A DNA stretch of 64,000 bases from an uncultured Flavobacteriaceae bacterium (GTDB lineage: Bacteria > Bacteroidota > Bacteroidia > Flavobacteriales > Flavobacteriaceae): positions 248,001 to 312,000 of the forward strand of contig CANMSH010000005.1 of the NCBI GenBank assembly GCA_947500525.1, given 5' to 3'. Positions within the stretch are counted from its first letter, which is position 1, and the number at the start of each line of letters is the position of its first letter. Positions 1-64,000 of the stretch are shown here, one piece after another. A program made the translations under genes and the position numbers. The notes under the pieces were generated by a model, which searched no databases, had not been told where the DNA came from, and saw only the letters and a list, made by a program, of their open reading frames with translations.

Positions 1-411
1 ACCGAAGAATCTCAAGATGGCGTTGGTAAGGTTACGCTAGAAGGAGTTACAATTAACGGAACTATCACTTCAACAAGTAAAAACCTAGATGCCACATTAA
101 CTATTACAGAAAATCCTAATACTATTACCGCAGCAGGAAGTTATACAGAGGTAATCACTGCTTCTTTTGCCACCTTAAGTAGAACAGAAGAAGTTGAGGT
201 AAATTTAGACAATGAGCTTAATCAAGGTGCTTGGTCTCTCAATAATGGAGTGCTTACACTTTTAGGTGGAGCTGAAACATTAGAAGTAAATATCATTCAA
301 TTAACCTCCACCATGCTACGAATTGAAATTCCAATTGAGAGAGATGTTATCATTGAAGGAACAGATGTTTCTATAGATACTACCATAAAAATGACGTTTA
401 CTAAACAATAG
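1..411 (+). CDS. C-terminal part of a secreted or lipoprotein-type protein (start lies outside the window)
   Basis: Reading frame 1 is open from the first base to a TAG stop and gives 136 residues with no start codon of its own. The peptide is rich in Thr, Asn, Glu and beta-branched residues. Its end has the alternating pattern of short beta strands (WSLNNGVLTLL, then ETLEVNIIQLTSTMLRIEIP) seen in lipocalin-like lipoproteins of Bacteroidota. That family assignment is inference from pattern only. A terminator hairpin follows 27 bases downstream, so this is the last gene of its transcript. Function unknown. Confidence 0.6.
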   Translation, partial: TEESQDGVGKVTLEGVTINGTITSTSKNLDATLTITENPNTITAAGSYTEVITASFATLSRTEEVEVNLDNELNQGAWSLNNGVLTLLGGAETLEVNIIQLTSTMLRIEIPIERDVIIEGTDVSIDTTIKMTFTKQ

Positions 412-437
412 TTGATCTTATTATTGTAAATAAAATT

Positions 438-460
438 AAAGGGGATTTTCCCCTTTTTTA
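438..460 (+). terminator. Rho-independent terminator after the first gene
   Basis: AAAGGGGA and TCCCCTTT pair around a short T-rich loop and are followed by a run of six Ts. It separates the upstream gene from the pyrG promoter, which begins at once after it. Confidence 0.8.
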
Positions 461-491
461 TTTGCATTTCACTTTAGAGTTTGTACTTTTG
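461..491 (+). promoter_or_regulatory. pyrG promoter, Bacteroidota type
   Basis: TTTG at 461-464, a 19-base spacer and TACTTTTG at 484-491 match the Bacteroidota sigma consensus TTTG-N19-TAnnTTTG exactly. The start codon lies 17 bases after the -7 box, so the leader is about 10 bases. Confidence 0.8.
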
Positions 492-505
492 GCAAAACCT
501 AATAG

Positions 506-2140
<1,635 letters not shown>

Positions 2141-2162
2141 TTTTATTATCAATTTTAAATAA

Positions 2163-3260
2163 TTATTTCACTACTTCTTTAGCTTTTAATTTAGCTTCTT
2201 CATTCCGTTCAATTTTATGCTCTGGGCGTGTCCATTTTGGTTTTTCACCCAACGGCTCAAATTGCGAATCGACTGCTTCAACCGTTTCAGGTTGCATTTT
2301 TTTGATAAAAGGTTTTTGAGGGTTCAGGCCTAATAACTCAAACATTTCCATATCTGCATTTACATCAGGATTTGGCGTCGTTAACAACTTATCTCCTGCA
2401 AAAATAGAATTCGCTCCTGCGAAGAAACACATCGCCTGCCCTTCTCTGCTCATTTCTGTTCTACCCGCGCTCAATCTTACTTGTGTTTCTGGCATTACAA
2501 TACGCGTAGTTGCAACCATTCGAATCATTTCCCAAATAGAAACCGGTTTTTGATCTTCTAATGGAGTACCTTCTACAGCAACCAATGCATTAATAGGCAC
2601 CGATTCTGGTTGTGGATTTAATGTAGACAATGCAACTAGCATACCCGCTCTATCTTCAGATTTTTCTCCCATTCCTATAATTCCACCACTACATACGGTA
2701 ACATTCGTTTTTCTAACATTATCAATTGTATCTAGTCTGTCTTGATATCCTCGGGTAGATATTACCTCTTTATAATATTCTTCAGATGAATCTAAATTAT
2801 GATTATAGGCATACAATCCAGCTTCAGCTAAACGATGGGCTTGATTTTCGGTAATCATACCTAAAGTACAACATACCTCCATATCTAGCTTGTTAATAGT
2901 ACGCACCATTTCTAAAACCTCATCAAACTCTGGTCCGTCTTTTACATTTCTCCAAGCTGCTCCCATACATACCCTTGAGCTTCCAGAAGCTTTAGCGCGT
3001 AGCGCTTGTGCTTTAACCTGACGTACACTCATTAAATCATTACCTTCAACATTTGTGTGATATCTAGCCGCTTGCGGGCAATAGCCACAATCTTCTGGAC
3101 ATCCGCCTGTTTTAATAGAAAGTAATGTACTTACTTGAACCGTATTAGGATCATGATGTTCGCGATGAATCGTCGCTGCATCATATAGCAATTCCATTAA
3201 TGGCTTATTATATACATCGAGTATTTCTTCTTTCGTCCAATTGTGTCGGGTAATGCTCAT
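2163..3260 (-). CDS. bioB: Biotin synthase (radical SAM)
   Basis: Inserts sulfur into dethiobiotin, the final step of biotin synthesis. The radical SAM cluster motif is C54-PED-C58-GY-C61, and the family motifs MGAAWRNVKDGPEF, CCTLGMI, CSGGIIGMGE and VRLSAGR are all present, covering the [2Fe-2S] and substrate sites. The 365 residues include about 25 extra C-terminal residues rich in Lys and Glu compared with the E. coli enzyme. The gene has its own promoter and is separated from bioA, bioD and bioF by about 5 kb, so it is not in one operon with them. Confidence 0.97.
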   Translation of the reverse strand: MSITRHNWTKEEILDVYNKPLMELLYDAATIHREHHDPNTVQVSTLLSIKTGGCPEDCGYCPQAARYHTNVEGNDLMSVRQVKAQALRAKASGSSRVCMGAAWRNVKDGPEFDEVLEMVRTINKLDMEVCCTLGMITENQAHRLAEAGLYAYNHNLDSSEEYYKEVISTRGYQDRLDTIDNVRKTNVTVCSGGIIGMGEKSEDRAGMLVALSTLNPQPESVPINALVAVEGTPLEDQKPVSIWEMIRMVATTRIVMPETQVRLSAGRTEMSREGQAMCFFAGANSIFAGDKLLTTPNPDVNADMEMFELLGLNPQKPFIKKMQPETVEAVDSQFEPLGEKPKWTRPEHKIERNEEAKLKAKEVVK

Positions 3261-3282
3261 AAAATCATCTCATTTTAAAATT

Positions 3283-3313
3283 CAAAAATAGTAAAAAGGT
3301 TTTGTGTTCTAAA
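3283..3313 (-). promoter_or_regulatory. bioB promoter
   Basis: On the minus strand TTTA (3313-3310), a 19-base spacer and TATTTTTG (3290-3283) fit the Bacteroidota consensus with one mismatch. It abuts the 3' end of the upstream gene; the leader is about 15-20 bases. Confidence 0.65.
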
Positions 3314-3318
3314 CTAAT

Positions 3319-4434
3319 TTAGTCTGTTTCTTTTAAAACCAACTGTCTGCCTAATTCTGCTAAAAACGGAATTCCAATTGTTTCATATTCATACGTATCA
3401 TCATTGTATATACCATTTTCATTCACATGAATCGTCGCAGTAATAATATATTCTTTAGCCGTCTTTTTATTTATGATATAAGCGCAATCGGTTAAATATC
3501 CATAAGCGTAACCCACTTTATTTCGAATTTCGATGTAATCAGGTATGTCTTCCTTCGTATCACCATAGATTAAAAACTTCACATATCCGTCATAATAGTC
3601 ATCTGAGGTATATCCTGCTTCACTAGGTAATAAGGACATACTCTTTAATAAAAATGAGCGATCTTCAATAGACAATTGAAACTGCATAGTATTAGGATAT
3701 AAATCGCCATACACCAACTGTTTCATCATATTGTGTAAAGATGTGAGAGGGAGATAGTTTTTCATAGAAAAGTCTTTTGGTTTCTCAACTAGAACATCAC
3801 TTTCTATGTATCCTTTTCCTTTTAAAACACTATTCAATTTTAATCTTTCAATAGGTTTATTTATAATCTCGTCGGTTGTGGTTGTTGTGCTATCATTTAT
3901 ATAAAATACCAAAGGTTTCGTTGTTAATTCATCGGAGTTTTCAGTTGAAAGACGATGTGAAATTCTCGAAAAGATTCCTTTATTTTTTAATCTACTGTTT
4001 ATTTCATCTTGACCTAAATATTCAAACAATCTATTATACGCTTCGTTGTCACTTACGGCGAATATTTTTTGGATTTCTTGAGTGAAGGTAGTTTCAATGC
4101 TATCTCCTTCGACATAAAATTTTGAATCTCGATAAAAATTTTTTTGTTCATTCATTTTCTCTAGTGCCAAAGCAGCAATAGGGAATTTCACGGAGCTTGC
4201 CGGATAAAAATAAGTACTATCACTTACCTGAAAACTATAATCTTTAAAACGGATAGCATTATCTATTTCACGATAAATTTCTGTATATAAAATCTGAACT
4301 TCATATTTTTCTAGGCTATCCACAACCCTTTTTATCTTTTCATTTTTTGAAGACAAAACGTTTTCTAAAGGTGTTTTTTCGATTTTCGCACAGCCTACCA
4401 TAACTAGTATAAAAAAAAATGTAAACGATCTCAT
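3319..4434 (-). CDS. Serine beta-lactamase-like lipoprotein (class A fold)
   Basis: A 371-residue exported protein. Residues 1-14 are a lipoprotein signal ending in VMVGC, with Cys15 as the lipidated residue, so it is probably periplasm-facing or on the outer membrane. Penicillin-recognising motifs are present: SSVK at 80-83 (catalytic Ser80, Lys83), SDN at 128-130, and KVG at 306-308 in place of the usual KTG. This pattern marks the class A beta-lactamase / serine hydrolase superfamily. It is longer than true class A enzymes (about 290 residues), and I cannot place a general-base Glu166 equivalent with confidence, so the substrate is open and antibiotic resistance should not be assumed. It lies just upstream of bioB on the same strand but ends before the bioB promoter. 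Confidence 0.8.
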   Translation of the reverse strand: MRSFTFFFILVMVGCAKIEKTPLENVLSSKNEKIKRVVDSLEKYEVQILYTEIYREIDNAIRFKDYSFQVSDSTYFYPASSVKFPIAALALEKMNEQKNFYRDSKFYVEGDSIETTFTQEIQKIFAVSDNEAYNRLFEYLGQDEINSRLKNKGIFSRISHRLSTENSDELTTKPLVFYINDSTTTTTDEIINKPIERLKLNSVLKGKGYIESDVLVEKPKDFSMKNYLPLTSLHNMMKQLVYGDLYPNTMQFQLSIEDRSFLLKSMSLLPSEAGYTSDDYYDGYVKFLIYGDTKEDIPDYIEIRNKVGYAYGYLTDCAYIINKKTAKEYIITATIHVNENGIYNDDTYEYETIGIPFLAELGRQLVLKETD

Positions 4435-4480
4435 TTCATAAATTTTTATTAAAGATATAAATATTCGGTGTAGATGGTTA

Positions 4481-4511
4481 TAAAAAAAAGATCCGCACTT
4501 AAGTGCGGATC
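4481..4511 (-). terminator. Terminator of the flotillin operon
   Basis: An 11-bp perfect stem (GATCCGCACTT against AAGTGCGGATC) at 4490-4511 is followed on the minus strand by eight Ts. It lies 11 bases after the flotillin stop codon. Confidence 0.85.
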
Positions 4512-4521
4512 TCTTAAAAAA

Positions 4522-5970
4522 CTATTCTTCTTCTTTTTTTGGATGCTCTTTTTTAGATGGAACTTCCTCTGACTTTTTTTCTTGGTCATCAACATTCCTA
4601 CCTTTTAAATATTGCGGTAAGTCCATACCCGCCATATTAAACATTTCTTGTAATGGTGGAACTGCTTTGTACATTCCAGAAATGAAATTAGAAGTTGACG
4701 TTTGACCATCTTTTCCTCCGCCGTTTTCCCAAACTGTTACTTTATCAATCTTGATATTCTTGATCGCTTCTGCTTGAGTTTTCACCAATTCTGGTAATTT
4801 ATCAGCAATCAATAATAAAACAGCATCTTTAGAATTATTACCAGCAGCTTTTACAATTTGGTCTAAACCAGCAGCTTGCTTTGTCAAAACTTCATACAAT
4901 CCTTTTGCTTCGGCTTGTGCCTTAAATAAAATGGCATCTGCCTCACCTTTGGCTCTTCTTCTAATTCTTTCAGCTTCCGCTTCGGCATCAATTTCAACTT
5001 TTCTTTTATCTATTTCTGCAGGTACAATAACATCAGCCATTTGAGAAGAACGTTCTCTTTCGGCACGCGCAGATTCTGCTTCGGTTTCGGCTGCGTACGA
5101 TTCTTCCAAGGCTTTTGCAGATTGTACTTTTTCGGAGGCAATAGCCACACGCTCTGCTTCGGCTTCTCGTTGACGACGCAACGAATCAGAGTTCGCTACG
5201 GCAATCTTAGCTGTATTTTCTCCTTCTACGGCTTGAGCATTTGCAGCTGCTACTTGTGTTCTTTCATCTTGAACCGCATTGGCTTCACCAATAGATCCAT
5301 CTCTGGTTTTTTCGGCAACAGATTTACGAGCTGCATTTATTGCATGTGCTGCTGCTTCTTTTCCTAAAGCTTCAATATATCCTGATTCGTCAACAATATC
5401 GGTGATATTTACATTGATCAGTTTTAATCCTACTTTCTTTAACTCTGATTCTACACTTTTCGAAATATTAGTCAAAAATTTATCTCTATCTGAATTAATT
5501 TCTTCAATATCCATAGAAGCAACTACCAAACGTAATTGTCCGAAAATAATCTCTTGCGCTAATTCTTGGATGTTATTTTGATCTAAACCAAGTAATCTCT
5601 CAGCAGCATTTTGCATGATGCCTGGTTCGGTAGAAACACCAATTGTAAAGCGCGAAGGTACATTTACACGAATGTTTTGCTTGGATAGTGCATTTATTAA
5701 GTTTACTTCAATTGATATTGGAGTCAAATCCAAAAATTGATAGTCTTGAATAACTGGCAAAATAAATGCCGCACCACCGTGAATACATTTGGCCGATTGT
5801 CCGCCGCCAACTTTACCATACACAACTAATATTCTATCTGACGGACAGCGTTTATAACGTTTTATTAATACAATTAAAATAACAACAATAAATAATATTG
5901 CGAAGATTAGTGCCATCGGGGCTCCAATACCTTCTAATCCAAGGTTTTCTTGGCTACTCAGTAATCTCAT
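4522..5970 (-). CDS. Flotillin-like SPFH membrane scaffold protein
   Basis: A 482-residue protein of the flotillin/SPFH family, which forms membrane microdomain scaffolds. One hydrophobic segment (about residues 18-37) is followed by basic residues (KRYKR), then the SPFH/PHB domain (about 45-190), then a long Ala/Glu/Arg-rich coiled coil (about 205-350) with the repeated EAEAERI pattern. The C-terminus is Lys/Glu-rich (KKSEEVPSKKEHPKKEEE). Its first 17 bases overlap the end of the upstream NfeD-like gene, which shows translational coupling. The flotillin/NfeD pairing is a conserved partnership in bacteria. Cargo and physiological role cannot be read from the sequence. Confidence 0.93.
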   Translation of the reverse strand: MRLLSSQENLGLEGIGAPMALIFAILFIVVILIVLIKRYKRCPSDRILVVYGKVGGGQSAKCIHGGAAFILPVIQDYQFLDLTPISIEVNLINALSKQNIRVNVPSRFTIGVSTEPGIMQNAAERLLGLDQNNIQELAQEIIFGQLRLVVASMDIEEINSDRDKFLTNISKSVESELKKVGLKLINVNITDIVDESGYIEALGKEAAAHAINAARKSVAEKTRDGSIGEANAVQDERTQVAAANAQAVEGENTAKIAVANSDSLRRQREAEAERVAIASEKVQSAKALEESYAAETEAESARAERERSSQMADVIVPAEIDKRKVEIDAEAEAERIRRRAKGEADAILFKAQAEAKGLYEVLTKQAAGLDQIVKAAGNNSKDAVLLLIADKLPELVKTQAEAIKNIKIDKVTVWENGGGKDGQTSTSNFISGMYKAVPPLQEMFNMAGMDLPQYLKGRNVDDQEKKSEEVPSKKEHPKKEEE

Positions 5971-6571
5971 AGGTTTGTGGGTTTAAGGGTTCAATTGGTT
6001 TTTGTGTTTGGTTAACGATTAATATACCGTTGCTTGTAATATCAACTACCTTGACAATCGTTCCGGATTTCAATTCATAAATAGAATCAGACAAAGCCTC
6101 TAACTCACGAAGTGAGCCTTGTACTCGAACATGCACTTTCCCCATTTTAGAGCGATTTGCTCCAACGGTAAGATACACTTCACCAATACTATCAATCGCA
6201 TTCTTATAATTTAACGTACCACTATCTGCCAATTTTGACATAAAATAAAATAGTGACGCCATGATGGTCATCATTAACAGTCCGCAAAAAATAGAAATCG
6301 CCACTGTTAAAGAAGTGGGAAGTCCCGCGTCAATACACGCAATTCCAGTCCACCCAAAAATAGTAAAGAAACCTACTATATTCTTAAATGAGATAAATTG
6401 AAAACCAATTCCAGTATCCCCTTCAATATCTGAGTCAACGTCGCCTATATCGTCGGCGTCACCACCTGTAAAAGCAAGAATCATGACAACGGTAAAAATA
6501 AGCGAGCCTATTATGGCAATTAACCAATATAGTTTAGGCAGAAAATCTAAGTTTGAAAACCATTCTATCAT
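5954..6571 (-). CDS. NfeD/YqiJ-like membrane protein with OB-fold
   Basis: A 205-residue membrane protein, partner of the adjacent flotillin. The first hydrophobic segment is about residues 13-35, then an acidic Gly/Asp linker (GGDADDIGDVDSDIEGD), then two more hydrophobic segments (about 62-80 and 88-112). The C-terminal 75 residues (GEVYLTVGANRSKMGKVHVRV onwards) have the short-strand pattern of the NfeD OB-fold. The stop codon lies inside the flotillin start region (17-base overlap), so the two are one transcript. A promoter is visible 16 bases upstream of the start. No NfeD serine-protease domain is present, so this is the short form. Confidence 0.85.
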   Translation of the reverse strand: MIEWFSNLDFLPKLYWLIAIIGSLIFTVVMILAFTGGDADDIGDVDSDIEGDTGIGFQFISFKNIVGFFTIFGWTGIACIDAGLPTSLTVAISIFCGLLMMTIMASLFYFMSKLADSGTLNYKNAIDSIGEVYLTVGANRSKMGKVHVRVQGSLRELEALSDSIYELKSGTIVKVVDITSNGILIVNQTQKPIEPLNPQTYEITE

Positions 6572-6587
6572 AGCTGTTAATTTTTAT

Positions 6588-6617
6588 GAAATATAAAACC
6601 TTTTAACGGTTTTACAA
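6588..6617 (-). promoter_or_regulatory. Promoter of the NfeD-flotillin operon with a hairpin in its spacer
   Basis: On the minus strand TTG (6617-6615), 19 bases, then TATATTTC (6595-6588), one mismatch from TAnnTTTG. The spacer is almost entirely a 7-bp stem (TAAAACC at 6594-6600 with GGTTTTA at 6608-6614) that can act as a weak terminator for the gene upstream on this strand. Confidence 0.5.
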
Positions 6618-6620
6618 TAA

Positions 6621-7775
6621 TTATTTGGAAAGTAAAATGCTCACAGCATTACCACCAAAACCAACGGCATTGACAAGAATTTTTTTGAGTTGTTTTGGTT
6701 GTTGTTGCTTGGCTACAAAAGGAACATCGATTGCTTTTTGGTATCTTAACATGAGTAATGCAAATTCTATACTTAGCATTCCCGAAGCTCCGAAAGTATG
6801 TCCTAACTTCCACTTATTGGTAGTCAAAAAAGGAATTTTGTTACAAAAAATCGCAGAAATTGCTTTAAATTCTGATAAATCACCCTTCTTTGTACCCGGT
6901 GCATGCATCACAATTACATCCACATCATTTGGATGAATTTCTCCTAATGCCATCTTCATAGAACGTTGAAAGCACGAGGCTTCCGCAGAAATTGAGGTGT
7001 TATGTTCTAATATTTCGGTAGCATACCCAACACCCTCTATATAACCCAAAGCGTTCTCTTTTCTTCCATATTCTAAACAAGCAATGCTTGCTCCTTCACC
7101 TAATACCATGGTATTGTATTTTTTGTCAAGATCAAAAGCTTTACAGGGGTATGTATCATTATTTTTCGCATACACCTTTAACGCCCGCATTTGTGCAATT
7201 GTAAATGATGTTAATGGCGCTTCACTCCCTCCTACCAAAAACTTATCGGCCATACCACTCTGTATCCAAGCCACACCATTTAGTAAGGCATGAAGCGCGG
7301 TAGAACATGTAATCGAATGACTAATTTCTGGACCTTGGGTTTGCAGATCATGCGCTACCCAAGAAGAAATATTTCCCAGGGTAGTAGTTGGGGAAGTCAA
7401 GGTTTTTGCCTCCTTATCTTTCAAAAATTGTTTGTGATAGGTTTCAAATAAACCAGTGGCACCTCTTGAAGAGCCGATATTTACACCAAAATTATCGGTA
7501 CTGTCCCAACCTGCTTGATGCACCGCGTCTCTCGACGCATGGATAGCGAATAGTACAGAATCATCTAAATTTTTATACTTCTGATCGGAGTTTTTTAACG
7601 AGATGATTTTTTTCTTTCCTTCTGAGGTTAACATAGCAACAAAGGCCTCCTTTGCATCAAAATTTTTGGCTGTTATATAATGTTCACTATCTTGATACTT
7701 TTCCCAAGCTTCTTCTAAAGAAAGACCTAGAGGTGAAATAGAACGAATAGCGGAAATAGAAATTGGTGCTTTCAA
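6621..7775 (-). CDS. Beta-ketoacyl-ACP synthase-like enzyme (KAS II / FabF type)
   Basis: A 384-residue thiolase-fold condensing enzyme with the full Cys-His-His triad: Cys157 in SITCSTALHAL, His291 in VMHAPGTKKGD, His326 in KWKLGHTFGASG. It is slightly shorter than FabF (about 410 residues). The start is a TTG: an in-frame TAA lies two codons upstream and the next Met is residue 48, inside the fold. It sits between the bioA side of the biotin genes and the flotillin operon, so it may act in making the pimeloyl chain rather than in bulk fatty acid synthesis; this is inference. General fatty acid or secondary lipid synthesis is the alternative. Confidence 0.88.
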   Translation of the reverse strand: MKAPISISAIRSISPLGLSLEEAWEKYQDSEHYITAKNFDAKEAFVAMLTSEGKKKIISLKNSDQKYKNLDDSVLFAIHASRDAVHQAGWDSTDNFGVNIGSSRGATGLFETYHKQFLKDKEAKTLTSPTTTLGNISSWVAHDLQTQGPEISHSITCSTALHALLNGVAWIQSGMADKFLVGGSEAPLTSFTIAQMRALKVYAKNNDTYPCKAFDLDKKYNTMVLGEGASIACLEYGRKENALGYIEGVGYATEILEHNTSISAEASCFQRSMKMALGEIHPNDVDVIVMHAPGTKKGDLSEFKAISAIFCNKIPFLTTNKWKLGHTFGASGMLSIEFALLMLRYQKAIDVPFVAKQQQPKQLKKILVNAVGFGGNAVSILLSK

Positions 7776-7791
7776 CTGTTAATATTTTCAG

Positions 7792-7799
7792 CAAAAGTA
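7792..7799 (-). promoter_or_regulatory. -7 element upstream of the beta-ketoacyl synthase gene
   Basis: TACTTTTG on the minus strand, 16 bases before the TTG start, matches TAnnTTTG. I see no clear TTTG 19-21 bases upstream, so the match is partial. Confidence 0.45.
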
Positions 7800-7844
7800 A
7801 CAAAAGACGAAATAGGGATACTAATATATAAATGAAAAAATACG

Positions 7845-8279
7845 ATGACTGAATATATACAGCAAAAAAGTTGGTTTCGACGTAATTGGTTGTGGGTAGT
7901 GCCCGCTGGTGGATGTCTAACAATTATCTTACTATTCATATTTGGTATTGGCGCAGCAATTTTTGGAGTCACTAAACTTTTTACTGAATCTGCCCCATAC
8001 ACCTATGCCTTAGAACAAGCTTCAAATGATGCGCGGGTAATTCAATTTCTAGGAAATCCTATTGAAAGCGATGGCATCATTCAAGGTAATATTTCCTTGA
8101 GTAATAATAATGGCCATGCTGATATAACCATACCTATAAAAGGTACCAAAGGTTCTGGATCAGTCACTATTATCGGTGAAAAAGAAGATGGCACATGGAC
8201 TTATGAAAAGTTATTTGTTACCATTAAAGAAACGAATGAGCAAATCAATTTACTCGATAAGAATTTAGAAGGTATCTAA
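7845..8279 (+). CDS. Coa1-family membrane protein (cytochrome c oxidase assembly factor 1-like)
   Basis: A 144-residue protein with a basic N-terminus (KSWFRRNW), one membrane segment (about residues 15-42) and an exported C-terminal domain. The stretch ALEQASNDARVIQFLGNPIESDG, then GNISLSNNNGHADITIPIKG and GSVTIIGEKEDGTWTYEKL, is the Coa1 family pattern (PF08695). Members are widespread in Flavobacteria and often not linked to oxidase genes, so a role in cytochrome oxidase assembly is not shown. It lies alone on the plus strand within the biotin region, and its last 15 bases overlap the convergent bioA end. Confidence 0.85.
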   Translation: MTEYIQQKSWFRRNWLWVVPAGGCLTIILLFIFGIGAAIFGVTKLFTESAPYTYALEQASNDARVIQFLGNPIESDGIIQGNISLSNNNGHADITIPIKGTKGSGSVTIIGEKEDGTWTYEKLFVTIKETNEQINLLDKNLEGI

Positions 8280-9530
8280 AGCTTCTTCAATAGTATCGTA
8301 GACTTTTTGCAACTCAATATTGTTAATGACAAATGGCACCTGAATATATATGGTATTTCCAAGAGGTCGCAAGAACACACCACGACTCATGAAAAATTTT
8401 AAGAGTTTATCTCTTAAATCTCCATAACGTTCCATTTTTGTATCTAAATCTAATGCGAAAATTACACCCTGCGAGCGTGTGCTTCTTACAATAGGATGCG
8501 CATCAATATGTTTTTCAAATTTTTTATGCGCTCTTGATATTTCTTTAATTCTATCTTGAATTTCTGATGTTTGCAACAATTCTACCGCTGCAATTGCCGC
8601 AGAACATGCGATAGGGTTTGCCGAATAGGTATGGCAATGAAAAAAGCCTTTTGCCATATCGTTACTTAAAAAAGCTTCATATATTTCTTCGGTACATGAA
8701 GTAATTGCCATGGGCACCAAGCCCGCAGTTAACGCCTTACTTAGACATATAATATCTGGTTTCGTCTCAACAAAATCAGAAGCAAAATGACTTCCGGTTT
8801 TACCGAAACCTGTCATAACCTCATCAGCTATGGTTAGTATTTTTTTTGATTTACAAAGTGCTAAAATTTCATTTAAACCTGCTGCATTGTGAATTTTCAT
8901 CCCTGCTGCACCCTGAATAATCGGTTCATAGATAAAACCAGCAATTTTATACTGATTTGCATAGGCAGTCAATTGATTTAAAATCTCTTTATGATTTTCG
9001 CCATTTGGTACAGGAATCCGTTTTACTTCGATTAAAAAATCTTCAAAAGGTCCGTTATAAACCGATAAACCAGAGACAGACATTGCTCCAAAGGTATCAC
9101 CGTGGAAACCATTTTCAAAAGCTATAAATGTGGTTCGCTTTTGTTCTTTATTAAAATAGTATTGCAATGCCATTTTAATGCCTGCTTCTACGGCAGTCGA
9201 ACCGTTGTCATTGAAAAAAATTCTGTTTTGATTTTTAGGTAAAATTTTTATTAATTCTTCGGATAATTTTACTGCAGGCTCATGTGTAAAGTCACTAAAC
9301 ATTACTTGATCTAATTGCTGCATTTGCTGATACACGCGATTTGTAATGAAGTCATTACAATGACCGAACATACAGGTGTACCATGAAGAAATAGCATCTA
9401 TATATTCATTGCCATGCTCGTCAGTTAATATACATCCTTTGGCTTTTACGATCGCCAAACTATCAGGATGTAACTGGTGTTGTTTTAGCGGATGCCACAA
9501 ATGTTTTTTATCACGTTCTTGTAATGTCAT
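8265..9530 (-). CDS. bioA: Adenosylmethionine-8-amino-7-oxononanoate aminotransferase
   Basis: PLP enzyme that transfers the amino group of S-adenosylmethionine to KAPA, giving DAPA, in biotin synthesis. Family signatures are WHPLKQHQ near the N-terminus, YIDAISSWYTCMFGHCN, the GFHGDTFGAMSVSG block, TIADEVMTGFGKTGSHFA, and the PLP lysine in CLSKALTAGLVPMAIT. I place the start at the ATG at 9530 (MTLQERDKKHLWHP), as in homologues; an in-frame ATG at 9560 would add ten residues. The gene follows the GIY-YIG gene on the same strand, and its end overlaps the convergent coa1-like gene. Confidence 0.96.
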   Translation of the reverse strand: MTLQERDKKHLWHPLKQHQLHPDSLAIVKAKGCILTDEHGNEYIDAISSWYTCMFGHCNDFITNRVYQQMQQLDQVMFSDFTHEPAVKLSEELIKILPKNQNRIFFNDNGSTAVEAGIKMALQYYFNKEQKRTTFIAFENGFHGDTFGAMSVSGLSVYNGPFEDFLIEVKRIPVPNGENHKEILNQLTAYANQYKIAGFIYEPIIQGAAGMKIHNAAGLNEILALCKSKKILTIADEVMTGFGKTGSHFASDFVETKPDIICLSKALTAGLVPMAITSCTEEIYEAFLSNDMAKGFFHCHTYSANPIACSAAIAAVELLQTSEIQDRIKEISRAHKKFEKHIDAHPIVRSTRSQGVIFALDLDTKMERYGDLRDKLLKFFMSRGVFLRPLGNTIYIQVPFVINNIELQKVYDTIEEALDTF

Positions 9531-9569
9531 AATCTTGTCATGCTGCGCTAGTTTCAGCATCGCATTTAA

Positions 9570-9848
9570 TTAATATTCTAAAGTTGTTAAATTTGGGTTC
9601 GCTTTTCGAATCAAGTTCAACTTCCATTCTTTATGCCAATTCTTGAGTTGTTTTTCTCTTTTAATTGCTCGATTAATATCAGAAAATTCTTCAAAATAAA
9701 TCAAATCGCTTAGGTTATACTTTCGAGTAAAAATAGAGGCTGTTTTATTATAGTGTTCAGATAGCCTTTTTGATAAATTAGCCGTGACCCCAGTGTAAAA
9801 TGTGGTCCGATATTTATTCGTCAATATGTAAACATAACTTTTTTTCAT
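9570..9848 (-). CDS. Small GIY-YIG nuclease-superfamily protein
   Basis: A 92-residue stand-alone GIY-YIG domain of the UPF0213/YhbQ type. It has YVYIL at residues 5-9 and YTG at 18-20 (the GIY and YIG strands), Arg28 in SKRLSEH, and Glu65 in KREKQLK, the expected catalytic positions. It interrupts the bioD-bioA order, with 39 and 38 bases to its neighbours, and a REP-like palindrome lies just upstream. Similar small GIY-YIG genes in Bacteroidota often sit beside such palindromes. DNA cleavage is expected from the family but the target is unknown. Confidence 0.9.
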   Translation of the reverse strand: MKKSYVYILTNKYRTTFYTGVTANLSKRLSEHYNKTASIFTRKYNLSDLIYFEEFSDINRAIKREKQLKNWHKEWKLNLIRKANPNLTTLEY

Positions 9849-9856
9849 AACATGAT

Positions 9857-9883
9857 GTGACCCTGAAACAAGTTCAGGGTGAC
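9857..9883. repeat. REP-like palindrome between bioD and the GIY-YIG gene
   Basis: ACCCTGAA (9860-9867) and TTCAGGGT (9873-9880) form a perfect 8-bp stem around ACAAG. After one mismatch the pairing continues to GT/AC at the outer ends. Overall pattern GTGACCCTGAA, loop, TTCAGGGTGAC. A degenerate relative lies at 41689-41713. It could also attenuate transcription between bioD and bioA. Confidence 0.75.
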
Positions 9884-9886
9884 GGA

Positions 9887-10504
9887 CTATAAGCCTATTA
9901 ACTTTTCTTTAAATACTTCGGCATATTCCTTAATTACATTTTTATCAAAGTAAGGTTCTTCATCGATGCGTCCAATAATTGGAACATTTGCCATCTTCTC
10001 TATAATACTTTCTGTCGATGGATGTGCTTCTCCACTAAAAATGATGGATATATCAAATCCTTTTTCTTTTAAAAAATTTACGGTTAGTAAAGTGTGATTT
10101 ATGCTTCCCAAATAATGACGAGATACAACAATTACTTTATATGAAGGTTTGATAAGATCTACAATTGTTTGTGTTTCATTTAATGGAACTAATAAACCTC
10201 CAGCACCTTCAATTACCAAATGATTTTTTGTTGCAGGTGTTTTAATTTTTTTCATCTCAATCGTTAATCCATCTATTGCAGCCGCGGCATGAGGACTCAT
10301 TGGAGTATGCAATGCATAACTATTAGAGTAGAATTTCGATTTCGTATTGGAAACTAATTTTTCTACTTTGTGCAAATCAGAGTTTTCTAATTCACCTGCC
10401 TGCACAGGTTTCCAATAATCAGCTTCTAATGATTCCGTTACAATAGCGGAGGCAATCGTCTTGCCTACTTCGGTAGAAATACCAGTGATAAAATATGTTT
10501 TCAT
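9887..10504 (-). CDS. bioD: Dethiobiotin synthetase
   Basis: ATP-dependent carboxylation of DAPA to dethiobiotin. The 205-residue protein starts with the P-loop ITGISTEVGKT (residues 6-16), and KPVQAGELEN and VIEGAGGLLVPLNE follow in the normal order for BioD. The start codon directly abuts the stop codon of the upstream DUF2007 gene, so the two are translationally coupled in the bioF-DUF2007-bioD transcript. Confidence 0.96.
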   Translation of the reverse strand: MKTYFITGISTEVGKTIASAIVTESLEADYWKPVQAGELENSDLHKVEKLVSNTKSKFYSNSYALHTPMSPHAAAAIDGLTIEMKKIKTPATKNHLVIEGAGGLLVPLNETQTIVDLIKPSYKVIVVSRHYLGSINHTLLTVNFLKEKGFDISIIFSGEAHPSTESIIEKMANVPIIGRIDEEPYFDKNVIKEYAEVFKEKLIGL

Positions 10505-10882
10505 TTAAAAAATCGTCTTACAATCATTACAGATATGTTTCTTTTTTTCAAAAAAAGGAAATAACATATAGAGTAAATTTCCTTCTTTTGGAGGTGCAAT
10601 TAAAATACGAGTAGATTTACACTTTATACAATATAGATTGTTACCTTCTTCATCTTTTTCATAAGATCTAATACTATCATATAGAATTTTAGCCTTTATA
10701 TAATCATCTGCATGTACTTGTAGCTTCACACCTCCTATTGCCTGACTTAGTAAAGGATCGGCATCTATTGTAACCTCGTCTGTCAAAATAACTTCCACTC
10801 CTTCTGACTCTAGCTTAGACTTGGTAATCTGTGCCGCTGTAGAGTATTCAAATACTGCGAGCGTCTTAAATTTAGTATTCAT
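10505..10882 (-). CDS. DUF2007-type protein with C-terminal zinc ribbon
   Basis: A 125-residue cytosolic protein. Residues 6-70 (KTLAVFEYSTAAQITKSKLESEGVEV and following) resemble the DUF2007 'putative signal transducing protein' domain, a small ferredoxin-like fold. The C-terminus has two CxxC knuckles, C85/C88 and C118/C121, separated by a hydrophobic LLYMLFPFF stretch, consistent with zinc binding. It lies between bioF (8-base gap) and bioD (abutting), so it is co-transcribed with biotin genes. No role in biotin synthesis is known for this family. Confidence 0.75.
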   Translation of the reverse strand: MNTKFKTLAVFEYSTAAQITKSKLESEGVEVILTDEVTIDADPLLSQAIGGVKLQVHADDYIKAKILYDSIRSYEKDEEGNNLYCIKCKSTRILIAPPKEGNLLYMLFPFFEKKKHICNDCKTIF

Positions 10883-10890
10883 AAATTCTA

Positions 10891-12042
10891 TTATGCAACA
10901 AAAATACTAAGTAAACTTAGAACATCCTTCATTTCTTGTTCAGAATTATAGGCATGTAAACAAAAGCGTAATCGTTCTTTACCTTTTGGAATAGTAGGTG
11001 CTAAAATAGGTTTTACATCAAAACCTTTTTCCTGCAGTTTAGCGGCAATTAGTTTCACATTGGTTGCTCCATTAATAATACAACTCTGAATAGCCGAATT
11101 ACTCACTATAAATAAGTCTTCAAGATTATGAATTGCTACCTGCGATTTAAAATACTGTATATTTTGTTGTAATCTTTCGAGATGATTTAGTTCTTTTGGA
11201 ACATTCTGCATTGCTGCATAAGACATTTTAATCGTTACCAAAGAATGTGGTGGAAGTGCGGTTGTGTAAATAAGACTTCGTGCAAAATTCACTAAGTATG
11301 TTTTCAATTCGTTACTACCCAAAATTGCGGCTCCATGACAGCCTATGGCCTTACCAAACGTTACGATTCTTGCAAAAATATGATGTTGTATTTCTAGGTT
11401 TTGTATTGCTCCACAACCATTATTTCCAAGCACGCCAACAGCATGTGCTTCATCAACCACTATATATGCACTGTGGGTCTTACATAGTGCTATCATTGTC
11501 TTAAGATCTGGGGTGTCACCATCCATAGAAAATACAGATTCAGTAACTACATAGATGGTTCCATCTTGCTGAACTCTTTTGAGCATTTCTTCAAGATGTG
11601 CGATGTTATTATGTTTGAATTTATATGATTTTGCATGGCTCATGGTGATTCCATCACGAATGGAAGCATGAATAAATTCGTCATACAAAATGATATCGCC
11701 GCGTTGTGGCACTGAAGAGAAGAACCCGATATTAGCGTCGTATCCTGAATTAAAAATGGTGGCAGCTTCACTTTCGTGGAAATCGCATAGCATGGCTTCA
11801 ACGACATCATACAATGGATGATTGCCTGATAACAGACGAGAGCCTGTTGCCCCATTTTCTTTTATATTTTGCTCAACTAAATAGCGATGTGTTTCTTCAA
11901 AAATTGTTGCTGACTTTGAAAAACCTAAATAATCATTCGATGAGAAATCGATCAAATTAGTAGTTACATGAAGTGAACGTATTGCGTTATGTTCAATACG
12001 CTGTTGAAGTTTTGCAGTTAATGTATGGGGGAACTTTTCCAT
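10891..12042 (-). CDS. bioF: 8-amino-7-oxononanoate synthase-like PLP enzyme
   Basis: Alpha-oxoamine synthase that condenses pimeloyl thioester with alanine to give KAPA, the first ring-forming step of biotin synthesis. Signatures are SSNDYLGFS, NGATGSRLLSGNH, FNSGYDANIGFFSSV, VVDEAHAVGVLGNNGCG, and the PLP lysine in VTFGKAIGCHGAA. I choose the ATG at 12042 (MEKFPHTL). An upstream TTG at 12051 is part of the promoter -7 box and cannot be in the message. It heads the bioF-DUF2007-bioD-(GIY-YIG)-bioA series. Glycine C-acetyltransferase is a related alternative, but the context favours BioF. Confidence 0.93.
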   Translation of the reverse strand: MEKFPHTLTAKLQQRIEHNAIRSLHVTTNLIDFSSNDYLGFSKSATIFEETHRYLVEQNIKENGATGSRLLSGNHPLYDVVEAMLCDFHESEAATIFNSGYDANIGFFSSVPQRGDIILYDEFIHASIRDGITMSHAKSYKFKHNNIAHLEEMLKRVQQDGTIYVVTESVFSMDGDTPDLKTMIALCKTHSAYIVVDEAHAVGVLGNNGCGAIQNLEIQHHIFARIVTFGKAIGCHGAAILGSNELKTYLVNFARSLIYTTALPPHSLVTIKMSYAAMQNVPKELNHLERLQQNIQYFKSQVAIHNLEDLFIVSNSAIQSCIINGATNVKLIAAKLQEKGFDVKPILAPTIPKGKERLRFCLHAYNSEQEMKDVLSLLSIFVA

Positions 12043-12048
12043 TTGACA

Positions 12049-12056
12049 CAAAGATA
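12049..12056 (-). promoter_or_regulatory. -7 element of the bioF operon
   Basis: TATCTTTG on the minus strand matches TAnnTTTG and ends only six bases before the bioF ATG, which predicts a leaderless or nearly leaderless message. No good TTTG is seen 19-21 bases upstream. No operator palindrome for a biotin repressor is evident in the 38-base spacer. Confidence 0.55.
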
Positions 12057-12080
12057 TAATACTTCATTAGAAAAATCATT

Positions 12081-13301
12081 TTAACGTCTTCTATTTGCTA
12101 ATAGGGGTGGCGGTTCTCCTGTAAAAGGATTCCATCTACTAATGCTTTTTGCATCCATTCCAGAAGCACTAATAACCGCTCTATCACCATAACGTTCTCG
12201 CATATTGTCTATAGCCTGACTTAAATTAATATGCTTTTCATTGTCTTCAAATAAATTGATTTGGTGACCTCCTTCTACCAAATGACTAAATCGTACACCA
12301 ACCAAACGTACTAATAAACGTCTATTATATAAATGCTTAAATAAATCTAGCACTTTAGGTATGATACTTGTGTCTAAGGAACTATACGGAATTCGCTTCT
12401 GTTGTGTATATGTTTGAAAATCAGAATATCTAATTTTAAATGTAATACAGGCTGTTAGTTTATTCCCTCTCCTTAATTGATAAGCTAAGTTTTCGGCCAT
12501 TGCAATGATAATACTTCGCAATTTATGTATATCAGTTGTATCTTTATCAAAGGTACGCTCAGTAGAAATAGATTTACGTTCATGATACTGTACAACGGGA
12601 GAATTGTCTATACCTCTCGCCTTTTTCCAAATACTCAATCCATTTTTTCCCAATACTTTATGCATTAACTGCATGGGCATTTCTTGTACTGTAATGATTT
12701 TCTTAATTCCTAAATCGCATAATGATTTATAGGTGACCTCTCCAACCATAGGTATTTTTCGAACCGATAGCGGTGCTAAAAAGGGTTTTTCAGTTCCTTT
12801 TAAAATTTGAATTTGATTGTTAGGTTTTGCTTGACCCGTTGCAATTTTAGAAACTGTTTTATTAACTGATAAACCAAAAGAAATTGGTAAACCTGTTTCT
12901 CTCATAATACGTTGTCTCAATTCGGAAGCTAATTGATGACAACCAAAAAACTTATCTGTTCCTGTTAGGTCTATATAAAATTCATCTACAGAAGATTTTT
13001 CATATAAAGGCACATTCTCTTTAATAACATCGGTAACCAAATTAGAATACTTACTATAAATACCCGAATTTCCTCTTAATACAATTGCTTCAGGGCATAA
13101 TTGTTTTGCCATACGCATAGGCATGGCAGAATGAATACCAAATTTTCGGGCCTCATAACTACAGGAAGCCACCACTCCTCGATCTGAAGTACCTCCAATT
13201 AATACTGGCTTTCCGTTTAAGCGACTATCTAACAAACGTTCACAAGACACAAAAAATGTGTCTAAATCCATATGTACTATCGCTCTATTATCTTGACTCA
13301 T
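12081..13301 (-). CDS. dinB: Y-family DNA polymerase (Pol IV / DinB-like) of a mutagenesis cassette
   Basis: Translesion polymerase of 406 residues. The catalytic acidic residues are intact: Asp12 in HMDLDTFF and Asp106/Glu107 in SSVDEFYIDLTG. YEARKFGIHSAMP (fingers) and two helix-hairpin-helix-like segments around IPMVGEVTYKSLCDLG also fit, so this is an active-type polymerase and not an ImuB pseudo-polymerase. The C-terminus RWNPFTGEPPPLLANRRR is unlike E. coli DinB. Its ATG overlaps the dnaE-like TGA by four bases (ATGA), so both are made from one message controlled by the divergent S24 repressor. SOS-type induction is inferred from this arrangement. Confidence 0.93.
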   Translation of the reverse strand: MSQDNRAIVHMDLDTFFVSCERLLDSRLNGKPVLIGGTSDRGVVASCSYEARKFGIHSAMPMRMAKQLCPEAIVLRGNSGIYSKYSNLVTDVIKENVPLYEKSSVDEFYIDLTGTDKFFGCHQLASELRQRIMRETGLPISFGLSVNKTVSKIATGQAKPNNQIQILKGTEKPFLAPLSVRKIPMVGEVTYKSLCDLGIKKIITVQEMPMQLMHKVLGKNGLSIWKKARGIDNSPVVQYHERKSISTERTFDKDTTDIHKLRSIIIAMAENLAYQLRRGNKLTACITFKIRYSDFQTYTQQKRIPYSSLDTSIIPKVLDLFKHLYNRRLLVRLVGVRFSHLVEGGHQINLFEDNEKHINLSQAIDNMRERYGDRAVISASGMDAKSISRWNPFTGEPPPLLANRRR

Positions 13302-16270
13302 ACAGCAATAGATTCAGTAGTTTCAGCATACCTAGGGTCTTCTATAGTTGCCAAACGAACCATAGTGCTCACTTCTATATTAATACATTCAAATTCTTCT
13401 AGAACCTTTCCTGAAATTGTATATACTCCTTTTCCTCTAAAAGGAAATTTTGCCGCTATTGGCGGAAAGTGCACCGTATCAATAAAATGACCATCGCGAT
13501 CTAAAAACGTACCAAAACACATGATTTTTCCGTTGACTGTTTTGGTGTTTTTTGTAGTGATTAAATACCCTTCAATAGTTATCCATTTGTTTTTATACTG
13601 ATATAAATCTTTAGCTCTTAATTGACTACAATTATGTTTTACTAATAATTGAAACGGATTGCACAACGGAAACCCTAACAATTCAAACTCATCGAAGGCA
13701 TTTTCTAAAGCACTACTCTTCAACTCAGGAGTTTCATAAGAAATTCGTTCTGTTGTAAATAAAGTCATACTATCTTCTTGGATTGGAATTTTACTAATTT
13801 TTAGATGTGCTTGCCATAGTAATTCACGCTTATTTATTGCTGTAAAACGGAATGCATTTATTTTAATTAAAATAGATATTTGTTCTATCGAAATAGGTAC
13901 ACGGTCAATAAAATCATCTAAACTTTTAAAGTTACCATGACGTTCACGTGCTTTCAAAATTTTATTAACCGTAGTTGTCTCTAAAGACCTTAAAAAGGTG
14001 AAACCTAAATAAATAGTATTTTTATTGATTCGTGTTTTATGATTGCTTCGATTTATACAAGGTGCTTCTATAATAGCTCCATGCATTCTAGCCTCATGCA
14101 CATACAGTTCAACACTATAAAAGCCTCCACCATTGTTTAGAGTTGCAACCATATACTCTAATGGATAATACGCTTTTAAAAAGAGACTTTGATAACTCTC
14201 TACAGCATATGAAGCAGAATGCCCTTTTGCAAATGCATAACCTGCAAAACTTTCAATTTGCCGCCAAATTTCCTTTACCAATGCTTCTGGTTTACCATCA
14301 TTTTTACAGTTATCAAAAAATTGCTGCTTTACTTTTAAAAACTCGTCTCTAGAACGAAACTTTCCTGACATACCACGTCGTAACATATCTGCTTCTCCTA
14401 AATTCAAACCTCCAAAATAATGTGCAACTTTAATAACATCTTCTTGGTACACCATCACACCATACGTTTCTGGCATAATATCGAGTAATACAGGAGGCGC
14501 ATCTTTACGTCGTTCAGGATTTCGATAGCGTAGTATATATTCACGCATCATGCCCGAATTAGCTACTCCAGGGCGTATCACTGAACTCGCAGCTACCAAA
14601 CCCAAATAATTGTCTACTTGTAATTTTTTTAATAGCATACGCATGGCAGGAGATTCTACATAAAAACAACCAATCGCCTTTGCATTTTTTAACAAGTACT
14701 TTATACGCACATCTTCTTTAAACCGCTTAATATCATGTATATCTATGGGTTCTTTTTCTGGATGATTACAATTAACAATCTCTACAGTATCTTTTATTTT
14801 GCCTAGACCTCGTTGACTTAAAATATCAAATTTATATAAACCAATATCTTCTGCCACCACCATATCAAACTGTGTCGTTGCAAAACCTTTTGGAGGCATA
14901 AATGTGGCACAGTAATAATGTATTGGCTTTTCAGAAATTAAAATGCCACCCGCATGAATACCCAAATAATTTGGAAAACCTTGTATATAACTACTGTACT
15001 TTATAACTAATTGTGATAATTTATCTAGCGAACTATAATTATATTTTTGACGTGTTAATACATCCATTTCAGATTTCGGTAAACCAAATACTTTTCCTAA
15101 TTCTCGTATAGAAGCCCTCTTTTTAAAGGTATTATATACTGTAATTAAAGCTGTGTTCTTAAATCGTTTAAACATGAATTCTGTAATATCATCACGATCC
15201 GCCCAAGAAAAATCAATATCAAAATCAGGAGGGTTTTTACGATATAAATTGATGAATCGTTCAAAATATAGGTCTAATTCAACAGGGTCAACATCTGTAA
15301 TACGTAAAAGATATGCAATGATACTATTGGCACCACTGCCCCGACCTACATAAAAATAACCTTTCGATCTAGCATATTTTAAAATTTTCCAGTTAATTAA
15401 AAAATAAGAAACAAACCCTTTTTCTTTAATAATTTTTAATTCTTTCTCTATTCTAGTATAAATAACTGAATCAGGGTTCTCGTAACGATACGCCAACCCT
15501 TTATAAGTCAACATTTCTAACAAACGATAATCCAATGATTCATTATTTGTATATGATCGTTGATTATTTGGTGTCGTTTGAGAGAAGTCAAAATTTATAG
15601 TACAACTTTGTAATAATCTTTCGGTATTCTCAATTAACTCAGGATAATCTGCATAAATTAATTCTAATGTTTCTGGTGGTAATAATTGATCTGTTTCACA
15701 CCCTTGCTCGTCTATCGAAAGTTTACTAAGTAAGGTGTTATTATCAATAGCGCGTAGTAAACGATGTGTGTTAAAACCTCGCTTATTTTGAAAAGATACT
15801 GTACGTAATACAACTAACTTCTCTCGTTTATAATTCCACTTCGAAAATTTTAAATGATTTAAATCTTTCGGACTTATTCCTAAATATTCATGTTCTTTTA
15901 AATCGTATATTTTTCCTTTTTCATAAGGATAAATGGCATAGACATCATCAAGAGGTTTTGACCTTGCTGGGATCTCTAATGTTTGATTGTGTAGAAATGA
16001 TGAAAGGTATTGATTGATCTGTTTAAATCCTTCATTCGTTTTTGCCAATAGTATAAATTGCTGTGCTGAACCATTTCTAAAATCTACTCCTAATACAGGC
16101 TTGATCTTTTTCTCTTTTGATAAACGTACAAAATCTAAACAAGCCGATGTCGTATTTATATCTGTTAAAGCCAATGTTTTCAGCTTATTTTCTACAGCTA
16201 GATTCAACAACTCTTTAGGTTGTATGGTACCGTATCGTAGACTATAATATGTATGACAATTAATGTACAA
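13298..16270 (-). CDS. DNA polymerase III alpha-like subunit (short, error-prone DnaE type)
   Basis: A C-family polymerase of 990 residues, clearly shorter than a replicative DnaE. The N-terminal PHP domain begins HTYYSLRYG and TDINT; the usual HTHYSL and TDHNN metal-binding His residues are replaced, so its phosphoesterase site is probably dead. The polymerase core has GRGSGANS (309-316), the catalytic PDFDIDF (348-354), GVMVYQEDVIKVA and FAKGHSASYAVESYQS. An OB-fold lies near the end (KWITIEGYLITTKNTK). The start is TTG at 16270; no ATG precedes the PHP motif. With the downstream dinB it forms a translesion cassette like imuB-dnaE2 of other bacteria. The name dnaE2 is plausible but not certain. 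Confidence 0.9.
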   Translation of the reverse strand: MYINCHTYYSLRYGTIQPKELLNLAVENKLKTLALTDINTTSACLDFVRLSKEKKIKPVLGVDFRNGSAQQFILLAKTNEGFKQINQYLSSFLHNQTLEIPARSKPLDDVYAIYPYEKGKIYDLKEHEYLGISPKDLNHLKFSKWNYKREKLVVLRTVSFQNKRGFNTHRLLRAIDNNTLLSKLSIDEQGCETDQLLPPETLELIYADYPELIENTERLLQSCTINFDFSQTTPNNQRSYTNNESLDYRLLEMLTYKGLAYRYENPDSVIYTRIEKELKIIKEKGFVSYFLINWKILKYARSKGYFYVGRGSGANSIIAYLLRITDVDPVELDLYFERFINLYRKNPPDFDIDFSWADRDDITEFMFKRFKNTALITVYNTFKKRASIRELGKVFGLPKSEMDVLTRQKYNYSSLDKLSQLVIKYSSYIQGFPNYLGIHAGGILISEKPIHYYCATFMPPKGFATTQFDMVVAEDIGLYKFDILSQRGLGKIKDTVEIVNCNHPEKEPIDIHDIKRFKEDVRIKYLLKNAKAIGCFYVESPAMRMLLKKLQVDNYLGLVAASSVIRPGVANSGMMREYILRYRNPERRKDAPPVLLDIMPETYGVMVYQEDVIKVAHYFGGLNLGEADMLRRGMSGKFRSRDEFLKVKQQFFDNCKNDGKPEALVKEIWRQIESFAGYAFAKGHSASYAVESYQSLFLKAYYPLEYMVATLNNGGGFYSVELYVHEARMHGAIIEAPCINRSNHKTRINKNTIYLGFTFLRSLETTTVNKILKARERHGNFKSLDDFIDRVPISIEQISILIKINAFRFTAINKRELLWQAHLKISKIPIQEDSMTLFTTERISYETPELKSSALENAFDEFELLGFPLCNPFQLLVKHNCSQLRAKDLYQYKNKWITIEGYLITTKNTKTVNGKIMCFGTFLDRDGHFIDTVHFPPIAAKFPFRGKGVYTISGKVLEEFECINIEVSTMVRLATIEDPRYAETTESIAV

Positions 16271-16359
16271 ACAATCAATTTTAAATTTTATGTAAAATTA
16301 ACTATATTTTGTAGTTTTAATTGCTTAAATTTGTAGTAATATGAAATGTATACAAACAA
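16264..16359. promoter_or_regulatory. Divergent control region of the mutagenesis cassette
   Basis: For the S24 gene, TAAATTTG (16326-16333) is a -7 element seven bases before the ATG, predicting a leaderless message. Two direct repeats TTTGTAGT (16308-16315 and 16330-16337) lie 22 bases apart. The nine-base TACAAACAA occurs at 16266-16274, over the dnaE-like start, and at 16351-16359, inside the first codons of the S24 gene. These are candidate operators for the S24 repressor. No convincing TAnnTTTG is found for the dnaE-like gene. Confidence 0.5.
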
Positions 16360-17105
16360 ATATCAGGCATTTAAGAAATCTTAAAAGCTTATCTCAAGAG
16401 CAATTTGCTGAAGAATTAGGTTGGACACGCTCTATTGTTGGATCATATGAAGAAGGACGTTCAGAGCCTTCTATTGATCGATTATTAGACTTGTCAGCCT
16501 TTTTTAATTTACCTATTGATGTTTTCATCAAAAATGATCTTCGTTTAGCAAAAGACACCTCTTTTATTAAGTTGGGTAATAAACGTGTACTGTTTCCTAT
16601 AGCAGTGAGTAATACTGATGAAGATTTAATTGAAATTGTACCTATTGAGGCTTCTGCGGGTTATTTAAAAGGGTATGCAGACCCAGAATATGTAGAGCAA
16701 CTTCAAAACATCAAACTTCCATTCTTACCTACGGGGAAACATCGTACATTTCCTATCAAAGGAGACTCTATGTTACCAGTGAAAGATGGCTCCTATATTG
16801 TTGCCAAATTTGTTGAGAGTATCGCTGATGTCAAAAACGGTAGAACCTATATTGTACTCACAAAAGAAGATGGTTTGGTTTACAAGCGGGTGTATGATAG
16901 AATTAAAGACCGTAAAAGCTTATTATTATATTCAGATAACAAAGCCTATGCACCATATGAAGTGAAAATAGAACAGGTATTAGAGTTATGGGAATTCACG
17001 TGTTGTATCAATACACAAGAATATGATAAAGACGAATTAAAACTGAGTAGCATTGTAAATATGTTTCAAGAATTGAAAGTTGAGTTAAAGTCAATTAAGG
17101 TGTAA
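16341..17105 (+). CDS. XRE-S24 self-cleaving repressor (LexA/CI-like)
   Basis: A 254-residue regulator. Residues 8-60 form an XRE helix-turn-helix (LRNLKSLSQEQFAEELGWTRSIVGSYEEGR). The C-terminal half is a peptidase S24 domain with all parts of the LexA autoproteolysis machinery: Ala106-Gly107 in EASAGYL as the likely cleavage bond, Ser143 in IKGDSMLP, and Lys182 in GLVYKRVY. By analogy it represses the divergent dnaE-dinB message and is cleaved when RecA filaments form; that is family knowledge plus context, not shown here. A phage CI-type repressor is an alternative, but no phage genes surround it. Confidence 0.92.
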   Translation: MKCIQTNIRHLRNLKSLSQEQFAEELGWTRSIVGSYEEGRSEPSIDRLLDLSAFFNLPIDVFIKNDLRLAKDTSFIKLGNKRVLFPIAVSNTDEDLIEIVPIEASAGYLKGYADPEYVEQLQNIKLPFLPTGKHRTFPIKGDSMLPVKDGSYIVAKFVESIADVKNGRTYIVLTKEDGLVYKRVYDRIKDRKSLLLYSDNKAYAPYEVKIEQVLELWEFTCCINTQEYDKDELKLSSIVNMFQELKVELKSIKV

Positions 17106-17140
17106 ACTCATAATTATTATCATTTTTTAATAATTTATTA

Positions 17141-17168
17141 TTGTTTTTCGATAATTTTTATATATTTG
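17141..17168 (+). promoter_or_regulatory. Promoter of the DUF2975-XRE pair
   Basis: TTG (17141-17143), 17 bases, then TATATTTG (17161-17168). The start codon is 18 bases downstream. The sequence GTATACACAAACAA right after it resembles the repeat at the start of the S24 gene. Confidence 0.65.
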
Positions 17169-17186
17169 TATACACAAACAAAAATT

Positions 17187-17711
17187 ATGAAAGACAATAC
17201 TACTATCTTAACCATAGTCACCTATGGGATTATACTTTCGGCGGTATCCTTATTACTCAATGATATAAGAGCATTTGATTTCCTTCAATTTGAAGAGTTT
17301 CAAGATTGGGCAAAAACTGCCCAAAAAAATGAACCTTGGTTTACTTCCAAAAATGCTGTTAAATGGAGTTTTTATGCTATTAGTGCAGGCATATTTTTTT
17401 GGAGAGCTTATCTATTATATGCATTTACCTATTTCTTATCGATTTTAAGAGAAATTGAAAAAGGCAACTATTTTAGTGCTAAAAACAGTCGTTACTTTAA
17501 AAAGATTGCAAACATATTTATTTACTATACTATTAATGTTTTAGTTCTTCGTTTTTTACTAGCTCTCATAAAAAAATCATCATTCAACTTCATACAAGAA
17601 TTTAAATCAGAATTCACATTATTAATACCTTGTGCCCTCGCCTTTTATATTCTAGCAGAACTTTTTGAACGAGCTAAAAAAGCAGAAGAAGAAAATGAAT
17701 TAACAATATAG
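17187..17711 (+). CDS. DUF2975-type integral membrane protein
   Basis: A 174-residue membrane protein with four hydrophobic segments (near LTIVTYGIILSAVSLLL, WSFYAISAGIFFWRAYLLYAF, IFIYYTINVLVLRFLLAL and TLLIPCALAFYILAEL), as in the DUF2975 family. The motif LREIEKGNYFSAKNSRYFKKIA between the second and third segments is typical. I place the start at ATG 17187; the upstream TTG at 17166 is part of the -7 box. The next gene is a small XRE regulator two bases downstream; DUF2975 and such regulators are a recurring pair. Function unknown, possibly a membrane sensor or effector of that regulator. Confidence 0.85.
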   Translation: MKDNTTILTIVTYGIILSAVSLLLNDIRAFDFLQFEEFQDWAKTAQKNEPWFTSKNAVKWSFYAISAGIFFWRAYLLYAFTYFLSILREIEKGNYFSAKNSRYFKKIANIFIYYTINVLVLRFLLALIKKSSFNFIQEFKSEFTLLIPCALAFYILAELFERAKKAEEENELTI

Positions 17712-17713
17712 CC

Positions 17714-17938
17714 ATGCCCATAATTGTAAATCTTGACGTGATGTTAGCCACACGTAAAATGAAGAGTAAAGAGTTAGCTGAAATAATTGGTATCACAACA
17801 GCAAACCTTTCAATTTTAAAATCTGGAAAGGCCAAGGCAATTCGATTTTCTACATTGGAAGCTATATGTAAAGCTCTCGACTGTCAACCGAGTGATATTT
17901 TAGCGTATACTGATAAACAAAAAACGCCGAACAAATAA
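17714..17938 (+). CDS. Small XRE-family (YozG-like) transcriptional regulator
   Basis: A 74-residue protein that is essentially one helix-turn-helix: LDVMLATRKMKSKELAEIIGITTANLSILKSGKAKAIRFSTLEAICKALDCQPSDIL. This is the compact Cro/CI type found beside DUF2975 membrane proteins. The two-base gap to the DUF2975 gene indicates one operon. The stop codon lies in the loop of a strong terminator. Confidence 0.9.
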   Translation: MPIIVNLDVMLATRKMKSKELAEIIGITTANLSILKSGKAKAIRFSTLEAICKALDCQPSDILAYTDKQKTPNK

Positions 17939-17951
17939 TGTTCGGCGTTTT
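17921..17951. terminator. Bidirectional terminator between the XRE gene and the rpoC-DUF3467 operon
   Basis: AAAACGCCGAAC (17921-17932) and GTTCGGCGTTTT (17940-17951) form a perfect 12-bp stem with a seven-base loop. The flanks are A-rich on the left and T-rich on the right. It closes both the plus-strand XRE transcript and the long minus-strand rpoBC transcript. Confidence 0.88.
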
Positions 17952-17954
17952 ACT

Positions 17955-18269
17955 TTATGCTTGACCAGTGGGTCCGAAATTCATTGGAATTGGTGGTTGT
18001 TCATAATCTTTAATTTCGCCATGGGCTTTTTCAAATCTACTCACATTTTCAGCCAACGCTTTCATTAAACGCTTGGCATGTTGTGGTGTTACTATAATTC
18101 TAGATTTAACCTTCGCTTTTGGTGTTCCTGGCATTACATTTACAAAATCTACCACGAATTCTGACACCGAATGATTGATGATTGCCAAGTTAGCATAGGT
18201 GCCCTCAGCAATTTTTTCATCCAGCTCAATATTTAACTGGTTCTCTTGTTTTTTACCTTGCTCTGCCAT
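17955..18269 (-). CDS. DUF3467 protein at the end of the rpoBC operon
   Basis: A 104-residue protein matching the DUF3467 pattern: YANLAIINHSVSEFVVDFVNVMPGTPKAKVKSRIIVTPQHAKRLMKAL and a C-terminal PPIPMNFGPTGQA. It starts six bases after the rpoC stop and ends just before the terminator, so it is the last gene of the rpo operon, a position conserved in Bacteroidota. The function is unknown; the location suggests a link to transcription, but that is inference. Confidence 0.88.
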   Translation of the reverse strand: MAEQGKKQENQLNIELDEKIAEGTYANLAIINHSVSEFVVDFVNVMPGTPKAKVKSRIIVTPQHAKRLMKALAENVSRFEKAHGEIKDYEQPPIPMNFGPTGQA

Positions 18270-18275
18270 AATTAA

Positions 18276-21200
18276 TTAATTTGCTTCTATTTCTTCTTTA
18301 GAACCAACAATTAAATGATCGTAATCTCTCATACCTGTACCTGCTGGTATTCTCTTACCTACAATTACATTCTCTTTAAGACCTTCTAAGTAATCAATCT
18401 TACCACTTACTGCGGCTTGATTTAATACTTTCGTTGTCTCCTGGAAAGATGCCGCTGAGATAAATGATTTCGTTTGTAACGAAGCTCTCGTAATACCTTG
18501 TAAGATAGGTTCTGCTGTTGCAGGAACTGCATCTCTTGCCTCGATTAACGCCTTATCAGTTCTACGTAAAATAGAATTCTCATCTCTTAGTTTACGAACA
18601 GAAATCATTTGACCTGCCTTTATATTCTCAGAATCGCCAGGATTATCAACCACTTTCATTCCGTATATGGCATCATTTTCCTCAATGAAATCATTTGTAT
18701 GAATCAATTGACTTTCTAAGAAAATAGTATCTCCAGAATCAACAATCTTAACTTTACGCATCATTTGACGAACAACTACTTCAAAATGCTTATCATTAAT
18801 TTTCACACCTTGCAAACGATACACTTCTTGAATTTCATTCACTAAATATTGCTGAACCGCAGATGGGCCTTTAATATTTAAAATATCTGTTGGTGTAATT
18901 GCACCGTCAGACAATGGCATACCCGCTTTTATAAAGTCATTTTCCTGAACCAAAATCTGATTCGATAACTTCACTAAGTATTTCTTAATATCCCCAAGTT
19001 TAGACTCAACGATAATTTCACGGTTACCACGTTTTATTTTACCAAATGAAACAACACCATCAATTTCTGAAACTACAGCTGGATTCGAAGGATCTCTCGC
19101 TTCAAACAACTCTGTTACACGTGGTAAACCACCTGTAATATCACCTGCTTTACCAGATTTTCTTGGTATCTTTACCAAGACTTTACCAGCTTCAATTTTG
19201 TCTCCTTCTTCAATCATTAAGTGAGCACCTACAGGTAAACTGTACGAACGTAAAGCTTCGCCCTTCGTATTCTCAATAATTAATGTTGGAACTACTTTCT
19301 TTGCTTTAGATTCAGAAATTACTTTCTCTTGGAAACCAGTTTGTTCATCAATCTCTACTTGATAAGTGATTCCTTGATCAATATTTTCAAAGGCAACTTT
19401 ACCTTCAAATTCTGATACAATTACACCATTATATGGATCCCAAGAACAAATAACATCACCTTTCTTCACTTTGGCTTTGTTCTTCACAAAAATGTAAGAA
19501 CCATAAGGAATATTATTTGTACTTAATGTAATTCCAGTAGTTTTATCTACTACTTTAACTTCTGAAGTTCTAGAAATTACGATATCAACTTTGTTACCAT
19601 CATTATCTAAACCTTCAACAGTTCTTAGATCTTCTATTTCAATCGTACCATCAAATTTCACGTTCAACGAATTCTCTTCAGAAATGTTTCCTGCAATACC
19701 ACCTACGTGGAATGTACGTAACGTTAACTGTGTTCCTGGTTCTCCAATTGACTGAGCGGCAATTACACCAACAGCTTCTCCTTTTTGAACCATTTTTCTG
19801 GTAGATAAGCTATATCCATAACATTTCGCACAGATTCCTCTACTAGATTCACATGTTAATGCCGAACGCACCTCTACAGTTTCTAACGGAGATTCATCAA
19901 CTACTTTTACTATGTCTTCAGTAATTTCTTCACCAGCTCCTACAATTAGTTCTTGCGTTAAAGGGTTTACCACATCATTCAATGCCACACGTCCGATAAT
20001 TCTTTCACCAAGACTTTCAACGATCTCTTCGTTCTTTTTCAACGGAGATATCTCTAAACCTCTTAATGTTCCACAATCTACTTCATTGATAATAACATCT
20101 TGTGAAACATCAACCAAACGACGTGTTAAATACCCGGCATCTGCAGTTTTTAATGCTGTATCGGCAAGACCTTTACGAGCACCGTGAGTTGATATAAAGT
20201 ATTCAAGAATCGATAGTCCTTCTTTAAAGTTAGAAAGAATCGGATTCTCAATAATTTCACCACCACCGGCAGTAGATTTTTTAGGTTTCGCCATTAATCC
20301 ACGCATACCGGTCAACTGACGAATCTGTTCTTTAGAACCCCTCGCTCCAGAATCTAACATCATATATACTGAGTTAAATCCTTGTTGATCTTCACGTAAA
20401 CGTTTCATTGAAAGCTCGGTTAATCTATTGTTTGTAGATCCCCAAATATCAATTACCTGATTGTAACGTTCTTTATTCGTTAACATACCCATATTATAGC
20501 TGGCCATGATTGTATCTACTTGCGCATTGGCATCAGCAATCATAGTATGCTTCTCTGGTGGGATAATAATATCTCCAAGACTAAAAGATAAACCACCACG
20601 GAAAGCAAATGTATATCCCATTCCTTTAATGGCATCTAAAAACTCACCCGTTGTAGGTACATCAGTTACTTTTAAAATATCACCGATAATATCTCTCAAT
20701 GATTTTTTAGTAAGTACTTCGTTAATATAACCAGCTGCTTCGGGTACTACTTCATTAAATAATACTCTACCAACAGTAGTTTCTATAATTTGATTTACTA
20801 GTTCTCCCTCTTCATTAAAATCTTTCGTTCTTACTTTGATACCAGCATTCAAATCCACTTGCTTTTCATTGAAAGCAATGGTAACTTCCTCAGGAGAATA
20901 GAATGTACTACCCTCTCCTTTAATTTTATGTTCTTTTGTCGACTTACGTTCTTTTGTCATATAGTATAATCCAAGTACCATATCCTGAGAAGGTACTGTA
21001 ATTGGAGATCCATTTGCTGGATTTAAAATACTATGTGAAGCCAACATTAACAATTGAGCCTCTAGAATAGCTTCAGGACCTAAAGGTAAGTGTACTGCCA
21101 TTTGATCACCATCGAAATCGGCATTAAAAGCCGTACATACCAATGGGTGTAGCTGAATCGCTTTACCTTCAATTAATTTAGGTTGAAATGCCTGAATACC

Positions 21201-22547
21201 TAAACGGTGTAACGTAGGCGCACGGTTTAAAAGCACTGGATGTCCTTTTAAAACATTTTCCAAAATATCCCAAACTACTGGTTCTCTTTTGTCTATAATT
21301 TTCTTTGCAGACTTTACAGTTTTTACAATTCCTCTTTCGATCAATTTTCTAATTACGAAAGGTTTGTATAATTCTGCTGCCATATCTTTTGGCAATCCAC
21401 ACTCGTATAATTTTAATTCTGGACCAACAACAATAACTGAACGTGCAGAATAATCAACACGTTTACCAAGTAAGTTCTGACGGAAACGTCCTTGCTTACC
21501 TTTTAAAGAATCAGATAACGATTTTAATGGTCTATTTGATTCTGTTTTTACCGCCGATGATTTACGTGTATTATCAAATAAAGAATCTACAGATTCTTGT
21601 AACATACGTTTTTCATTTCGCAAGATCACCTCAGGAGCTTTAATCTCCATTAATCTTTTTAAACGATTGTTACGAATAATTACACGACGGTATAAGTCAT
21701 TTAAATCAGAAGTAGCAAAACGACCACCATCTAATGGTACTAACGGACGTAATTCTGGCGGAGTCACAGGAACCACCTTCATGATCATCCATTCTGGTCT
21801 ATTTTCTCTATTCTTATTCGCATCACGGAAAGACTCTACAACATTTAAGCGCTTTAACGCCTCCATTTTACGTTGTTTAGACGTCTCTGTATTTGCCTTA
21901 TGTCTTAATTCATAAGATAGTGCGTCTAAATCAATACGAGCTAATAAGTCAATCAAACACTCTGCACCCATTTTCGCGATGAACTTATTAGGGTCTGTGT
22001 CATCTAAATATTGATTCTCAACTGGAAACGACTCTAAAATATCTAAATATTCCTCTTCCGTCAAGAAATCCATTTTTTGTAATGGTTCTCCCTCAGCATT
22101 CGTCGCGCCTGCTGGTTGAATTACTACGTATCGCTCGTAGTAAATGATCATATCTAACTTTTTTGATGGTAAACCTAATAGGTATCCCATTTTATTTGGT
22201 AATGATCTAAAGTACCAAATGTGAGCTACAGGTACCACTAAGTTTATATGCCCCACTCTATCTCTACGTACCTTCTTTTCAGTAACTTCTACTCCACAAC
22301 GGTCGCATATAATTCCTTTATATCTAATTCTCTTGTACTTACCACAAGCACATTCGAAATCTTTAATCGGACCAAAAATACGCTCACAAAATAAACCATC
22401 TCTTTCTGGTTTGTGTGTACGATAATTGATTGTTTCTGGTTTTAGAACTTCTCCTTTAGATTTCTCTAGGATAGATTCAGGTGAAGCTAAACCAATTGAA
22501 ATTTTATTGAATTTTTTTACAGTGTACTTTTCTCTTTGTTTTGCCAT
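18276..22547 (-). CDS. rpoC: DNA-directed RNA polymerase subunit beta'
   Basis: The 1423-residue largest subunit of RNA polymerase. The N-terminal zinc site is [25 protein letters not shown] with a following CDRCGVEV, and the active-site magnesium motif is [12 protein letters not shown]. The second zinc site ([14 protein letters not shown]), the [10 protein letters not shown] trigger-loop region and the C-terminal [14 protein letters not shown] are also present. Length is normal for Bacteroidota. It follows rpoB after a 92-base spacer that carries two hairpins. Confidence 0.98.
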
Positions 22548-22592
22548 GATATTTCTGCAATCGAATTAAAATGTAAAAATGATATATTATTA

Positions 22593-22633
22593 AACTGTTT
22601 TCAAAATTTAAACAGTTCCCCACTTTCGTGGGG
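22593..22633 (-). promoter_or_regulatory. Two adjacent RNA hairpins in the rpoB-rpoC spacer
   Basis: On the minus-strand RNA, CCCCAC-GAAA-GTGGGG (22633-22618) is a six-bp GC stem closed by a GNRA-type tetraloop. Right after it, AACTGTTT pairs with AAACAGTT (22617-22593). No T-run follows the first hairpin, so an intercistronic processing or stability element is more likely than a terminator. Confidence 0.6.
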
Positions 22634-22639
22634 ATAAAA

Positions 22640-25600
22640 TTATTCCTCTAATCTAACGTCTAAGCCAAGTCCTTTTAACTCGTGCATTAATACATTAAAT
22701 GATTCTGGTAATCCTGGTTCAGGCATTGGTTCTCCTTTAACGATTGATTCATACGTTTTAGCTCTTCCTAATACGTCATCTGATTTTACCGTTAAAATTT
22801 CTCTCAATGTACTAGATGCTCCATAAGCTTCTAATGCCCAAACTTCCATCTCACCAAAACGTTGACCACCAAACTGTGCTTTACCACCTAATGGCTGCTG
22901 CGTAATCAATGAATAAGGTCCGATAGAACGCGCGTGCATTTTATCTTCGATCATGTGACCTAACTTAATCATATATATTACACCTACCGTTGCGGGTTGA
23001 TCAAAACGCTCTCCTGTACCTCCATCATATAAATATGTATGACCAAATTCAGGAACACCAGCTTTATTTGTCAATTCAGTAATCTCATCTATCGAAGCTC
23101 CATCAAAAATTGGTGTCGCATATTTTTGACCTAAATTTTGACCTGCCCAACCAAGTACAGTTTCATAAATCTGACCAATATTCATACGAGAAGGTACTCC
23201 CAGTGGATTTAATACAATATCAACAGGAGTTCCGTCTTCTAAGAAAGGCATATCTTCGGCTCTTACAATACGAGCTACAATACCTTTATTACCATGACGT
23301 CCAGCCATTTTATCTCCTACTTTTAGTTTACGCTTTTTAGCAATATAAACTTTCGCTAGTTTTACAATTCCTGCAGGCAATTCATCACCAACAGTGATCG
23401 TAAACTTCTCACGACGCAAAGAACCTTGTAAATCACTAACCTTAATCTTATAATTGTGAATTAATTCACTAATTAATTTGTTCAACGCTTTATCTGTCGT
23501 CCAAACACCTTTTGTTAAGTGTTCGAAATCATTCACTGCATTTAACATTTTCAAGGTATACTTTTTCCCTTTAGGAAGAATTTCTTCTCCTAAATCATTC
23601 AATACACCCTGAGCAGTTTTTCCATTTACCAATGTAAATAGTTTATCTACTAAACGCTCTCTTAATTCATTGAACTTTACAGTAAAATCAGCTTCTAATC
23701 TTGCCAATTCTTCTTTGTCATGACTACGTTTTGCTTTATCTTTAATTGTTCTTTGGAACAATTTCTTATTAATAACAACTCCTCTTAATGATGGAGATGC
23801 TTTCAATGATGCATCTTTCACATCTCCGGCATTGTCTCCAAAGATGGCACGTAATAATTTTTCTTCCGGTGTAGGATCAGATTCACCTTTTGGTGTAATT
23901 TTTCCAATTAGAATATCACCTGGCTTCACTTCTGCACCGATACGAATCATACCGTTCTCGTCAAGATCTTTAGTCGCTTCTTCTGATACATTAGGAATAT
24001 CTGCTGTCAATTCTTCAGCTCCTAATTTGGTATCTCTTACATCTAAAGAATACTCATCTATGTGAATAGAAGTAAATACATCTTCTCTTACTACTCTTTC
24101 AGAAATTACAATTGCATCCTCAAAATTATATCCTTTCCAAGGCATAAAGGCCACTTTCATATTTCTACCAAGTGCTAATTCACCTTTTTCTGTTGCATAA
24201 CCTTCACATAGTACTTGTCCTTTCTTAACCTTATCTCCCTTTTGAACAATTGGATGTAGGTTAATAGAAGTACCTTGGTTGGTTTTTCTAAATTTAATTA
24301 AATTATACGTTTTACTATCCGAATCAAAACTCACCAATGTTTCATCTTTGGAACGCGTATATTTGATTGTGATATTATCAGAATCTACATACTCTACAAC
24401 TCCATCTCCTTCGGCATTTATCAAAATTCTAGAATCTGTTGCAACTCTGCGCTCTAAGCCTGTTCCAACAATTGGAGACTCAGGTCTCATTAATGGTACT
24501 GCCTGACGCATCATATTCGATCCCATCAACGCACGGTTGGCATCATCATGCTCTAAGAATGGTATTAATGAAGCCGAAATCGAAGAAATTTGATTCGGAG
24601 AAACATCCATATAATCTACTTCTTCTGGAGCTACCAAAGGAAAATCTCCTTCTTCTCTCGCTACAACCTTATCTAACGTAATTTTACCTGAAGCATCAAG
24701 ATCTAGATTAGACTGAGCAATTTTCTTTCCTTCTTCCTCTTCTGCACTTAAATAAATAGGCTCTTTTGTAACATCAATTTTACCTTCAACAGATTGACGG
24801 TAAGGCGTTTCAATAAATCCTAAATTATTTACTTTAGCATATACTGCTAAAGAAGATATTAAACCAATATTCGGTCCCTCAGGAGTTTCAATAGGGCATA
24901 AACGTCCATAATGTGTATAGTGTACATCACGAACCTCAAAACCTGCTCTTTCTCTAGATAAACCTCCAGGTCCTAGTGCAGATAACCTTCTTTTGTGTGT
25001 GATCTCAGCTAATGGATTCGTTTGATCCATAAATTGAGATAACTGATTTGTTCCAAAGAATGAATTAATTACAGAAGACAATGTCTTCGCATTAATTAAA
25101 TCTATTGGAGTAAATACTTCATTATCACGAACATTCATACGTTCACGTATTGTACGTGCCATACGAGATAGACCAACTCCAAACTGACTTGCTAACTGCT
25201 CTCCTACAGTTCTTACACGACGATTTGATAAGTGATCAATATCATCAACTTCTGCTTTAGAATTAACTAATTTAATCAAGTTTTTGATGATCGTAATAAT
25301 ATCTTCTTTCGTTAAAACACGTTGATCTATATCAACATTCAATTCTAACTTCTTGTTCATTCTGTAACGTCCAACTTCTCCTAAGTTGTAACGTTGTTCA
25401 GAGAAGAACAGTTTATTAATAATACCTTTTGCAGTTTCATAATCTGGCGGTTCAGCATTACGTAACTGACGGTAAATATGTTCTACAGCTTCTTTTTCAG
25501 AATTTGTAGGATCCTTTTGTAATGTGTTATGGATAATTGCATAGTCACCCATGTCATTATCTTCCTTATGAAGTAAAATAGTCTTAGATCCAGCTTCTAC

Positions 25601-26455
25601 AATTTCTTCAATATGCTCTTTATCAAGAATTGTATCTCTATCTAAAATAATCTCATTACGCTCAATAGAAACAACTTCACCTGTATCTTCATCTACGAAA
25701 TCCTCATGCCAAGTTTTTAAAACTCTCGCTGCTAATTTTCGTCCTAATACTTTCTTTAAACCACTTTTAGAAACTTTTACCTCGTCGGCAAGGTCAAATA
25801 TTTCTAAAATATCCTTATCTCTTTCGAAACCAATCGCTCTAAATAAGGTGGTAACAGGTAACTTTTTCTTTCTATCAATATAGGCATACATTACCTGATT
25901 GATATCGGTAGCAAATTCTATCCAAGATCCTTTAAAAGGAATAACTCTTGCTGAATATAATTTAGTACCATTTGCATGGAATGACTGACCAAAGAAAACT
26001 CCTGGCGAACGATGTAATTGAGATACAACTACTCTTTCTGCACCATTAATAACAAATGTACCACTATGCGTCATATAAGGAATTACTCCTAGATATACAT
26101 CTTGTACAATTGTTTCGAAATCTTCATGCTCTGGATCAGTACAGTATAATTTTAAACGTGCCTTTAACGGAACACTATATGTTAATCCTCTCTCAATACA
26201 TTCTTGGATAGAATATCTTGGGGGATCTACGAAGTAATCAATAAATTCTAGGATAAACTGATTACGTGTATCTGTAATTGGGAAATTATCTGAGAACGTT
26301 TTAAATAAACCTTCTTCACTTCTTTCATCGGTTTTGGTTTCTAATTGAAAAAAATCTTGAAAAGATTTTACTTGAATATCCAAAAAATCAGGATAATCTG
26401 TAATTAGTTTAGCTGATGCGAAGTTTACTCTTTCAATACTAGTTATTGTCGACAA
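22640..26455 (-). CDS. rpoB: DNA-directed RNA polymerase subunit beta
   Basis: The 1271-residue second-largest RNA polymerase subunit. The rifampicin-pocket region ([46 protein letters not shown]) is wild-type in appearance. The catalytic-core motifs [20 protein letters not shown] and [16 protein letters not shown] and the C-terminal [24 protein letters not shown] are intact. The start is TTG: an in-frame TAA lies five codons upstream, there is no ATG between, and homologues begin at the same place (ERVNFAS). The start codon lies in a 12-bp perfect palindrome at 26445-26456. Confidence 0.98.
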
Positions 26456-26520
26456 TGGAGAAAATTTTTAATTGAAAAAAACTATTCTTTTACAAAAGAA
26501 TGAATATATACACAAAATGG

Positions 26521-26554
26521 TTTAGGTCATTTGGAACCGCTCCAAAGACCTAAA
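26521..26554 (-). promoter_or_regulatory. Hairpin in the rplL-rpoB spacer (attenuator or processing site)
   Basis: TTTAGGTC (26521-26528) pairs with GACCTAAA (26547-26554), and inside it TTGGA pairs with TCCAA around a five-base loop, giving a two-part stem of 13 pairs with small bulges. No T-run follows on the minus strand. Its position matches the known attenuator/RNase III site between rplL and rpoB in E. coli, though the sequence is unrelated. Confidence 0.65.
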
Positions 26555-26601
26555 CCTCAATTGTTTAGCCCAATTTCGAAAAATCGAAACAGGGATTAAG
26601 C

Positions 26602-26976
26602 TTACTTAAGTTCAACCTCAGCGCCAGCTTCTTCTAAAGATTTTTTAAGACCTTCTGCCTCATCTTTAGCTACACCTTCTTTAATTGCGCTAGGAGCATC
26701 ATCAACTAATCCTTTAGCCTCTTTAAGACCTAAACCAGTTAATTCTTTTACTAATTTTACTACAGCTAATTTAGAAGCACCTGCCGCTTTTAAGATTACA
26801 TCAAATTCTGTTTTCTCTTCTGCTGCATCACCTCCACCTGCTGCTGGACCTGCCACTGCAACTGCTGCTGCTGCTGGCTCGATACCGTACTCATCTTTTA
26901 AGATATTTGCTAATTCATTAACTTCTTTTACTGTTAAGTTAACTAATTGTTCTGCGAAATCTTTTAACTCTGCCAT
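26602..26976 (-). CDS. rplL: 50S ribosomal protein bL12 (L7/L12)
   Basis: A 124-residue stalk protein that recruits translation GTPases. The N-terminal dimerisation helix ([23 protein letters not shown]) is followed by an Ala/Gly-rich hinge (about residues 36-53) and the C-terminal factor-binding domain ([39 protein letters not shown]). It lies 47 bases after rplJ in the same operon. Confidence 0.98.
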
Positions 26977-27023
26977 TACTATTTGTTTTAAAAATTTTAT
27001 TATTTAGTTTATTTGTGTGTGTA

Positions 27024-27539
27024 TTATTTTTCTGATAATGTTGTTAAGATTCCAGATAATGTACTACCTCCAGATTTTAATGCTGAAACAACATTCTTCG
27101 CTGGTGATTGTAATAATGTAATAATCTCTCCAATCAATTCTTCTTTAGATTTAATATTTACAAGTGCCTCTAGTTGATCATCACCAACATAAACAGACTC
27201 TTCAATATAAGCTCCTTTAAGAACTGGTTTATCAGATTTTTTACGGAATTCTTTAATAACTTTTGCTGGAGCATTACCTGTTTCTGAAATCATCAAAGAC
27301 GTATTGCCTTTTAATGTTTCTGGTAACTCTCCAAAATCTTTATCAGTTTGTTCCATTGCTTTTGAAAGCAATGTGTTTTTAACAACTGCCAATTTCACGT
27401 TTGCTTTAAAACAAGCTCTACGTAAATTTGATGTACTTACTGCATCTAATCCTGAGATATCTGCTAGATAAATAGTGTTACCTTCAGTTAATTGGCTTGT
27501 TAAATCTTTTATTATAATTGATTTTTCTTCTCTAGTCAT
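27024..27539 (-). CDS. rplJ: 50S ribosomal protein uL10
   Basis: A 171-residue stalk base protein that binds 23S rRNA and anchors bL12 dimers. MTREEKSIIIKDLTSQL, YLADISGLDAVSTSNLRRACFKANVKLAVVKNTLLSKAM and a C-terminal helix for bL12 binding are in the usual order. The spacer from rplA is only 19 bases, so the classic long L10 leader RNA is not present directly upstream. Confidence 0.98.
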   Translation of the reverse strand: MTREEKSIIIKDLTSQLTEGNTIYLADISGLDAVSTSNLRRACFKANVKLAVVKNTLLSKAMEQTDKDFGELPETLKGNTSLMISETGNAPAKVIKEFRKKSDKPVLKGAYIEESVYVGDDQLEALVNIKSKEELIGEIITLLQSPAKNVVSALKSGGSTLSGILTTLSEK

Positions 27540-27558
27540 AATTCTAAGTTTAACTTGC

Positions 27559-28254
27559 TTAAATTGCTACTGATTTAGCATCTATTTCTATACTAGGACT
27601 CATTGTACTAGACATATAAATACTCTTTACATATGTTCCTTTAGCAGTATTCGGTTTTAACTTCATGATAGTTTGTAACAGTTCTTGTGCATTCCCTTCA
27701 ATTTTGTCCGCATCGAAAGACGCTTTTCCAATTGAAGCATGAACGATCCCCGTTTTATCTACTTTAAAATCAATTTTACCACCTTTTACATCCTTAACGG
27801 CCTTTGCAACATCCATAGTTACCGTACCTGTTTTTGGATTCGGCATTAAACCTCTTGGTCCTAAAACTCGACCTAAAGGACCTAACTTACCCATAATACT
27901 CGGCATTGTTACGATTACGTCAACATCAGTCCATCCAGCTTTTATTTTCGCCAAATATTCATCTAAACCTACGTAATCAGCTCCAGCTGCTGTAACTTCT
28001 GCTTCTTTATCAGGAGTTACCAAAGCTAATACTTTCACTTCTTTACCAGTACCATGTGGTAATGTTACTACACCACGTACCATTTGATCTGCTTTTCTAG
28101 GATCAACTCCCAATCTTACAGCTAGATCAACCGACGCGTCAAACTTCATGTTTGATACTTCTTTCACTAAAGCAGCTGCATCAGCTATTGAATATGCTTT
28201 TGTAGCATCTACCTTAGCTCTTGCCTCTTTTTGCTTTTTAGTTATTTTTGCCAT
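27559..28254 (-). CDS. rplA: 50S ribosomal protein uL1
   Basis: A 231-residue L1 stalk protein. Characteristic parts are [39 protein letters not shown] and [29 protein letters not shown]. It lies 20 bases after rplK. uL1 is the usual translational repressor of the L11 operon in other bacteria; no obvious L1-binding mimic was identified here. Confidence 0.98.
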
Positions 28255-28274
28255 CTTCTATAAAATTATAAAGT

Positions 28275-28712
28275 TTAAACAGGAGCATTTCCTTTTACCT
28301 TGATACCCATTGATCTTGCAGTACCTGCCATCATTTTCATTGCTGATTCAATTGTAAATGCATTTAAATCTACCATTTTATCTTCTGCAATTACTTTAAG
28401 TTGATCCCAAGTAACTGTAGCAACCTTCTTACGATTTGGTTCTCCAGATCCTTTTTTTACTTTAGCTGCTTCTAAAATTTGTACTGCTGCAGGTGGAGTT
28501 TTAATAACAAAATCAAATGATTTGTCTTTATAAACTGTAATTGCAACTGGTAAAACTTTGCCCGGTTTATCTTGAGTTCTAGCATTAAACTGCTTACAGA
28601 ACTCCATGATATTCACTCCGGCAGCACCTAAAGCAGGTCCAACAGGTGGTGAAGGGTTTGCTGCACCTCCACGTACTTGTAATTTTACAACCTTACTAAT
28701 CTCTTTTGCCAT
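28275..28712 (-). CDS. rplK: 50S ribosomal protein uL11
   Basis: A 145-residue protein of the GTPase-associated centre. It starts [45 protein letters not shown] and ends with the rRNA-binding domain ([19 protein letters not shown]). A 64-base spacer separates it from nusG. Confidence 0.98.
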
Positions 28713-28776
28713 TTTTCAAACTTTGAATTTAGATATATAAATGTGGAAGCATTTGTATATCCTAAATATGTAACAT

Positions 28777-29328
28777 TTATGAAATTTTTTCTACTTGCAT
28801 ATAACTTAATTCTAAAGGTGTCTTTCTTCCAAAAATCTTTACCATCACCTCTAGCTTACGCTTTTCTTCGTTTATCTTTTCAATCGTACCATCAAATCCG
28901 TTAAACGGACCATCAATTACTTTTACGGTTTCCCCAGTAATATAAGGAATCGCAACATTTTCATTTTGAACAGCCAATTCATCAACCTTTCCTAACATTC
29001 TGTTCACTTCTGATTTTCGCAAAGGAACCGGATCTCCACCTTTCGTCTCACCTAAAAATCCAATAACTCCTGTTACCGATTTAACAACGTGTGGTAATTC
29101 TCCGCTCAAATTAGCTTCAATCATTATATAACCTGGAAAATAAACACGTTCTTTGTTTATCTTCTTTCCGTTTCTTATCTGAATTACTTTTTCTGTAGGT
29201 ACTAAAACTTGATCAACATAATCTGATAAACCCAAACGAGCTACCTCATTCTCAATATAGGTTTTCACTTTATTCTCTTGACCACCTATAGCTCTTACAA
29301 CGTACCACTTCTTAACAGAATCAGCCAT
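28777..29328 (-). CDS. nusG: Transcription elongation/antitermination factor NusG
   Basis: A 183-residue RNA polymerase-binding factor that also links to ribosomes and Rho. The NGN domain begins KKWYVVRAIGGQENKVKTYIENEV, and the KOW domain contains GETVKVIDGPFNGFDGTIEKINEEKRKLEVMV. I choose ATG 29328 (MADSVKK); an in-frame TTG two codons upstream would add two residues. It is nine bases after secE. Confidence 0.97.
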   Translation of the reverse strand: MADSVKKWYVVRAIGGQENKVKTYIENEVARLGLSDYVDQVLVPTEKVIQIRNGKKINKERVYFPGYIMIEANLSGELPHVVKSVTGVIGFLGETKGGDPVPLRKSEVNRMLGKVDELAVQNENVAIPYITGETVKVIDGPFNGFDGTIEKINEEKRKLEVMVKIFGRKTPLELSYMQVEKIS

Positions 29329-29337
29329 ATTCAATTC

Positions 29338-29529
29338 TTATTTAAATAAATTAAAATATTGTTCCAACCCAAGTTGAAAAAATTTATCTACTAGAAACAC
29401 AGCTATCGCAAACAGTACTGTAAAAATTGATACAACCACTGTTGTTTTTTGCGCTTCTGACATAGGTATCCAAGTAACTTGAGTACTTAGTTCTTGAAAC
29501 GATTCTTTAAAATAATTTATAATACCCAT
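29338..29529 (-). CDS. secE: Preprotein translocase subunit SecE
   Basis: A 63-residue membrane protein of the SecYEG channel. It has the short single-span form: an amphipathic N-terminal helix (INYFKESFQELSTQVTWIPMSEAQKTT) followed by one transmembrane helix (VVVSIFTVLFAIAVFLVDKFF). It lies between tRNA-Trp and nusG, its usual place. Confidence 0.96.
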   Translation of the reverse strand: MGIINYFKESFQELSTQVTWIPMSEAQKTTVVVSIFTVLFAIAVFLVDKFFQLGLEQYFNLFK

Positions 29530-29605
29530 TATTCTTGTTTTTGCACGAGTGAAGATTCTTTATACCTAAAATCAGGTACACTTTCGCCTCGTGTTATTTC
29601 GTTTG

Positions 29606-29678
29606 CACGGGTGGAGAGACTCGAACTCCCGACACCCGGTTTTGGAGACCGGTGCTCTACCAACTGAGCTACACCCGT
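29606..29678 (-). tRNA. tRNA-Trp (anticodon CCA)
   Basis: A 73-nt cloverleaf on the minus strand. The acceptor 5' strand ACGGGTG pairs with CACCCGT, the anticodon loop is CTCCAAA with anticodon CCA, and the T arm contains GTTCGAGTC. The terminal CCA is not encoded. It lies between tuf and secE, as in many bacteria. Confidence 0.97.
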
Positions 29679-29688
29679 ATAGAATATA

Positions 29689-29716
29689 AGGTGCTTCTCT
29701 TTTCAAAGAAGCACCT
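29689..29716 (-). promoter_or_regulatory. Hairpin between tuf and tRNA-Trp
   Basis: AGGTGCTTCT and AGAAGCACCT form a perfect 10-bp stem with an eight-base loop. No T-run follows on the minus strand, so a 3'-end protecting or processing hairpin of the tuf message is likely. Confidence 0.6.
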
Positions 29717-29750
29717 ATCTATATATTTAACTAATAAATTTAGGTGTGCC

Positions 29751-30935
29751 TTATAAAATTTCAGTTACCTGACCAGCACCTACAGTTCTACCTCCTTCAC
29801 GGATTGCAAAACGTAAACCTACGTTCATTGCAATTGGTTGATGTAAATCTACAGTAATAGTTAAGTTATCACCTGGCATTACCATTTCAACTCCACTTGG
29901 TAAATTAATAGTACCAGTTACGTCAGTTGTTCTTACATAGAACTGTGGACGATAGTTGTTATGGAATGGTGTGTGACGACCACCTTCTTCTTTCTTTAAG
30001 ATATAAACCTCAGCTTTGAATTTATCATGTGGAGTTACCGAACCTGGCTTACAGATTACCATACCTCTTTTGATATCAGTTTTTTCAATACCTCTTAATA
30101 AGATACCTACGTTATCTCCAGCTTCACCTCTATCTAATATTTTACGGAACATTTCAACACCAGTAATTGTAGAAGTTAATTTCTCAGCTCCCATACCGAT
30201 AATATCAACACCATCTCCAGTATTAGCAACACCTGTTTCGATACGACCTGTAGCAACAGTTCCACGACCAGTAATTGAGAATACATCCTCGATTGGCATT
30301 AAGAAATCTTTCTCAACATCACGTTTTGGTAATTCGATCCAGTTATCTACAGCTTCCATTAATTCCATGATAGAATCAACCCATTTTTGCTCACCGTTTA
30401 ATCCACCTAAAGCAGAACCAGCGATTACAGGACCATTGTCACCATCATACTCATAGAAAGAAAGCAATTCTCTTACTTCCATTTCTACTAACTCTAATAA
30501 CTCCTCATCATCTACCATATCCACTTTGTTCATAAACACAACAATACGTGGAATACCAACTTGACGACCTAATAAGATGTGCTCACGAGTTTGAGGCATA
30601 GGACCATCAGTAGCAGCAACAACTAAAATAGCACCGTCCATTTGAGCAGCACCAGTTACCATGTTCTTTACGTAATCCGCGTGACCAGGACAGTCAACGT
30701 GTGCGTAATGACGATTAGCAGTTGAATACTCAACGTGAGATGTATTAATTGTAATACCTCTTTCTTTTTCTTCTGGAGCATTATCGATTGAATCGAAATC
30801 TCTCTTTTCAGATAAACCAGCATTCGCTAAAACAGTCGTGATAGCAGCAGTTAAGGTAGTTTTACCGTGATCTACGTGTCCAATAGTACCGATGTTTAAG
30901 TGCGGTTTCGAACGATCAAAAGTTTCTTTTGCCAT
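29751..30935 (-). CDS. tuf: Elongation factor Tu
   Basis: A 394-residue GTPase that delivers aminoacyl-tRNA to the ribosome. The G motifs are [10 protein letters not shown] (residues 18-27), DCPGHADY and NKVD, and switch I is [15 protein letters not shown]. Domains 2 and 3 are intact, ending [13 protein letters not shown]. It lies in the tRNA-Thr-Tyr-Gly-Thr-tuf-Trp cluster, and its codon use is strongly biased as expected for high expression. Whether a second tuf gene exists cannot be judged here. Confidence 0.98.
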
Positions 30936-30992
30936 GATTATTTAATTTTTAAATCTTAGTTATATATATATTTAATGTATTCAAAATATTTG

Positions 30993-31064
30993 AGCCAATG
31001 ACGGGAATTGAACCCGTGACCTCTTCCTTACCAAGGAAACGCTCTACCCCTGAGCTACACCGGC
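30993..31064 (-). tRNA. tRNA-Thr (anticodon GGT)
   Basis: A 72-nt cloverleaf on the minus strand beginning GCCGGTG. The acceptor stem has two G-T wobbles against CATTGGC. The anticodon loop TTGGTAA carries GGT, and the T arm has GGTTCAATTCC. It is the last tRNA before tuf. Confidence 0.96.
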
Positions 31065-31097
31065 GTAAAGTGTTGAATTCCTTTAACAGGAAAGACA

Positions 31098-31111
31098 CCT
31101 GCCTTCGCAGG
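31098..31111 (-). promoter_or_regulatory. Hairpin between tRNA-Gly and tRNA-Thr(GGT)
   Basis: CCTGC and GCAGG form a five-bp GC-rich stem with a four-base loop, in a spacer of 55 bases. A tRNA-processing or spacer-stability role is inferred. Confidence 0.45.
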
Positions 31112-31119
31112 AAAATTTG

Positions 31120-31192
31120 AGCGAGAGACCGGGTTCGAACCGGCGACATTCAGCTTGGAAGGCTGACGCTCTACCAACTGAGCTACTCTCGC
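31120..31192 (-). tRNA. tRNA-Gly (anticodon TCC)
   Basis: A 73-nt cloverleaf on the minus strand beginning GCGAGAG. The anticodon stem TCAGC/GCTGA closes loop CTTCCAA with anticodon TCC, and the T arm has GGTTCGAACC. Confidence 0.97.
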
Positions 31193-31200
31193 ATATTATT

Positions 31201-31220
31201 CAAAAAACATATGTTTTTTG
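31201..31220. repeat. Perfect 20-bp palindrome between tRNA-Tyr and tRNA-Gly
   Basis: CAAAAAACAT followed by its exact reverse complement. AT-rich, so a weak RNA hairpin; it occupies most of the spacer between the two tRNAs. Confidence 0.55.
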
Positions 31221-31247
31221 AGTTGATATTTTCATGTTGAAATTATG

Positions 31248-31330
31248 TGGGGAGAGCAGGATTCGAACCTACGAAGTCGAAAGACAGCGGAGTTACAGTC
31301 CGCCCCAGTTGGCCGCTTTGGTATCTCCCC
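31248..31330 (-). tRNA. tRNA-Tyr (anticodon GTA)
   Basis: An 83-nt class II tRNA on the minus strand beginning GGGGAGA. The anticodon loop CTGTAAC carries GTA. The long variable arm (about GTCTTTCGACTT) and T arm GGTTCGAATCC fit tRNA-Tyr. Confidence 0.97.
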
Positions 31331-31355
31331 AACAATATTTTTCTTCAAAGAACAT

Positions 31356-31375
31356 GTTCACTTTTAAGGGTGAAC
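31356..31375 (-). promoter_or_regulatory. Hairpin between tRNA-Thr(TGT) and tRNA-Tyr
   Basis: GTTCAC (31356-31361) pairs with GTGAAC (31370-31375) around an eight-base loop in a 60-base spacer. Confidence 0.45.
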
Positions 31376-31390
31376 TTTTTGTAATTTTTG

Positions 31391-31464
31391 AGCCGATGGA
31401 GGGACTCGAACCCACGACCTGCTGATTACAAATCAGCTGCTCTAGCCAGCTGAGCTACATCGGC
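31391..31464 (-). tRNA. tRNA-Thr (anticodon TGT)
   Basis: A 74-nt cloverleaf on the minus strand beginning GCCGATG with a perfect acceptor stem to CATCGGC. The anticodon stem GCTGA/TCAGC closes loop TTTGTAA with anticodon TGT. It is the first gene of the tRNA-tuf transcript. Confidence 0.97.
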
Positions 31465-31486
31465 TTTTTTAATCTGTTTTTTAAAC

Positions 31487-31516
31487 AAAAAACAAACCGC
31501 TATTTCTAACGGTTTG
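31487..31516 (-). terminator. Terminator of the xerC-hpf message
   Basis: On the minus strand CAAACCG and CGGTTTG form a seven-bp stem with a ten-base loop followed by six Ts. It starts at the base next to the -7 box of the following tRNA-tuf promoter, so the promoter's own transcript would begin inside the hairpin. Confidence 0.75.
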
Positions 31517-31547
31517 CAAATGTATAAAGTTTTATTTTTTCTACAAA
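31517..31547 (-). promoter_or_regulatory. Strong promoter of the tRNA-tuf-secE-nusG-rpl-rpo block
   Basis: On the minus strand TTTG (31547-31544), exactly 19 bases, then TACATTTG (31524-31517): a perfect Bacteroidota consensus. It lies about 50 bases before tRNA-Thr(TGT). Confidence 0.85.
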
Positions 31548-31575
31548 ACTTTTTAAACTTATTTTCAAAAAAATA

Positions 31576-31881
31576 TTAATGTGAATGTGCACGTAATTTT
31601 TCTTTCTTTTTATTTAACTGCCTTTTTAAAGAATCAATCCCATTGTCTATACCCTCTTCAAATGACCTGCACTGCTTTTTCACAATTAATTCATCGCCCG
31701 GAACATTCACTTTTATTTCAGTATTTTTATTTTCCTTTTCACTTGTATTTTGAACTTTCAAATAAACATCAATACCTATAACTTTATCATAGAACTTATC
31801 GAGACCACCAACCTTATTTTCTATAAAGTCTACTAACTTTCTATCAACATTAAAATTTAATGATTGCACATTTACTTTCAT
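31576..31881 (-). CDS. hpf: Ribosome hibernation-promoting factor, short form (HPF/RaiA family)
   Basis: A 101-residue protein that binds the 30S decoding region in stationary phase. It has the single beta-alpha-beta-beta-beta-alpha domain: MKVNVQSLNFNVDRKLVDFIENKVGGLDKF, then DVYLKVQ, then VNVPGDELIVKKQCRSFEEGIDNGIDSLKRQLNKKKEKL. No C-terminal dimerisation domain is present, so it is the short form. Its ATG overlaps the TGA of the recombinase gene (ATGA). Confidence 0.95.
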   Translation of the reverse strand: MKVNVQSLNFNVDRKLVDFIENKVGGLDKFYDKVIGIDVYLKVQNTSEKENKNTEIKVNVPGDELIVKKQCRSFEEGIDNGIDSLKRQLNKKKEKLRAHSH

Positions 31882-32774
31882 ACGTCTTCGTTTTTAGCGC
31901 TCCTTGGATGAGCTTGGTTATATACTTTTTTCAATTCTTTCAAGCTACTATTCACATAGACTTGTGTTGAAGCTAAGCTTGAATGACCTAATAATTCTTT
32001 TACCGAATTTAAATCCGCTCCCTCATTCAATAAGTGAGTAGCAAAAGAATGCCTAATTACATGAGGGCTCTTTTTCACTTTTGAAGAGACCGTACTAAAA
32101 TAACTATTTATTATTCTATAAACAAGAGTTCCGTATATTTTCTTTCCTTTTTCGGTTAAAAACAGGGATTCGTTTTCTGTATTAAAATCCTGTCTAAATA
32201 CCAAATATCGTTTTAAGGTATCTTGTACAGATTGCAACAAAGGAATAAATCGCTCTTTATTTCGCTTACCCAAAACCTTAATTGTTTGTTGAGCAAAATC
32301 AACATCATTCACTTTTAAATTTACAAGTTCTGATCTCCGCATTCCTGTAGAATAAAATAATTCTACAATGAGGCGATTGCGCAACGATTTAAAATCAGAT
32401 TCATCATTTAAATTCGTAATAACTTCATTAATTTCTGAATTCGAAAACGGAACTTGAACCCTTTTACCCACTTTCAAGGCTTTATGTTTCAACAAAGGAT
32501 TCTCGGTTATTTGCTTCGATTTTAATAAAAACTTGTAGAACGCCCTTAGAGAGCTAACTTTCCTATTTATACTTCTGTTAGATATTCCGGCATCGACCAA
32601 TTCAACAATCCAAGATCGAATTTGAGCATAATTTACAGCAACGATATCATCGCTATTAAAGTTTGTATTGCAAAACAATTGAAAAGCACGAATATCATCG
32701 TTATACGCTTTTACTGTATGAGGAGAGTATTTTTTCTCTAATGAAATATATTCTAAAAAAGAATGGATAGGCAT
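31878..32774 (-). CDS. Tyrosine recombinase, XerC/XerD-like
   Basis: A 298-residue site-specific recombinase, probably for chromosome dimer resolution. The N-terminal SAM-like domain is FLEYISLEKKYSPHTVKAYNDDIRAF. The catalytic set is present: Arg in STGMRRSELVNL, HxxR in HVIRHSFATHLL, His in LLGHSSLASTQ and the Tyr nucleophile in QVYVN. I start at ATG 32774 (MPIHSFLEY); the upstream TTG at 32795 is part of the -7 box. It sits between rpsU and hpf, its usual flavobacterial position. XerC versus XerD cannot be decided from this copy alone. Confidence 0.93.
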   Translation of the reverse strand: MPIHSFLEYISLEKKYSPHTVKAYNDDIRAFQLFCNTNFNSDDIVAVNYAQIRSWIVELVDAGISNRSINRKVSSLRAFYKFLLKSKQITENPLLKHKALKVGKRVQVPFSNSEINEVITNLNDESDFKSLRNRLIVELFYSTGMRRSELVNLKVNDVDFAQQTIKVLGKRNKERFIPLLQSVQDTLKRYLVFRQDFNTENESLFLTEKGKKIYGTLVYRIINSYFSTVSSKVKKSPHVIRHSFATHLLNEGADLNSVKELLGHSSLASTQVYVNSSLKELKKVYNQAHPRSAKNEDV

Positions 32775-32775
32775 G

Positions 32776-32828
32776 AAAAAACCGTTAGTAAACAAAGTTA
32801 AGAATTGTCTTTGTATAAACTAACGGTT
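32776..32828 (-). terminator. rpsU terminator hairpin with the xerC-like promoter inside it
   Basis: AACCGTTAGT (32780-32789) and ACTAACGGTT (32819-32828) form a perfect 10-bp stem, extended inward by CAAAG/CTTTG after a small bulge, and followed on the minus strand by Ts. The promoter -7 box TAACTTTG (32800-32793) lies inside the loop and inner stem. The T-run ends one base before the xerC-like ATG. Confidence 0.7.
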
Positions 32829-32856
32829 CTATTTATTATTTAGAGAATAACTTTAA

Positions 32857-33048
32857 TTATTCTTCTTTTGCTTTTAAGCCTTGCACATACTGTGCTTTTT
32901 GAACTTGCTTACGCTTGTTTACTGAAGGCTTCGTAAAGTGCTTACGATCACGCAATTGCTTCATTGTTTTGGTTCTGTCGAATTTTCTCTTAAAACGCTT
33001 TAACGCTCTATCGATATTCTCACCGTCTTTTACTGGTATGATTAACAT
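32857..33048 (-). CDS. rpsU: 30S ribosomal protein bS21
   Basis: A 63-residue protein (MLIIPVKDGENIDRALKRFKRKFDRTKTMKQLRDRKHF and following) of the 30S platform. In Bacteroidota ribosomes bS21, with bS18 and bS6, sequesters the anti-Shine-Dalgarno tail of 16S rRNA (published for Flavobacterium johnsoniae). This gene has a strong Shine-Dalgarno sequence seven bases before the ATG, a rarity in this window, so autoregulation by bS21 level is likely. The start at 33048 is fixed by that site and by homologues; a TTG at 33099 belongs to the promoter. Confidence 0.97.
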   Translation of the reverse strand: MLIIPVKDGENIDRALKRFKRKFDRTKTMKQLRDRKHFTKPSVNKRKQVQKAQYVQGLKAKEE

Positions 33049-33055
33049 TGAATGG

Positions 33056-33062
33056 CACCTCC
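33056..33062 (-). promoter_or_regulatory. Strong Shine-Dalgarno site of rpsU
   Basis: GGAGGTG on the minus strand, within GAAGGGAGGTGCC, is complementary to the 16S rRNA 3' tail for seven bases and is spaced seven bases from the ATG. It is the clearest ribosome binding site I found in the window. Confidence 0.88.
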
Positions 33063-33096
33063 CTTCATAAGTTCTATATTTATTTGTTTTGGGCTG

Positions 33097-33126
33097 CAAA
33101 TATACGAAGTTATTTTACAGCAGCAA
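33097..33126 (-). promoter_or_regulatory. rpsU promoter
   Basis: On the minus strand TTG (33126-33124), 19 bases, then TATATTTG (33104-33097). The leader is about 40 bases, long enough to hold the Shine-Dalgarno. Confidence 0.75.
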
Positions 33127-33151
33127 TGACGAATGCAATTTATTTATAGTG

Positions 33152-33159
33152 TAATTTTG
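33152..33159 (+). promoter_or_regulatory. -7 element of the EEP-family gene
   Basis: TAATTTTG matches TAnnTTTG and ends six bases before the ATG at 33166, predicting a leaderless message. The -33 region is weak. Confidence 0.5.
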
Positions 33160-33165
33160 CCTTTT

Positions 33166-34143
33166 ATGAATCGATTTCTAAAAATTTGCATCTTTACCTT
33201 AATCGCACTACTATTATTTGTTGTGCTTTTCTTTTTATGGGCATCCTCTCCTACGCTTTCTGAAGATGACTATGCCAGTATAATTACGAATAACTATGAA
33301 CAAAAAATAGACAACGACTCAATTTATGGTATCGTAACGTATAATATAGGATACTTGAGTGGTATGACAAACAACACCTCAGCCGAAAAACCTAGGTCTT
33401 TGTTTGAGGAAAATCTTAAAAAGGCAAAAGACAACTTCTTACAAGTAAACCCAGATATTATTGCGTTTCAAGAAATAGATTATGACGCAGCAAGATCATA
33501 CTTCGTGAATCAACAAAATGAAATTGCCAGCTTGGGTTACAATTACGTTGCTAAGGCGGTAAATTGGGATGAAACTTATGTTCCCTTTCCTTATTGGCCA
33601 CTTTCAATTCATTTTGGAAAAACAGTTTCAGGACAATCTATTCTCAGTAAATATCCGATCATATCTCATGAAAGAAAGGTCCTTGAACGTGTTGCAAACG
33701 CTCCCTTTTATAGAGATGCCCTGTATCTAGAAAGACTAGCGCAGATAAGCTCTATCCGTTTAGAACAAAAAGAAATAAAAATAATCAATGTGCATCTAGA
33801 AGCTTTTGACAAGCCTACCAGAGTAAAACAAATGGATGCTATTATTAGATTGTTTGAAGCGTACAGTAAGGCACATCCAACGATATTATTGGGAGATTTT
33901 AATAGTGCACCAACCTTTAAAAACCCAGCCATCGAAAAACTATTGTCATTACCAAATGTTGGTAATGCTGTCTTTAACGAAGAGGCCCCATCCAACACTT
34001 ATGACACCGAGGCTCCCTTCAAAAGAATTGATTATATCTTTTATTCAAAAAATTCTATAGCTTATGTTGATGGTAAGGTATTAACTCAATTTGGGCAAAC
34101 TTCAGATCATCTTCCTGTTCTTATGCGTTTTAAATTAAAATAA
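33166..34143 (+). CDS. Membrane-anchored endonuclease/exonuclease/phosphatase (EEP) family protein
   Basis: A 325-residue protein with an N-terminal membrane helix (MNRFLKICIFTLIALLLFVVLFFLW) that anchors an outward-facing EEP domain of the DNase I / sphingomyelinase / inositol phosphatase fold. Motifs in order are TYNIGY, DIIAFQEID (metal Glu), NVHLEAFD, TILLGDFNSAP (catalytic Asp/Asn) and a final TSDHLPVLM (catalytic His). Substrate class (nucleic acid, phospholipid, phosphate ester) cannot be told. The start at 33166 follows a -7 box; an ATG at 33133 would put that box inside the gene. It is divergent from rpsU. Confidence 0.9.
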   Translation: MNRFLKICIFTLIALLLFVVLFFLWASSPTLSEDDYASIITNNYEQKIDNDSIYGIVTYNIGYLSGMTNNTSAEKPRSLFEENLKKAKDNFLQVNPDIIAFQEIDYDAARSYFVNQQNEIASLGYNYVAKAVNWDETYVPFPYWPLSIHFGKTVSGQSILSKYPIISHERKVLERVANAPFYRDALYLERLAQISSIRLEQKEIKIINVHLEAFDKPTRVKQMDAIIRLFEAYSKAHPTILLGDFNSAPTFKNPAIEKLLSLPNVGNAVFNEEAPSNTYDTEAPFKRIDYIFYSKNSIAYVDGKVLTQFGQTSDHLPVLMRFKLK

Positions 34144-34182
34144 TTCTAACGCATTAAAGCTTATTTATACAGGTTTTTAACA

Positions 34183-34190
34183 TATATTTG
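34183..34190 (+). promoter_or_regulatory. -7 element of the small lipoprotein gene
   Basis: TATATTTG, 34 bases before the ATG at 34225. No clear TTTG at the right distance. Confidence 0.45.
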
Positions 34191-34224
34191 ATAACATATA
34201 GGCTTCAATTAAATCATATTTTTT

Positions 34225-34704
34225 ATGCGCACTAAGTTTCTATTGAATTTTATTTTAATACTACTATTTGTTAGCTGTTCTAGTTCAGACGATGGTAGTA
34301 CAGGTGAATTTATTGTTGCAGATGTTGATACGTTGAATTTCGAATCATCAAATACTGAAAATGCGGTTACCGCAGCAAAAATAGAAAGTACCGAATCGAC
34401 CTCATATATCGTACAAGGGTTTGATGATGCGTCTAATTCAATTGTTTTATTCATATCGGCTTACGATGGCCCCGGAACTTATGATCTCAACTTTAACGAA
34501 GATAATAATGGTATATCTGGCTTGTTTTCAACGCTACAAGCCACTTGGAGCACTTCAGGTGGATCTGGAGGTGGTGGATCAATTACGGTTTTAACCGATG
34601 AAACCAACGAAACAACTGGTGAATTTCAGTTTATTGGGGTAGATGCGAATAACAATTCGTCAACAAGAACAATAACAAACGGTAGCTTTAGAGCTTTTTA
34701 TTAA
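34225..34704 (+). CDS. Small secreted lipoprotein of unknown function
   Basis: A 159-residue protein with a lipoprotein signal (ILILLFVSC, Cys18) followed by SSSDDG, which fits the Ser/Asp-rich surface-export signal known for Bacteroidota lipoproteins. The mature part is acidic and rich in Ser/Thr/Asn with beta-type patterning and a Gly-rich linker (SGGSGGGGS, about residues 112-120). It resembles the small DUF6252-like lipoproteins of Flavobacteria, but that is a loose match. It is a single-gene transcript. Confidence 0.75.
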   Translation: MRTKFLLNFILILLFVSCSSSDDGSTGEFIVADVDTLNFESSNTENAVTAAKIESTESTSYIVQGFDDASNSIVLFISAYDGPGTYDLNFNEDNNGISGLFSTLQATWSTSGGSGGGGSITVLTDETNETTGEFQFIGVDANNNSSTRTITNGSFRAFY

Positions 34705-35085
34705 GGATTCATTACTTTTCATTTCACTAAACTCAAAATTGTTAGAAGGGCTTTATTACCCAATTGAATCCTAACTATTTTGTGATATAAAATTGATAGT
34801 TCGTGATAATTTCTTGATATTTTTGAGAGGTAATTGGTAAATATTTTCTCTTATTTTGAAGTTAATAAGTAGAGTAATTCTTAATTTATTGAGTTATCTA
34901 ATGCCATATTTAATGAATCTATAGAATATAATTCATATTGATTTCCTCTCATGTGTATAATATCCATCGAATAAATAGCTGAGAGGTCATCAATAACTTA
35001 GATTAAAAAAAGCCTCATCGTATCTGATGAGGCTTTTAATTTATAAAGACATCTCAATTTTGTTTGAGACATGATAAACTCAAGA
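34705..35085. other. Intergenic region without a protein gene; possible small RNA
   Basis: No open frame of note. A plus-strand promoter-like pair, TTG (34793-34795) with 22 bases to TATTTTTG (34818-34825), lies about 185 bases before a terminator hairpin at 35008-35037. In between, TGAGAGG occurs at 34824-34830 and 34980-34986, and its complement CCTCTCA at 34945-34951, so alternative stems can form. A small RNA of roughly 200 nt is possible but unproven. Confidence 0.3.
35008..35037. terminator. Terminator of the metalloprotease gene, usable on both strands
   Basis: AAAAGCCTCATC and GATGAGGCTTTT form a perfect 12-bp stem around GTATCT. On the minus strand it is followed by further Ts and lies 48 bases after the protease stop. 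Confidence 0.85.
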
Positions 35086-37584
35086 TTATTTTGGGTCTAA
35101 AATAAGATCAATTCTTTCTACTGCGTCTCTTAAATGGTATCTCGTTAATCTGTCAGAAGTTCTACCAATTGCACTTCGTAAACTAGATCTTAAGCTCACT
35201 AATTCACCTCTTACAACAGGTCGTATATCTGATTGGCTAACATCTACATTTGTTCGTGTTATGAATCTTCTGAATCGCGCAGGAATAGGAGTTTGCTCAT
35301 TTTTCATTAAGAATTCCATACGCTCAATATAGGCACGTTGAAGGTTTCTGCGATACGTATCAATTTTTCTACCGCTTGACAATTCGCTAAAAATTCCTCT
35401 TCGCAAATCAGTCATCATGTTGATCAATGTATAAGCTTTCGAACCATTAAGTGTTTCATTTTCTATTAAACGAGCCAACCTCGCGAAATCTAATAAATTA
35501 TTAAGCGTTCTAACTTGCGTTCTTCTTAAACGTTCAACACTACCGGCACTTTCAACCTTATTAAAAATATTATCATCAATTAACCATTTCGGAGTTTTAA
35601 ACAATTCATTTTGAATAAAATTCATAGCTTTCTTTTGATACGCCTTATCTACATGGGTATATACAGCTCCTTCTTGGTCATATGTTTTATAATATTCATA
35701 AACACCGCCAATATTTGCTGTTACATGTCCCATGTATCTGTTGTATTGTCCGAGAACTTGGCCATACATTGTTTGTAGGTCACTATAGTCTTTTCCGTCT
35801 TCGGCCGTCCACTTGATTAAACTAGGTACAATTATTTTTAAATTTGCGATACCATAGTTACTGGCTTTTACCGCGTCATCACCTAAATCTTCTGTCTGTG
35901 AGCTAGGATCTGTAGCTCCAAATTGCTGTCTACCAAATCTGTACATTGGGTCATCGGCATGATCTAAAATCCATTTATCCAATGTTTTCTTTTCATCATC
36001 AGGAGTTTTAGCATCTAAAATTGGACGATATCCCCAATTTATAGCGTGCTTGTCATATACTCCAATATTTGGCATTAAAGCCACACCTTCATCTCCTGGT
36101 TGTGCTACATAGTTGAAACGTGCATAATCCATAATTGAAGGAGCCGTACCATACTTTTTCGTAAACGATGCCGAACGTAAAGAATCTACAGGATATGCCA
36201 CACTACTTCCCATATTATGCGGTAAACCTATTGTATGACCCACTTCGTGAGCAGACACGAAACGAATTAAACGTCCCATTACTTCATCTTTAAACGCAAC
36301 GCTTCTCGCTTCAGGATTAATTGCTGCTGTTTGAACAAAAAACCAGTTCCTCAGCAAGGTCATTACATTATGATACCAGTTGATATCTGATTCTAAAATC
36401 TCTCCTGATCTAGGATCACTAACGTGAGGCCCATTGGCATTAGGTATTGGAGATGCTAAATAACGAACTACTGAGTAACGAGCATCTTCAGGACTCCAAT
36501 CAGGATCTTCTTCTTTAGATGGAGGATCTTTCGCAATAATTGCATTTTTAAAACCTGCTGCTTCAAAAGCAACTTGCCAATCTTCTATTCCTTGTTTGAT
36601 ATAAGGCACCCATTGTTTTGGAGTAGCTCTATCTACATAATAAACAATTTGTTTTTTAGGCTCTACGAGCTCACCTCTTTTAAATTTTTCTATATCCTCA
36701 TCTTTCACTTCCAATCTCCATCTATCCAAGTATCTCAATGTTTTACTCTCTTGAGCTGCCAAACCATAATCAACTTGTCCTCTTGCAAACCAACCTACAC
36801 GCTGATCAAACATTCTTCGTTTCATAGGTACTTTCGGTAATAAAATCATCGAATTACTCATTTCAACTGAAATAGTACCTGTACTTGCATTAGAAGGAGG
36901 AGAACCCGCATTATATGTTTTTACATGACGCGTTTCAATATTAAGAGGATAACTACTTACTCTTTCTATATATGATTTAGAGGCATCTAACCTAGAAATT
37001 TTGTATTGTCTTCTTCTAAAGTCTGGAAAACCTAAAGCTTTTACGTCTTTCGTAAACAAATCGGTAGCATCGATCACAGTACTTGTTGAATCTTTGCTAA
37101 ATGCTTTGATTGGAAAAGTGTATAATATTGGTTCGAAATTTGAATTTACTACTGCTTCATGCACGGGTAATGAATCAGCCGCAACTACTTGATGAGATAC
37201 TACTCTCAACAATACTTTTTTCCCATGTTTTTGCCATCGTAACACTTGCGTATTTTGTTTACCTCCACCAAAACCAATACCAGAAGCTGTTTTGGCGATT
37301 CTAGTTACCATTAACATTTCACGTTCTAATAAAGAATCTGGAATTTCGAAGAAATACTTCTCATCCAATGAATGTACTTTAAAAAGTCCATCATCAGTTT
37401 TCGCTTTTTTTGTAATTACTTTCGAATAAGGAAGGATTGCTCCTTTTTTCGGTTTAGGCTTTGGTGCGGGTGCGGCACTTTTACCTTTCTTTTTTTTCTT
37501 GGATTTTTTCTGCGCTTGAGCCTCAGTAGCTAAACCGAATACGAAAAGCACAACCAAAAATTTGGTTATTACTTGTTTTAACAT
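35086..37584 (-). CDS. Secreted zinc-dependent metalloprotease (DUF5117/DUF5118 type)
   Basis: An 832-residue exported protein. The signal peptide (about residues 1-25, ending ATEAQA) is followed by a very basic Lys/Ala/Pro stretch (26-48). The DUF5118 and DUF5117-like regions cover about 50-330. The metzincin motif is H446-E447-VG-H450-TIGLP-H456-N, with MGSSVAYP and a downstream SIMDYARFNYVAQPGD containing the expected Met-turn. The C-terminal third is helical. This architecture is common in Bacteroidota; the substrate is unknown. Transcribed alone, with a possible -7 box TAACTTTA at 37631-37624. Confidence 0.92.
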   Translation of the reverse strand: MLKQVITKFLVVLFVFGLATEAQAQKKSKKKKKGKSAAPAPKPKPKKGAILPYSKVITKKAKTDDGLFKVHSLDEKYFFEIPDSLLEREMLMVTRIAKTASGIGFGGGKQNTQVLRWQKHGKKVLLRVVSHQVVAADSLPVHEAVVNSNFEPILYTFPIKAFSKDSTSTVIDATDLFTKDVKALGFPDFRRRQYKISRLDASKSYIERVSSYPLNIETRHVKTYNAGSPPSNASTGTISVEMSNSMILLPKVPMKRRMFDQRVGWFARGQVDYGLAAQESKTLRYLDRWRLEVKDEDIEKFKRGELVEPKKQIVYYVDRATPKQWVPYIKQGIEDWQVAFEAAGFKNAIIAKDPPSKEEDPDWSPEDARYSVVRYLASPIPNANGPHVSDPRSGEILESDINWYHNVMTLLRNWFFVQTAAINPEARSVAFKDEVMGRLIRFVSAHEVGHTIGLPHNMGSSVAYPVDSLRSASFTKKYGTAPSIMDYARFNYVAQPGDEGVALMPNIGVYDKHAINWGYRPILDAKTPDDEKKTLDKWILDHADDPMYRFGRQQFGATDPSSQTEDLGDDAVKASNYGIANLKIIVPSLIKWTAEDGKDYSDLQTMYGQVLGQYNRYMGHVTANIGGVYEYYKTYDQEGAVYTHVDKAYQKKAMNFIQNELFKTPKWLIDDNIFNKVESAGSVERLRRTQVRTLNNLLDFARLARLIENETLNGSKAYTLINMMTDLRRGIFSELSSGRKIDTYRRNLQRAYIERMEFLMKNEQTPIPARFRRFITRTNVDVSQSDIRPVVRGELVSLRSSLRSAIGRTSDRLTRYHLRDAVERIDLILDPK

Positions 37585-37692
37585 TTTATATAAATTTATT
37601 TATTGTTAGTTGAAACTTTTGTGTAAAGTTACAGTGCCCGAAATTATAAAAACAAGTAGTGTTAATTTCTTAACAAAATGTTAAAGAAAATA

Positions 37693-37719
37693 AAAAAGTC
37701 AGTTATAGTAACTGACTCT
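37693..37719 (-). terminator. Terminator of the DUF2846 gene
   Basis: AGTCAGTTA and TAACTGACT form a perfect nine-bp stem around TAG, followed on the minus strand by six Ts. Confidence 0.8.
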
Positions 37720-37742
37720 TAAAATGGAACTTACTTCCCTAT

Positions 37743-38291
37743 TTAATTAGAAAAATTCATATCAGAAGATAAGATTTTGACTTTATTCTCTCCTGTACTA
37801 TTTTTTCTTTTCTCATACTTTTCTAAATACTCTTTAATTTTTGCAATTTCTTTTTCTGACTTTTTCATATTAAATGTCACAGGTTTCTTTTTAGCCAATA
37901 ATTTCTTCACTTTCTCAACAAGTTTAGGATCACCCAAATTGGGTACTTCCAATCTCACAGCCGCTTTAAAACCACCCATTTTAGGTTTTACGTGAATCAA
38001 ATAAATCCCATCAGCAGCTAAATCGGCCTTCATAAAATCGAGGTTCTCTGATTTTGCATAGATCAAATGCTCTCCTGGATCTACTTCATATCTTGCATAA
38101 TTTTTACCACTAAACTTTCCTAAATACTCTTCATCAATAAAATATTTAAAATTAATGGCCGCACCTAAATTTGAAGTCCTTAAAAAATAAATAACCGCTT
38201 TTCCTTCTGAGGGTTTTTGAAAATCTTGCGCTTCTATCGTATTTGATTGTAGTGCAAATACAATAAGTAAAAATAAAAATTTAGTTTTCAT
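37743..38291 (-). CDS. Exported DUF2846-domain protein
   Basis: A 182-residue protein with a Sec signal (KFLFLLIVFALQSNTIEAQ). The DUF2846-like domain covers about residues 28-110: GKAVIYFLRTSNLGAAINFKYFIDEEYLGKFSGKNYARYEVDPGEHLIYAKSEN. The C-terminal part is strongly basic (KLVEKVKKLLAKKKPVTFNMKKSEKEIAKIKEYLEKYEKRK) and likely helical. Function unknown. It is a single-gene transcript with its own terminator. Confidence 0.8.
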   Translation of the reverse strand: MKTKFLFLLIVFALQSNTIEAQDFQKPSEGKAVIYFLRTSNLGAAINFKYFIDEEYLGKFSGKNYARYEVDPGEHLIYAKSENLDFMKADLAADGIYLIHVKPKMGGFKAAVRLEVPNLGDPKLVEKVKKLLAKKKPVTFNMKKSEKEIAKIKEYLEKYEKRKNSTGENKVKILSSDMNFSN

Positions 38292-38362
38292 AAAATAAAA
38301 GTTAGAATATATAATAATATGACTAAACTACTATAAAAAATATGAATTTGAAAATGCTTCAA

Positions 38363-38393
38363 AAAAAAGAGCCAACTAAAAGTTGACTCTTTT
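38363..38393. terminator. Terminator after the 542-residue exported protein gene
   Basis: AAAAGAGCCAACT and AGTTGACTCTTTT pair with one mismatch around AAA. On the minus strand it is followed by Ts. It lies 21 bases after the stop codon. Confidence 0.75.
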
Positions 38394-38413
38394 CTATTGT
38401 TTAGAATAATATT

Positions 38414-40042
38414 TTATTTACAGCTATCAGCATACTCTTGAACAAAAGCCAATAAACTTTCTTCTGTATTTGAAAAAGATCCCTCTTTCGCCAAAGCAGC
38501 AACATCTGGGCAATCAGCAGCCAATTTGGCTAATTTCTTTTTAAACCCAATAGAATAGGCTAATGAAGAAGTTGATTGTCCTTTCTTATCTCCAGTTTTC
38601 TTTAAAACGAATTCTTTCTTGTACTTGTAAAGGCTCAATTTTTTTCCTTTAAATAAAACTTTAGCGAATAAAAATTTAGCTCCATCAAGACTTACTACAT
38701 TACCTTGAGACTCTTTATCAGAATTTGCATTAAACTTCACCGCTTCATACGTTGCTCCATTGGCAACAAACGACGCTTTTTCTCTAGCGAAGTAATTCTT
38801 ACTTTTTGCTTCACCATCATCAGTTAGCGTATATACTTTTACAGAATTTTTATAGTATTTAGTAAAATCAAGTGCACTGATATCAGTATCTGGCATCACT
38901 TTGATTTTTAATTTCCCTTCTACAGTAGATCCGTCAGCATTTGTAAAAACAGTTTCAATATACTTGTCTTCAGCTACAGCTTCTGGCTCTTCATCTTCCA
39001 TAACTTCCTCTTCAGCAGCACTGCTCCCTGAATTGTCTACTGTTACTACCGGAAAGTGTCTTGTAGTCACTTTATTAATTTCGAATGCCTTTTTTAAAGC
39101 TTCTACATCTTTGATCAATCTCTTACCATCTTTCTTATCATAATCATTTTCAATTACCTTATTCGCATACTCTAATGCTTTATCTGGCATATCAAAATGA
39201 TAATATAAACGTCCTATGTTATAGTAACTAGCATATCTCATTTTACGATGTTTCTTCTTTTTTAGCTCCGTATATTTTGGAACAACACTTTCAAAATAAG
39301 ATACAATTGGATCTAATTCTTTCTGCATTTCATCTAAAGGCACTTCGTGAGAAACTTTACCTAACATAGTCTTTATATCAGCTAATGCTTTTTTATGTCC
39401 ATCATAATCACTGTTCTTTTTAGAATCTAAAATCCAAAATAACTCATTATAAACATATGGCTCATAGCCGTAAAGTTTATTCAATTTTTTATTAATCTGA
39501 TAGATCGAATTCGAAACAAATTCTCTTTGAAACTTACTCTTCAAACTTGAAGAATTATTTTTATAATAATTTGAAGCTTTTGCATAAGAGTTGTACTCAC
39601 TCCCTTTGTAGGTTTTTTGAGATCCTAACGTATATCCTAGAGGTTTACCTTGAGAGTTTTTTATGTCATATCTCCCACGAGTACTGTAAATAACTACAGG
39701 CGTATAATACCTGTCAGTACTTGTTACCTTTCCATCTTTATCTTTATTTACTTTTTCTCTCTTATCGATTTTTACTTCATCAATAATAAGTCTATCAATA
39801 TCAATATTTACATTAATAGTTCCTTCTTTTGCTAATTTTTCAAAACCATATACTTTAATTTTATCAGCTACACCGCGATTGTTCGAGGTAACGGCATAGG
39901 TTCTAAAGCTTTCGTCAGCAATTGGTTCGCTTGGTAAGTTCGTGTACTTTACTTTAATGTACTCTCTATCTAAATCTACTTTTTGAGCGTAAGAAGATAG
40001 TGTTACGAAACCTACTAATAATAGTAGTGCACTTCTTTTCAT
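38414..40042 (-). CDS. Exported protein of unknown function with TPR-like middle
   Basis: A 542-residue protein with a Sec signal (RSALLLLVGFVTLSSYAQ). The N-terminal 190 residues look like a beta-rich periplasmic domain. The middle (about 265-300, MRYASYYNIGRLYYHFDMPDKALEYANKVIENDY) fits one or two TPR units. A very acidic linker follows (AAEEEVMEDEEPEAVAED), then a second beta-rich domain and a short C-terminal helix with two Cys. I do not recognise a named family. A consensus promoter lies about 55 bases upstream. It is a single-gene transcript. Confidence 0.75.
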   Translation of the reverse strand: MKRSALLLLVGFVTLSSYAQKVDLDREYIKVKYTNLPSEPIADESFRTYAVTSNNRGVADKIKVYGFEKLAKEGTINVNIDIDRLIIDEVKIDKREKVNKDKDGKVTSTDRYYTPVVIYSTRGRYDIKNSQGKPLGYTLGSQKTYKGSEYNSYAKASNYYKNNSSSLKSKFQREFVSNSIYQINKKLNKLYGYEPYVYNELFWILDSKKNSDYDGHKKALADIKTMLGKVSHEVPLDEMQKELDPIVSYFESVVPKYTELKKKKHRKMRYASYYNIGRLYYHFDMPDKALEYANKVIENDYDKKDGKRLIKDVEALKKAFEINKVTTRHFPVVTVDNSGSSAAEEEVMEDEEPEAVAEDKYIETVFTNADGSTVEGKLKIKVMPDTDISALDFTKYYKNSVKVYTLTDDGEAKSKNYFAREKASFVANGATYEAVKFNANSDKESQGNVVSLDGAKFLFAKVLFKGKKLSLYKYKKEFVLKKTGDKKGQSTSSLAYSIGFKKKLAKLAADCPDVAALAKEGSFSNTEESLLAFVQEYADSCK

Positions 40043-40097
40043 TTTAATTGATTGTTTTTAATTTAACGACTTTTAAGAATAAGTTTAACGGAAGATT

Positions 40098-40129
40098 CAA
40101 ACATATATTATGTTAAATCTAAATTTAAA
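40098..40129 (-). promoter_or_regulatory. Promoter of the 542-residue exported protein gene
   Basis: On the minus strand TTTA (40129-40126), 20 bases, then TATGTTTG (40105-40098). Confidence 0.55.
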
Positions 40130-40185
40130 CCGTTACCTACTTTACAGTAACCGTGCCAAAAACGTAAAAAGAAAATTATTTTTTT

Positions 40186-41616
40186 TTAAAAAATCAATGG
40201 AATAACGAACTTAAACAGTAGTATAAGTAGTATTACTGCAATGATATTTAAGAGAATACCAGCCCGTACCATTTGATTTACTTTAATATAACCACTAGCA
40301 AAGACAATAGCATTAGGTGGCGTCGCCATGGGTAACATAAAAGCGCAACTACTCGCCATTGTTACAGGAATTAATACATACAAAATTGGAATATTTAACC
40401 CAATAGCTATTCCGGCTACTACCGGTGCCAGCACCGCTACTAAAGCCACATTACTCATTAACTCTGTCATGAATAACATGAGAATTATGAGTAAAGAGAC
40501 AGTGAAAAAGATACTAAAATTACCAGCTTTAATACTTTCGGTAACAACAGCTACCAAACCACTCGCCGACATGCCTTTGGCTAAGGCTAATCCACCTCCG
40601 AAAAGTATTAAAATACCCCAAGCAAGTTTTTCCGTGTCGCTCCATTTTATGATAAAATCATCCTTTTTAAAGCTAAACGGTATAGCAAACAATACAATTG
40701 CCGCACCCATACTGATGATGGTATCAGAAAGTGCTAAATTAGGAATCAACTTATTGATAAGGGTTCTAAAAATCCATAAAAAAACGGTGATTCCAAATAT
40801 GAGGAGTACTCTCTTTTCTTTTGCACTCAACGGACCCAATTTTTCTAATTCACCATCAATAATTGCTCTCGAAGCACCGAACTGCGTATTTTTATTTGGA
40901 AACATCCATTTTACCAAAACAAAATAGATAATTGTGATCATCAAAATTGAAAATGGCAATCCGAAAGTCATCCATTTCAAAAAAGAAATTTCGATTTGAT
41001 ATTCGTTTTCTAATAAACCGATAAGCACTGAATTTGGAGGCGTACCGATGACTGTAGCAATACCTCCTGCATTTGCAGAAAAAGCAATTCCCAACATCAC
41101 ACTAAGGGCAAAATTTTTATCGTCTTTAGTAAAACCATCTTCATCATTAATTAATAAGTGTATTACCGATAAAGCAATAGGTAACATCACCACTGTACTC
41201 GCCGTATTACTAATCCACATACTCATTAATCCGGTAGCAATCATAAAACCAAGCACAACCTTGTTTGGTGTTGTTCCAGTTAAGCGAATAATATTTAATG
41301 CTATGCGTTTATGCAAATTCACCTTTTCTAGAGCCAATGCTAGCACAAAACCACCAAAAAACAAAAAGATAATAGGACTGCCATAATTCGCTCCAACCTC
41401 AGCAATGGGCATGATCTTTAACAAAGGAAATAGTACTAATGGCAAAAGAGCCGTAACCGATATTGAAACGGTCTCTGTAATCCACCAACTCACCATCCAT
41501 AATGCCACTCCAATAACGGCATCTCCCTTTTGGGAAACGAGTTCAAAAGGCATGTTTGTTGCTAAAATGAACAATAATGGACCTAGAAAAAGGCCTATTT
41601 TTTTTGAGATAGACAT
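40186..41616 (-). CDS. DASS-family anion:sodium symporter (SLC13-like)
   Basis: A 476-residue inner-membrane protein with about 11 hydrophobic segments. It has the DASS signatures: SMWISNTASTVVMLPIALSVI (first SNT motif), SANAGGIATVIGTPPNSVLIG, LFGGGLALAKGMSASGL, and MSNVALVAVLAPV in the second repeat, with SCAFMLPMATPPNAIVFASGY after it. Likely substrates are C4-dicarboxylates, citrate or sulfate; the sequence alone does not decide. It has no obvious metabolic partner nearby. Confidence 0.92.
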   Translation of the reverse strand: MSISKKIGLFLGPLLFILATNMPFELVSQKGDAVIGVALWMVSWWITETVSISVTALLPLVLFPLLKIMPIAEVGANYGSPIIFLFFGGFVLALALEKVNLHKRIALNIIRLTGTTPNKVVLGFMIATGLMSMWISNTASTVVMLPIALSVIHLLINDEDGFTKDDKNFALSVMLGIAFSANAGGIATVIGTPPNSVLIGLLENEYQIEISFLKWMTFGLPFSILMITIIYFVLVKWMFPNKNTQFGASRAIIDGELEKLGPLSAKEKRVLLIFGITVFLWIFRTLINKLIPNLALSDTIISMGAAIVLFAIPFSFKKDDFIIKWSDTEKLAWGILILFGGGLALAKGMSASGLVAVVTESIKAGNFSIFFTVSLLIILMLFMTELMSNVALVAVLAPVVAGIAIGLNIPILYVLIPVTMASSCAFMLPMATPPNAIVFASGYIKVNQMVRAGILLNIIAVILLILLFKFVIPLIF

Positions 41617-41649
41617 ATGGGATACGAATATAAATTATTTCAAATAAAA

Positions 41650-41677
41650 AAAGGAACTACGTTGTCGTAATTCCTTT
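41650..41677 (-). terminator. lysS terminator
   Basis: AAAGGAACTACG and CGTAATTCCTTT pair with one mismatch around TTGT. On the minus strand a run of seven Ts follows. Confidence 0.75.
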
Positions 41678-41688
41678 CTATTTTTCTA

Positions 41689-41713
41689 GACTCTGCATTA
41701 AGTACAGAATGAC
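41689..41713. repeat. Degenerate REP-like palindrome downstream of lysS
   Basis: GACTCTG (41689-41695) faces CAGAATGAC (41705-41713) with the same GAYYCTG...CAGRRTGAC layout as the palindrome beside the GIY-YIG gene at 9857-9883. The stem is imperfect. Confidence 0.5.
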
Positions 41714-41720
41714 AAAATGA

Positions 41721-43415
41721 TTAAACAACTTCTACAAAAAGACCTTCTTCGGACTTCGTCACTTTTGCCAACTTATTTTTCGTTAATCCTTTAATAGTTT
41801 TGTCCCATTTCTTATTACTCAACCCAGATTGAGTCTTCAATTCATTTAAATCTATTTTCTCAACTTTCTGGATCTTCGCCAACAACGCTTTTTCTTCATC
41901 GTTTAATTCAACTGATGGTGCTTTTCTCTCAGGGCGCATTTGAGGAAAGAACAATACTTCTTGAATGGACTGATTATTAGTTAAGAACATAATCAATCTA
42001 TCCATACCAATTCCCAATCCAGAGGTTGGGGGCATACCATATTCAAGTGCGCGTAAAAAATCGTAGTCAATAAATTCGGTGGCCTCATCGTCTCCTTTAG
42101 CCGCTAATTTTAATTGAGCTTCAAAACGTTCTCGTTGATCAATAGGATCATTTAATTCAGAATAAGCATTCGCAATTTCTTTACCACAAACCATTAGTTC
42201 AAAACGTTCTGTCAATTCCGAATTTTCGCGATGCTCTTTACATAAAGGACTCATCTCTTTTGGATAGTCTGTTATATATGTTGGTTGTATGTAATTACCT
42301 TCACATTTCTCACCAAAAATCTCATCGATAAGCTTTCCTTTACCCATTGTTTCGTCAACCTCAATACCCATACCTTTTGCGGCGACTCTCAACTCTTCTT
42401 CTGATTTACCTGTGATATCAAAACCAGTAAAATGCTTGATAGAATCGGTCATAGTCACACGTGCATACGGCGCTTTAAAATCTATCTCATTTTCTCCGAA
42501 GGTCGCCTTGGTAGTTCCATTAACTGCTATCGCACAATACTCCAACAACTTTTCTACGAACTCCATCATCCAATTATAATCTTTGTAAGCTACATAGATT
42601 TCCATTGCCGTAAATTCTGGATTATGGGTTCTGTCCATTCCTTCGTTACGGAAGTTTTTAGAAAACTCATAAACTCCATCAAAACCACCAACAATCAATC
42701 GTTTTAAATACAATTCATTGGCAATTCGCATGTATAATGGAATATCTAATGAGTTATGATGTGTCACAAAAGGGCGTGCTGCCGCACCACCTGGAATAGG
42801 TTGTAAAATGGGCGTCTCAACCTCAAAATATCCTGCGTCATTAAAAAATGTACGCATGGCATTAAATAACTTCGTTCTCTTTACAAAAACTTCTTTTACT
42901 TTCGGATTTACTACTAAATCAGCATAACGTTGACGGTAGCGTAATTCAGGATCTGTAAAAGCGTCATATACCACACCATCTTTTTCTTTTGGTAATGGTA
43001 ATGGTTTTAAAGCCTTACTTAGCAATGAAAAATCTTTAACGCGTACGGTTATCTCACCTACTTTAGTTGTAAATAAATCGCCTTCTACTCCAACAAAATC
43101 GCCCAGATCGAGTAATTTCTTAAACACTTCATTGTACTTCGTCTTATCTTCATTAGGACATATTTCATCTCTATTAAAATAGACTTGTATTCTACCATTG
43201 GCGTCTTGCAATTGGGCAAATGAAGCTTTTCCTTGGATGTTGATTGACATTAATCTACCGGCAATTATTACCTGTTTACTTTCTTCATAATCCTCTTTTA
43301 TCTCTTTTGAAGTACTCGTTACTGGATATAAATCGGCTGGATAAGGATTAATCCCTAATGCTCTTAGTTTAGAAAGTTTCTCTCGTCTAACAATTTCCTG
43401 TTCTGATAATTGCAT
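41721..43415 (-). CDS. lysS: Lysyl-tRNA synthetase, class II
   Basis: Charges tRNA-Lys. The N-terminal OB-fold anticodon-binding domain ([32 protein letters not shown]) is followed by the class II catalytic core: motif 1 near [40 protein letters not shown], motif 2 [20 protein letters not shown], motif 3 [15 protein letters not shown]. At 564 residues it is about 60 longer than E. coli LysS. The extra C-terminal part ([19 protein letters not shown], then [20 protein letters not shown]) looks like a small helical or winged-helix add-on, known from other Bacteroidota copies. Confidence 0.97.
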
Positions 43416-43433
43416 AGTATAATTTTAAAGTTG

Positions 43434-43441
43434 CAAAATTA
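43434..43441 (-). promoter_or_regulatory. -7 element of lysS
   Basis: TAATTTTG on the minus strand, 18 bases before the lysS ATG. The -33 region is unclear. Confidence 0.5.
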
Positions 43442-43470
43442 CACTATTTACAAAAAGAATTACAGAATTT

Positions 43471-44349
43471 TTAATTTGATTTTATCATACTCAAATTTTG
43501 TTCGATACCCTTATGACTAGGATGAACATTTAGTGCTTCTGTCAACACTTTAACAGCTCTTTCTTTGTATCCATTTGCTCCCAAGGTATTTGCCAAACTC
43601 ATATAGGTCCTGGGTTGATCTGGAAACAGCATTGTATTCAATTTAAAAACAAGTATTGCTTGTTCTGTTTTCTGTTGAGTAGTTAATAATCGAGCATATG
43701 TATTCAATTCATACATATTCTTTGCCAAGGCCTTGTATTTCGGTATCAATTGCTGCGCCTTATTATAAAAATCTTTATCATTAATAATACTATTAACTTC
43801 AGTTACTATTTGATAGTTTGATTGATAGTTACCATTAATAATACTCACTATATCTTCTTCTAGTGATTTGATAGGTGATTCTACAATTCTTCCAATCTCC
43901 TTTCCCTTTTTATAAAAAATGAAGGTAGGTACTCTGTGAATATTCAATCCACGTTCTTCATGATTCGGGCTTTGCTTGTACATATTGGGCTTGCTACTCA
44001 CAGCAATCATGGTAAGTTGATCCATCGGAAAATTGGCAGTTTCTAACAGCTTGTAAAAACGTGGCACTTCTCTTCTACTATCTCCACACCAGGTTCCCAT
44101 AAAAGCTATAATTTCATATTTTTTAAGCTCATCGCGGATTTTATCAATGGCAACTTTATCTGGATGATAATCGTTGAATTGACTCAAAAACCAATGTTCA
44201 TAGTTACTTGAGTTGAGTCCAGATTTATCAATTTCACCTAATAAATAAGGTTTTTTGCCTTGTTCTACGATTTCAGTGTTTAAAGATTGTGATTGCGAGG
44301 TACATGACCATATAAGTGTCATGATTAAAATTAAATATGAATGTTTCAT
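43471..44349 (-). CDS. Thioredoxin-fold lipoprotein with single-Cys active site and TPR tail
   Basis: A 292-residue lipoprotein (LIWSC, Cys16). The thioredoxin-like domain spans about residues 60-175, with the active-site region MGTWCGDSRREVPRF. The usual CxxC is C88-G-D-S91, so the second Cys is Ser. Downstream RVPTFIFYKKGKEIGRI carries the cis-Pro. The C-terminal 100 residues are helical with a TPR-like repeat (PRTYMSLANTLGANGYKERAVKVLTEALNVHPSHKG). The single Cys suggests monothiol reductase, mixed-disulfide or chaperone-like action, not oxidase activity. The upstream same-strand LuxR regulator gene is 98 bases away. Confidence 0.85.
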   Translation of the reverse strand: MKHSYLILIMTLIWSCTSQSQSLNTEIVEQGKKPYLLGEIDKSGLNSSNYEHWFLSQFNDYHPDKVAIDKIRDELKKYEIIAFMGTWCGDSRREVPRFYKLLETANFPMDQLTMIAVSSKPNMYKQSPNHEERGLNIHRVPTFIFYKKGKEIGRIVESPIKSLEEDIVSIINGNYQSNYQIVTEVNSIINDKDFYNKAQQLIPKYKALAKNMYELNTYARLLTTQQKTEQAILVFKLNTMLFPDQPRTYMSLANTLGANGYKERAVKVLTEALNVHPSHKGIEQNLSMIKSN

Positions 44350-44447
44350 TTGGATTATTTTTTGAAAGCTAAATTCAAAAAATAGACCTCTTACACGTAC
44401 GAAAAAAGGGTTGAAATCGGTACTAGAACCCCGGTGGATTTTTTTAA

Positions 44448-45515
44448 TTAATTATTATAGAGTCGTTTAAGTTCATCTCTAGATTGTATCCCTAGCTTCT
44501 TATACAAGTTATTAATATGCGTCTTCACTGTACTAAGGCTAACAAAAATTTCTGAAGCGACTTCCTTATTCGTTTTATCCTGCAAAATCAGTTCGAGAAT
44601 CTTTTGTTCTTGTTTCGTAAGTTGATCCTTCATATTTTGTTTTCTGGCTTGTTTCGTTTTTCTCAATTTCAACCAAAGCCATAGATTCATAAGCATAGAT
44701 AAAACGAGTAAAATATAAGACCAACGAAATGTAACGATTCCTTCTTTATATGACTGGCCCTTTGTGCCAATGATATATTCATCAGAAGACAGTTCTGCTC
44801 TGTATTGATTGAGGTAAGATGATTTTGGATATGCAGTCTCAAGCCTTTCTAACAACTCCTTATAATAATTCACAGACTTTATATCTTCTTTATAATATTT
44901 ATATAGGTCTCCACTTCTATCAGATAAAAAATTATAGATATACAATTCAGCCAAAGGTTCATTTAATGCTTCGCCAAAGTCTTGAAAAGTAGTGAACCAT
45001 TTTTTATCATTTAATTTGCGGCTAGCTTCACTTCTAAAATCGGCATAATCATAAGCCATTAACTCTTTTAAAGAATCTATTCTAAAAAAAGCATTAGATA
45101 TATGATTTGTTGACTCAATGCTACAAAACATTTGGTTATTCACTGAAATAGGTAGCTCGATAGTATCTTTATTATTAGCGATAAAGATTATTTCTTGACT
45201 ATTTTCACAGTGTCCATTAAAATGTTGTGCGTTTTGTTCATCATCGTTACAACTATCTACATGGATTCTATAGATTCTATTCTCGGCATCTAAGTTATCT
45301 CCTTTAAATTCGAAATAATTATTTACGATGCTGGTTTTACCGATGATCTGTTCGGCATGTACTCCAGAAATCTTACGGTAATCATCGACGATAGATAAAT
45401 AAGCATCTCCACTCCATACATCATTTTCTATAGTGCCTTTAAAAACATACTGCGCATTTGCGTTATACGAAATAAGTAGCATTAAAATGCTTCCTATAAG
45501 AGCTTTCATTTTCAT
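44448..45515 (-). CDS. Membrane-anchored one-component regulator with LuxR-type HTH
   Basis: A 355-residue protein with an unusual layout. A Sec signal (MKMKALIGSILMLLISYNANAQ) is followed by a periplasmic domain of about 240 residues whose start (YVFKGTIENDVWSGDAYLSIVDDY) resembles DUF4369. Then comes one transmembrane helix (about 264-284), a basic linker (KLRKTKQARKQ) and a cytoplasmic LuxR/GerE HTH (297-355: LTKQEQKILELILQDKTNKEVASEIFVSLSTVKTHINNLYKKLGI). No receiver or kinase domain is seen. A periplasmic signal could thus reach DNA directly, as in ToxR/CadC logic. Related TPR-TM-LuxR proteins are common in Flavobacteria, but the sensor here is not TPR. Confidence 0.85.
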   Translation of the reverse strand: MKMKALIGSILMLLISYNANAQYVFKGTIENDVWSGDAYLSIVDDYRKISGVHAEQIIGKTSIVNNYFEFKGDNLDAENRIYRIHVDSCNDDEQNAQHFNGHCENSQEIIFIANNKDTIELPISVNNQMFCSIESTNHISNAFFRIDSLKELMAYDYADFRSEASRKLNDKKWFTTFQDFGEALNEPLAELYIYNFLSDRSGDLYKYYKEDIKSVNYYKELLERLETAYPKSSYLNQYRAELSSDEYIIGTKGQSYKEGIVTFRWSYILLVLSMLMNLWLWLKLRKTKQARKQNMKDQLTKQEQKILELILQDKTNKEVASEIFVSLSTVKTHINNLYKKLGIQSRDELKRLYNN

Positions 45516-45616
45516 TGTTCTAAACTACTATAATTAATTCTTTAAAAAAAAGTAATTTTTCATAAAACGTAACATTTATAGTATCTAGACGACCAATAAG
45601 TATAAATGAATTAACG

Positions 45617-45624
45617 TATATTTG
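45617..45624 (+). promoter_or_regulatory. -7 element of the YqaE/Pmp3-like gene
   Basis: TATATTTG, 15 bases before the ATG at 45640. The -33 region is weak. Confidence 0.5.
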
Positions 45625-45639
45625 TAAACGAAATAAAGT

Positions 45640-45798
45640 ATGAGCTTTTTTAGAGTATTATTATCAATTATTTGTCCACCTCTTGCAGTAATAGATAAAG
45701 GTTGTGGTTCCATTTTAATCGTGTTTATTCTAACTATATTTGCCTGGATACCAGGTGTATTGGGAGCTCTTATTATTTTAAACAATCCTAATCGTTAA
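45640..45798 (+). CDS. YqaE/Pmp3-family small membrane protein
   Basis: A 52-residue protein, easily missed because of its size. It reads MSFFRVLLSIICPPLAVIDKG, then a second hydrophobic helix, FILTIFAWIPGVLGALIIL, and ends NNPNR. The signature CPPLAVxxxxG ... WIPGxxGALxI is that of UPF0057 (YqaE/PMP3), two-helix hydrophobic peptides linked to membrane potential and salt stress in plants and yeast. It has a -7 element and lies three bases before the next lipoprotein gene, so co-transcription with that gene and lipB is likely. Confidence 0.9.
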   Translation: MSFFRVLLSIICPPLAVIDKGCGSILIVFILTIFAWIPGVLGALIILNNPNR

Positions 45799-45801
45799 TC
45801 A

Positions 45802-46575
45802 ATGAAAATTAAAAATTTCGCATTCCTTTTTCTTAGTCTTCTCATTTTTAGTAGCTGTGAAATCGTTCAAGAAATTAAATTTGAAGAAAACGGCAGTGGT
45901 ATTTATAGCCTAGGTTTTGACATGAGTGAGATGATGAAAATGGGCGCCACTTCGAAAAGTGACAACTCAAAAGAAAAGCAACTTGACACGGTCATTAATT
46001 TTGCCAAATTTCTAGAAGAACGTAAAGATAGTATTGCTAAACTATCCAAAAGTGAACAAGAAAAGATTGAACTATTAAAGGACTTTGAACTCTATATGAA
46101 GTCAGATACAGTTACCGATCAGCTTGTCATGAAGATACGCTATTCTTTTGAGGATATAAAAGACTTAGAAAAATTTAGTGATAAGTTGAAAGACCAGAAT
46201 ATAAAAGAACTAGATATTTTCAATAAACAATTGAAACCAAAAAATAAAAAAGACACTGCCGATGGTGGCTTTCCTGATTTTAACGAATCATTTAACACTA
46301 CTTTTAGTCGAAAGAAATTCACAAGAACAATAACGGCAAAAGCGCTTGAGGATGCGTTAAAAAAGAAAGATACTACGATGAAGAAAGACAACCCAATGTC
46401 TAATATGATTCGTTTTAAACAACGTTTCATCTTTCCGTATAAAATTAAATCTGTAAGTAATAAAAACGTACGAATACTCTCTGATTTCAAAGGTATTGAA
46501 CAAGATGCAAATTTTTTCGAAATGAATAATGACCCTAAACTATTTGATGTAGAAATAGAGTTTGAAAATGAATAA
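45802..46575 (+). CDS. Lipoprotein of unknown function upstream of lipB
   Basis: A 257-residue lipoprotein (LSLLIFSSC, Cys19). The mature N-terminus EIVQEIKFEENGSGIYSLGFDMSEMM has the look of LppM/DUF3153-type domains that begin with an amphipathic strand and a Gly-Ser-Gly turn, but the match is loose. The rest is highly charged with many Lys and Asp/Glu. The last bases overlap the lipB start by eight (ATGAATAA), showing translational coupling. No role in lipoylation is known. Confidence 0.75.
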   Translation: MKIKNFAFLFLSLLIFSSCEIVQEIKFEENGSGIYSLGFDMSEMMKMGATSKSDNSKEKQLDTVINFAKFLEERKDSIAKLSKSEQEKIELLKDFELYMKSDTVTDQLVMKIRYSFEDIKDLEKFSDKLKDQNIKELDIFNKQLKPKNKKDTADGGFPDFNESFNTTFSRKKFTRTITAKALEDALKKKDTTMKKDNPMSNMIRFKQRFIFPYKIKSVSNKNVRILSDFKGIEQDANFFEMNNDPKLFDVEIEFENE

Positions 46576-47281
46576 AAATATTTACATACAAGATTTAGGT
46601 GTCAAAGATTATAAAGAAACTTGGGATTACCAAGAAGAGTTGTTTGATAGCATTATTCAGCTAAAGCGAAGAAATCGTAATGAGAATTTATCGCTTCAAA
46701 CTCCCAATCACTTTTTGTTTGTTGAACATCCTCATGTATATACTTTAGGGAAAAGTGGCGACTTTAATAATTTACTGCTCAATGAAGAACAACTTACTGA
46801 AAAAGGAATTACTTTTCATAAAATAAATCGCGGTGGTGATATTACCTATCATGGATATGGTCAGATCGTCGGGTATCCGATTTTAGATCTAGACAATTTC
46901 TTCAATGATATACATAAGTACATGCGTTTTTTAGAAGAAACGATGATTCAAGTACTCGCAGAATATAACTTAAAAGGAGAACGCAGTGATGGTGAAACTG
47001 GCGTTTGGCTCGATGTTGGCACTCCTTTTGCCCGTAAAATATGTGCTTTAGGTGTACGAAGTAGTCGATGGGTAACTATGCATGGTTTCGCTTTAAATGT
47101 AAATACGAACTTGGGTTATTTTGATCACATCATACCTTGTGGCATACGCGGTAAAGCCGTGACTTCATTGGAAGCTGAGTTAGGCAGAAAAATTGATATT
47201 GATGAAGTTAAAACACATATTTTAACCCATTTTACGACTATTTTCGAAGCAACATTGATAAAAGAAAAAGTTCAAATTTGA
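46568..47281 (+). CDS. lipB: Lipoyl(octanoyl) transferase
   Basis: Moves octanoate from acyl carrier protein to lipoyl domains of 2-oxoacid dehydrogenases and the glycine cleavage system. The 237 residues contain the family motifs FLFVEHPHVYTLGKSGD, NRGGDITYHGYGQIVGYPI, KICALGVRSSRWVTMHGFALNV and the catalytic IPCGIRGKAVTSLEAELG with nucleophile Cys191 and Lys196. The start is ATG 46568; an in-frame TTG two codons upstream is less likely. lipA is not in the window. Confidence 0.96.
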   Translation: MNKNIYIQDLGVKDYKETWDYQEELFDSIIQLKRRNRNENLSLQTPNHFLFVEHPHVYTLGKSGDFNNLLLNEEQLTEKGITFHKINRGGDITYHGYGQIVGYPILDLDNFFNDIHKYMRFLEETMIQVLAEYNLKGERSDGETGVWLDVGTPFARKICALGVRSSRWVTMHGFALNVNTNLGYFDHIIPCGIRGKAVTSLEAELGRKIDIDEVKTHILTHFTTIFEATLIKEKVQI

Positions 47282-47329
47282 GCACTGCGCAATTATAACT
47301 GATTCATATAAACAGGTAACAGTGCAACA

Positions 47330-48379
47330 TTAATCTTCTTCATTATAGTATACCTTATAATATTTCATTTTCTTTTCTTCGTCATATCCTCGTTCTAAAT
47401 ATTCTTGAGCTGCGTCAGGTGCATCGACATCTATTTTTATTTGAATATTTGTATCAAGTTTTATTTCAGATTTAAAACTCCTCTTTTGCTTTTTTACGAC
47501 AGCGTCTGATATTGGGAACTGATTTCGAACAACCAAATGATTTGCCTCCTCAAATTCATTTTTATAAGCATCGAACAACACCTTCCTGTCATCCTCTTCA
47601 AAGACAGTTTCTTTAAAATCATGAATATTCACAGATTCATTTTCTTTAAAAAAATCAACGGTCTTTGCCAAGAATTGACTCTGATTTTGGTTACCAAATT
47701 CTTGCTTAATCACATTCTCTGAAAAATCCTTACACATCTCTAAATATACTTGGGTATGCCGATTATTATCTTCGGCATACTTAATATTTAGAAAGTTGTT
47801 AATCCAATATTGCGCATCGTAATTATTATTGTCAACCGTCAACACGGTCATTCCTTCGTCATCTTGCGAATCTAAAATTAAACAGCCTTTATCGACTTTT
47901 TTAGTGCTTATTCCTTTTTGTACAAATACATCAAAACTGTCTTCTTCTAAGTATGTTTGAAAGAACTCAGCCTTATTTTCAATTTTAAAAATTCCAAGCG
48001 CTCGGGTGCTCACTTCTCGGTATTCAATACCCTCAAATAATACTACGATTACATCTCCTGTTTTTATTTGAGCCGAATTCGATTGCTCATATAAATGAGT
48101 GACTAAATGCTTCGATACTTCGGTAAAATTAGTTTCATCTTTAAATACTTGTGAAGTATAGTTATTCACTTCATTTAAGTTGATATCGGCGTGGTGACTA
48201 AAACGATAACTTTCTGTTAAGCTCAAAAAGGGCTTTAATAAGAAAGGTTGCATCAAACGATAACTATCTTCATCAAATGTTACCATGTTTTCTGAAAATA
48301 CATTGGTAGCCTCATTAAATTTATTTCCTACTTTATGGATAATAAACTTTGAAATTATTGCTTTATTCCGTTTGATCAT
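47330..48379 (-). CDS. Nucleoid-associated protein, NdpA/YejK family
   Basis: A 349-residue cytosolic protein matching the NdpA family (PF04245): IISKFIIHKVGNKFNEATNVFSE near the N-terminus, ALGIFKIENKAEFF, VDKGCLILD, and YDAQYWINNFLNIKYAEDNNRHTQVYLEMCKDFSENVI in the centre. The C-terminus is rich in Glu, Lys and Tyr. A DNA- or nucleoid-binding role is family knowledge; the detailed function is unclear. It is convergent with lipB. Confidence 0.9.
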   Translation of the reverse strand: MIKRNKAIISKFIIHKVGNKFNEATNVFSENMVTFDEDSYRLMQPFLLKPFLSLTESYRFSHHADINLNEVNNYTSQVFKDETNFTEVSKHLVTHLYEQSNSAQIKTGDVIVVLFEGIEYREVSTRALGIFKIENKAEFFQTYLEEDSFDVFVQKGISTKKVDKGCLILDSQDDEGMTVLTVDNNNYDAQYWINNFLNIKYAEDNNRHTQVYLEMCKDFSENVIKQEFGNQNQSQFLAKTVDFFKENESVNIHDFKETVFEEDDRKVLFDAYKNEFEEANHLVVRNQFPISDAVVKKQKRSFKSEIKLDTNIQIKIDVDAPDAAQEYLERGYDEEKKMKYYKVYYNEED

Positions 48380-48398
48380 ATTGTGAAAATTTGGATTG

Positions 48399-48406
48399 CA
48401 AATGTA
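48399..48406 (-). promoter_or_regulatory. -7 element of the NdpA-family gene
   Basis: TACATTTG on the minus strand, 19 bases before the ATG. The -33 region is weak. Confidence 0.5.
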
Positions 48407-48442
48407 ATTTTTCTAACTCAAAAAAGTAACAATACTGCATAA

Positions 48443-48470
48443 AAAAACCGAAGCACATGCTTCGGTTTAT
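48443..48470 (-). terminator. Terminator of the OmpA operon
   Basis: AAACCGAAGCA and TGCTTCGGTTT form a perfect 11-bp stem around CA, followed on the minus strand by Ts. It lies about 17 bases after the stop codon of the second gene. Confidence 0.85.
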
Positions 48471-48486
48471 ATTTCTAAAAATTGAA

Positions 48487-49185
48487 TTATTTCATACTCG
48501 TCAATTCAGCATAAGACATCAATTTCCCTTTTTTGTTATAGGATTCAGATCTCACTATAACCTTATCTTTTAAATACCATTCTGTTCCAGAGCCTCTAAA
48601 TTTAATAATTCCTGCTTTCGAGTTAAAGTCGAAGGTTACTTTTTGACATTCAAAAGTTCCTGCTTTTGTGGTGATTTTTTCGGTACCAACAACCTTTCTA
48701 TTCGTTACATCAAACGTCATTGTTATAATAGTAAAATCTCCTTTATTCACTCTAACAGTAAAATTACCATCATTTAATTCAGTTTCAGATGACATGTTCG
48801 CCGGAAACTCCAACACATTTCCATCCATTTCTAATTTTATATCTTCTGCATCATACTGCGCCAATTGGGCACTGTTAAAAAAACGTGACATATCTACAGA
48901 AAATAAACCATCTTCACAAACAGCTTGATAATCTAATGTCATCGATTCCTTACCTTTTTTATCTACTACCGTCGTTTTAATATCGGCAGTAAATTTACCG
49001 TTATCTTCTGTTACTGCAGTAGTTTCGTGAATACTTTTACCATCTTCTTTACCTTTCTTCGTAAAAGAGGTATATTCTAATACACTCCCTTTTTTCAAAA
49101 ATAAAGCGGCATTACATTCTTGCGCATAGGCACCAACAACAACTATAAAACTCATAATTACTGTTCCAATTAACTTCTTTTTCAT
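48487..49185 (-). CDS. Exported TapB-like (DUF3108-related) protein
   Basis: A 232-residue protein with a Sec signal (KLIGTVIMSFIVVVGAYAQ). The mature part is a beta-strand-rich domain: LFLKKGSVLEYTSFTKKGKE, then KVVGTEKITTKAGTFECQKVTFDFNSK and GTEWYLKDKVIVRSESYNKKGKLMSYAELTSM. This is the pattern of the TapB/DUF3108-like lipocalin-type family. It is four bases after the OmpA-family gene and shares its transcript, so both may work in the cell envelope. Confidence 0.78.
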   Translation of the reverse strand: MKKKLIGTVIMSFIVVVGAYAQECNAALFLKKGSVLEYTSFTKKGKEDGKSIHETTAVTEDNGKFTADIKTTVVDKKGKESMTLDYQAVCEDGLFSVDMSRFFNSAQLAQYDAEDIKLEMDGNVLEFPANMSSETELNDGNFTVRVNKGDFTIITMTFDVTNRKVVGTEKITTKAGTFECQKVTFDFNSKAGIIKFRGSGTEWYLKDKVIVRSESYNKKGKLMSYAELTSMK

Positions 49186-49189
49186 ACTA

Positions 49190-50695
49190 TTATTTTTTTA
49201 AGATAAATTCAACTCTACGGTTATTCGCTTTTTCTTCTGGCGAATTGTTATTATTCACTGGATCACTTTCACCTTTACCAGATGTAGTTAAACGAGATCC
49301 ATCAATTTTTCTAGCAATTAACGCTTTTTTTACAGCCTCCGCTCTTCGTTCTGATAATTTTAAATTAGTAGCATCATCTCCGTCAGAATCTGTATGTCCT
49401 ACGATTTCAAATTTCCAATCTGGGTTATCAATCATCATATCCATTACACGTTTCAATACACCGGAAGATTGTGCTTTTAACGTCGCTTTACCAACATCAA
49501 ATAAAATACCATGTGTAACAAACTTACCATCTGCAATCACTTGAGCATAAGGCTTACCTCCGCCTTTAGCAATTTTAAAGTTTTTAATGCTCACCACTCT
49601 TTTTTGCTTATCACTTTCGTAATAGCTAACAACGATTTTACCAATATGAGTTGGCTTCACATCAAATCGCGGAATATTGAGCACTTTTTGCTCATCAAAA
49701 TACATCTTTAAATACCCTTTATGATAGCTAATCGCAATATGATGCCAACCATTAAAATTGCGAATTTGATCATATTTACTGGTCTTAAATTGGAATTTTT
49801 TGTATTCTATTTCGAAAGGATACCAAGAGCTTATAGATATTGGCTGATATAAATTATCGTTAAAAAATATTTCAAAAGCTGATCGTCTATCTTTTGAAAC
49901 TTTATCAAAATAAATATCAAACTCTATGGTAAAAGCGTCTGGCAAATATTCTTTCTCTTTAAAGAGTGGCTTGATAGCTGTACCCTGATGGTTGTAAAAT
50001 AAGAGCACCTTTTCTTTACCAAATCTGGACATCTCTGCATTACCACTCATCATGTCCCATCTTCTCGGAAAGTCTCCATAGTCATCATCTTGCATATTAT
50101 CGTAAAAAATAACTTCTTTACCAGGAATGAAATCATAACTCATCCAATAGCTAATTGTTTCATCTATTTCCGTTGGTGTCTCATTGGTCGAACTATCGTT
50201 ATTGGTAGATGTTGTAGTAGAACCTTTAGGTTTTTTTGAATCAGCTACCGTATCACTCTTTTTCTCTTCTTCATTTTTCTTGGGTTTAGTGGTCAACAAT
50301 TTCTTTCCAGTTTTCAAACTGTATTTCAATGCCTTTTTCGCACGATTTATTTGTAAGGTCCCTTTACCTTGCTTTAAGACACCAGCTCCATCTAATGAGG
50401 CTATAGCATCTGGCGCTGAAGTCAATACTTCTTGACCATCTTCAACAGCGTCAATCAATATTTCATAATCGTCATCTGTTAACGATTTTCCCGCTTCATA
50501 GTACCCATCGTATACATATACCTTGTCATATAAATTAAATGATTCACGAACAAATCTATCTACACTTGCTATTCCTACACTCGAACTAGGTCTTTTTATT
50601 TTTTTTGATTTCTTTTTTTGCGCTTCTAAATTTTGAACAGGAAGAATAAAACCTAAGGCGAATAGACCTAAGGCTAATTTAAATGTTAGTCTCAT
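49190..50695 (-). CDS. OmpA-family protein with a concanavalin/LamG-like domain
   Basis: A 501-residue exported protein. The signal (LALGLFALGFILPVQNLEAQ) is followed by a very basic stretch (KKKSKKIKRP) and an N-terminal helical region. A Ser/Thr/Asn linker (about 150-180) leads to a beta-sandwich region resembling LamG/3-keto-disaccharide hydrolase domains (about 195-385: FTIEFDIYFDK, NGWHHIAISYHKGYLKMYFDEQKVL). The end is an OmpA peptidoglycan-binding domain (about 390-501: HGILFDVGKATL, FEIVGHTDSDGDDATNLKLSERRAEAVKKAL, NNRRVEFILKK). It probably tethers the outer membrane to peptidoglycan while presenting a binding domain. Confidence 0.9.
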   Translation of the reverse strand: MRLTFKLALGLFALGFILPVQNLEAQKKKSKKIKRPSSSVGIASVDRFVRESFNLYDKVYVYDGYYEAGKSLTDDDYEILIDAVEDGQEVLTSAPDAIASLDGAGVLKQGKGTLQINRAKKALKYSLKTGKKLLTTKPKKNEEEKKSDTVADSKKPKGSTTTSTNNDSSTNETPTEIDETISYWMSYDFIPGKEVIFYDNMQDDDYGDFPRRWDMMSGNAEMSRFGKEKVLLFYNHQGTAIKPLFKEKEYLPDAFTIEFDIYFDKVSKDRRSAFEIFFNDNLYQPISISSWYPFEIEYKKFQFKTSKYDQIRNFNGWHHIAISYHKGYLKMYFDEQKVLNIPRFDVKPTHIGKIVVSYYESDKQKRVVSIKNFKIAKGGGKPYAQVIADGKFVTHGILFDVGKATLKAQSSGVLKRVMDMMIDNPDWKFEIVGHTDSDGDDATNLKLSERRAEAVKKALIARKIDGSRLTTSGKGESDPVNNNNSPEEKANNRRVEFILKK

Positions 50696-50751
50696 ACTAT
50701 AGTTTTTTGATTAGTGATTTTGATATACCTTGTTTATATCAAAAACGCTAC

Positions 50752-50783
50752 CAAATTTAACAAAAGAATTTTGTTGTTTCAAA
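50752..50783 (-). promoter_or_regulatory. Promoter of the OmpA operon
   Basis: On the minus strand TTTG (50783-50780), 20 bases, then TAAATTTG (50759-50752). The leader is about 50 bases. Confidence 0.7.
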
Positions 50784-50795
50784 AGCATAAAGATA

Positions 50796-50817
50796 AAAAG
50801 GGGAAAAATCCCCTTTT
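50796..50817. terminator. Orphan terminator-like hairpin in a divergent intergenic region
   Basis: AAAAGGGG and CCCCTTTT form a perfect eight-bp stem around AAAAAT. It lies between two divergent promoters, where no gene should end. T-runs are present on both strands (five on the minus strand, four on the plus). It may end an unannotated short transcript. Confidence 0.6.
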
Positions 50818-50826
50818 AAATTTCTT

Positions 50827-50889
50827 TTTCATAGCAATTACAGGTTTCATAGCAAGATTAGGATAAAAAAGCCGTTGTTTTCATAGCAA
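50827..50889. repeat. Three direct repeats of TTTCATAGCAA upstream of the LytTR operon
   Basis: Exact 11-base copies lie at 50827-50837, 50845-50855 and 50879-50889, with starts 18 and 34 bases apart. They lie in the 431-base divergent region between the OmpA promoter and the LytTR gene and are candidate protein-binding sites. The remainder of the region, 50890-51102, shows no open frame or clear structure. Confidence 0.6.
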
Positions 50890-51102
50890 TCTCTTTTTCT
50901 TAACTCCTTTAATTACACTGCGAATCTCGGCAAAGACTCCTATTCTAAAAAGTGCTTTTGTATAGATGGTATAAAATTGTGTATGAATTTCAATTTAACC
51001 GTATAAGTTTCTATACAAGCAAAGTATCATTCCTTTTTTACGATTTATACGTATTTTAGCACAAAGCATACATCATTTTCGCAAACGTTTAGTGCGATCA
51101 TG

Positions 51103-51110
51103 TATTTTTG
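51103..51110 (+). promoter_or_regulatory. -7 element of the LytTR operon
   Basis: TATTTTTG, 16 bases before the ATG at 51127. No clear -33 box. Confidence 0.5.
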
Positions 51111-51126
51111 ATATAAATAACTCCTA

Positions 51127-51861
51127 ATGATAAAAGCGGTAATAATTGATGATGAACCTAAGGCAATTCAAGGACTTTCTTGGGAACTATCTAACTTCGA
51201 TACTGATATAGAAGTCATTGCAACATTTACCGAACCCGAAAAAGCACTGTACTACATAAAAAATACAGATATAGATTGTTTGTTTTTAGATGTTGAAATG
51301 CCCACCATGGATGGGTTTCAGTTTATTGAAAAATTAGACGCAAAAGATTTCGCGATCGTCATAACCACTGCTTATAATGAATACGCCATAAAAGCCTTTA
51401 AAAAGGAAGCCATTGATTACTTGTTAAAACCCATAGATACCGATGATCTCAGAGAAACAATTGGTAAAATAAAGAAATTCAACGCTAGAACAATCAATAA
51501 TGATAAGTTTGAAAGAATTTTATTGAATTTTAATGAAAAATTAAATCACAAAAAAATAACTATTAATACTGACGGTAAATTAATTTTTTTAGAACCCGAT
51601 GACATTTTATATGCCGAATCTGATGGAAACTACAGTACTTTATTTCTACAGAGCAATAAAAAGATAGTAGTGACTAAAAAGTTGAAGGAAGTTGAAATGT
51701 TACTTCCTGATAGTTACTTTTTTCGAATCCATAATTCTTATATCGTCAATCTTCATAAAATCAAAGAGTTTTTGAAAACCGATGGTTATGTAATACTTGA
51801 AAACAATGTGAAAATACCTGTTTCTAGGCAGCGTAAATCTGATTTTTTGGGAAAATTTTAA
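51127..51861 (+). CDS. LytTR-family response regulator
   Basis: A 244-residue DNA-binding response regulator. The receiver domain (residues 1-120) has acidic pair D8/D9, phospho-acceptor Asp55 in CLFLDVEMPTMDG, and Lys101 in YLLKPID. The LytTR domain (about 145-244) has INTDGKLIFLEPDDILYAESDGNYSTLFL, SYFFRIHNSYIVNLHKIKEF and VKIPVSRQRKSDFLGKF. It is paired with the kinase gene nine bases downstream. LytTR proteins bind direct-repeat sites. Confidence 0.95.
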   Translation: MIKAVIIDDEPKAIQGLSWELSNFDTDIEVIATFTEPEKALYYIKNTDIDCLFLDVEMPTMDGFQFIEKLDAKDFAIVITTAYNEYAIKAFKKEAIDYLLKPIDTDDLRETIGKIKKFNARTINNDKFERILLNFNEKLNHKKITINTDGKLIFLEPDDILYAESDGNYSTLFLQSNKKIVVTKKLKEVEMLLPDSYFFRIHNSYIVNLHKIKEFLKTDGYVILENNVKIPVSRQRKSDFLGKF

Positions 51862-51870
51862 AGGCTAAAC

Positions 51871-53796
51871 ATGAAAAAAATCAGTTATTTCATATTAATT
51901 ACTTTTCTTTTTACCGCAGTTATGCATGGGCAAAAAGAAGAATTTACCGTTGATGACAGTATAGATAGTATATTAAAAATTAGACCTACTACCTATAAAG
52001 AGATAAATGATATCATACGCTATTATAAAAGAGATACTACAAAGCTTAAATATATTATTGAAAAATTTGAAGATGCTAATTATTTAGTTGGTAAAACCTA
52101 TACCTTAAATATTTTAGGTATCCGGTATAGAAACTATTCTAATTACAACAAAGCCATAAAAATACATCAAGAGGCCCTTGATGTTGCCAAACAAGCTGAG
52201 AGTATAGAATTTAGAGTGTTTAGTCTTAATATGCTTGGTGTTGATTACCGAAAAATGGAAGCTAACAGAACGGCCTTAGATTACAATCAAGAGGCATTAG
52301 CATTGGCCGAAACCGTTGAGAATCCGGGTTTAGGTTTACGTCGAAGTATCTCTGTATCTCATAATAGCATGGGGAACATATATATATTGTTGAAACAATA
52401 TGAATTGGGTATCGAACAATTGAAAATGTCTCAAGAAATTGAAAAAAGCATTAATAATACCATTGGTTTAGCCATTAACAATCAAAATATAGGATACGCC
52501 AAAGAAGCCATGGGCAATTTGAATGAGGCCTTAAAACATTTTGAAGAATCTCTTGATATTAATGTAAAAATGAATAATAGCTTAGGCGAAATTATTTGTA
52601 ATAGTAGTATTGCACGCATTTTTATAAAGCAAGGCAAACCAAATGAAGCTTTACAACTTATCAATAAAAATTTACCCAAAGCCATTAAATTAAATAATAA
52701 AGATTATCTCTCTTCTGAATATATCTACTTAGGATGGGCACAAACTAATGTAGGACAATATAATGCCGCTGAAAAGAATTTGCAAAAGGGCTTGGCAATG
52801 GCAAAAAAGTATAATTTGCCATCTACTATTGTAGAAGCTTACACACACTTATCTGAACTTGCAGAGGCAAAGAATGATTATAAAAACAGTTTAGAATATT
52901 ATAGACTTGCAGATGAAATAGATAAAGAAATTTCTAGCGATCGTACTACTCAGTACGTAAACGATCTTATCATAAAATATGACAGCGAAAAAAAGAATAA
53001 TCAAATTGAAGTACTTGCGAAACAAAACGAAATTGCAACACTTAATTATTCTAAAAACCGCAATATTTATTTAATTTCATTAATCTCGCTAAGCTTATTA
53101 TGCTTGGTTTTTTATTTTATTTATCGCCAGCGTTTTTTGAAAAAAGAGAAACGAATTTTGACATTAGAACAAGATCTTTTGCGTATTCAAATGAATCCAC
53201 ATTTCATATTCAATGCGCTGAATTCAATCAAGCTGTATATTATTAACAATGAACAAAAAAACGCTGTTCACTATTTAAACAAATTTTCTAAACTTATTCG
53301 TAAAATATTGGACGCATCTGCAGTTAAAGAGATAAGTTTGGCAGAAGAGTTAGAAACAATGGATCTCTATATGAGTATTGAAAATATTCGATTCTCGAAT
53401 GAAATCCAACATGAAACAGTAGTAGATCCTTCTATTAATCTCGACACTATTAAAGTACCTCCTTTGGTATTACAGCCCTTCTTAGAAAACTCTATTTGGC
53501 ATGGCCTATCATCAAAAAAAGGATCAAAGAAAATATTAATTTCTGTGAACCAATCGAATAACGAATTTATCGAAATAAGTATCGAAGATAATGGTATTGG
53601 CCGTACTGAATCTGCAAAAATAAAAGCAGATAAAGTAATTCATAGAAAATCGATTGGTATTCATTTAACAAAAGAGAGACTTAGCAATTTTGTTAAAAAT
53701 TTCCAACACTCTTTCTCACTAACCTATGATGATTTAACAGATACAGAAAATAAAGCTTCTGGTACTAAATTAACACTACAAATACCATTGTATTAA
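51871..53796 (+). CDS. TPR sensor histidine kinase, LytS/YehU (His_kinase) type
   Basis: A 641-residue kinase. A Sec signal (YFILITFLFTAVMHGQ) is followed by a periplasmic region with about six TPR units (about residues 75-350; examples NYNKAIKIHQEALDVAKQ and GNLNEALKHFEESLDINVKM). One transmembrane helix (398-418) precedes a short coiled coil. The kinase core has phospho-acceptor His444 in QMNPHFIFNALNSIKLYI, VPPLVLQPFLENSIWHGL (N box) and ISIEDNGIGR (G1). It phosphorylates the upstream LytTR regulator. The TPR sensor suggests a peptide or protein ligand. Confidence 0.95.
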   Translation: MKKISYFILITFLFTAVMHGQKEEFTVDDSIDSILKIRPTTYKEINDIIRYYKRDTTKLKYIIEKFEDANYLVGKTYTLNILGIRYRNYSNYNKAIKIHQEALDVAKQAESIEFRVFSLNMLGVDYRKMEANRTALDYNQEALALAETVENPGLGLRRSISVSHNSMGNIYILLKQYELGIEQLKMSQEIEKSINNTIGLAINNQNIGYAKEAMGNLNEALKHFEESLDINVKMNNSLGEIICNSSIARIFIKQGKPNEALQLINKNLPKAIKLNNKDYLSSEYIYLGWAQTNVGQYNAAEKNLQKGLAMAKKYNLPSTIVEAYTHLSELAEAKNDYKNSLEYYRLADEIDKEISSDRTTQYVNDLIIKYDSEKKNNQIEVLAKQNEIATLNYSKNRNIYLISLISLSLLCLVFYFIYRQRFLKKEKRILTLEQDLLRIQMNPHFIFNALNSIKLYIINNEQKNAVHYLNKFSKLIRKILDASAVKEISLAEELETMDLYMSIENIRFSNEIQHETVVDPSINLDTIKVPPLVLQPFLENSIWHGLSSKKGSKKILISVNQSNNEFIEISIEDNGIGRTESAKIKADKVIHRKSIGIHLTKERLSNFVKNFQHSFSLTYDDLTDTENKASGTKLTLQIPLY

Positions 53797-53801
53797 TAAT
53801 T

Positions 53802-54041
53802 CTAAGCACTTCGCCTACCATTCCCTTTTATCGAAAATGAAGTTAAATTACTCATGTTAAGTTTTGATTTTTTTTGCACTCCTTTCATTAAATCATTTAG
53901 ACAATAGCTAATAACGAGTATGGCCTCAAAAAAAAATAAAATCCAAACATTTAATTCTTTGATTAATTTACCAATAGTTTCAGCAAATAACGCCAGTATA
54001 TTTACAAATAGTAGTACGATTAAAACAGCAAAAGTTTTCAT
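53802..54041 (-). CDS. Small two-helix membrane protein of unknown function
   Basis: A 79-residue frame with two hydrophobic segments (KTFAVLIVLLFVNILALFA and WILFFFEAILVISYCLN) and a basic tail (KKSKLN, GNGRRSA). It ends five bases from the convergent kinase gene. A possible promoter TTG-N20-TACTTTTA lies upstream of its ATG. Support is composition and position only; I recognise no family. Confidence 0.5.
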   Translation of the reverse strand: MKTFAVLIVLLFVNILALFAETIGKLIKELNVWILFFFEAILVISYCLNDLMKGVQKKSKLNMSNLTSFSIKGNGRRSA

Positions 54042-54139
54042 AGCTTTTTTAGGTAAAAGTACTTCGACTGATGATAAATGTCAATAGGGAAAATCCCTGT
54101 TTATGATCGTGTTTTTCCTATAAATTTCGTAGACTTCCC

Positions 54140-54739
54140 CTAAAAATCAAATTGTAATTGCTCTGATAAAAGCCGAAATGATTTTCTATGATATTCGGTA
54201 ATCCCGTGGTTACGAATGGCCTCTCTGTGCTCTTTGGTGGGATAGCCTTTATTTTTCTTCCAATTGTAATACGTATGTTCGTTATGAATTTTTGCCATAT
54301 ATAAATCTCGATACGTTTTTGCCAATACTGATGCTGCCGCAATACTTAAATATTTACTATCTCCCTTTACAATAGTTTCATATGGAATTTCTCCCAAGGG
54401 TTTGAATTTATTCCCATCTACAATAATGAATTCAGCCATTTTATCTAGTTTCCTGATAGATTTATGCATCGCTAAAATAGACGCATTTAAAATGTTAATT
54501 TCATCAATTTCTTGTTGCCAAACAAAATCTACAGCATAACTAATTGCATTCTTTTCGATAAAAGGTTTTAACTCAAATCTTTGCTTTTCACTTAGTTGTT
54601 TTGAATCGTTCAAAAAAGGGTGTTCGAAATCTTTTGGTAATATGACCGCAGCGGCTACCACAGGTCCTGCCAAACAACCTCTACCGGCTTCATCTGTACC
54701 GGCTTCTAATGCATATCCTGAAAAATTAGCTTTCAACAT
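54140..54739 (-). CDS. rnhB: Ribonuclease HII
   Basis: Removes ribonucleotides from DNA. The 199-residue protein has the RNase HII motifs [22 protein letters not shown] (Asp/Glu catalytic pair), [15 protein letters not shown], and [43 protein letters not shown] at 54739 is chosen; a GTG one codon upstream is possible. A promoter (TACATTTG at 54760-54753, TTTG at 54786-54783) lies close upstream and is divergent from the porin promoter. Confidence 0.96.
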
Positions 54740-54752
54740 CACGTAACAATAT

Positions 54753-54786
54753 CAAATGTACTTTAAATGTTAAAATACTTATCAAA
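54753..54786 (-). promoter_or_regulatory. rnhB promoter
   Basis: On the minus strand TTTG (54786-54783), 22 bases, then TACATTTG (54760-54753), 13 bases before the rnhB ATG. Confidence 0.55.
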
Positions 54787-54816
54787 ATTTTGGCAAAAAT
54801 TATGCAACAAATATTT

Positions 54817-54824
54817 TACCTTTG
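54817..54824 (+). promoter_or_regulatory. -7 element of the porin gene
   Basis: TACCTTTG, 18 bases before the ATG at 54843. A TTG in this box is in frame with the gene but cannot be the start. Confidence 0.55.
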
Positions 54825-54842
54825 CCATCAATCATTTTTTTC

Positions 54843-56825
54843 ATGCAACAAAGGCTTTTTCTCTTTATCTTTTTTTCTCTGTTCATGCTAACTGGACAAG
54901 GACAAGATAGGCTTTCGAAAGATGATAGAGATCGTGTTCAAGATCCTTTTAACAGAACCGAAAAAGATTCTTCGCGCTTTGGAAAAGAAAAGTACATCGC
55001 TTTAAGCGGAAAAACCGTCTACACAGATTATAAGGTCATCTCATATAAAAATGATACTACCTATATCGATACGACGCTCTCAATGCGGAAAAATTTCAAG
55101 TTTAACTATATCCGTAAAGATGATTTTGAATTATTACCATTTCATAATCAAGGGCAAACATTTAATAATTTAGGTTATACATTTGACGAAGCTAGTTTGT
55201 ATCCATCAACAGGAGCTCGAGCGATGCATTTTAATTTTTATGATGTGGCAGATGTTAACTATTACCATGTCCCTACGCCCACGACAGAATTAGCCTACCG
55301 GTCAGGTTTAGAACAGGGGCAATTTTTAGATGCTTTATTCACCTTTAATACTTCTAAAAGGTTTAATGGTTCAATTGCATACAAAGGATTACGGTCATTA
55401 GGTAAATATAGAACTGCCTTGAGTAGTCATGGAAATATGAGAATTACATTTAATTATCGAACCAGTACTGATAGTTATAACATTCGTGGTCATATAGTTG
55501 CTCAAGATTTGGCAAATGATCAAAATGGCGGACTTACTCCAGCCTCTGTCGTCGCTTTTGAATCAAATGATCCAAACTTTAAAGATCGGGCACGCTTAGA
55601 AACTAATTTTAACGATGCTACCAGTTTACTCAGAGGAAATAGGTACTTTTTAGAACATGATTATAAATTATGGCAACAAAAAGATAGTCTAGATAGAACC
55701 ATAGGATATTTGAAATTTGGTAATATTATTAATTATCAGAGAAAGCATTATGGCTATAACCAAACGAGCACGAATGCTCTATTTGGAGATGCTTTTAATA
55801 CATCGGTCAATGATAATGTAGATCATTTGACACTAAATGCGCAAGCCTATGTAGCTTTAAAGTCATCAGTTGTATTAGGAGAAGTGAAATTTAAAACAGA
55901 TTATTACGATCATACATATGGCTATAATAGTGTGAAATCTATAGGCGGTGTATTTATTCCACAAAATTTAAAAGAAAATAGTATTGCCGTAGGTGGGGAA
56001 TGGAAAACGAAACTTAAAAAATTTAATATTGATGCAGATGCTTCCACTATTCTAGCAGGTGATCTTACCGGAAATTATGTGAAAGCCTCTGCAAGTTTCA
56101 AACAAGATAGTTTATTCATGTTTCAAGGAACTTTCTTAACAAATACCAAATCTCCAAATTTAAATTTTAGATTGAATCAAAGTAATTATTTGGCCTATAA
56201 TTGGTTTGAAAATTTACAAAACGAAAGTACTCGAAGTCTTATATTCGACCTCAAGTCGGATAAATTATTGAATGCACATGTGCAAGTTACTCAAATTGAT
56301 AACTATACATATTTTAGTGATACTATTACTGCACAAGGTCAACCAAAACCCTTACAAGCGCCAATTACCGTTAACTATTTAAAGGCTAAAGTATCTAAAG
56401 ATTTTAAGTTAGGTAAATTCGGATTTGATAATTCGATCATGTATCAAAGAGTTGCTCAGGGTGAATCTTTTTTGAGGGTGCCAGAACTAGTAACAAGAAA
56501 CTCTTTATATTTTGCTGATCATTTATTCAAAGGAGATCCGCTATATTTAGAAGCTGGTGTTACCTTAAAATATTTCACCAAGTATTATGCAAATAGTTAT
56601 AATCCAGTGCTTTCTGAGTTTCATTTACAAAACGAACAAGAAATAGGTGGGTATCCTGTTCTTGATTTCTTTATCAATGCCCAAATTCAGCGTACTCGGT
56701 TGTATTTTAAATTCGAACATTTTAATTCAGGTTTCGGAGATACAAGTGATTACTATTCGGCTCCTAATAATCCTTATCGCGATTTTTCGTTTCGTTTTGG
56801 GGTTGTTTGGAACTTCTTTATTTAG
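54843..56825 (+). CDS. Putative outer-membrane porin (Porin_10 type)
   Basis: A 660-residue exported protein with a Sec signal (RLFLFIFFSLFMLTGQGQ). The remainder is rich in alternating aromatic and polar strands with many Tyr, Phe and Asn and ends in a beta-signal-like FRFGVVWNFFI. The N-terminal region (DDFELLPFHNQGQTFNNLGY, ARAMHFNFYDVADVNYYHVPTPTTELAYRSGLEQGQFLDALF) matches the putative-porin family PF14121 of Bacteroidota. The stop codon overlaps that of the convergent nhaC gene by three bases. Substrate unknown. Confidence 0.85.
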   Translation: MQQRLFLFIFFSLFMLTGQGQDRLSKDDRDRVQDPFNRTEKDSSRFGKEKYIALSGKTVYTDYKVISYKNDTTYIDTTLSMRKNFKFNYIRKDDFELLPFHNQGQTFNNLGYTFDEASLYPSTGARAMHFNFYDVADVNYYHVPTPTTELAYRSGLEQGQFLDALFTFNTSKRFNGSIAYKGLRSLGKYRTALSSHGNMRITFNYRTSTDSYNIRGHIVAQDLANDQNGGLTPASVVAFESNDPNFKDRARLETNFNDATSLLRGNRYFLEHDYKLWQQKDSLDRTIGYLKFGNIINYQRKHYGYNQTSTNALFGDAFNTSVNDNVDHLTLNAQAYVALKSSVVLGEVKFKTDYYDHTYGYNSVKSIGGVFIPQNLKENSIAVGGEWKTKLKKFNIDADASTILAGDLTGNYVKASASFKQDSLFMFQGTFLTNTKSPNLNFRLNQSNYLAYNWFENLQNESTRSLIFDLKSDKLLNAHVQVTQIDNYTYFSDTITAQGQPKPLQAPITVNYLKAKVSKDFKLGKFGFDNSIMYQRVAQGESFLRVPELVTRNSLYFADHLFKGDPLYLEAGVTLKYFTKYYANSYNPVLSEFHLQNEQEIGGYPVLDFFINAQIQRTRLYFKFEHFNSGFGDTSDYYSAPNNPYRDFSFRFGVVWNFFI

Positions 56826-58321
56826 GCTTTTTCTAAGGTACCTGTAAGTTGTTTTATTTTTATATGGAATCCTGCAAAAAGCAATGTCATCATTGGGCTC
56901 ATCCAATTAAAAATTGCATAGAAAGCATAATCTACAACAGGTACTCCTAATACCCCACTATGATATGCACCACAGGTATTCCACGGTATTAGTACCGACG
57001 TCACAGTACCCGAATCTTCTAAGGTTCTACTTAAGTTTTCGGGCGCTAACCCTTTGTCTTTATAGGCCTTCTTAAACATTTTACCAGGTACTACAATAGC
57101 CAGATATTGATCTGATGCTGTCGCATTCAATGCTAAACAACTTGCTACAGTACTTGCGAACAATCCAAAAGTAGAAGTCGCCATTTTGAGTAGTGCCTTC
57201 GTAATTCGAGATAAGGCCCCAATTGCGTCCATCACCCCCCCAAAAACCATCGCACAAACAATCAACCAAATTGTACCCAACATCCCTTTCATACCACCCG
57301 CAGAGAATAAATCATTTAATTCTTTACTAGATGTTTCAACCGAAGAATCTACTGTCATCGCATTCATTACCCCTTTATATGCTGAGTTAAAATTTAAGGA
57401 TTCTGCACCCGCAACTTTAGTAACAATATCTGGTTGTGCAATTATGGCTGTAATAGCTCCTAAAAGTGTCCCTATCATTAAAGCAATTAATGGTGGTGTT
57501 TTTTTTACAATCATTGCAATAACGGCTACTGGAACAATGAATAACCACGGACCAATATTAAAAGCCGCATCAATTGCAATTAATTTATCAGAAATATCGG
57601 GACTACCGGTAGTCTCGATATTGAGACCAATGATAATAAAGATAATTAGCGTCACAACTATCGTCGGCACAGTAGTATAGGTCATATATTTTATATGGTC
57701 AAATAATTCACCTCCCGCCATTGCTGGTGCCAAATTTGTGGTATCACTTAAAGGCGACATTTTATCACCAAAATAAGAACCTGATAGCACTGCTCCTGCG
57801 GTCATCCCTAAAGAGATTCCTAAGGTTTCACCTATACCTATCAAGGCAATACCAACTGTTGCTGCCGTTGTCCAGGAACTCCCTGTTGCAATTGAAATTA
57901 TTGCACAAATTATGACACAAGCTGCCAAAAATATAGTAGGATTTAAAATTTGCAATCCGTAATAAATCATTGACGGTATAATGCCGCTAATTAACCAAGT
58001 TCCTGCTAAGGCACCTACCATCAGTAAAATGAGTAATGCCCCAGTAGTTGACTTCACATTCTCTGCCACTTCTTCGATCATTCTTTTGTACGAAACCTTG
58101 TTTCGAAACCCAACTATTGCAGCCACGGCGGCTCCCAGTAACAAAATAAACTGATTGCTTCCACTGAGTGCATCATCACCATAAACGAAAAATACATTAT
58201 AAAATAACATTCCTACCAAAGCGAATATAGGAATCAAAGCCTCCCAAATATTTAACTCTTTGTTATCAATAATCTTTTGATCATCAATCTGAATTTCGGA
58301 AATGTTATCTTTTTTTGACAT
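56822..58321 (-). CDS. nhaC: NhaC-family Na+/H+ antiporter
   Basis: A 499-residue inner-membrane antiporter with about 12 hydrophobic segments. Family landmarks are GTWLISGIIPSMIYYGLQILNP, AIISIATGSSWTTAATVGIALIGIG, GAVLSGSYFGDKMSPLSDTTNLAPAM and TVTSVLIPWNTCGAYHSGVLGVP. I choose ATG 58321 (MSKKDNISEIQIDD); the longer frame to TTG 58372 lacks support. Role is sodium and pH homeostasis, fitting a marine bacterium. Confidence 0.92.
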   Translation of the reverse strand: MSKKDNISEIQIDDQKIIDNKELNIWEALIPIFALVGMLFYNVFFVYGDDALSGSNQFILLLGAAVAAIVGFRNKVSYKRMIEEVAENVKSTTGALLILLMVGALAGTWLISGIIPSMIYYGLQILNPTIFLAACVIICAIISIATGSSWTTAATVGIALIGIGETLGISLGMTAGAVLSGSYFGDKMSPLSDTTNLAPAMAGGELFDHIKYMTYTTVPTIVVTLIIFIIIGLNIETTGSPDISDKLIAIDAAFNIGPWLFIVPVAVIAMIVKKTPPLIALMIGTLLGAITAIIAQPDIVTKVAGAESLNFNSAYKGVMNAMTVDSSVETSSKELNDLFSAGGMKGMLGTIWLIVCAMVFGGVMDAIGALSRITKALLKMATSTFGLFASTVASCLALNATASDQYLAIVVPGKMFKKAYKDKGLAPENLSRTLEDSGTVTSVLIPWNTCGAYHSGVLGVPVVDYAFYAIFNWMSPMMTLLFAGFHIKIKQLTGTLEKA

Positions 58322-58461
58322 AGGGTGCTTTTTAATAGTTGTAATGATACAAAGAAATATAAAACTATGCAACGAACACTATCTTGGTTTTTAGTAAATG
58401 ACAGTACTCCCTTTTAAAAATTTATCGTTAATTTTACTTCATAACTTAAACTTGATATATA

Positions 58462-59031
58462 ATGAAAAAATCTATTTTTTACTTTTTACTTGGAGCTTTT
58501 GTACTTAGCACAATTGCTTTTGTAGATGTTAAGAATTCGAATGCAGAAATTGAAGCTTATGTTGAGCTTTTAAACGGAACAAAAGATTATACACTTGAAC
58601 TTTTAGAAGCGATGCCAGCAGATAAATACACTTTTAGACCTCATGACTCCATTCGAAGTTTTGGAGAGCAAATGGCGCATTTAGGCATGTCTACGAAGTT
58701 TTTGACAAGTATTTTTATTAAAAACGGAGCATTACCTTCACAAGAAGACTTTGCAAAATTTGATGCCTTAGAAAAGAAAACTGCAACTTCTAAAGAAGCC
58801 GTTATAAAAGCTGTTACTGAGGGATTAGATGATATGATTGCTGCATACAAAAGTATGACTGCAGAAACTATGAAAGAAAAATTTACAGTTTTCTTTGATC
58901 CGAAGCAACCTAAATTCGAAAAAGAAAAAGGGTTTAAATTCATTAATGATCACCTTATTCATCATCGAGGTCAAGCCTTAGTTGCCCTTCGAATGCAAGG
59001 AATTAAAGCACCAGCTTACAGATTATATTAA
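58462..59031 (+). CDS. Exported DinB/YfiT-fold protein
   Basis: A 189-residue four-helix-bundle protein of the DinB/YfiT superfamily. It has a signal-like N-terminus (KSIFYFLLGAFVLSTIAFVDV) and the metal-binding His triad His73 (MAHLG), His164 and His168 (DHLIHHRGQ). It is not related to polymerase DinB. Members bind divalent metal and include thiol transferases; the substrate here is unknown. A near-consensus -7 box TAATTTTA lies 25 bases upstream. Confidence 0.88.
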   Translation: MKKSIFYFLLGAFVLSTIAFVDVKNSNAEIEAYVELLNGTKDYTLELLEAMPADKYTFRPHDSIRSFGEQMAHLGMSTKFLTSIFIKNGALPSQEDFAKFDALEKKTATSKEAVIKAVTEGLDDMIAAYKSMTAETMKEKFTVFFDPKQPKFEKEKGFKFINDHLIHHRGQALVALRMQGIKAPAYRLY

Positions 59032-59034
59032 AAC

Positions 59035-59066
59035 AAAAAACTCCTCATTTTCGAGGAGTTTTTTTT
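59035..59066. terminator. Bidirectional terminator after the DinB/YfiT gene
   Basis: AAAAAACTCCTC and GAGGAGTTTTTT form a perfect 12-bp stem around ATTTTC with more Ts after it. It also serves the convergent NagX-like gene. Confidence 0.85.
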
Positions 59067-60156
59067 ATACTTTAATGATGATTTTCTTTCTATGCATTAG
59101 GTATCCCAATAGCACGTAAAAACTGATTACGCTAATTGCATATAGCATAGATGATAACTTCGGATCTAAAAATGATTGTTCGAACATTGATGTATATAAG
59201 AATTCATGAATAGATTGATCTCCAATTTTAAGTAAGCCCATAGATTTGGCAATAAACCCAGATAAAAAGAAAATGGTAATCGCATTGGTACCTACATATA
59301 TGAATAACTTTCCAAATTTAAGTTGTTTCACATCGGTAAGATAATAAATAGTTGCCAACACTATGAATGCCCAACCTCCAGTAACCAATACAAAACTGCT
59401 GCTCCAAATGGCTTTATTTAATGGGAACCAATAGCTCCAAACATAACCGATTAAAAGCAAAACAGTGCCAGCCAAAACCATTTTAACATCTTTCTTGTTT
59501 TGTTGGCTTCCTAGAAATTTACCCGCCAAAATACCTAAAATACATGTTGCTATCGCCGGTATCGTACTCAGTAAACCTTCGGGATCATAATCTGGTTTCC
59601 ATGTATGTTTTCCTAACACATTTACATCTACATAATTTGCCCAATTGTTTACTGCCCTATCGAATGTAGGCAATGTTCCATCTGGTAAAGGCACGAAACC
59701 TAAGAATAACCAATACGAAACCAATAACGTAATAATTACAGCTACGAGTTGTTTCAAATTTAGATTCAAAAATAAAATCGCAGCGCATAAAAACACAATA
59801 CCAATCCGCTGTAAAACTCCCGGAAATCTTACGATATCAAGACTTTTGAAGAATGGAAAATAGGGTAAAAACCATGATAATAACAATCCTAGTCCTACTA
59901 ATTTCAGGGTTCGAAGTACTATTTTTCGATACGTAGTTAAATCATTCGATTTATTTTTATAAGCATATGAAATGGAAATCCCAACAATGAAAATGAAGAA
60001 AGGGAAAATCAAATCTGTAGGTGTTAATCCATGCCATTCAGCATGTAATAAAGGCGAATATACAGAAGACCATGTTCCAGGGTTATTTACCAAAATCATT
60101 GCGATGATGGTAATTCCTCTAAAGATATCAACCGAAACAACCCTATTAGAAACCAT
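59065..60156 (-). CDS. NagX/DUF5009-like membrane acyltransferase
   Basis: A 363-residue membrane protein with about 10 hydrophobic segments. It starts RVVSVDIFRGITIIAMILVNNPGTWSSVYSPLLHAEWHGLTPTDLIFPFFIFIVGISI, the signature of the heparan-alpha-glucosaminide N-acetyltransferase / DUF1624 / NagX group, with DPEGLLSTIPAIATCILGILAGKFL later. Members move acetyl groups to or handle amino sugars. It is one base after the DUF6526 gene, so the two are co-transcribed. Confidence 0.87.
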   Translation of the reverse strand: MVSNRVVSVDIFRGITIIAMILVNNPGTWSSVYSPLLHAEWHGLTPTDLIFPFFIFIVGISISYAYKNKSNDLTTYRKIVLRTLKLVGLGLLLSWFLPYFPFFKSLDIVRFPGVLQRIGIVFLCAAILFLNLNLKQLVAVIITLLVSYWLFLGFVPLPDGTLPTFDRAVNNWANYVDVNVLGKHTWKPDYDPEGLLSTIPAIATCILGILAGKFLGSQQNKKDVKMVLAGTVLLLIGYVWSYWFPLNKAIWSSSFVLVTGGWAFIVLATIYYLTDVKQLKFGKLFIYVGTNAITIFFLSGFIAKSMGLLKIGDQSIHEFLYTSMFEQSFLDPKLSSMLYAISVISFYVLLGYLMHRKKIIIKV

Positions 60157-60157
60157 G

Positions 60158-60586
60158 TTACACTCTATAGTTATCGGCCTTCCAATTTTTAATATTTTTC
60201 TTTATTTCCTTTTCAGATAAATCTTCAGATATGACCTTTTGAGTTAATTCCGCCAATTCTTCATCAGAAGCAAAACGCAAACCAATTATTTGTCTTGGTT
60301 TTAATTGAGGACTTAAAACCTTACCTGTCAAAATATAATGTCTGAACTTTTCTTCGGCAATGATAGCCCTATCTTGTGCCTTTAAGGCGAATGCACGTGC
60401 GTAAAAAGTTGTGAGTACAAATAATAGAGATCCAAATGCTAACAAAGAAGCATCGTATAAATTTCCATCAGTAACTTTCACAAGATTTACAATTCCTCCA
60501 ATTAACAATAATAACGCCCCAATAGCTGTAAAATAATGATACAAGGGCACAAAGCGTGCATGATTCGATAAATTTTGAGATTTCAT
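60158..60586 (-). CDS. DUF6526-like small membrane protein
   Basis: A 142-residue protein with two membrane segments (YHYFTAIGALLLLIGGIVNLV and ASLLAFGSLLFVLTTFYA) and a cytoplasmic, charged helical tail (FALKAQDRAIIAEEKFRHYILTGKVLSPQLKPRQIIGLRFASDEELAELT). It resembles the DUF6526 family of Bacteroidota. Function unknown. It is the first gene of a two-gene unit with the NagX-like gene. Confidence 0.75.
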   Translation of the reverse strand: MKSQNLSNHARFVPLYHYFTAIGALLLLIGGIVNLVKVTDGNLYDASLLAFGSLLFVLTTFYARAFALKAQDRAIIAEEKFRHYILTGKVLSPQLKPRQIIGLRFASDEELAELTQKVISEDLSEKEIKKNIKNWKADNYRV

Positions 60587-60651
60587 GATAAAAAATTTAA
60601 GTTAATTATATATCTCGAAGATAGTCTTAATTATTAAAAATCAAGAAACTA

Positions 60652-63600
60652 TCAATTCACTTTTACAAATTGTAAAAAATCGTCGTTTTTCGCAACGATT
60701 ATATAATCTTCTTTTTTAATTTTAATCATCGCCAAATCTTTCACATCATTGTTGGCATAAAATCCACTTTCAGATCCAACTACTGGTGTGAAGTTCCCTT
60801 TACCATTACCTTTTAAATACAAACCATTACTAGCATCATTTCTTGGTGTTTCTACTTCACTACTATATAAGTTTCCAGCCAAAACAATATCCAATTTATC
60901 ATCTTTGTCAAAGTCTCTTACAATAATTTGATTGACACTCGATAGCTGTGCTAAATTAGGTAATTGATGCACCTTGAATTTACCTCCATCATTTTCTATA
61001 TATACACTAGCGAAAGATTTCACTTGGTAATGCAGTGATTTTTCTAAATCTTTTTCGGTATACACATCTTCTAAGGTAGCCGTTGCAAAAGATTCATAAT
61101 TTTCAAATTTTTTCTTAATCGCAGGAATTTGTTGAGAAGAACATTCTCTTCCTCTTAATGGGAATTTTTTTCCGTCATTGAAATAACTTAATACAATATC
61201 GTTGGTTTTATTCTTATCGAAATCATTAAAATAAATATCGAAGGTTTCTTTTTCATTCGCCTTGTACTTGTAATTCAAACCTAAATTACCAGCAACAAAG
61301 TCTATATCTCCATCTCCATCAAAATCTCCTTTTTCAACACTAAACCACCAACCTGTTGTATCTTCTAAACCAACCTCTGCGGTGACATTTTTAAAGCTTC
61401 CGTTTGTATTTTTAAATACCGTAATGGGCATCCATTCTCCAGAAAGAATTAAATCAACACTACCATCTTTATCATAATCTGTCCAACTGGCACTAGTCAC
61501 CAATCCAACATTATTTAGATCTGGGGCAATTTTATTTGTCACATTCACAAACTTCGGTCCATTTGCAGTACTTACATTTTCTAATATATAACTTGCAGCT
61601 GGTGCCGGGTAATTACCTGGTACCAAACGACCTCCAACGAATAAGTCTAGATCTCCGTCTTTATCATAATCTGCACTGTGAACTCTCGAACCACTTGTTG
61701 GCATATTTGGTAAGGCATCTGTATTTCTACTAAATTCACCTTTACCATTATTCACATATAAACGATCTTGTAACATCGTAGGGTTATTCACATATTCATT
61801 TCCTCCACTTACTATATAAATATCATTATCTCCATCACCATCCGCATCGAAAATTAAGCTGCCTAGATCTTCATGGTCTAAATCTTTAGATAAATCAGCT
61901 ATTTGTTGTTTTACAAAACCAGATGCCGTTTGAAAATAAACACCCGCCTCACTATGCGCAGCCCCACCAACTACAAAATCGTCAAGTTGATCTCCGTTCA
62001 AATCACCTACAGATAATCCAGGACCAAACATTGATGTTCGATGTGGTAATAATACCTCTCTTTGAAAATCGTCATAGTAATTTTCTTTATGCTTGTGTTT
62101 TGCCACAATAGTGGTATCGGTTACGGTAGAAAACAAAGATTTCGCGGGCATTTTTTTAGGCTCATTAGTAACCGCCACGGCATCATTATAATTAATTTCT
62201 AACAACTGATTTTTCTCAACATTATTTAATTGCTGCTCTTTCCCATCTGCCCACACAACTTTGATAGTACTTACTTTTTCTGCTTTTCCTAAGCCAAAGT
62301 GTAATCTAGGAGCGACAGATGATTGAAATCCTCGAGTCAATGTCATTTCTTGAAATTGTGTAATACTATCCGCAGAAAGTAATACTTTCACGCCCAAACC
62401 AAACTTGTTTTTCTCTGAGCCCTTAAACTTAAGTGTTATGTGATTATTGGTCTCAGAACTTTTGTTCTCAAAAACAGCCGCATAATCATCAATATTATTG
62501 GTAACTATCTCTAAATCTCCATCATTATCTAAATCAACATATACACAACCATTAGAGAAACCTTTAAAACTTAAACCCCAATCCTCATTCACCGTTTTGA
62601 ATGTTAAGTCTTTATTATTTTTAAATACAAAATTATCTATTTTTTCAGATGGTATTGCTAAGCTTTTGGCCAGAAGACTATCTTTTGGCAATCCTTTTTC
62701 TCTAATTTTGGCAAAATAATCTCTGTTATTTATTTCTCTTCGTGTTCCGTTAGAAATAAAAATATCTTTCCAGCCATCATTATCAAGATCGGCAAATAAC
62801 GGCCCCCAGCTCCAATCGGTTGAAGAAATACCCGCCAAACGTGCTACATTACTAAAATCTGGTAAAGAATCATTAATTATCCCATTATTCACTTGTAGAT
62901 TATTCTGCATATACTGAAAATGGAATCCTGCATTTACAGTGCTCCAAAATAGTTTAGGATCCATGCTCGCCATATTGGCTTTAGACCTTCGATTATCTTT
63001 AGCCATCATATCTACTTGAATGATATCTAATAACTGATCATTATTAAAGTCAGCAATATCTACACCCATACCGTAGAAGGCAGTCTGTTTCGTTGTCTTT
63101 TTAACTTGTTCAGTAAATGTTCCGTTCTTATTATTGATAAAAAGAAAATCGGGTGTACTAAAATCATTGGAAATATAAATATCTGGCCAATTGTCATTAT
63201 TTATATCTCCCACTGTAGCACTTAAGGTAAGACCAAATGATCTTAAGCCAGCGTCATCGGTTACATCAGTAAAGACAGTACCATCATTTCTAAACAGTTT
63301 ATCTGTTTCTTCTACAGAAGGATTATTGACCTTATATTGATATACTTTATTTGGTGTAGCAAAATTTGTAGGAGGATAGTTGGCTACATATACATCTAAA
63401 TCTCCATCGCGATCGTAGTCAAAAAAAGTTGCTTGTACGCTATTACCAACATCATCAAGTCCATACTCTGTTGCTCTTTCGGTAAACGTTAAATCTCCAT
63501 TATTTATGTATAATAAATTAGCGCGAGAACCAAATTTTCCACCAACAGAACAATATATATCTAAAAAACCATCATTGTTTACATCAGCCATCGTGACTCC

Positions 63601-63972
63601 AGTAAACCATTGGTCTTCTCCTAATAACCCGGCGCTCTCAGAGATATCCTCAAATTTAAGCCCGCCTTTGTTTAAATATAATCTGTTTGACACCATGTTT
63701 CCGGTGAAAAATAGATCAATTAAACCGTCATTATTAATATCTCCGGCAGAAACACCACCTCCCATGTATAAATAAGCGTAACTAAAATAATTAAGAGAAT
63801 CATTCTCTGTTAAGGTATTAGAAAAATCAATACCGGTTTCTTTATTCGTTAACTGCTTAAATAATTTGGTTTTATTTGTACTTACTTCTTTTGAACAAGA
63901 TGTGATAAATAAGAACACAACTAGTATTATAAAAATACTTAATGAACCATTCTTGTTTGTAAACTTCAGCAT
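60652..63972 (-). CDS. Large FG-GAP/VCBS-repeat lipoprotein with ASPIC/UnbV domain (CRTAC1-like)
   Basis: A 1106-residue surface or periplasmic lipoprotein (VFLFITSC, Cys26). Many Ca2+-binding FG-GAP/VCBS blades of the form GDINNDGLIDLFF and DYDRDGDLDVYVANY run through most of the length, forming probably two beta-propellers. An ASPIC/UnbV domain (about residues 500-600: ITLKFKGSEKNKFGLGVKVLL, LTRGFQSSVAPRLHFGLGKAEKVSTIKVVWADGK) lies between them. Such CRTAC1-like proteins are often next to SusC/SusD genes, but none are in the window. The upstream neighbour lies beyond the window edge. Confidence 0.9.
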   Translation of the reverse strand: MLKFTNKNGSLSIFIILVVFLFITSCSKEVSTNKTKLFKQLTNKETGIDFSNTLTENDSLNYFSYAYLYMGGGVSAGDINNDGLIDLFFTGNMVSNRLYLNKGGLKFEDISESAGLLGEDQWFTGVTMADVNNDGFLDIYCSVGGKFGSRANLLYINNGDLTFTERATEYGLDDVGNSVQATFFDYDRDGDLDVYVANYPPTNFATPNKVYQYKVNNPSVEETDKLFRNDGTVFTDVTDDAGLRSFGLTLSATVGDINNDNWPDIYISNDFSTPDFLFINNKNGTFTEQVKKTTKQTAFYGMGVDIADFNNDQLLDIIQVDMMAKDNRRSKANMASMDPKLFWSTVNAGFHFQYMQNNLQVNNGIINDSLPDFSNVARLAGISSTDWSWGPLFADLDNDGWKDIFISNGTRREINNRDYFAKIREKGLPKDSLLAKSLAIPSEKIDNFVFKNNKDLTFKTVNEDWGLSFKGFSNGCVYVDLDNDGDLEIVTNNIDDYAAVFENKSSETNNHITLKFKGSEKNKFGLGVKVLLSADSITQFQEMTLTRGFQSSVAPRLHFGLGKAEKVSTIKVVWADGKEQQLNNVEKNQLLEINYNDAVAVTNEPKKMPAKSLFSTVTDTTIVAKHKHKENYYDDFQREVLLPHRTSMFGPGLSVGDLNGDQLDDFVVGGAAHSEAGVYFQTASGFVKQQIADLSKDLDHEDLGSLIFDADGDGDNDIYIVSGGNEYVNNPTMLQDRLYVNNGKGEFSRNTDALPNMPTSGSRVHSADYDKDGDLDLFVGGRLVPGNYPAPAASYILENVSTANGPKFVNVTNKIAPDLNNVGLVTSASWTDYDKDGSVDLILSGEWMPITVFKNTNGSFKNVTAEVGLEDTTGWWFSVEKGDFDGDGDIDFVAGNLGLNYKYKANEKETFDIYFNDFDKNKTNDIVLSYFNDGKKFPLRGRECSSQQIPAIKKKFENYESFATATLEDVYTEKDLEKSLHYQVKSFASVYIENDGGKFKVHQLPNLAQLSSVNQIIVRDFDKDDKLDIVLAGNLYSSEVETPRNDASNGLYLKGNGKGNFTPVVGSESGFYANNDVKDLAMIKIKKEDYIIVAKNDDFLQFVKVN

Positions 63973-64000
63973 TTAAATAGAAAATTTTATGATAGACAAA

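Follow-up and report, generated by a model that had tools for sequence, protein, structure and literature searches.

A conserved start codon overlapping the extended Shine-Dalgarno sequence of rpsU in a flavobacterial clade and its possible role in a two-start switch

Introduction

In Flavobacterium johnsoniae, ribosomes that lack bS21 favour the mRNA of rpsU, as shown by reporters, purified ribosomes and depletion (McNutt 2023, PMC9976891). The same paper predicts bS21 autoregulation for ~80% of Flavobacteriales by two criteria, names pairing energies below -13 kcal/mol as a hallmark of rpsU, and presents bS21-less ribosomes as a clear example of specialised bacterial ribosomes. The autoregulation model is repeated in a 2024 review (PMC10931766). 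The native F. johnsoniae rpsU leader is predicted to be only 25 nt long. In vitro, ribosomes with a truncated bS21 are less active on mRNAs without a Shine-Dalgarno sequence (SD), and the complexes of wild-type ribosomes with rpsU mRNA are unusually stable and give a single toeprint; in cells, SD-less reporters barely changed upon mutation or depletion of bS21 (PMC9976891). AUG is avoided near starts in this organism (PMC6847099). In the model of McNutt 2023 (PMC9976891), the anti-SD is sequestered in a pocket made of bS21, bS18 and bS6.

The excerpts of McNutt 2023 (PMC9976891) contain no mention of an upstream start codon. An upstream open reading frame (ORF) before a Bacteroidota rpsU was likewise not found in titles and abstract openings and may have been noted in Jha et al. 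2021 (PMC7797042) or in supplementary figures; the passages available from PMC6847099, PMC10783764, PMC12054373, PMC13009471, PMC10931766 and PMC8710568 hold no statement about such an ORF.

The rpsU locus described here resembles the F. johnsoniae system in the extended SD before rpsU, much stronger than anything found at other sampled starts, in the promoter-like element just upstream, in Tyr54 of bS21, and in the canonical CCUCC core of the 16S tail in its genus. It differs from the published description, as far as the excerpts go, in an 8-codon ORF that runs from the 5′ end of the SD to the rpsU start, and in a leader that exceeds 25 nt, provided that the transcript begins directly after TTTG. 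Occlusion or translational coupling by overlapping upstream ORFs is a general bacterial mechanism. Like these, the ORF described here is short with a stop that overlaps the next start; unlike them, it has the SD of the downstream gene within it, and the pair of starts would match two ribosome classes.

The rpsU locus and its leader

The window, a stretch of 64,000 nucleotides from an uncultured Flavobacteriaceae bacterium, encodes bS21 on the minus strand (rpsU, 32857-33048). The protein consists of 63 residues; among solved structures its best relative is chain 7jil_z, the bS21 of entry 7jil. Residue 54, where a tyrosine is one of the published sequence signs of the autoregulation, is a tyrosine in the window protein, as it is in each of the 214 bS21 sequences retained for the leader analysis.

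Read along the minus strand, the leader has the order TATATTTG-CAGCCCAAAACAAATAAATATAGAACTT-ATG-AAGGGAGGTGCCATTCA-ATG-TTA. A direct pattern match identified a promoter-like element (33097-33126) consisting of TTG, a 19-base spacer and TATATTTG, which we take to be a promoter motif of the Bacteroidota type. The pattern occurs seven times in the window, compared to 1.97 matches expected by chance, and the sequence places the probable transcription start a few bases after TTTG. The A-rich leader that follows (33069-33096) precedes an upstream ATG, whose context is like that of an ordinary SD-less start. This ATG opens an ORF of eight codons (33042-33068; ATG AAG GGA GGT GCC ATT CAA TGT TAA, encoding MKGGAIQC). 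The G of the upstream ATG (33068) is also the first G of the extended SD (GAAGGGAGGTG, 33056-33066), and the stop codon of the ORF overlaps the rpsU start, ending inside codons 2-3 of rpsU (ATGTTAA). The upstream ATG is ruled out as the true start of rpsU, being 20 nt away and out of frame. A hairpin that pairs the SD with the C-rich stretch following the promoter was also considered; this stretch sits at the inferred transcription start or upstream of it, and no clear signal emerged from the accessibility predicted for eight leaders.

Strength and rarity of the Shine-Dalgarno sequence

The initial annotation had noted GGAGGTG seven bases before the rpsU ATG and no such site at the other genes inspected. 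The motif is present as described (33062-33056, minus strand, with the ATG at 33048) and forms part of a longer match of 11 bp to the 16S tail, with one G-U pair. Its pairing with the tail ACACCUCCUUUCU is predicted at -19.6 kcal/mol (RNAduplex). The tail was taken from three genomes of the same genus, with the 16S identity confirmed by Rfam for the two that were submitted; the window's own assembly has no match to either of two 16S 3′-end patterns.

Other starts are far behind. Among 367 first-ATG ORF starts in a sample of 464 kb (the window and twenty 20-kb stretches), the strongest after rpsU reaches -12.1 kcal/mol (window position 7634, minus strand) and the next -9.0 kcal/mol. The former was discarded as the second-best SD start, since the sequence concerned, AAAGGAGG, precedes an ATG internal to an ORF that is ketosynthase-like by its translation. 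SD-like pairing (-3 kcal/mol or lower) is rarer at starts (52 of 367) than in a mock window (102 of 367), a depletion also reported at F. johnsoniae starts (PMC9976891). An assembly-wide scan for GGAGGTG-N3-8-ATG, which covers ATG starts only, returned 69 matches at 68 sites. Besides rpsU there are 67 such sites, 66 of which fall within open stretches of 100 codons or more on one of the two strands, while the remaining one (L008) opens 12 codons only. The rpsU SD is thus exceptional in this genome. The claim that other genes lack a comparable SD is borne out by the sample and the scan, and the refuting test set beforehand, a look for many equally strong sites elsewhere, brought no refutation.

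The initial annotation had also predicted, from the same layout, that a shortage of bS21 turns on its own gene. In support of this, the pairing lies far below -13 kcal/mol (RNAduplex here, free_scan in the paper), rpsU is the clear winner among the sampled ORF starts (the paper's ranking is among ribosomal protein genes), and Tyr54 is present. It is very likely that bS21 autoregulation operates at the window rpsU. The mechanism had already been published, however (McNutt 2023, PMC9976891), so that the window rpsU is a new instance of a known system, and the overlapping upstream ORF had been missed.

Conservation of the upstream start codon

Leaders of relatives were fetched by bS21 protein search, best bS21 matches first, from the window's genus (g1) and from three genera (g48, g131 and g34) chosen because a member already showed the upstream start codon. 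The tree of XerC and identical leaders group g48 with Lutibacter and g131 with Tenacibaculum, and tie a further genus, g26, to Lutimonas. All 77 leaders from the four genera have a start codon (ATG, TTG or GTG) exactly 20 nt upstream of rpsU, and each of the 77 upstream ORFs consists of eight codons and ends over the rpsU start. All 15 genomes with a bS21 match were read in g1 (15 ATG), 30 of 38 in g48 (29 TTG and one GTG), 30 of 37 in g131 (27 ATG, two TTG and one GTG), and both in g34 (two ATG). TTG is usually the weaker start codon. Seven of the 77 genomes (L111, L116, L247, L248, L256, L264 and L285) were already known to have the start codon and the other 70 are new, with leaders within one genus not being independent of each other.

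Eighty named loci of the family, taken by bS21 similarity only, comprise ten with the start codon (seven ATG, two GTG and one TTG) and 70 without, 66 of the latter reading AAG at this position. A matched search of 397 family genomes, with a pattern that required TTTG upstream and an rpsU-like start, found A/G/T-TG in 34 genomes and CTG in none. The codon lies at 20 nt in 28 of the 34 and at 17, 19 or 21 nt in six, as read from the matches listed. Another family search covers part of the matches in 297 of the 397 genomes. Three loci were left out of the leader counts: L196, which reaches a contig end and has no rpsU, and L229 and L241, where the wrong start had been called. The 20-nt spacing is also present without an ORF, in 39 AAG leaders.

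A FastTree phylogeny of the neighbouring XerC places the genera that carry the start codon in one clade (support 99), which has it in 44 of 45 tips, some of which were picked for having it; the sole exception is L074 (AAG). Scattered gains are seen elsewhere on this tree; five of the tips concerned form another group (support 100), and each of them had been picked for the start codon. Five loci with no usable XerC (L086, L107, L193, L215 and L227) are excluded. A second tree has 87 tips, two of 89 having been dropped for missing XerC, and includes ten named leaders and L214 taken for their NTG, as well as L074 without NTG. On this tree one change is counted at the T of NTG and six at the N, where A, T and G replace each other but C never appears; each of the 14 columns upstream of NTG has between 8 and 30 changes. 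The column just before NTG is C in 13 of 87 tips. The start codon is therefore conserved beyond the neighbouring bases that are unpaired with the 16S tail, with L074 as the one exception. A reading of NTGA in which TGA is the stop of an earlier ORF is unsupported, as the window's inferred leader has no preceding ATG, and would leave the absence of C unexplained.

Pairing does not account for this conservation. The 16S tail ACACCTCCTTTCT was found in the three genomes of the window's genus, in one of g26 (Lutimonas-like) and in two of g131 (Tenacibaculum-like). It has U opposite the T, where an A would pair, and hence the conserved T is not explained by pairing. The T of NTG costs the terminal pair, with a predicted energy of -19.6 compared to -20.3 kcal/mol with A. 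An altered 16S tail that pairs with the T is rejected for g1, g26 and g131, all six genomes reading CACCTCCTTTCT; the g48 and g34 genomes searched gave no 16S match, which limits the rejection to those three genera. We conclude that the upstream NTG is probably under selection as a start codon.

Start context and leader length

A context weight matrix, derived from 109 unambiguous starts of the window's genome only, shows the A-rich start context for which F. johnsoniae is also known. By this measure the upstream ATG falls in the 64th percentile when set against the 109 starts, in the 99th against internal ATGs and in the 95th against intergenic NTGs. Every one of the 109 reference starts has a higher score than the rpsU ATG. 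Median scores of the upstream codon are 3.15 in g1, 2.98 in g48, 1.99 in g131 and -1.95 in g34, the last being above only 1% of starts, compared to -1.23 at the equivalent place in the 70 named leaders without the ORF (77 versus 70 leaders, Mann-Whitney p = 1.6e-16, for sequences that are not independent). This difference in context goes along with leader length: the median distance from TAnnTTTG to the rpsU ATG is 46-51 nt in the four genera, where the motif was found in 50 of 77 leaders (only six of 30 in g131), compared to 35 nt in the 70 leaders without the ORF.

Possible roles of the upstream start

Three observations made here, a strong and rare SD, a conserved upstream start codon and the context of that codon, suggest a model in which the upstream ORF would be translated and its translation would repress rpsU. 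bS21 would help to hide the 16S 3′ tail, and bS21-less subunits would expose the tail and initiate on the extended SD, such that a shortage of bS21 would raise bS21 synthesis, as shown in F. johnsoniae and inferred here. In the clade, the SD seems to have acquired a second start codon at its 5′ end. The SD-blind, bS21-replete ribosomes would prefer this upstream start because of the A-rich context there, which is absent at the rpsU start. By initiating, translating eight codons and terminating over the rpsU AUG, they would cover both the SD and the rpsU start, and this occupancy would keep rpsU low. The bS21-less ribosomes, which are weaker on SD-less starts in vitro, would dock on the SD instead. 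Two ribosome classes would then tend toward two overlapping starts on one mRNA, which could make the switch sharper.

The division of labour, in which the upstream start serves bS21-replete ribosomes and the SD serves those without bS21, has in our judgement slightly less than an even chance. Since SD-less reporters barely changed in F. johnsoniae cells and wild-type ribosomes form stable complexes on rpsU mRNA, the split between the classes would not be clean. Repression of rpsU by occlusion is a tentative assignment for the role of the upstream start; ribosomes translating the upstream ORF, which spans both the SD and the rpsU start, should block initiation at rpsU, unless terminating ribosomes reinitiate. 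For the reading as a whole, a ribosome-composition switch on one mRNA that is conserved in the clade of Lutimonas, Lutibacter and Tenacibaculum lineages, we estimate a probability of roughly one in three.

The published bS21 autoregulation might also be all that operates here, with the upstream NTG a chance feature, passed on by descent, at the 5′ end of the SD where pairing frays, and its translation without effect. Such an accident would come easily, since AA stands before the G of the SD in 88 of 94 leaders without NTG, so that a single A-to-T change makes ATG; the T shifts the predicted energy by merely 0.7 kcal/mol, and the F. johnsoniae mechanism was demonstrated with its own short native leader (PMC9976891). 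Against this, conservation of the unpaired T is close to that of the paired SD bases amid much more variable upstream columns, the first base of the codon drifts among the three bases that leave a start codon and avoids the fourth, and AUG is otherwise avoided near F. johnsoniae starts (PMC6847099). We give the accident a substantial minority chance.

Translational coupling, by which replete ribosomes, having translated the upstream ORF, would start again at the rpsU AUG to supply basal, SD-independent bS21, seems unlikely. It would agree with the stops of the upstream ORFs, all of which lie over the rpsU start, and with the very poor SD-less context of the rpsU start alone, because of which replete ribosomes might otherwise make little bS21. 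However, the overlapping stop follows from the 20-nt spacing and the N-terminus of bS21, lineages without the ORF (the 70 named leaders) manage uncoupled, and in vitro binding of wild-type ribosomes to the F. johnsoniae rpsU mRNA was good (PMC9976891). Occlusion is favoured over coupling only modestly.

If the upstream ORF works as proposed in the two-start model, one leader would read out both ribosome classes at once. A single-base change in a reporter could then show whether ribosome composition decides the choice of start site, with both kinds of start, SD-less and SD-led, on the same natural transcript as a convenient internal control.

Variant leaders and paralogues

Codon 5 of the upstream ORF (33054-33056 in the window) encodes alanine in 76 of the 77 peptides. 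Its first and second bases change once and twice, respectively, and its third base 17 times (columns +12 to +14). As these bases are conserved although the C is unpaired with the 16S tail, a coding constraint is possible. In two leaders (L200 and L212) the upstream ATG is in frame with rpsU with no intervening stop, and could add seven residues (MKGGGKD) to bS21. The two g34 leaders (L247 and L248) also have an SD-like sequence before the upstream ATG (median -7.5, best -9.1 kcal/mol), which results in tandem SDs.

The g34 genomes have second bS21 genes (L249 and L250), whose leaders lack an SD and whose proteins keep Tyr54; with no SD, these paralogues would escape the feedback. Further second matches in the searches indicate that some other relatives also have a second bS21 paralogue. 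Finally, a 3.4-kb contig filed as Candidatus Pelagibacter (L089) carries an rpsU and leader of the Flavobacteriaceae type and is probably mis-binned.
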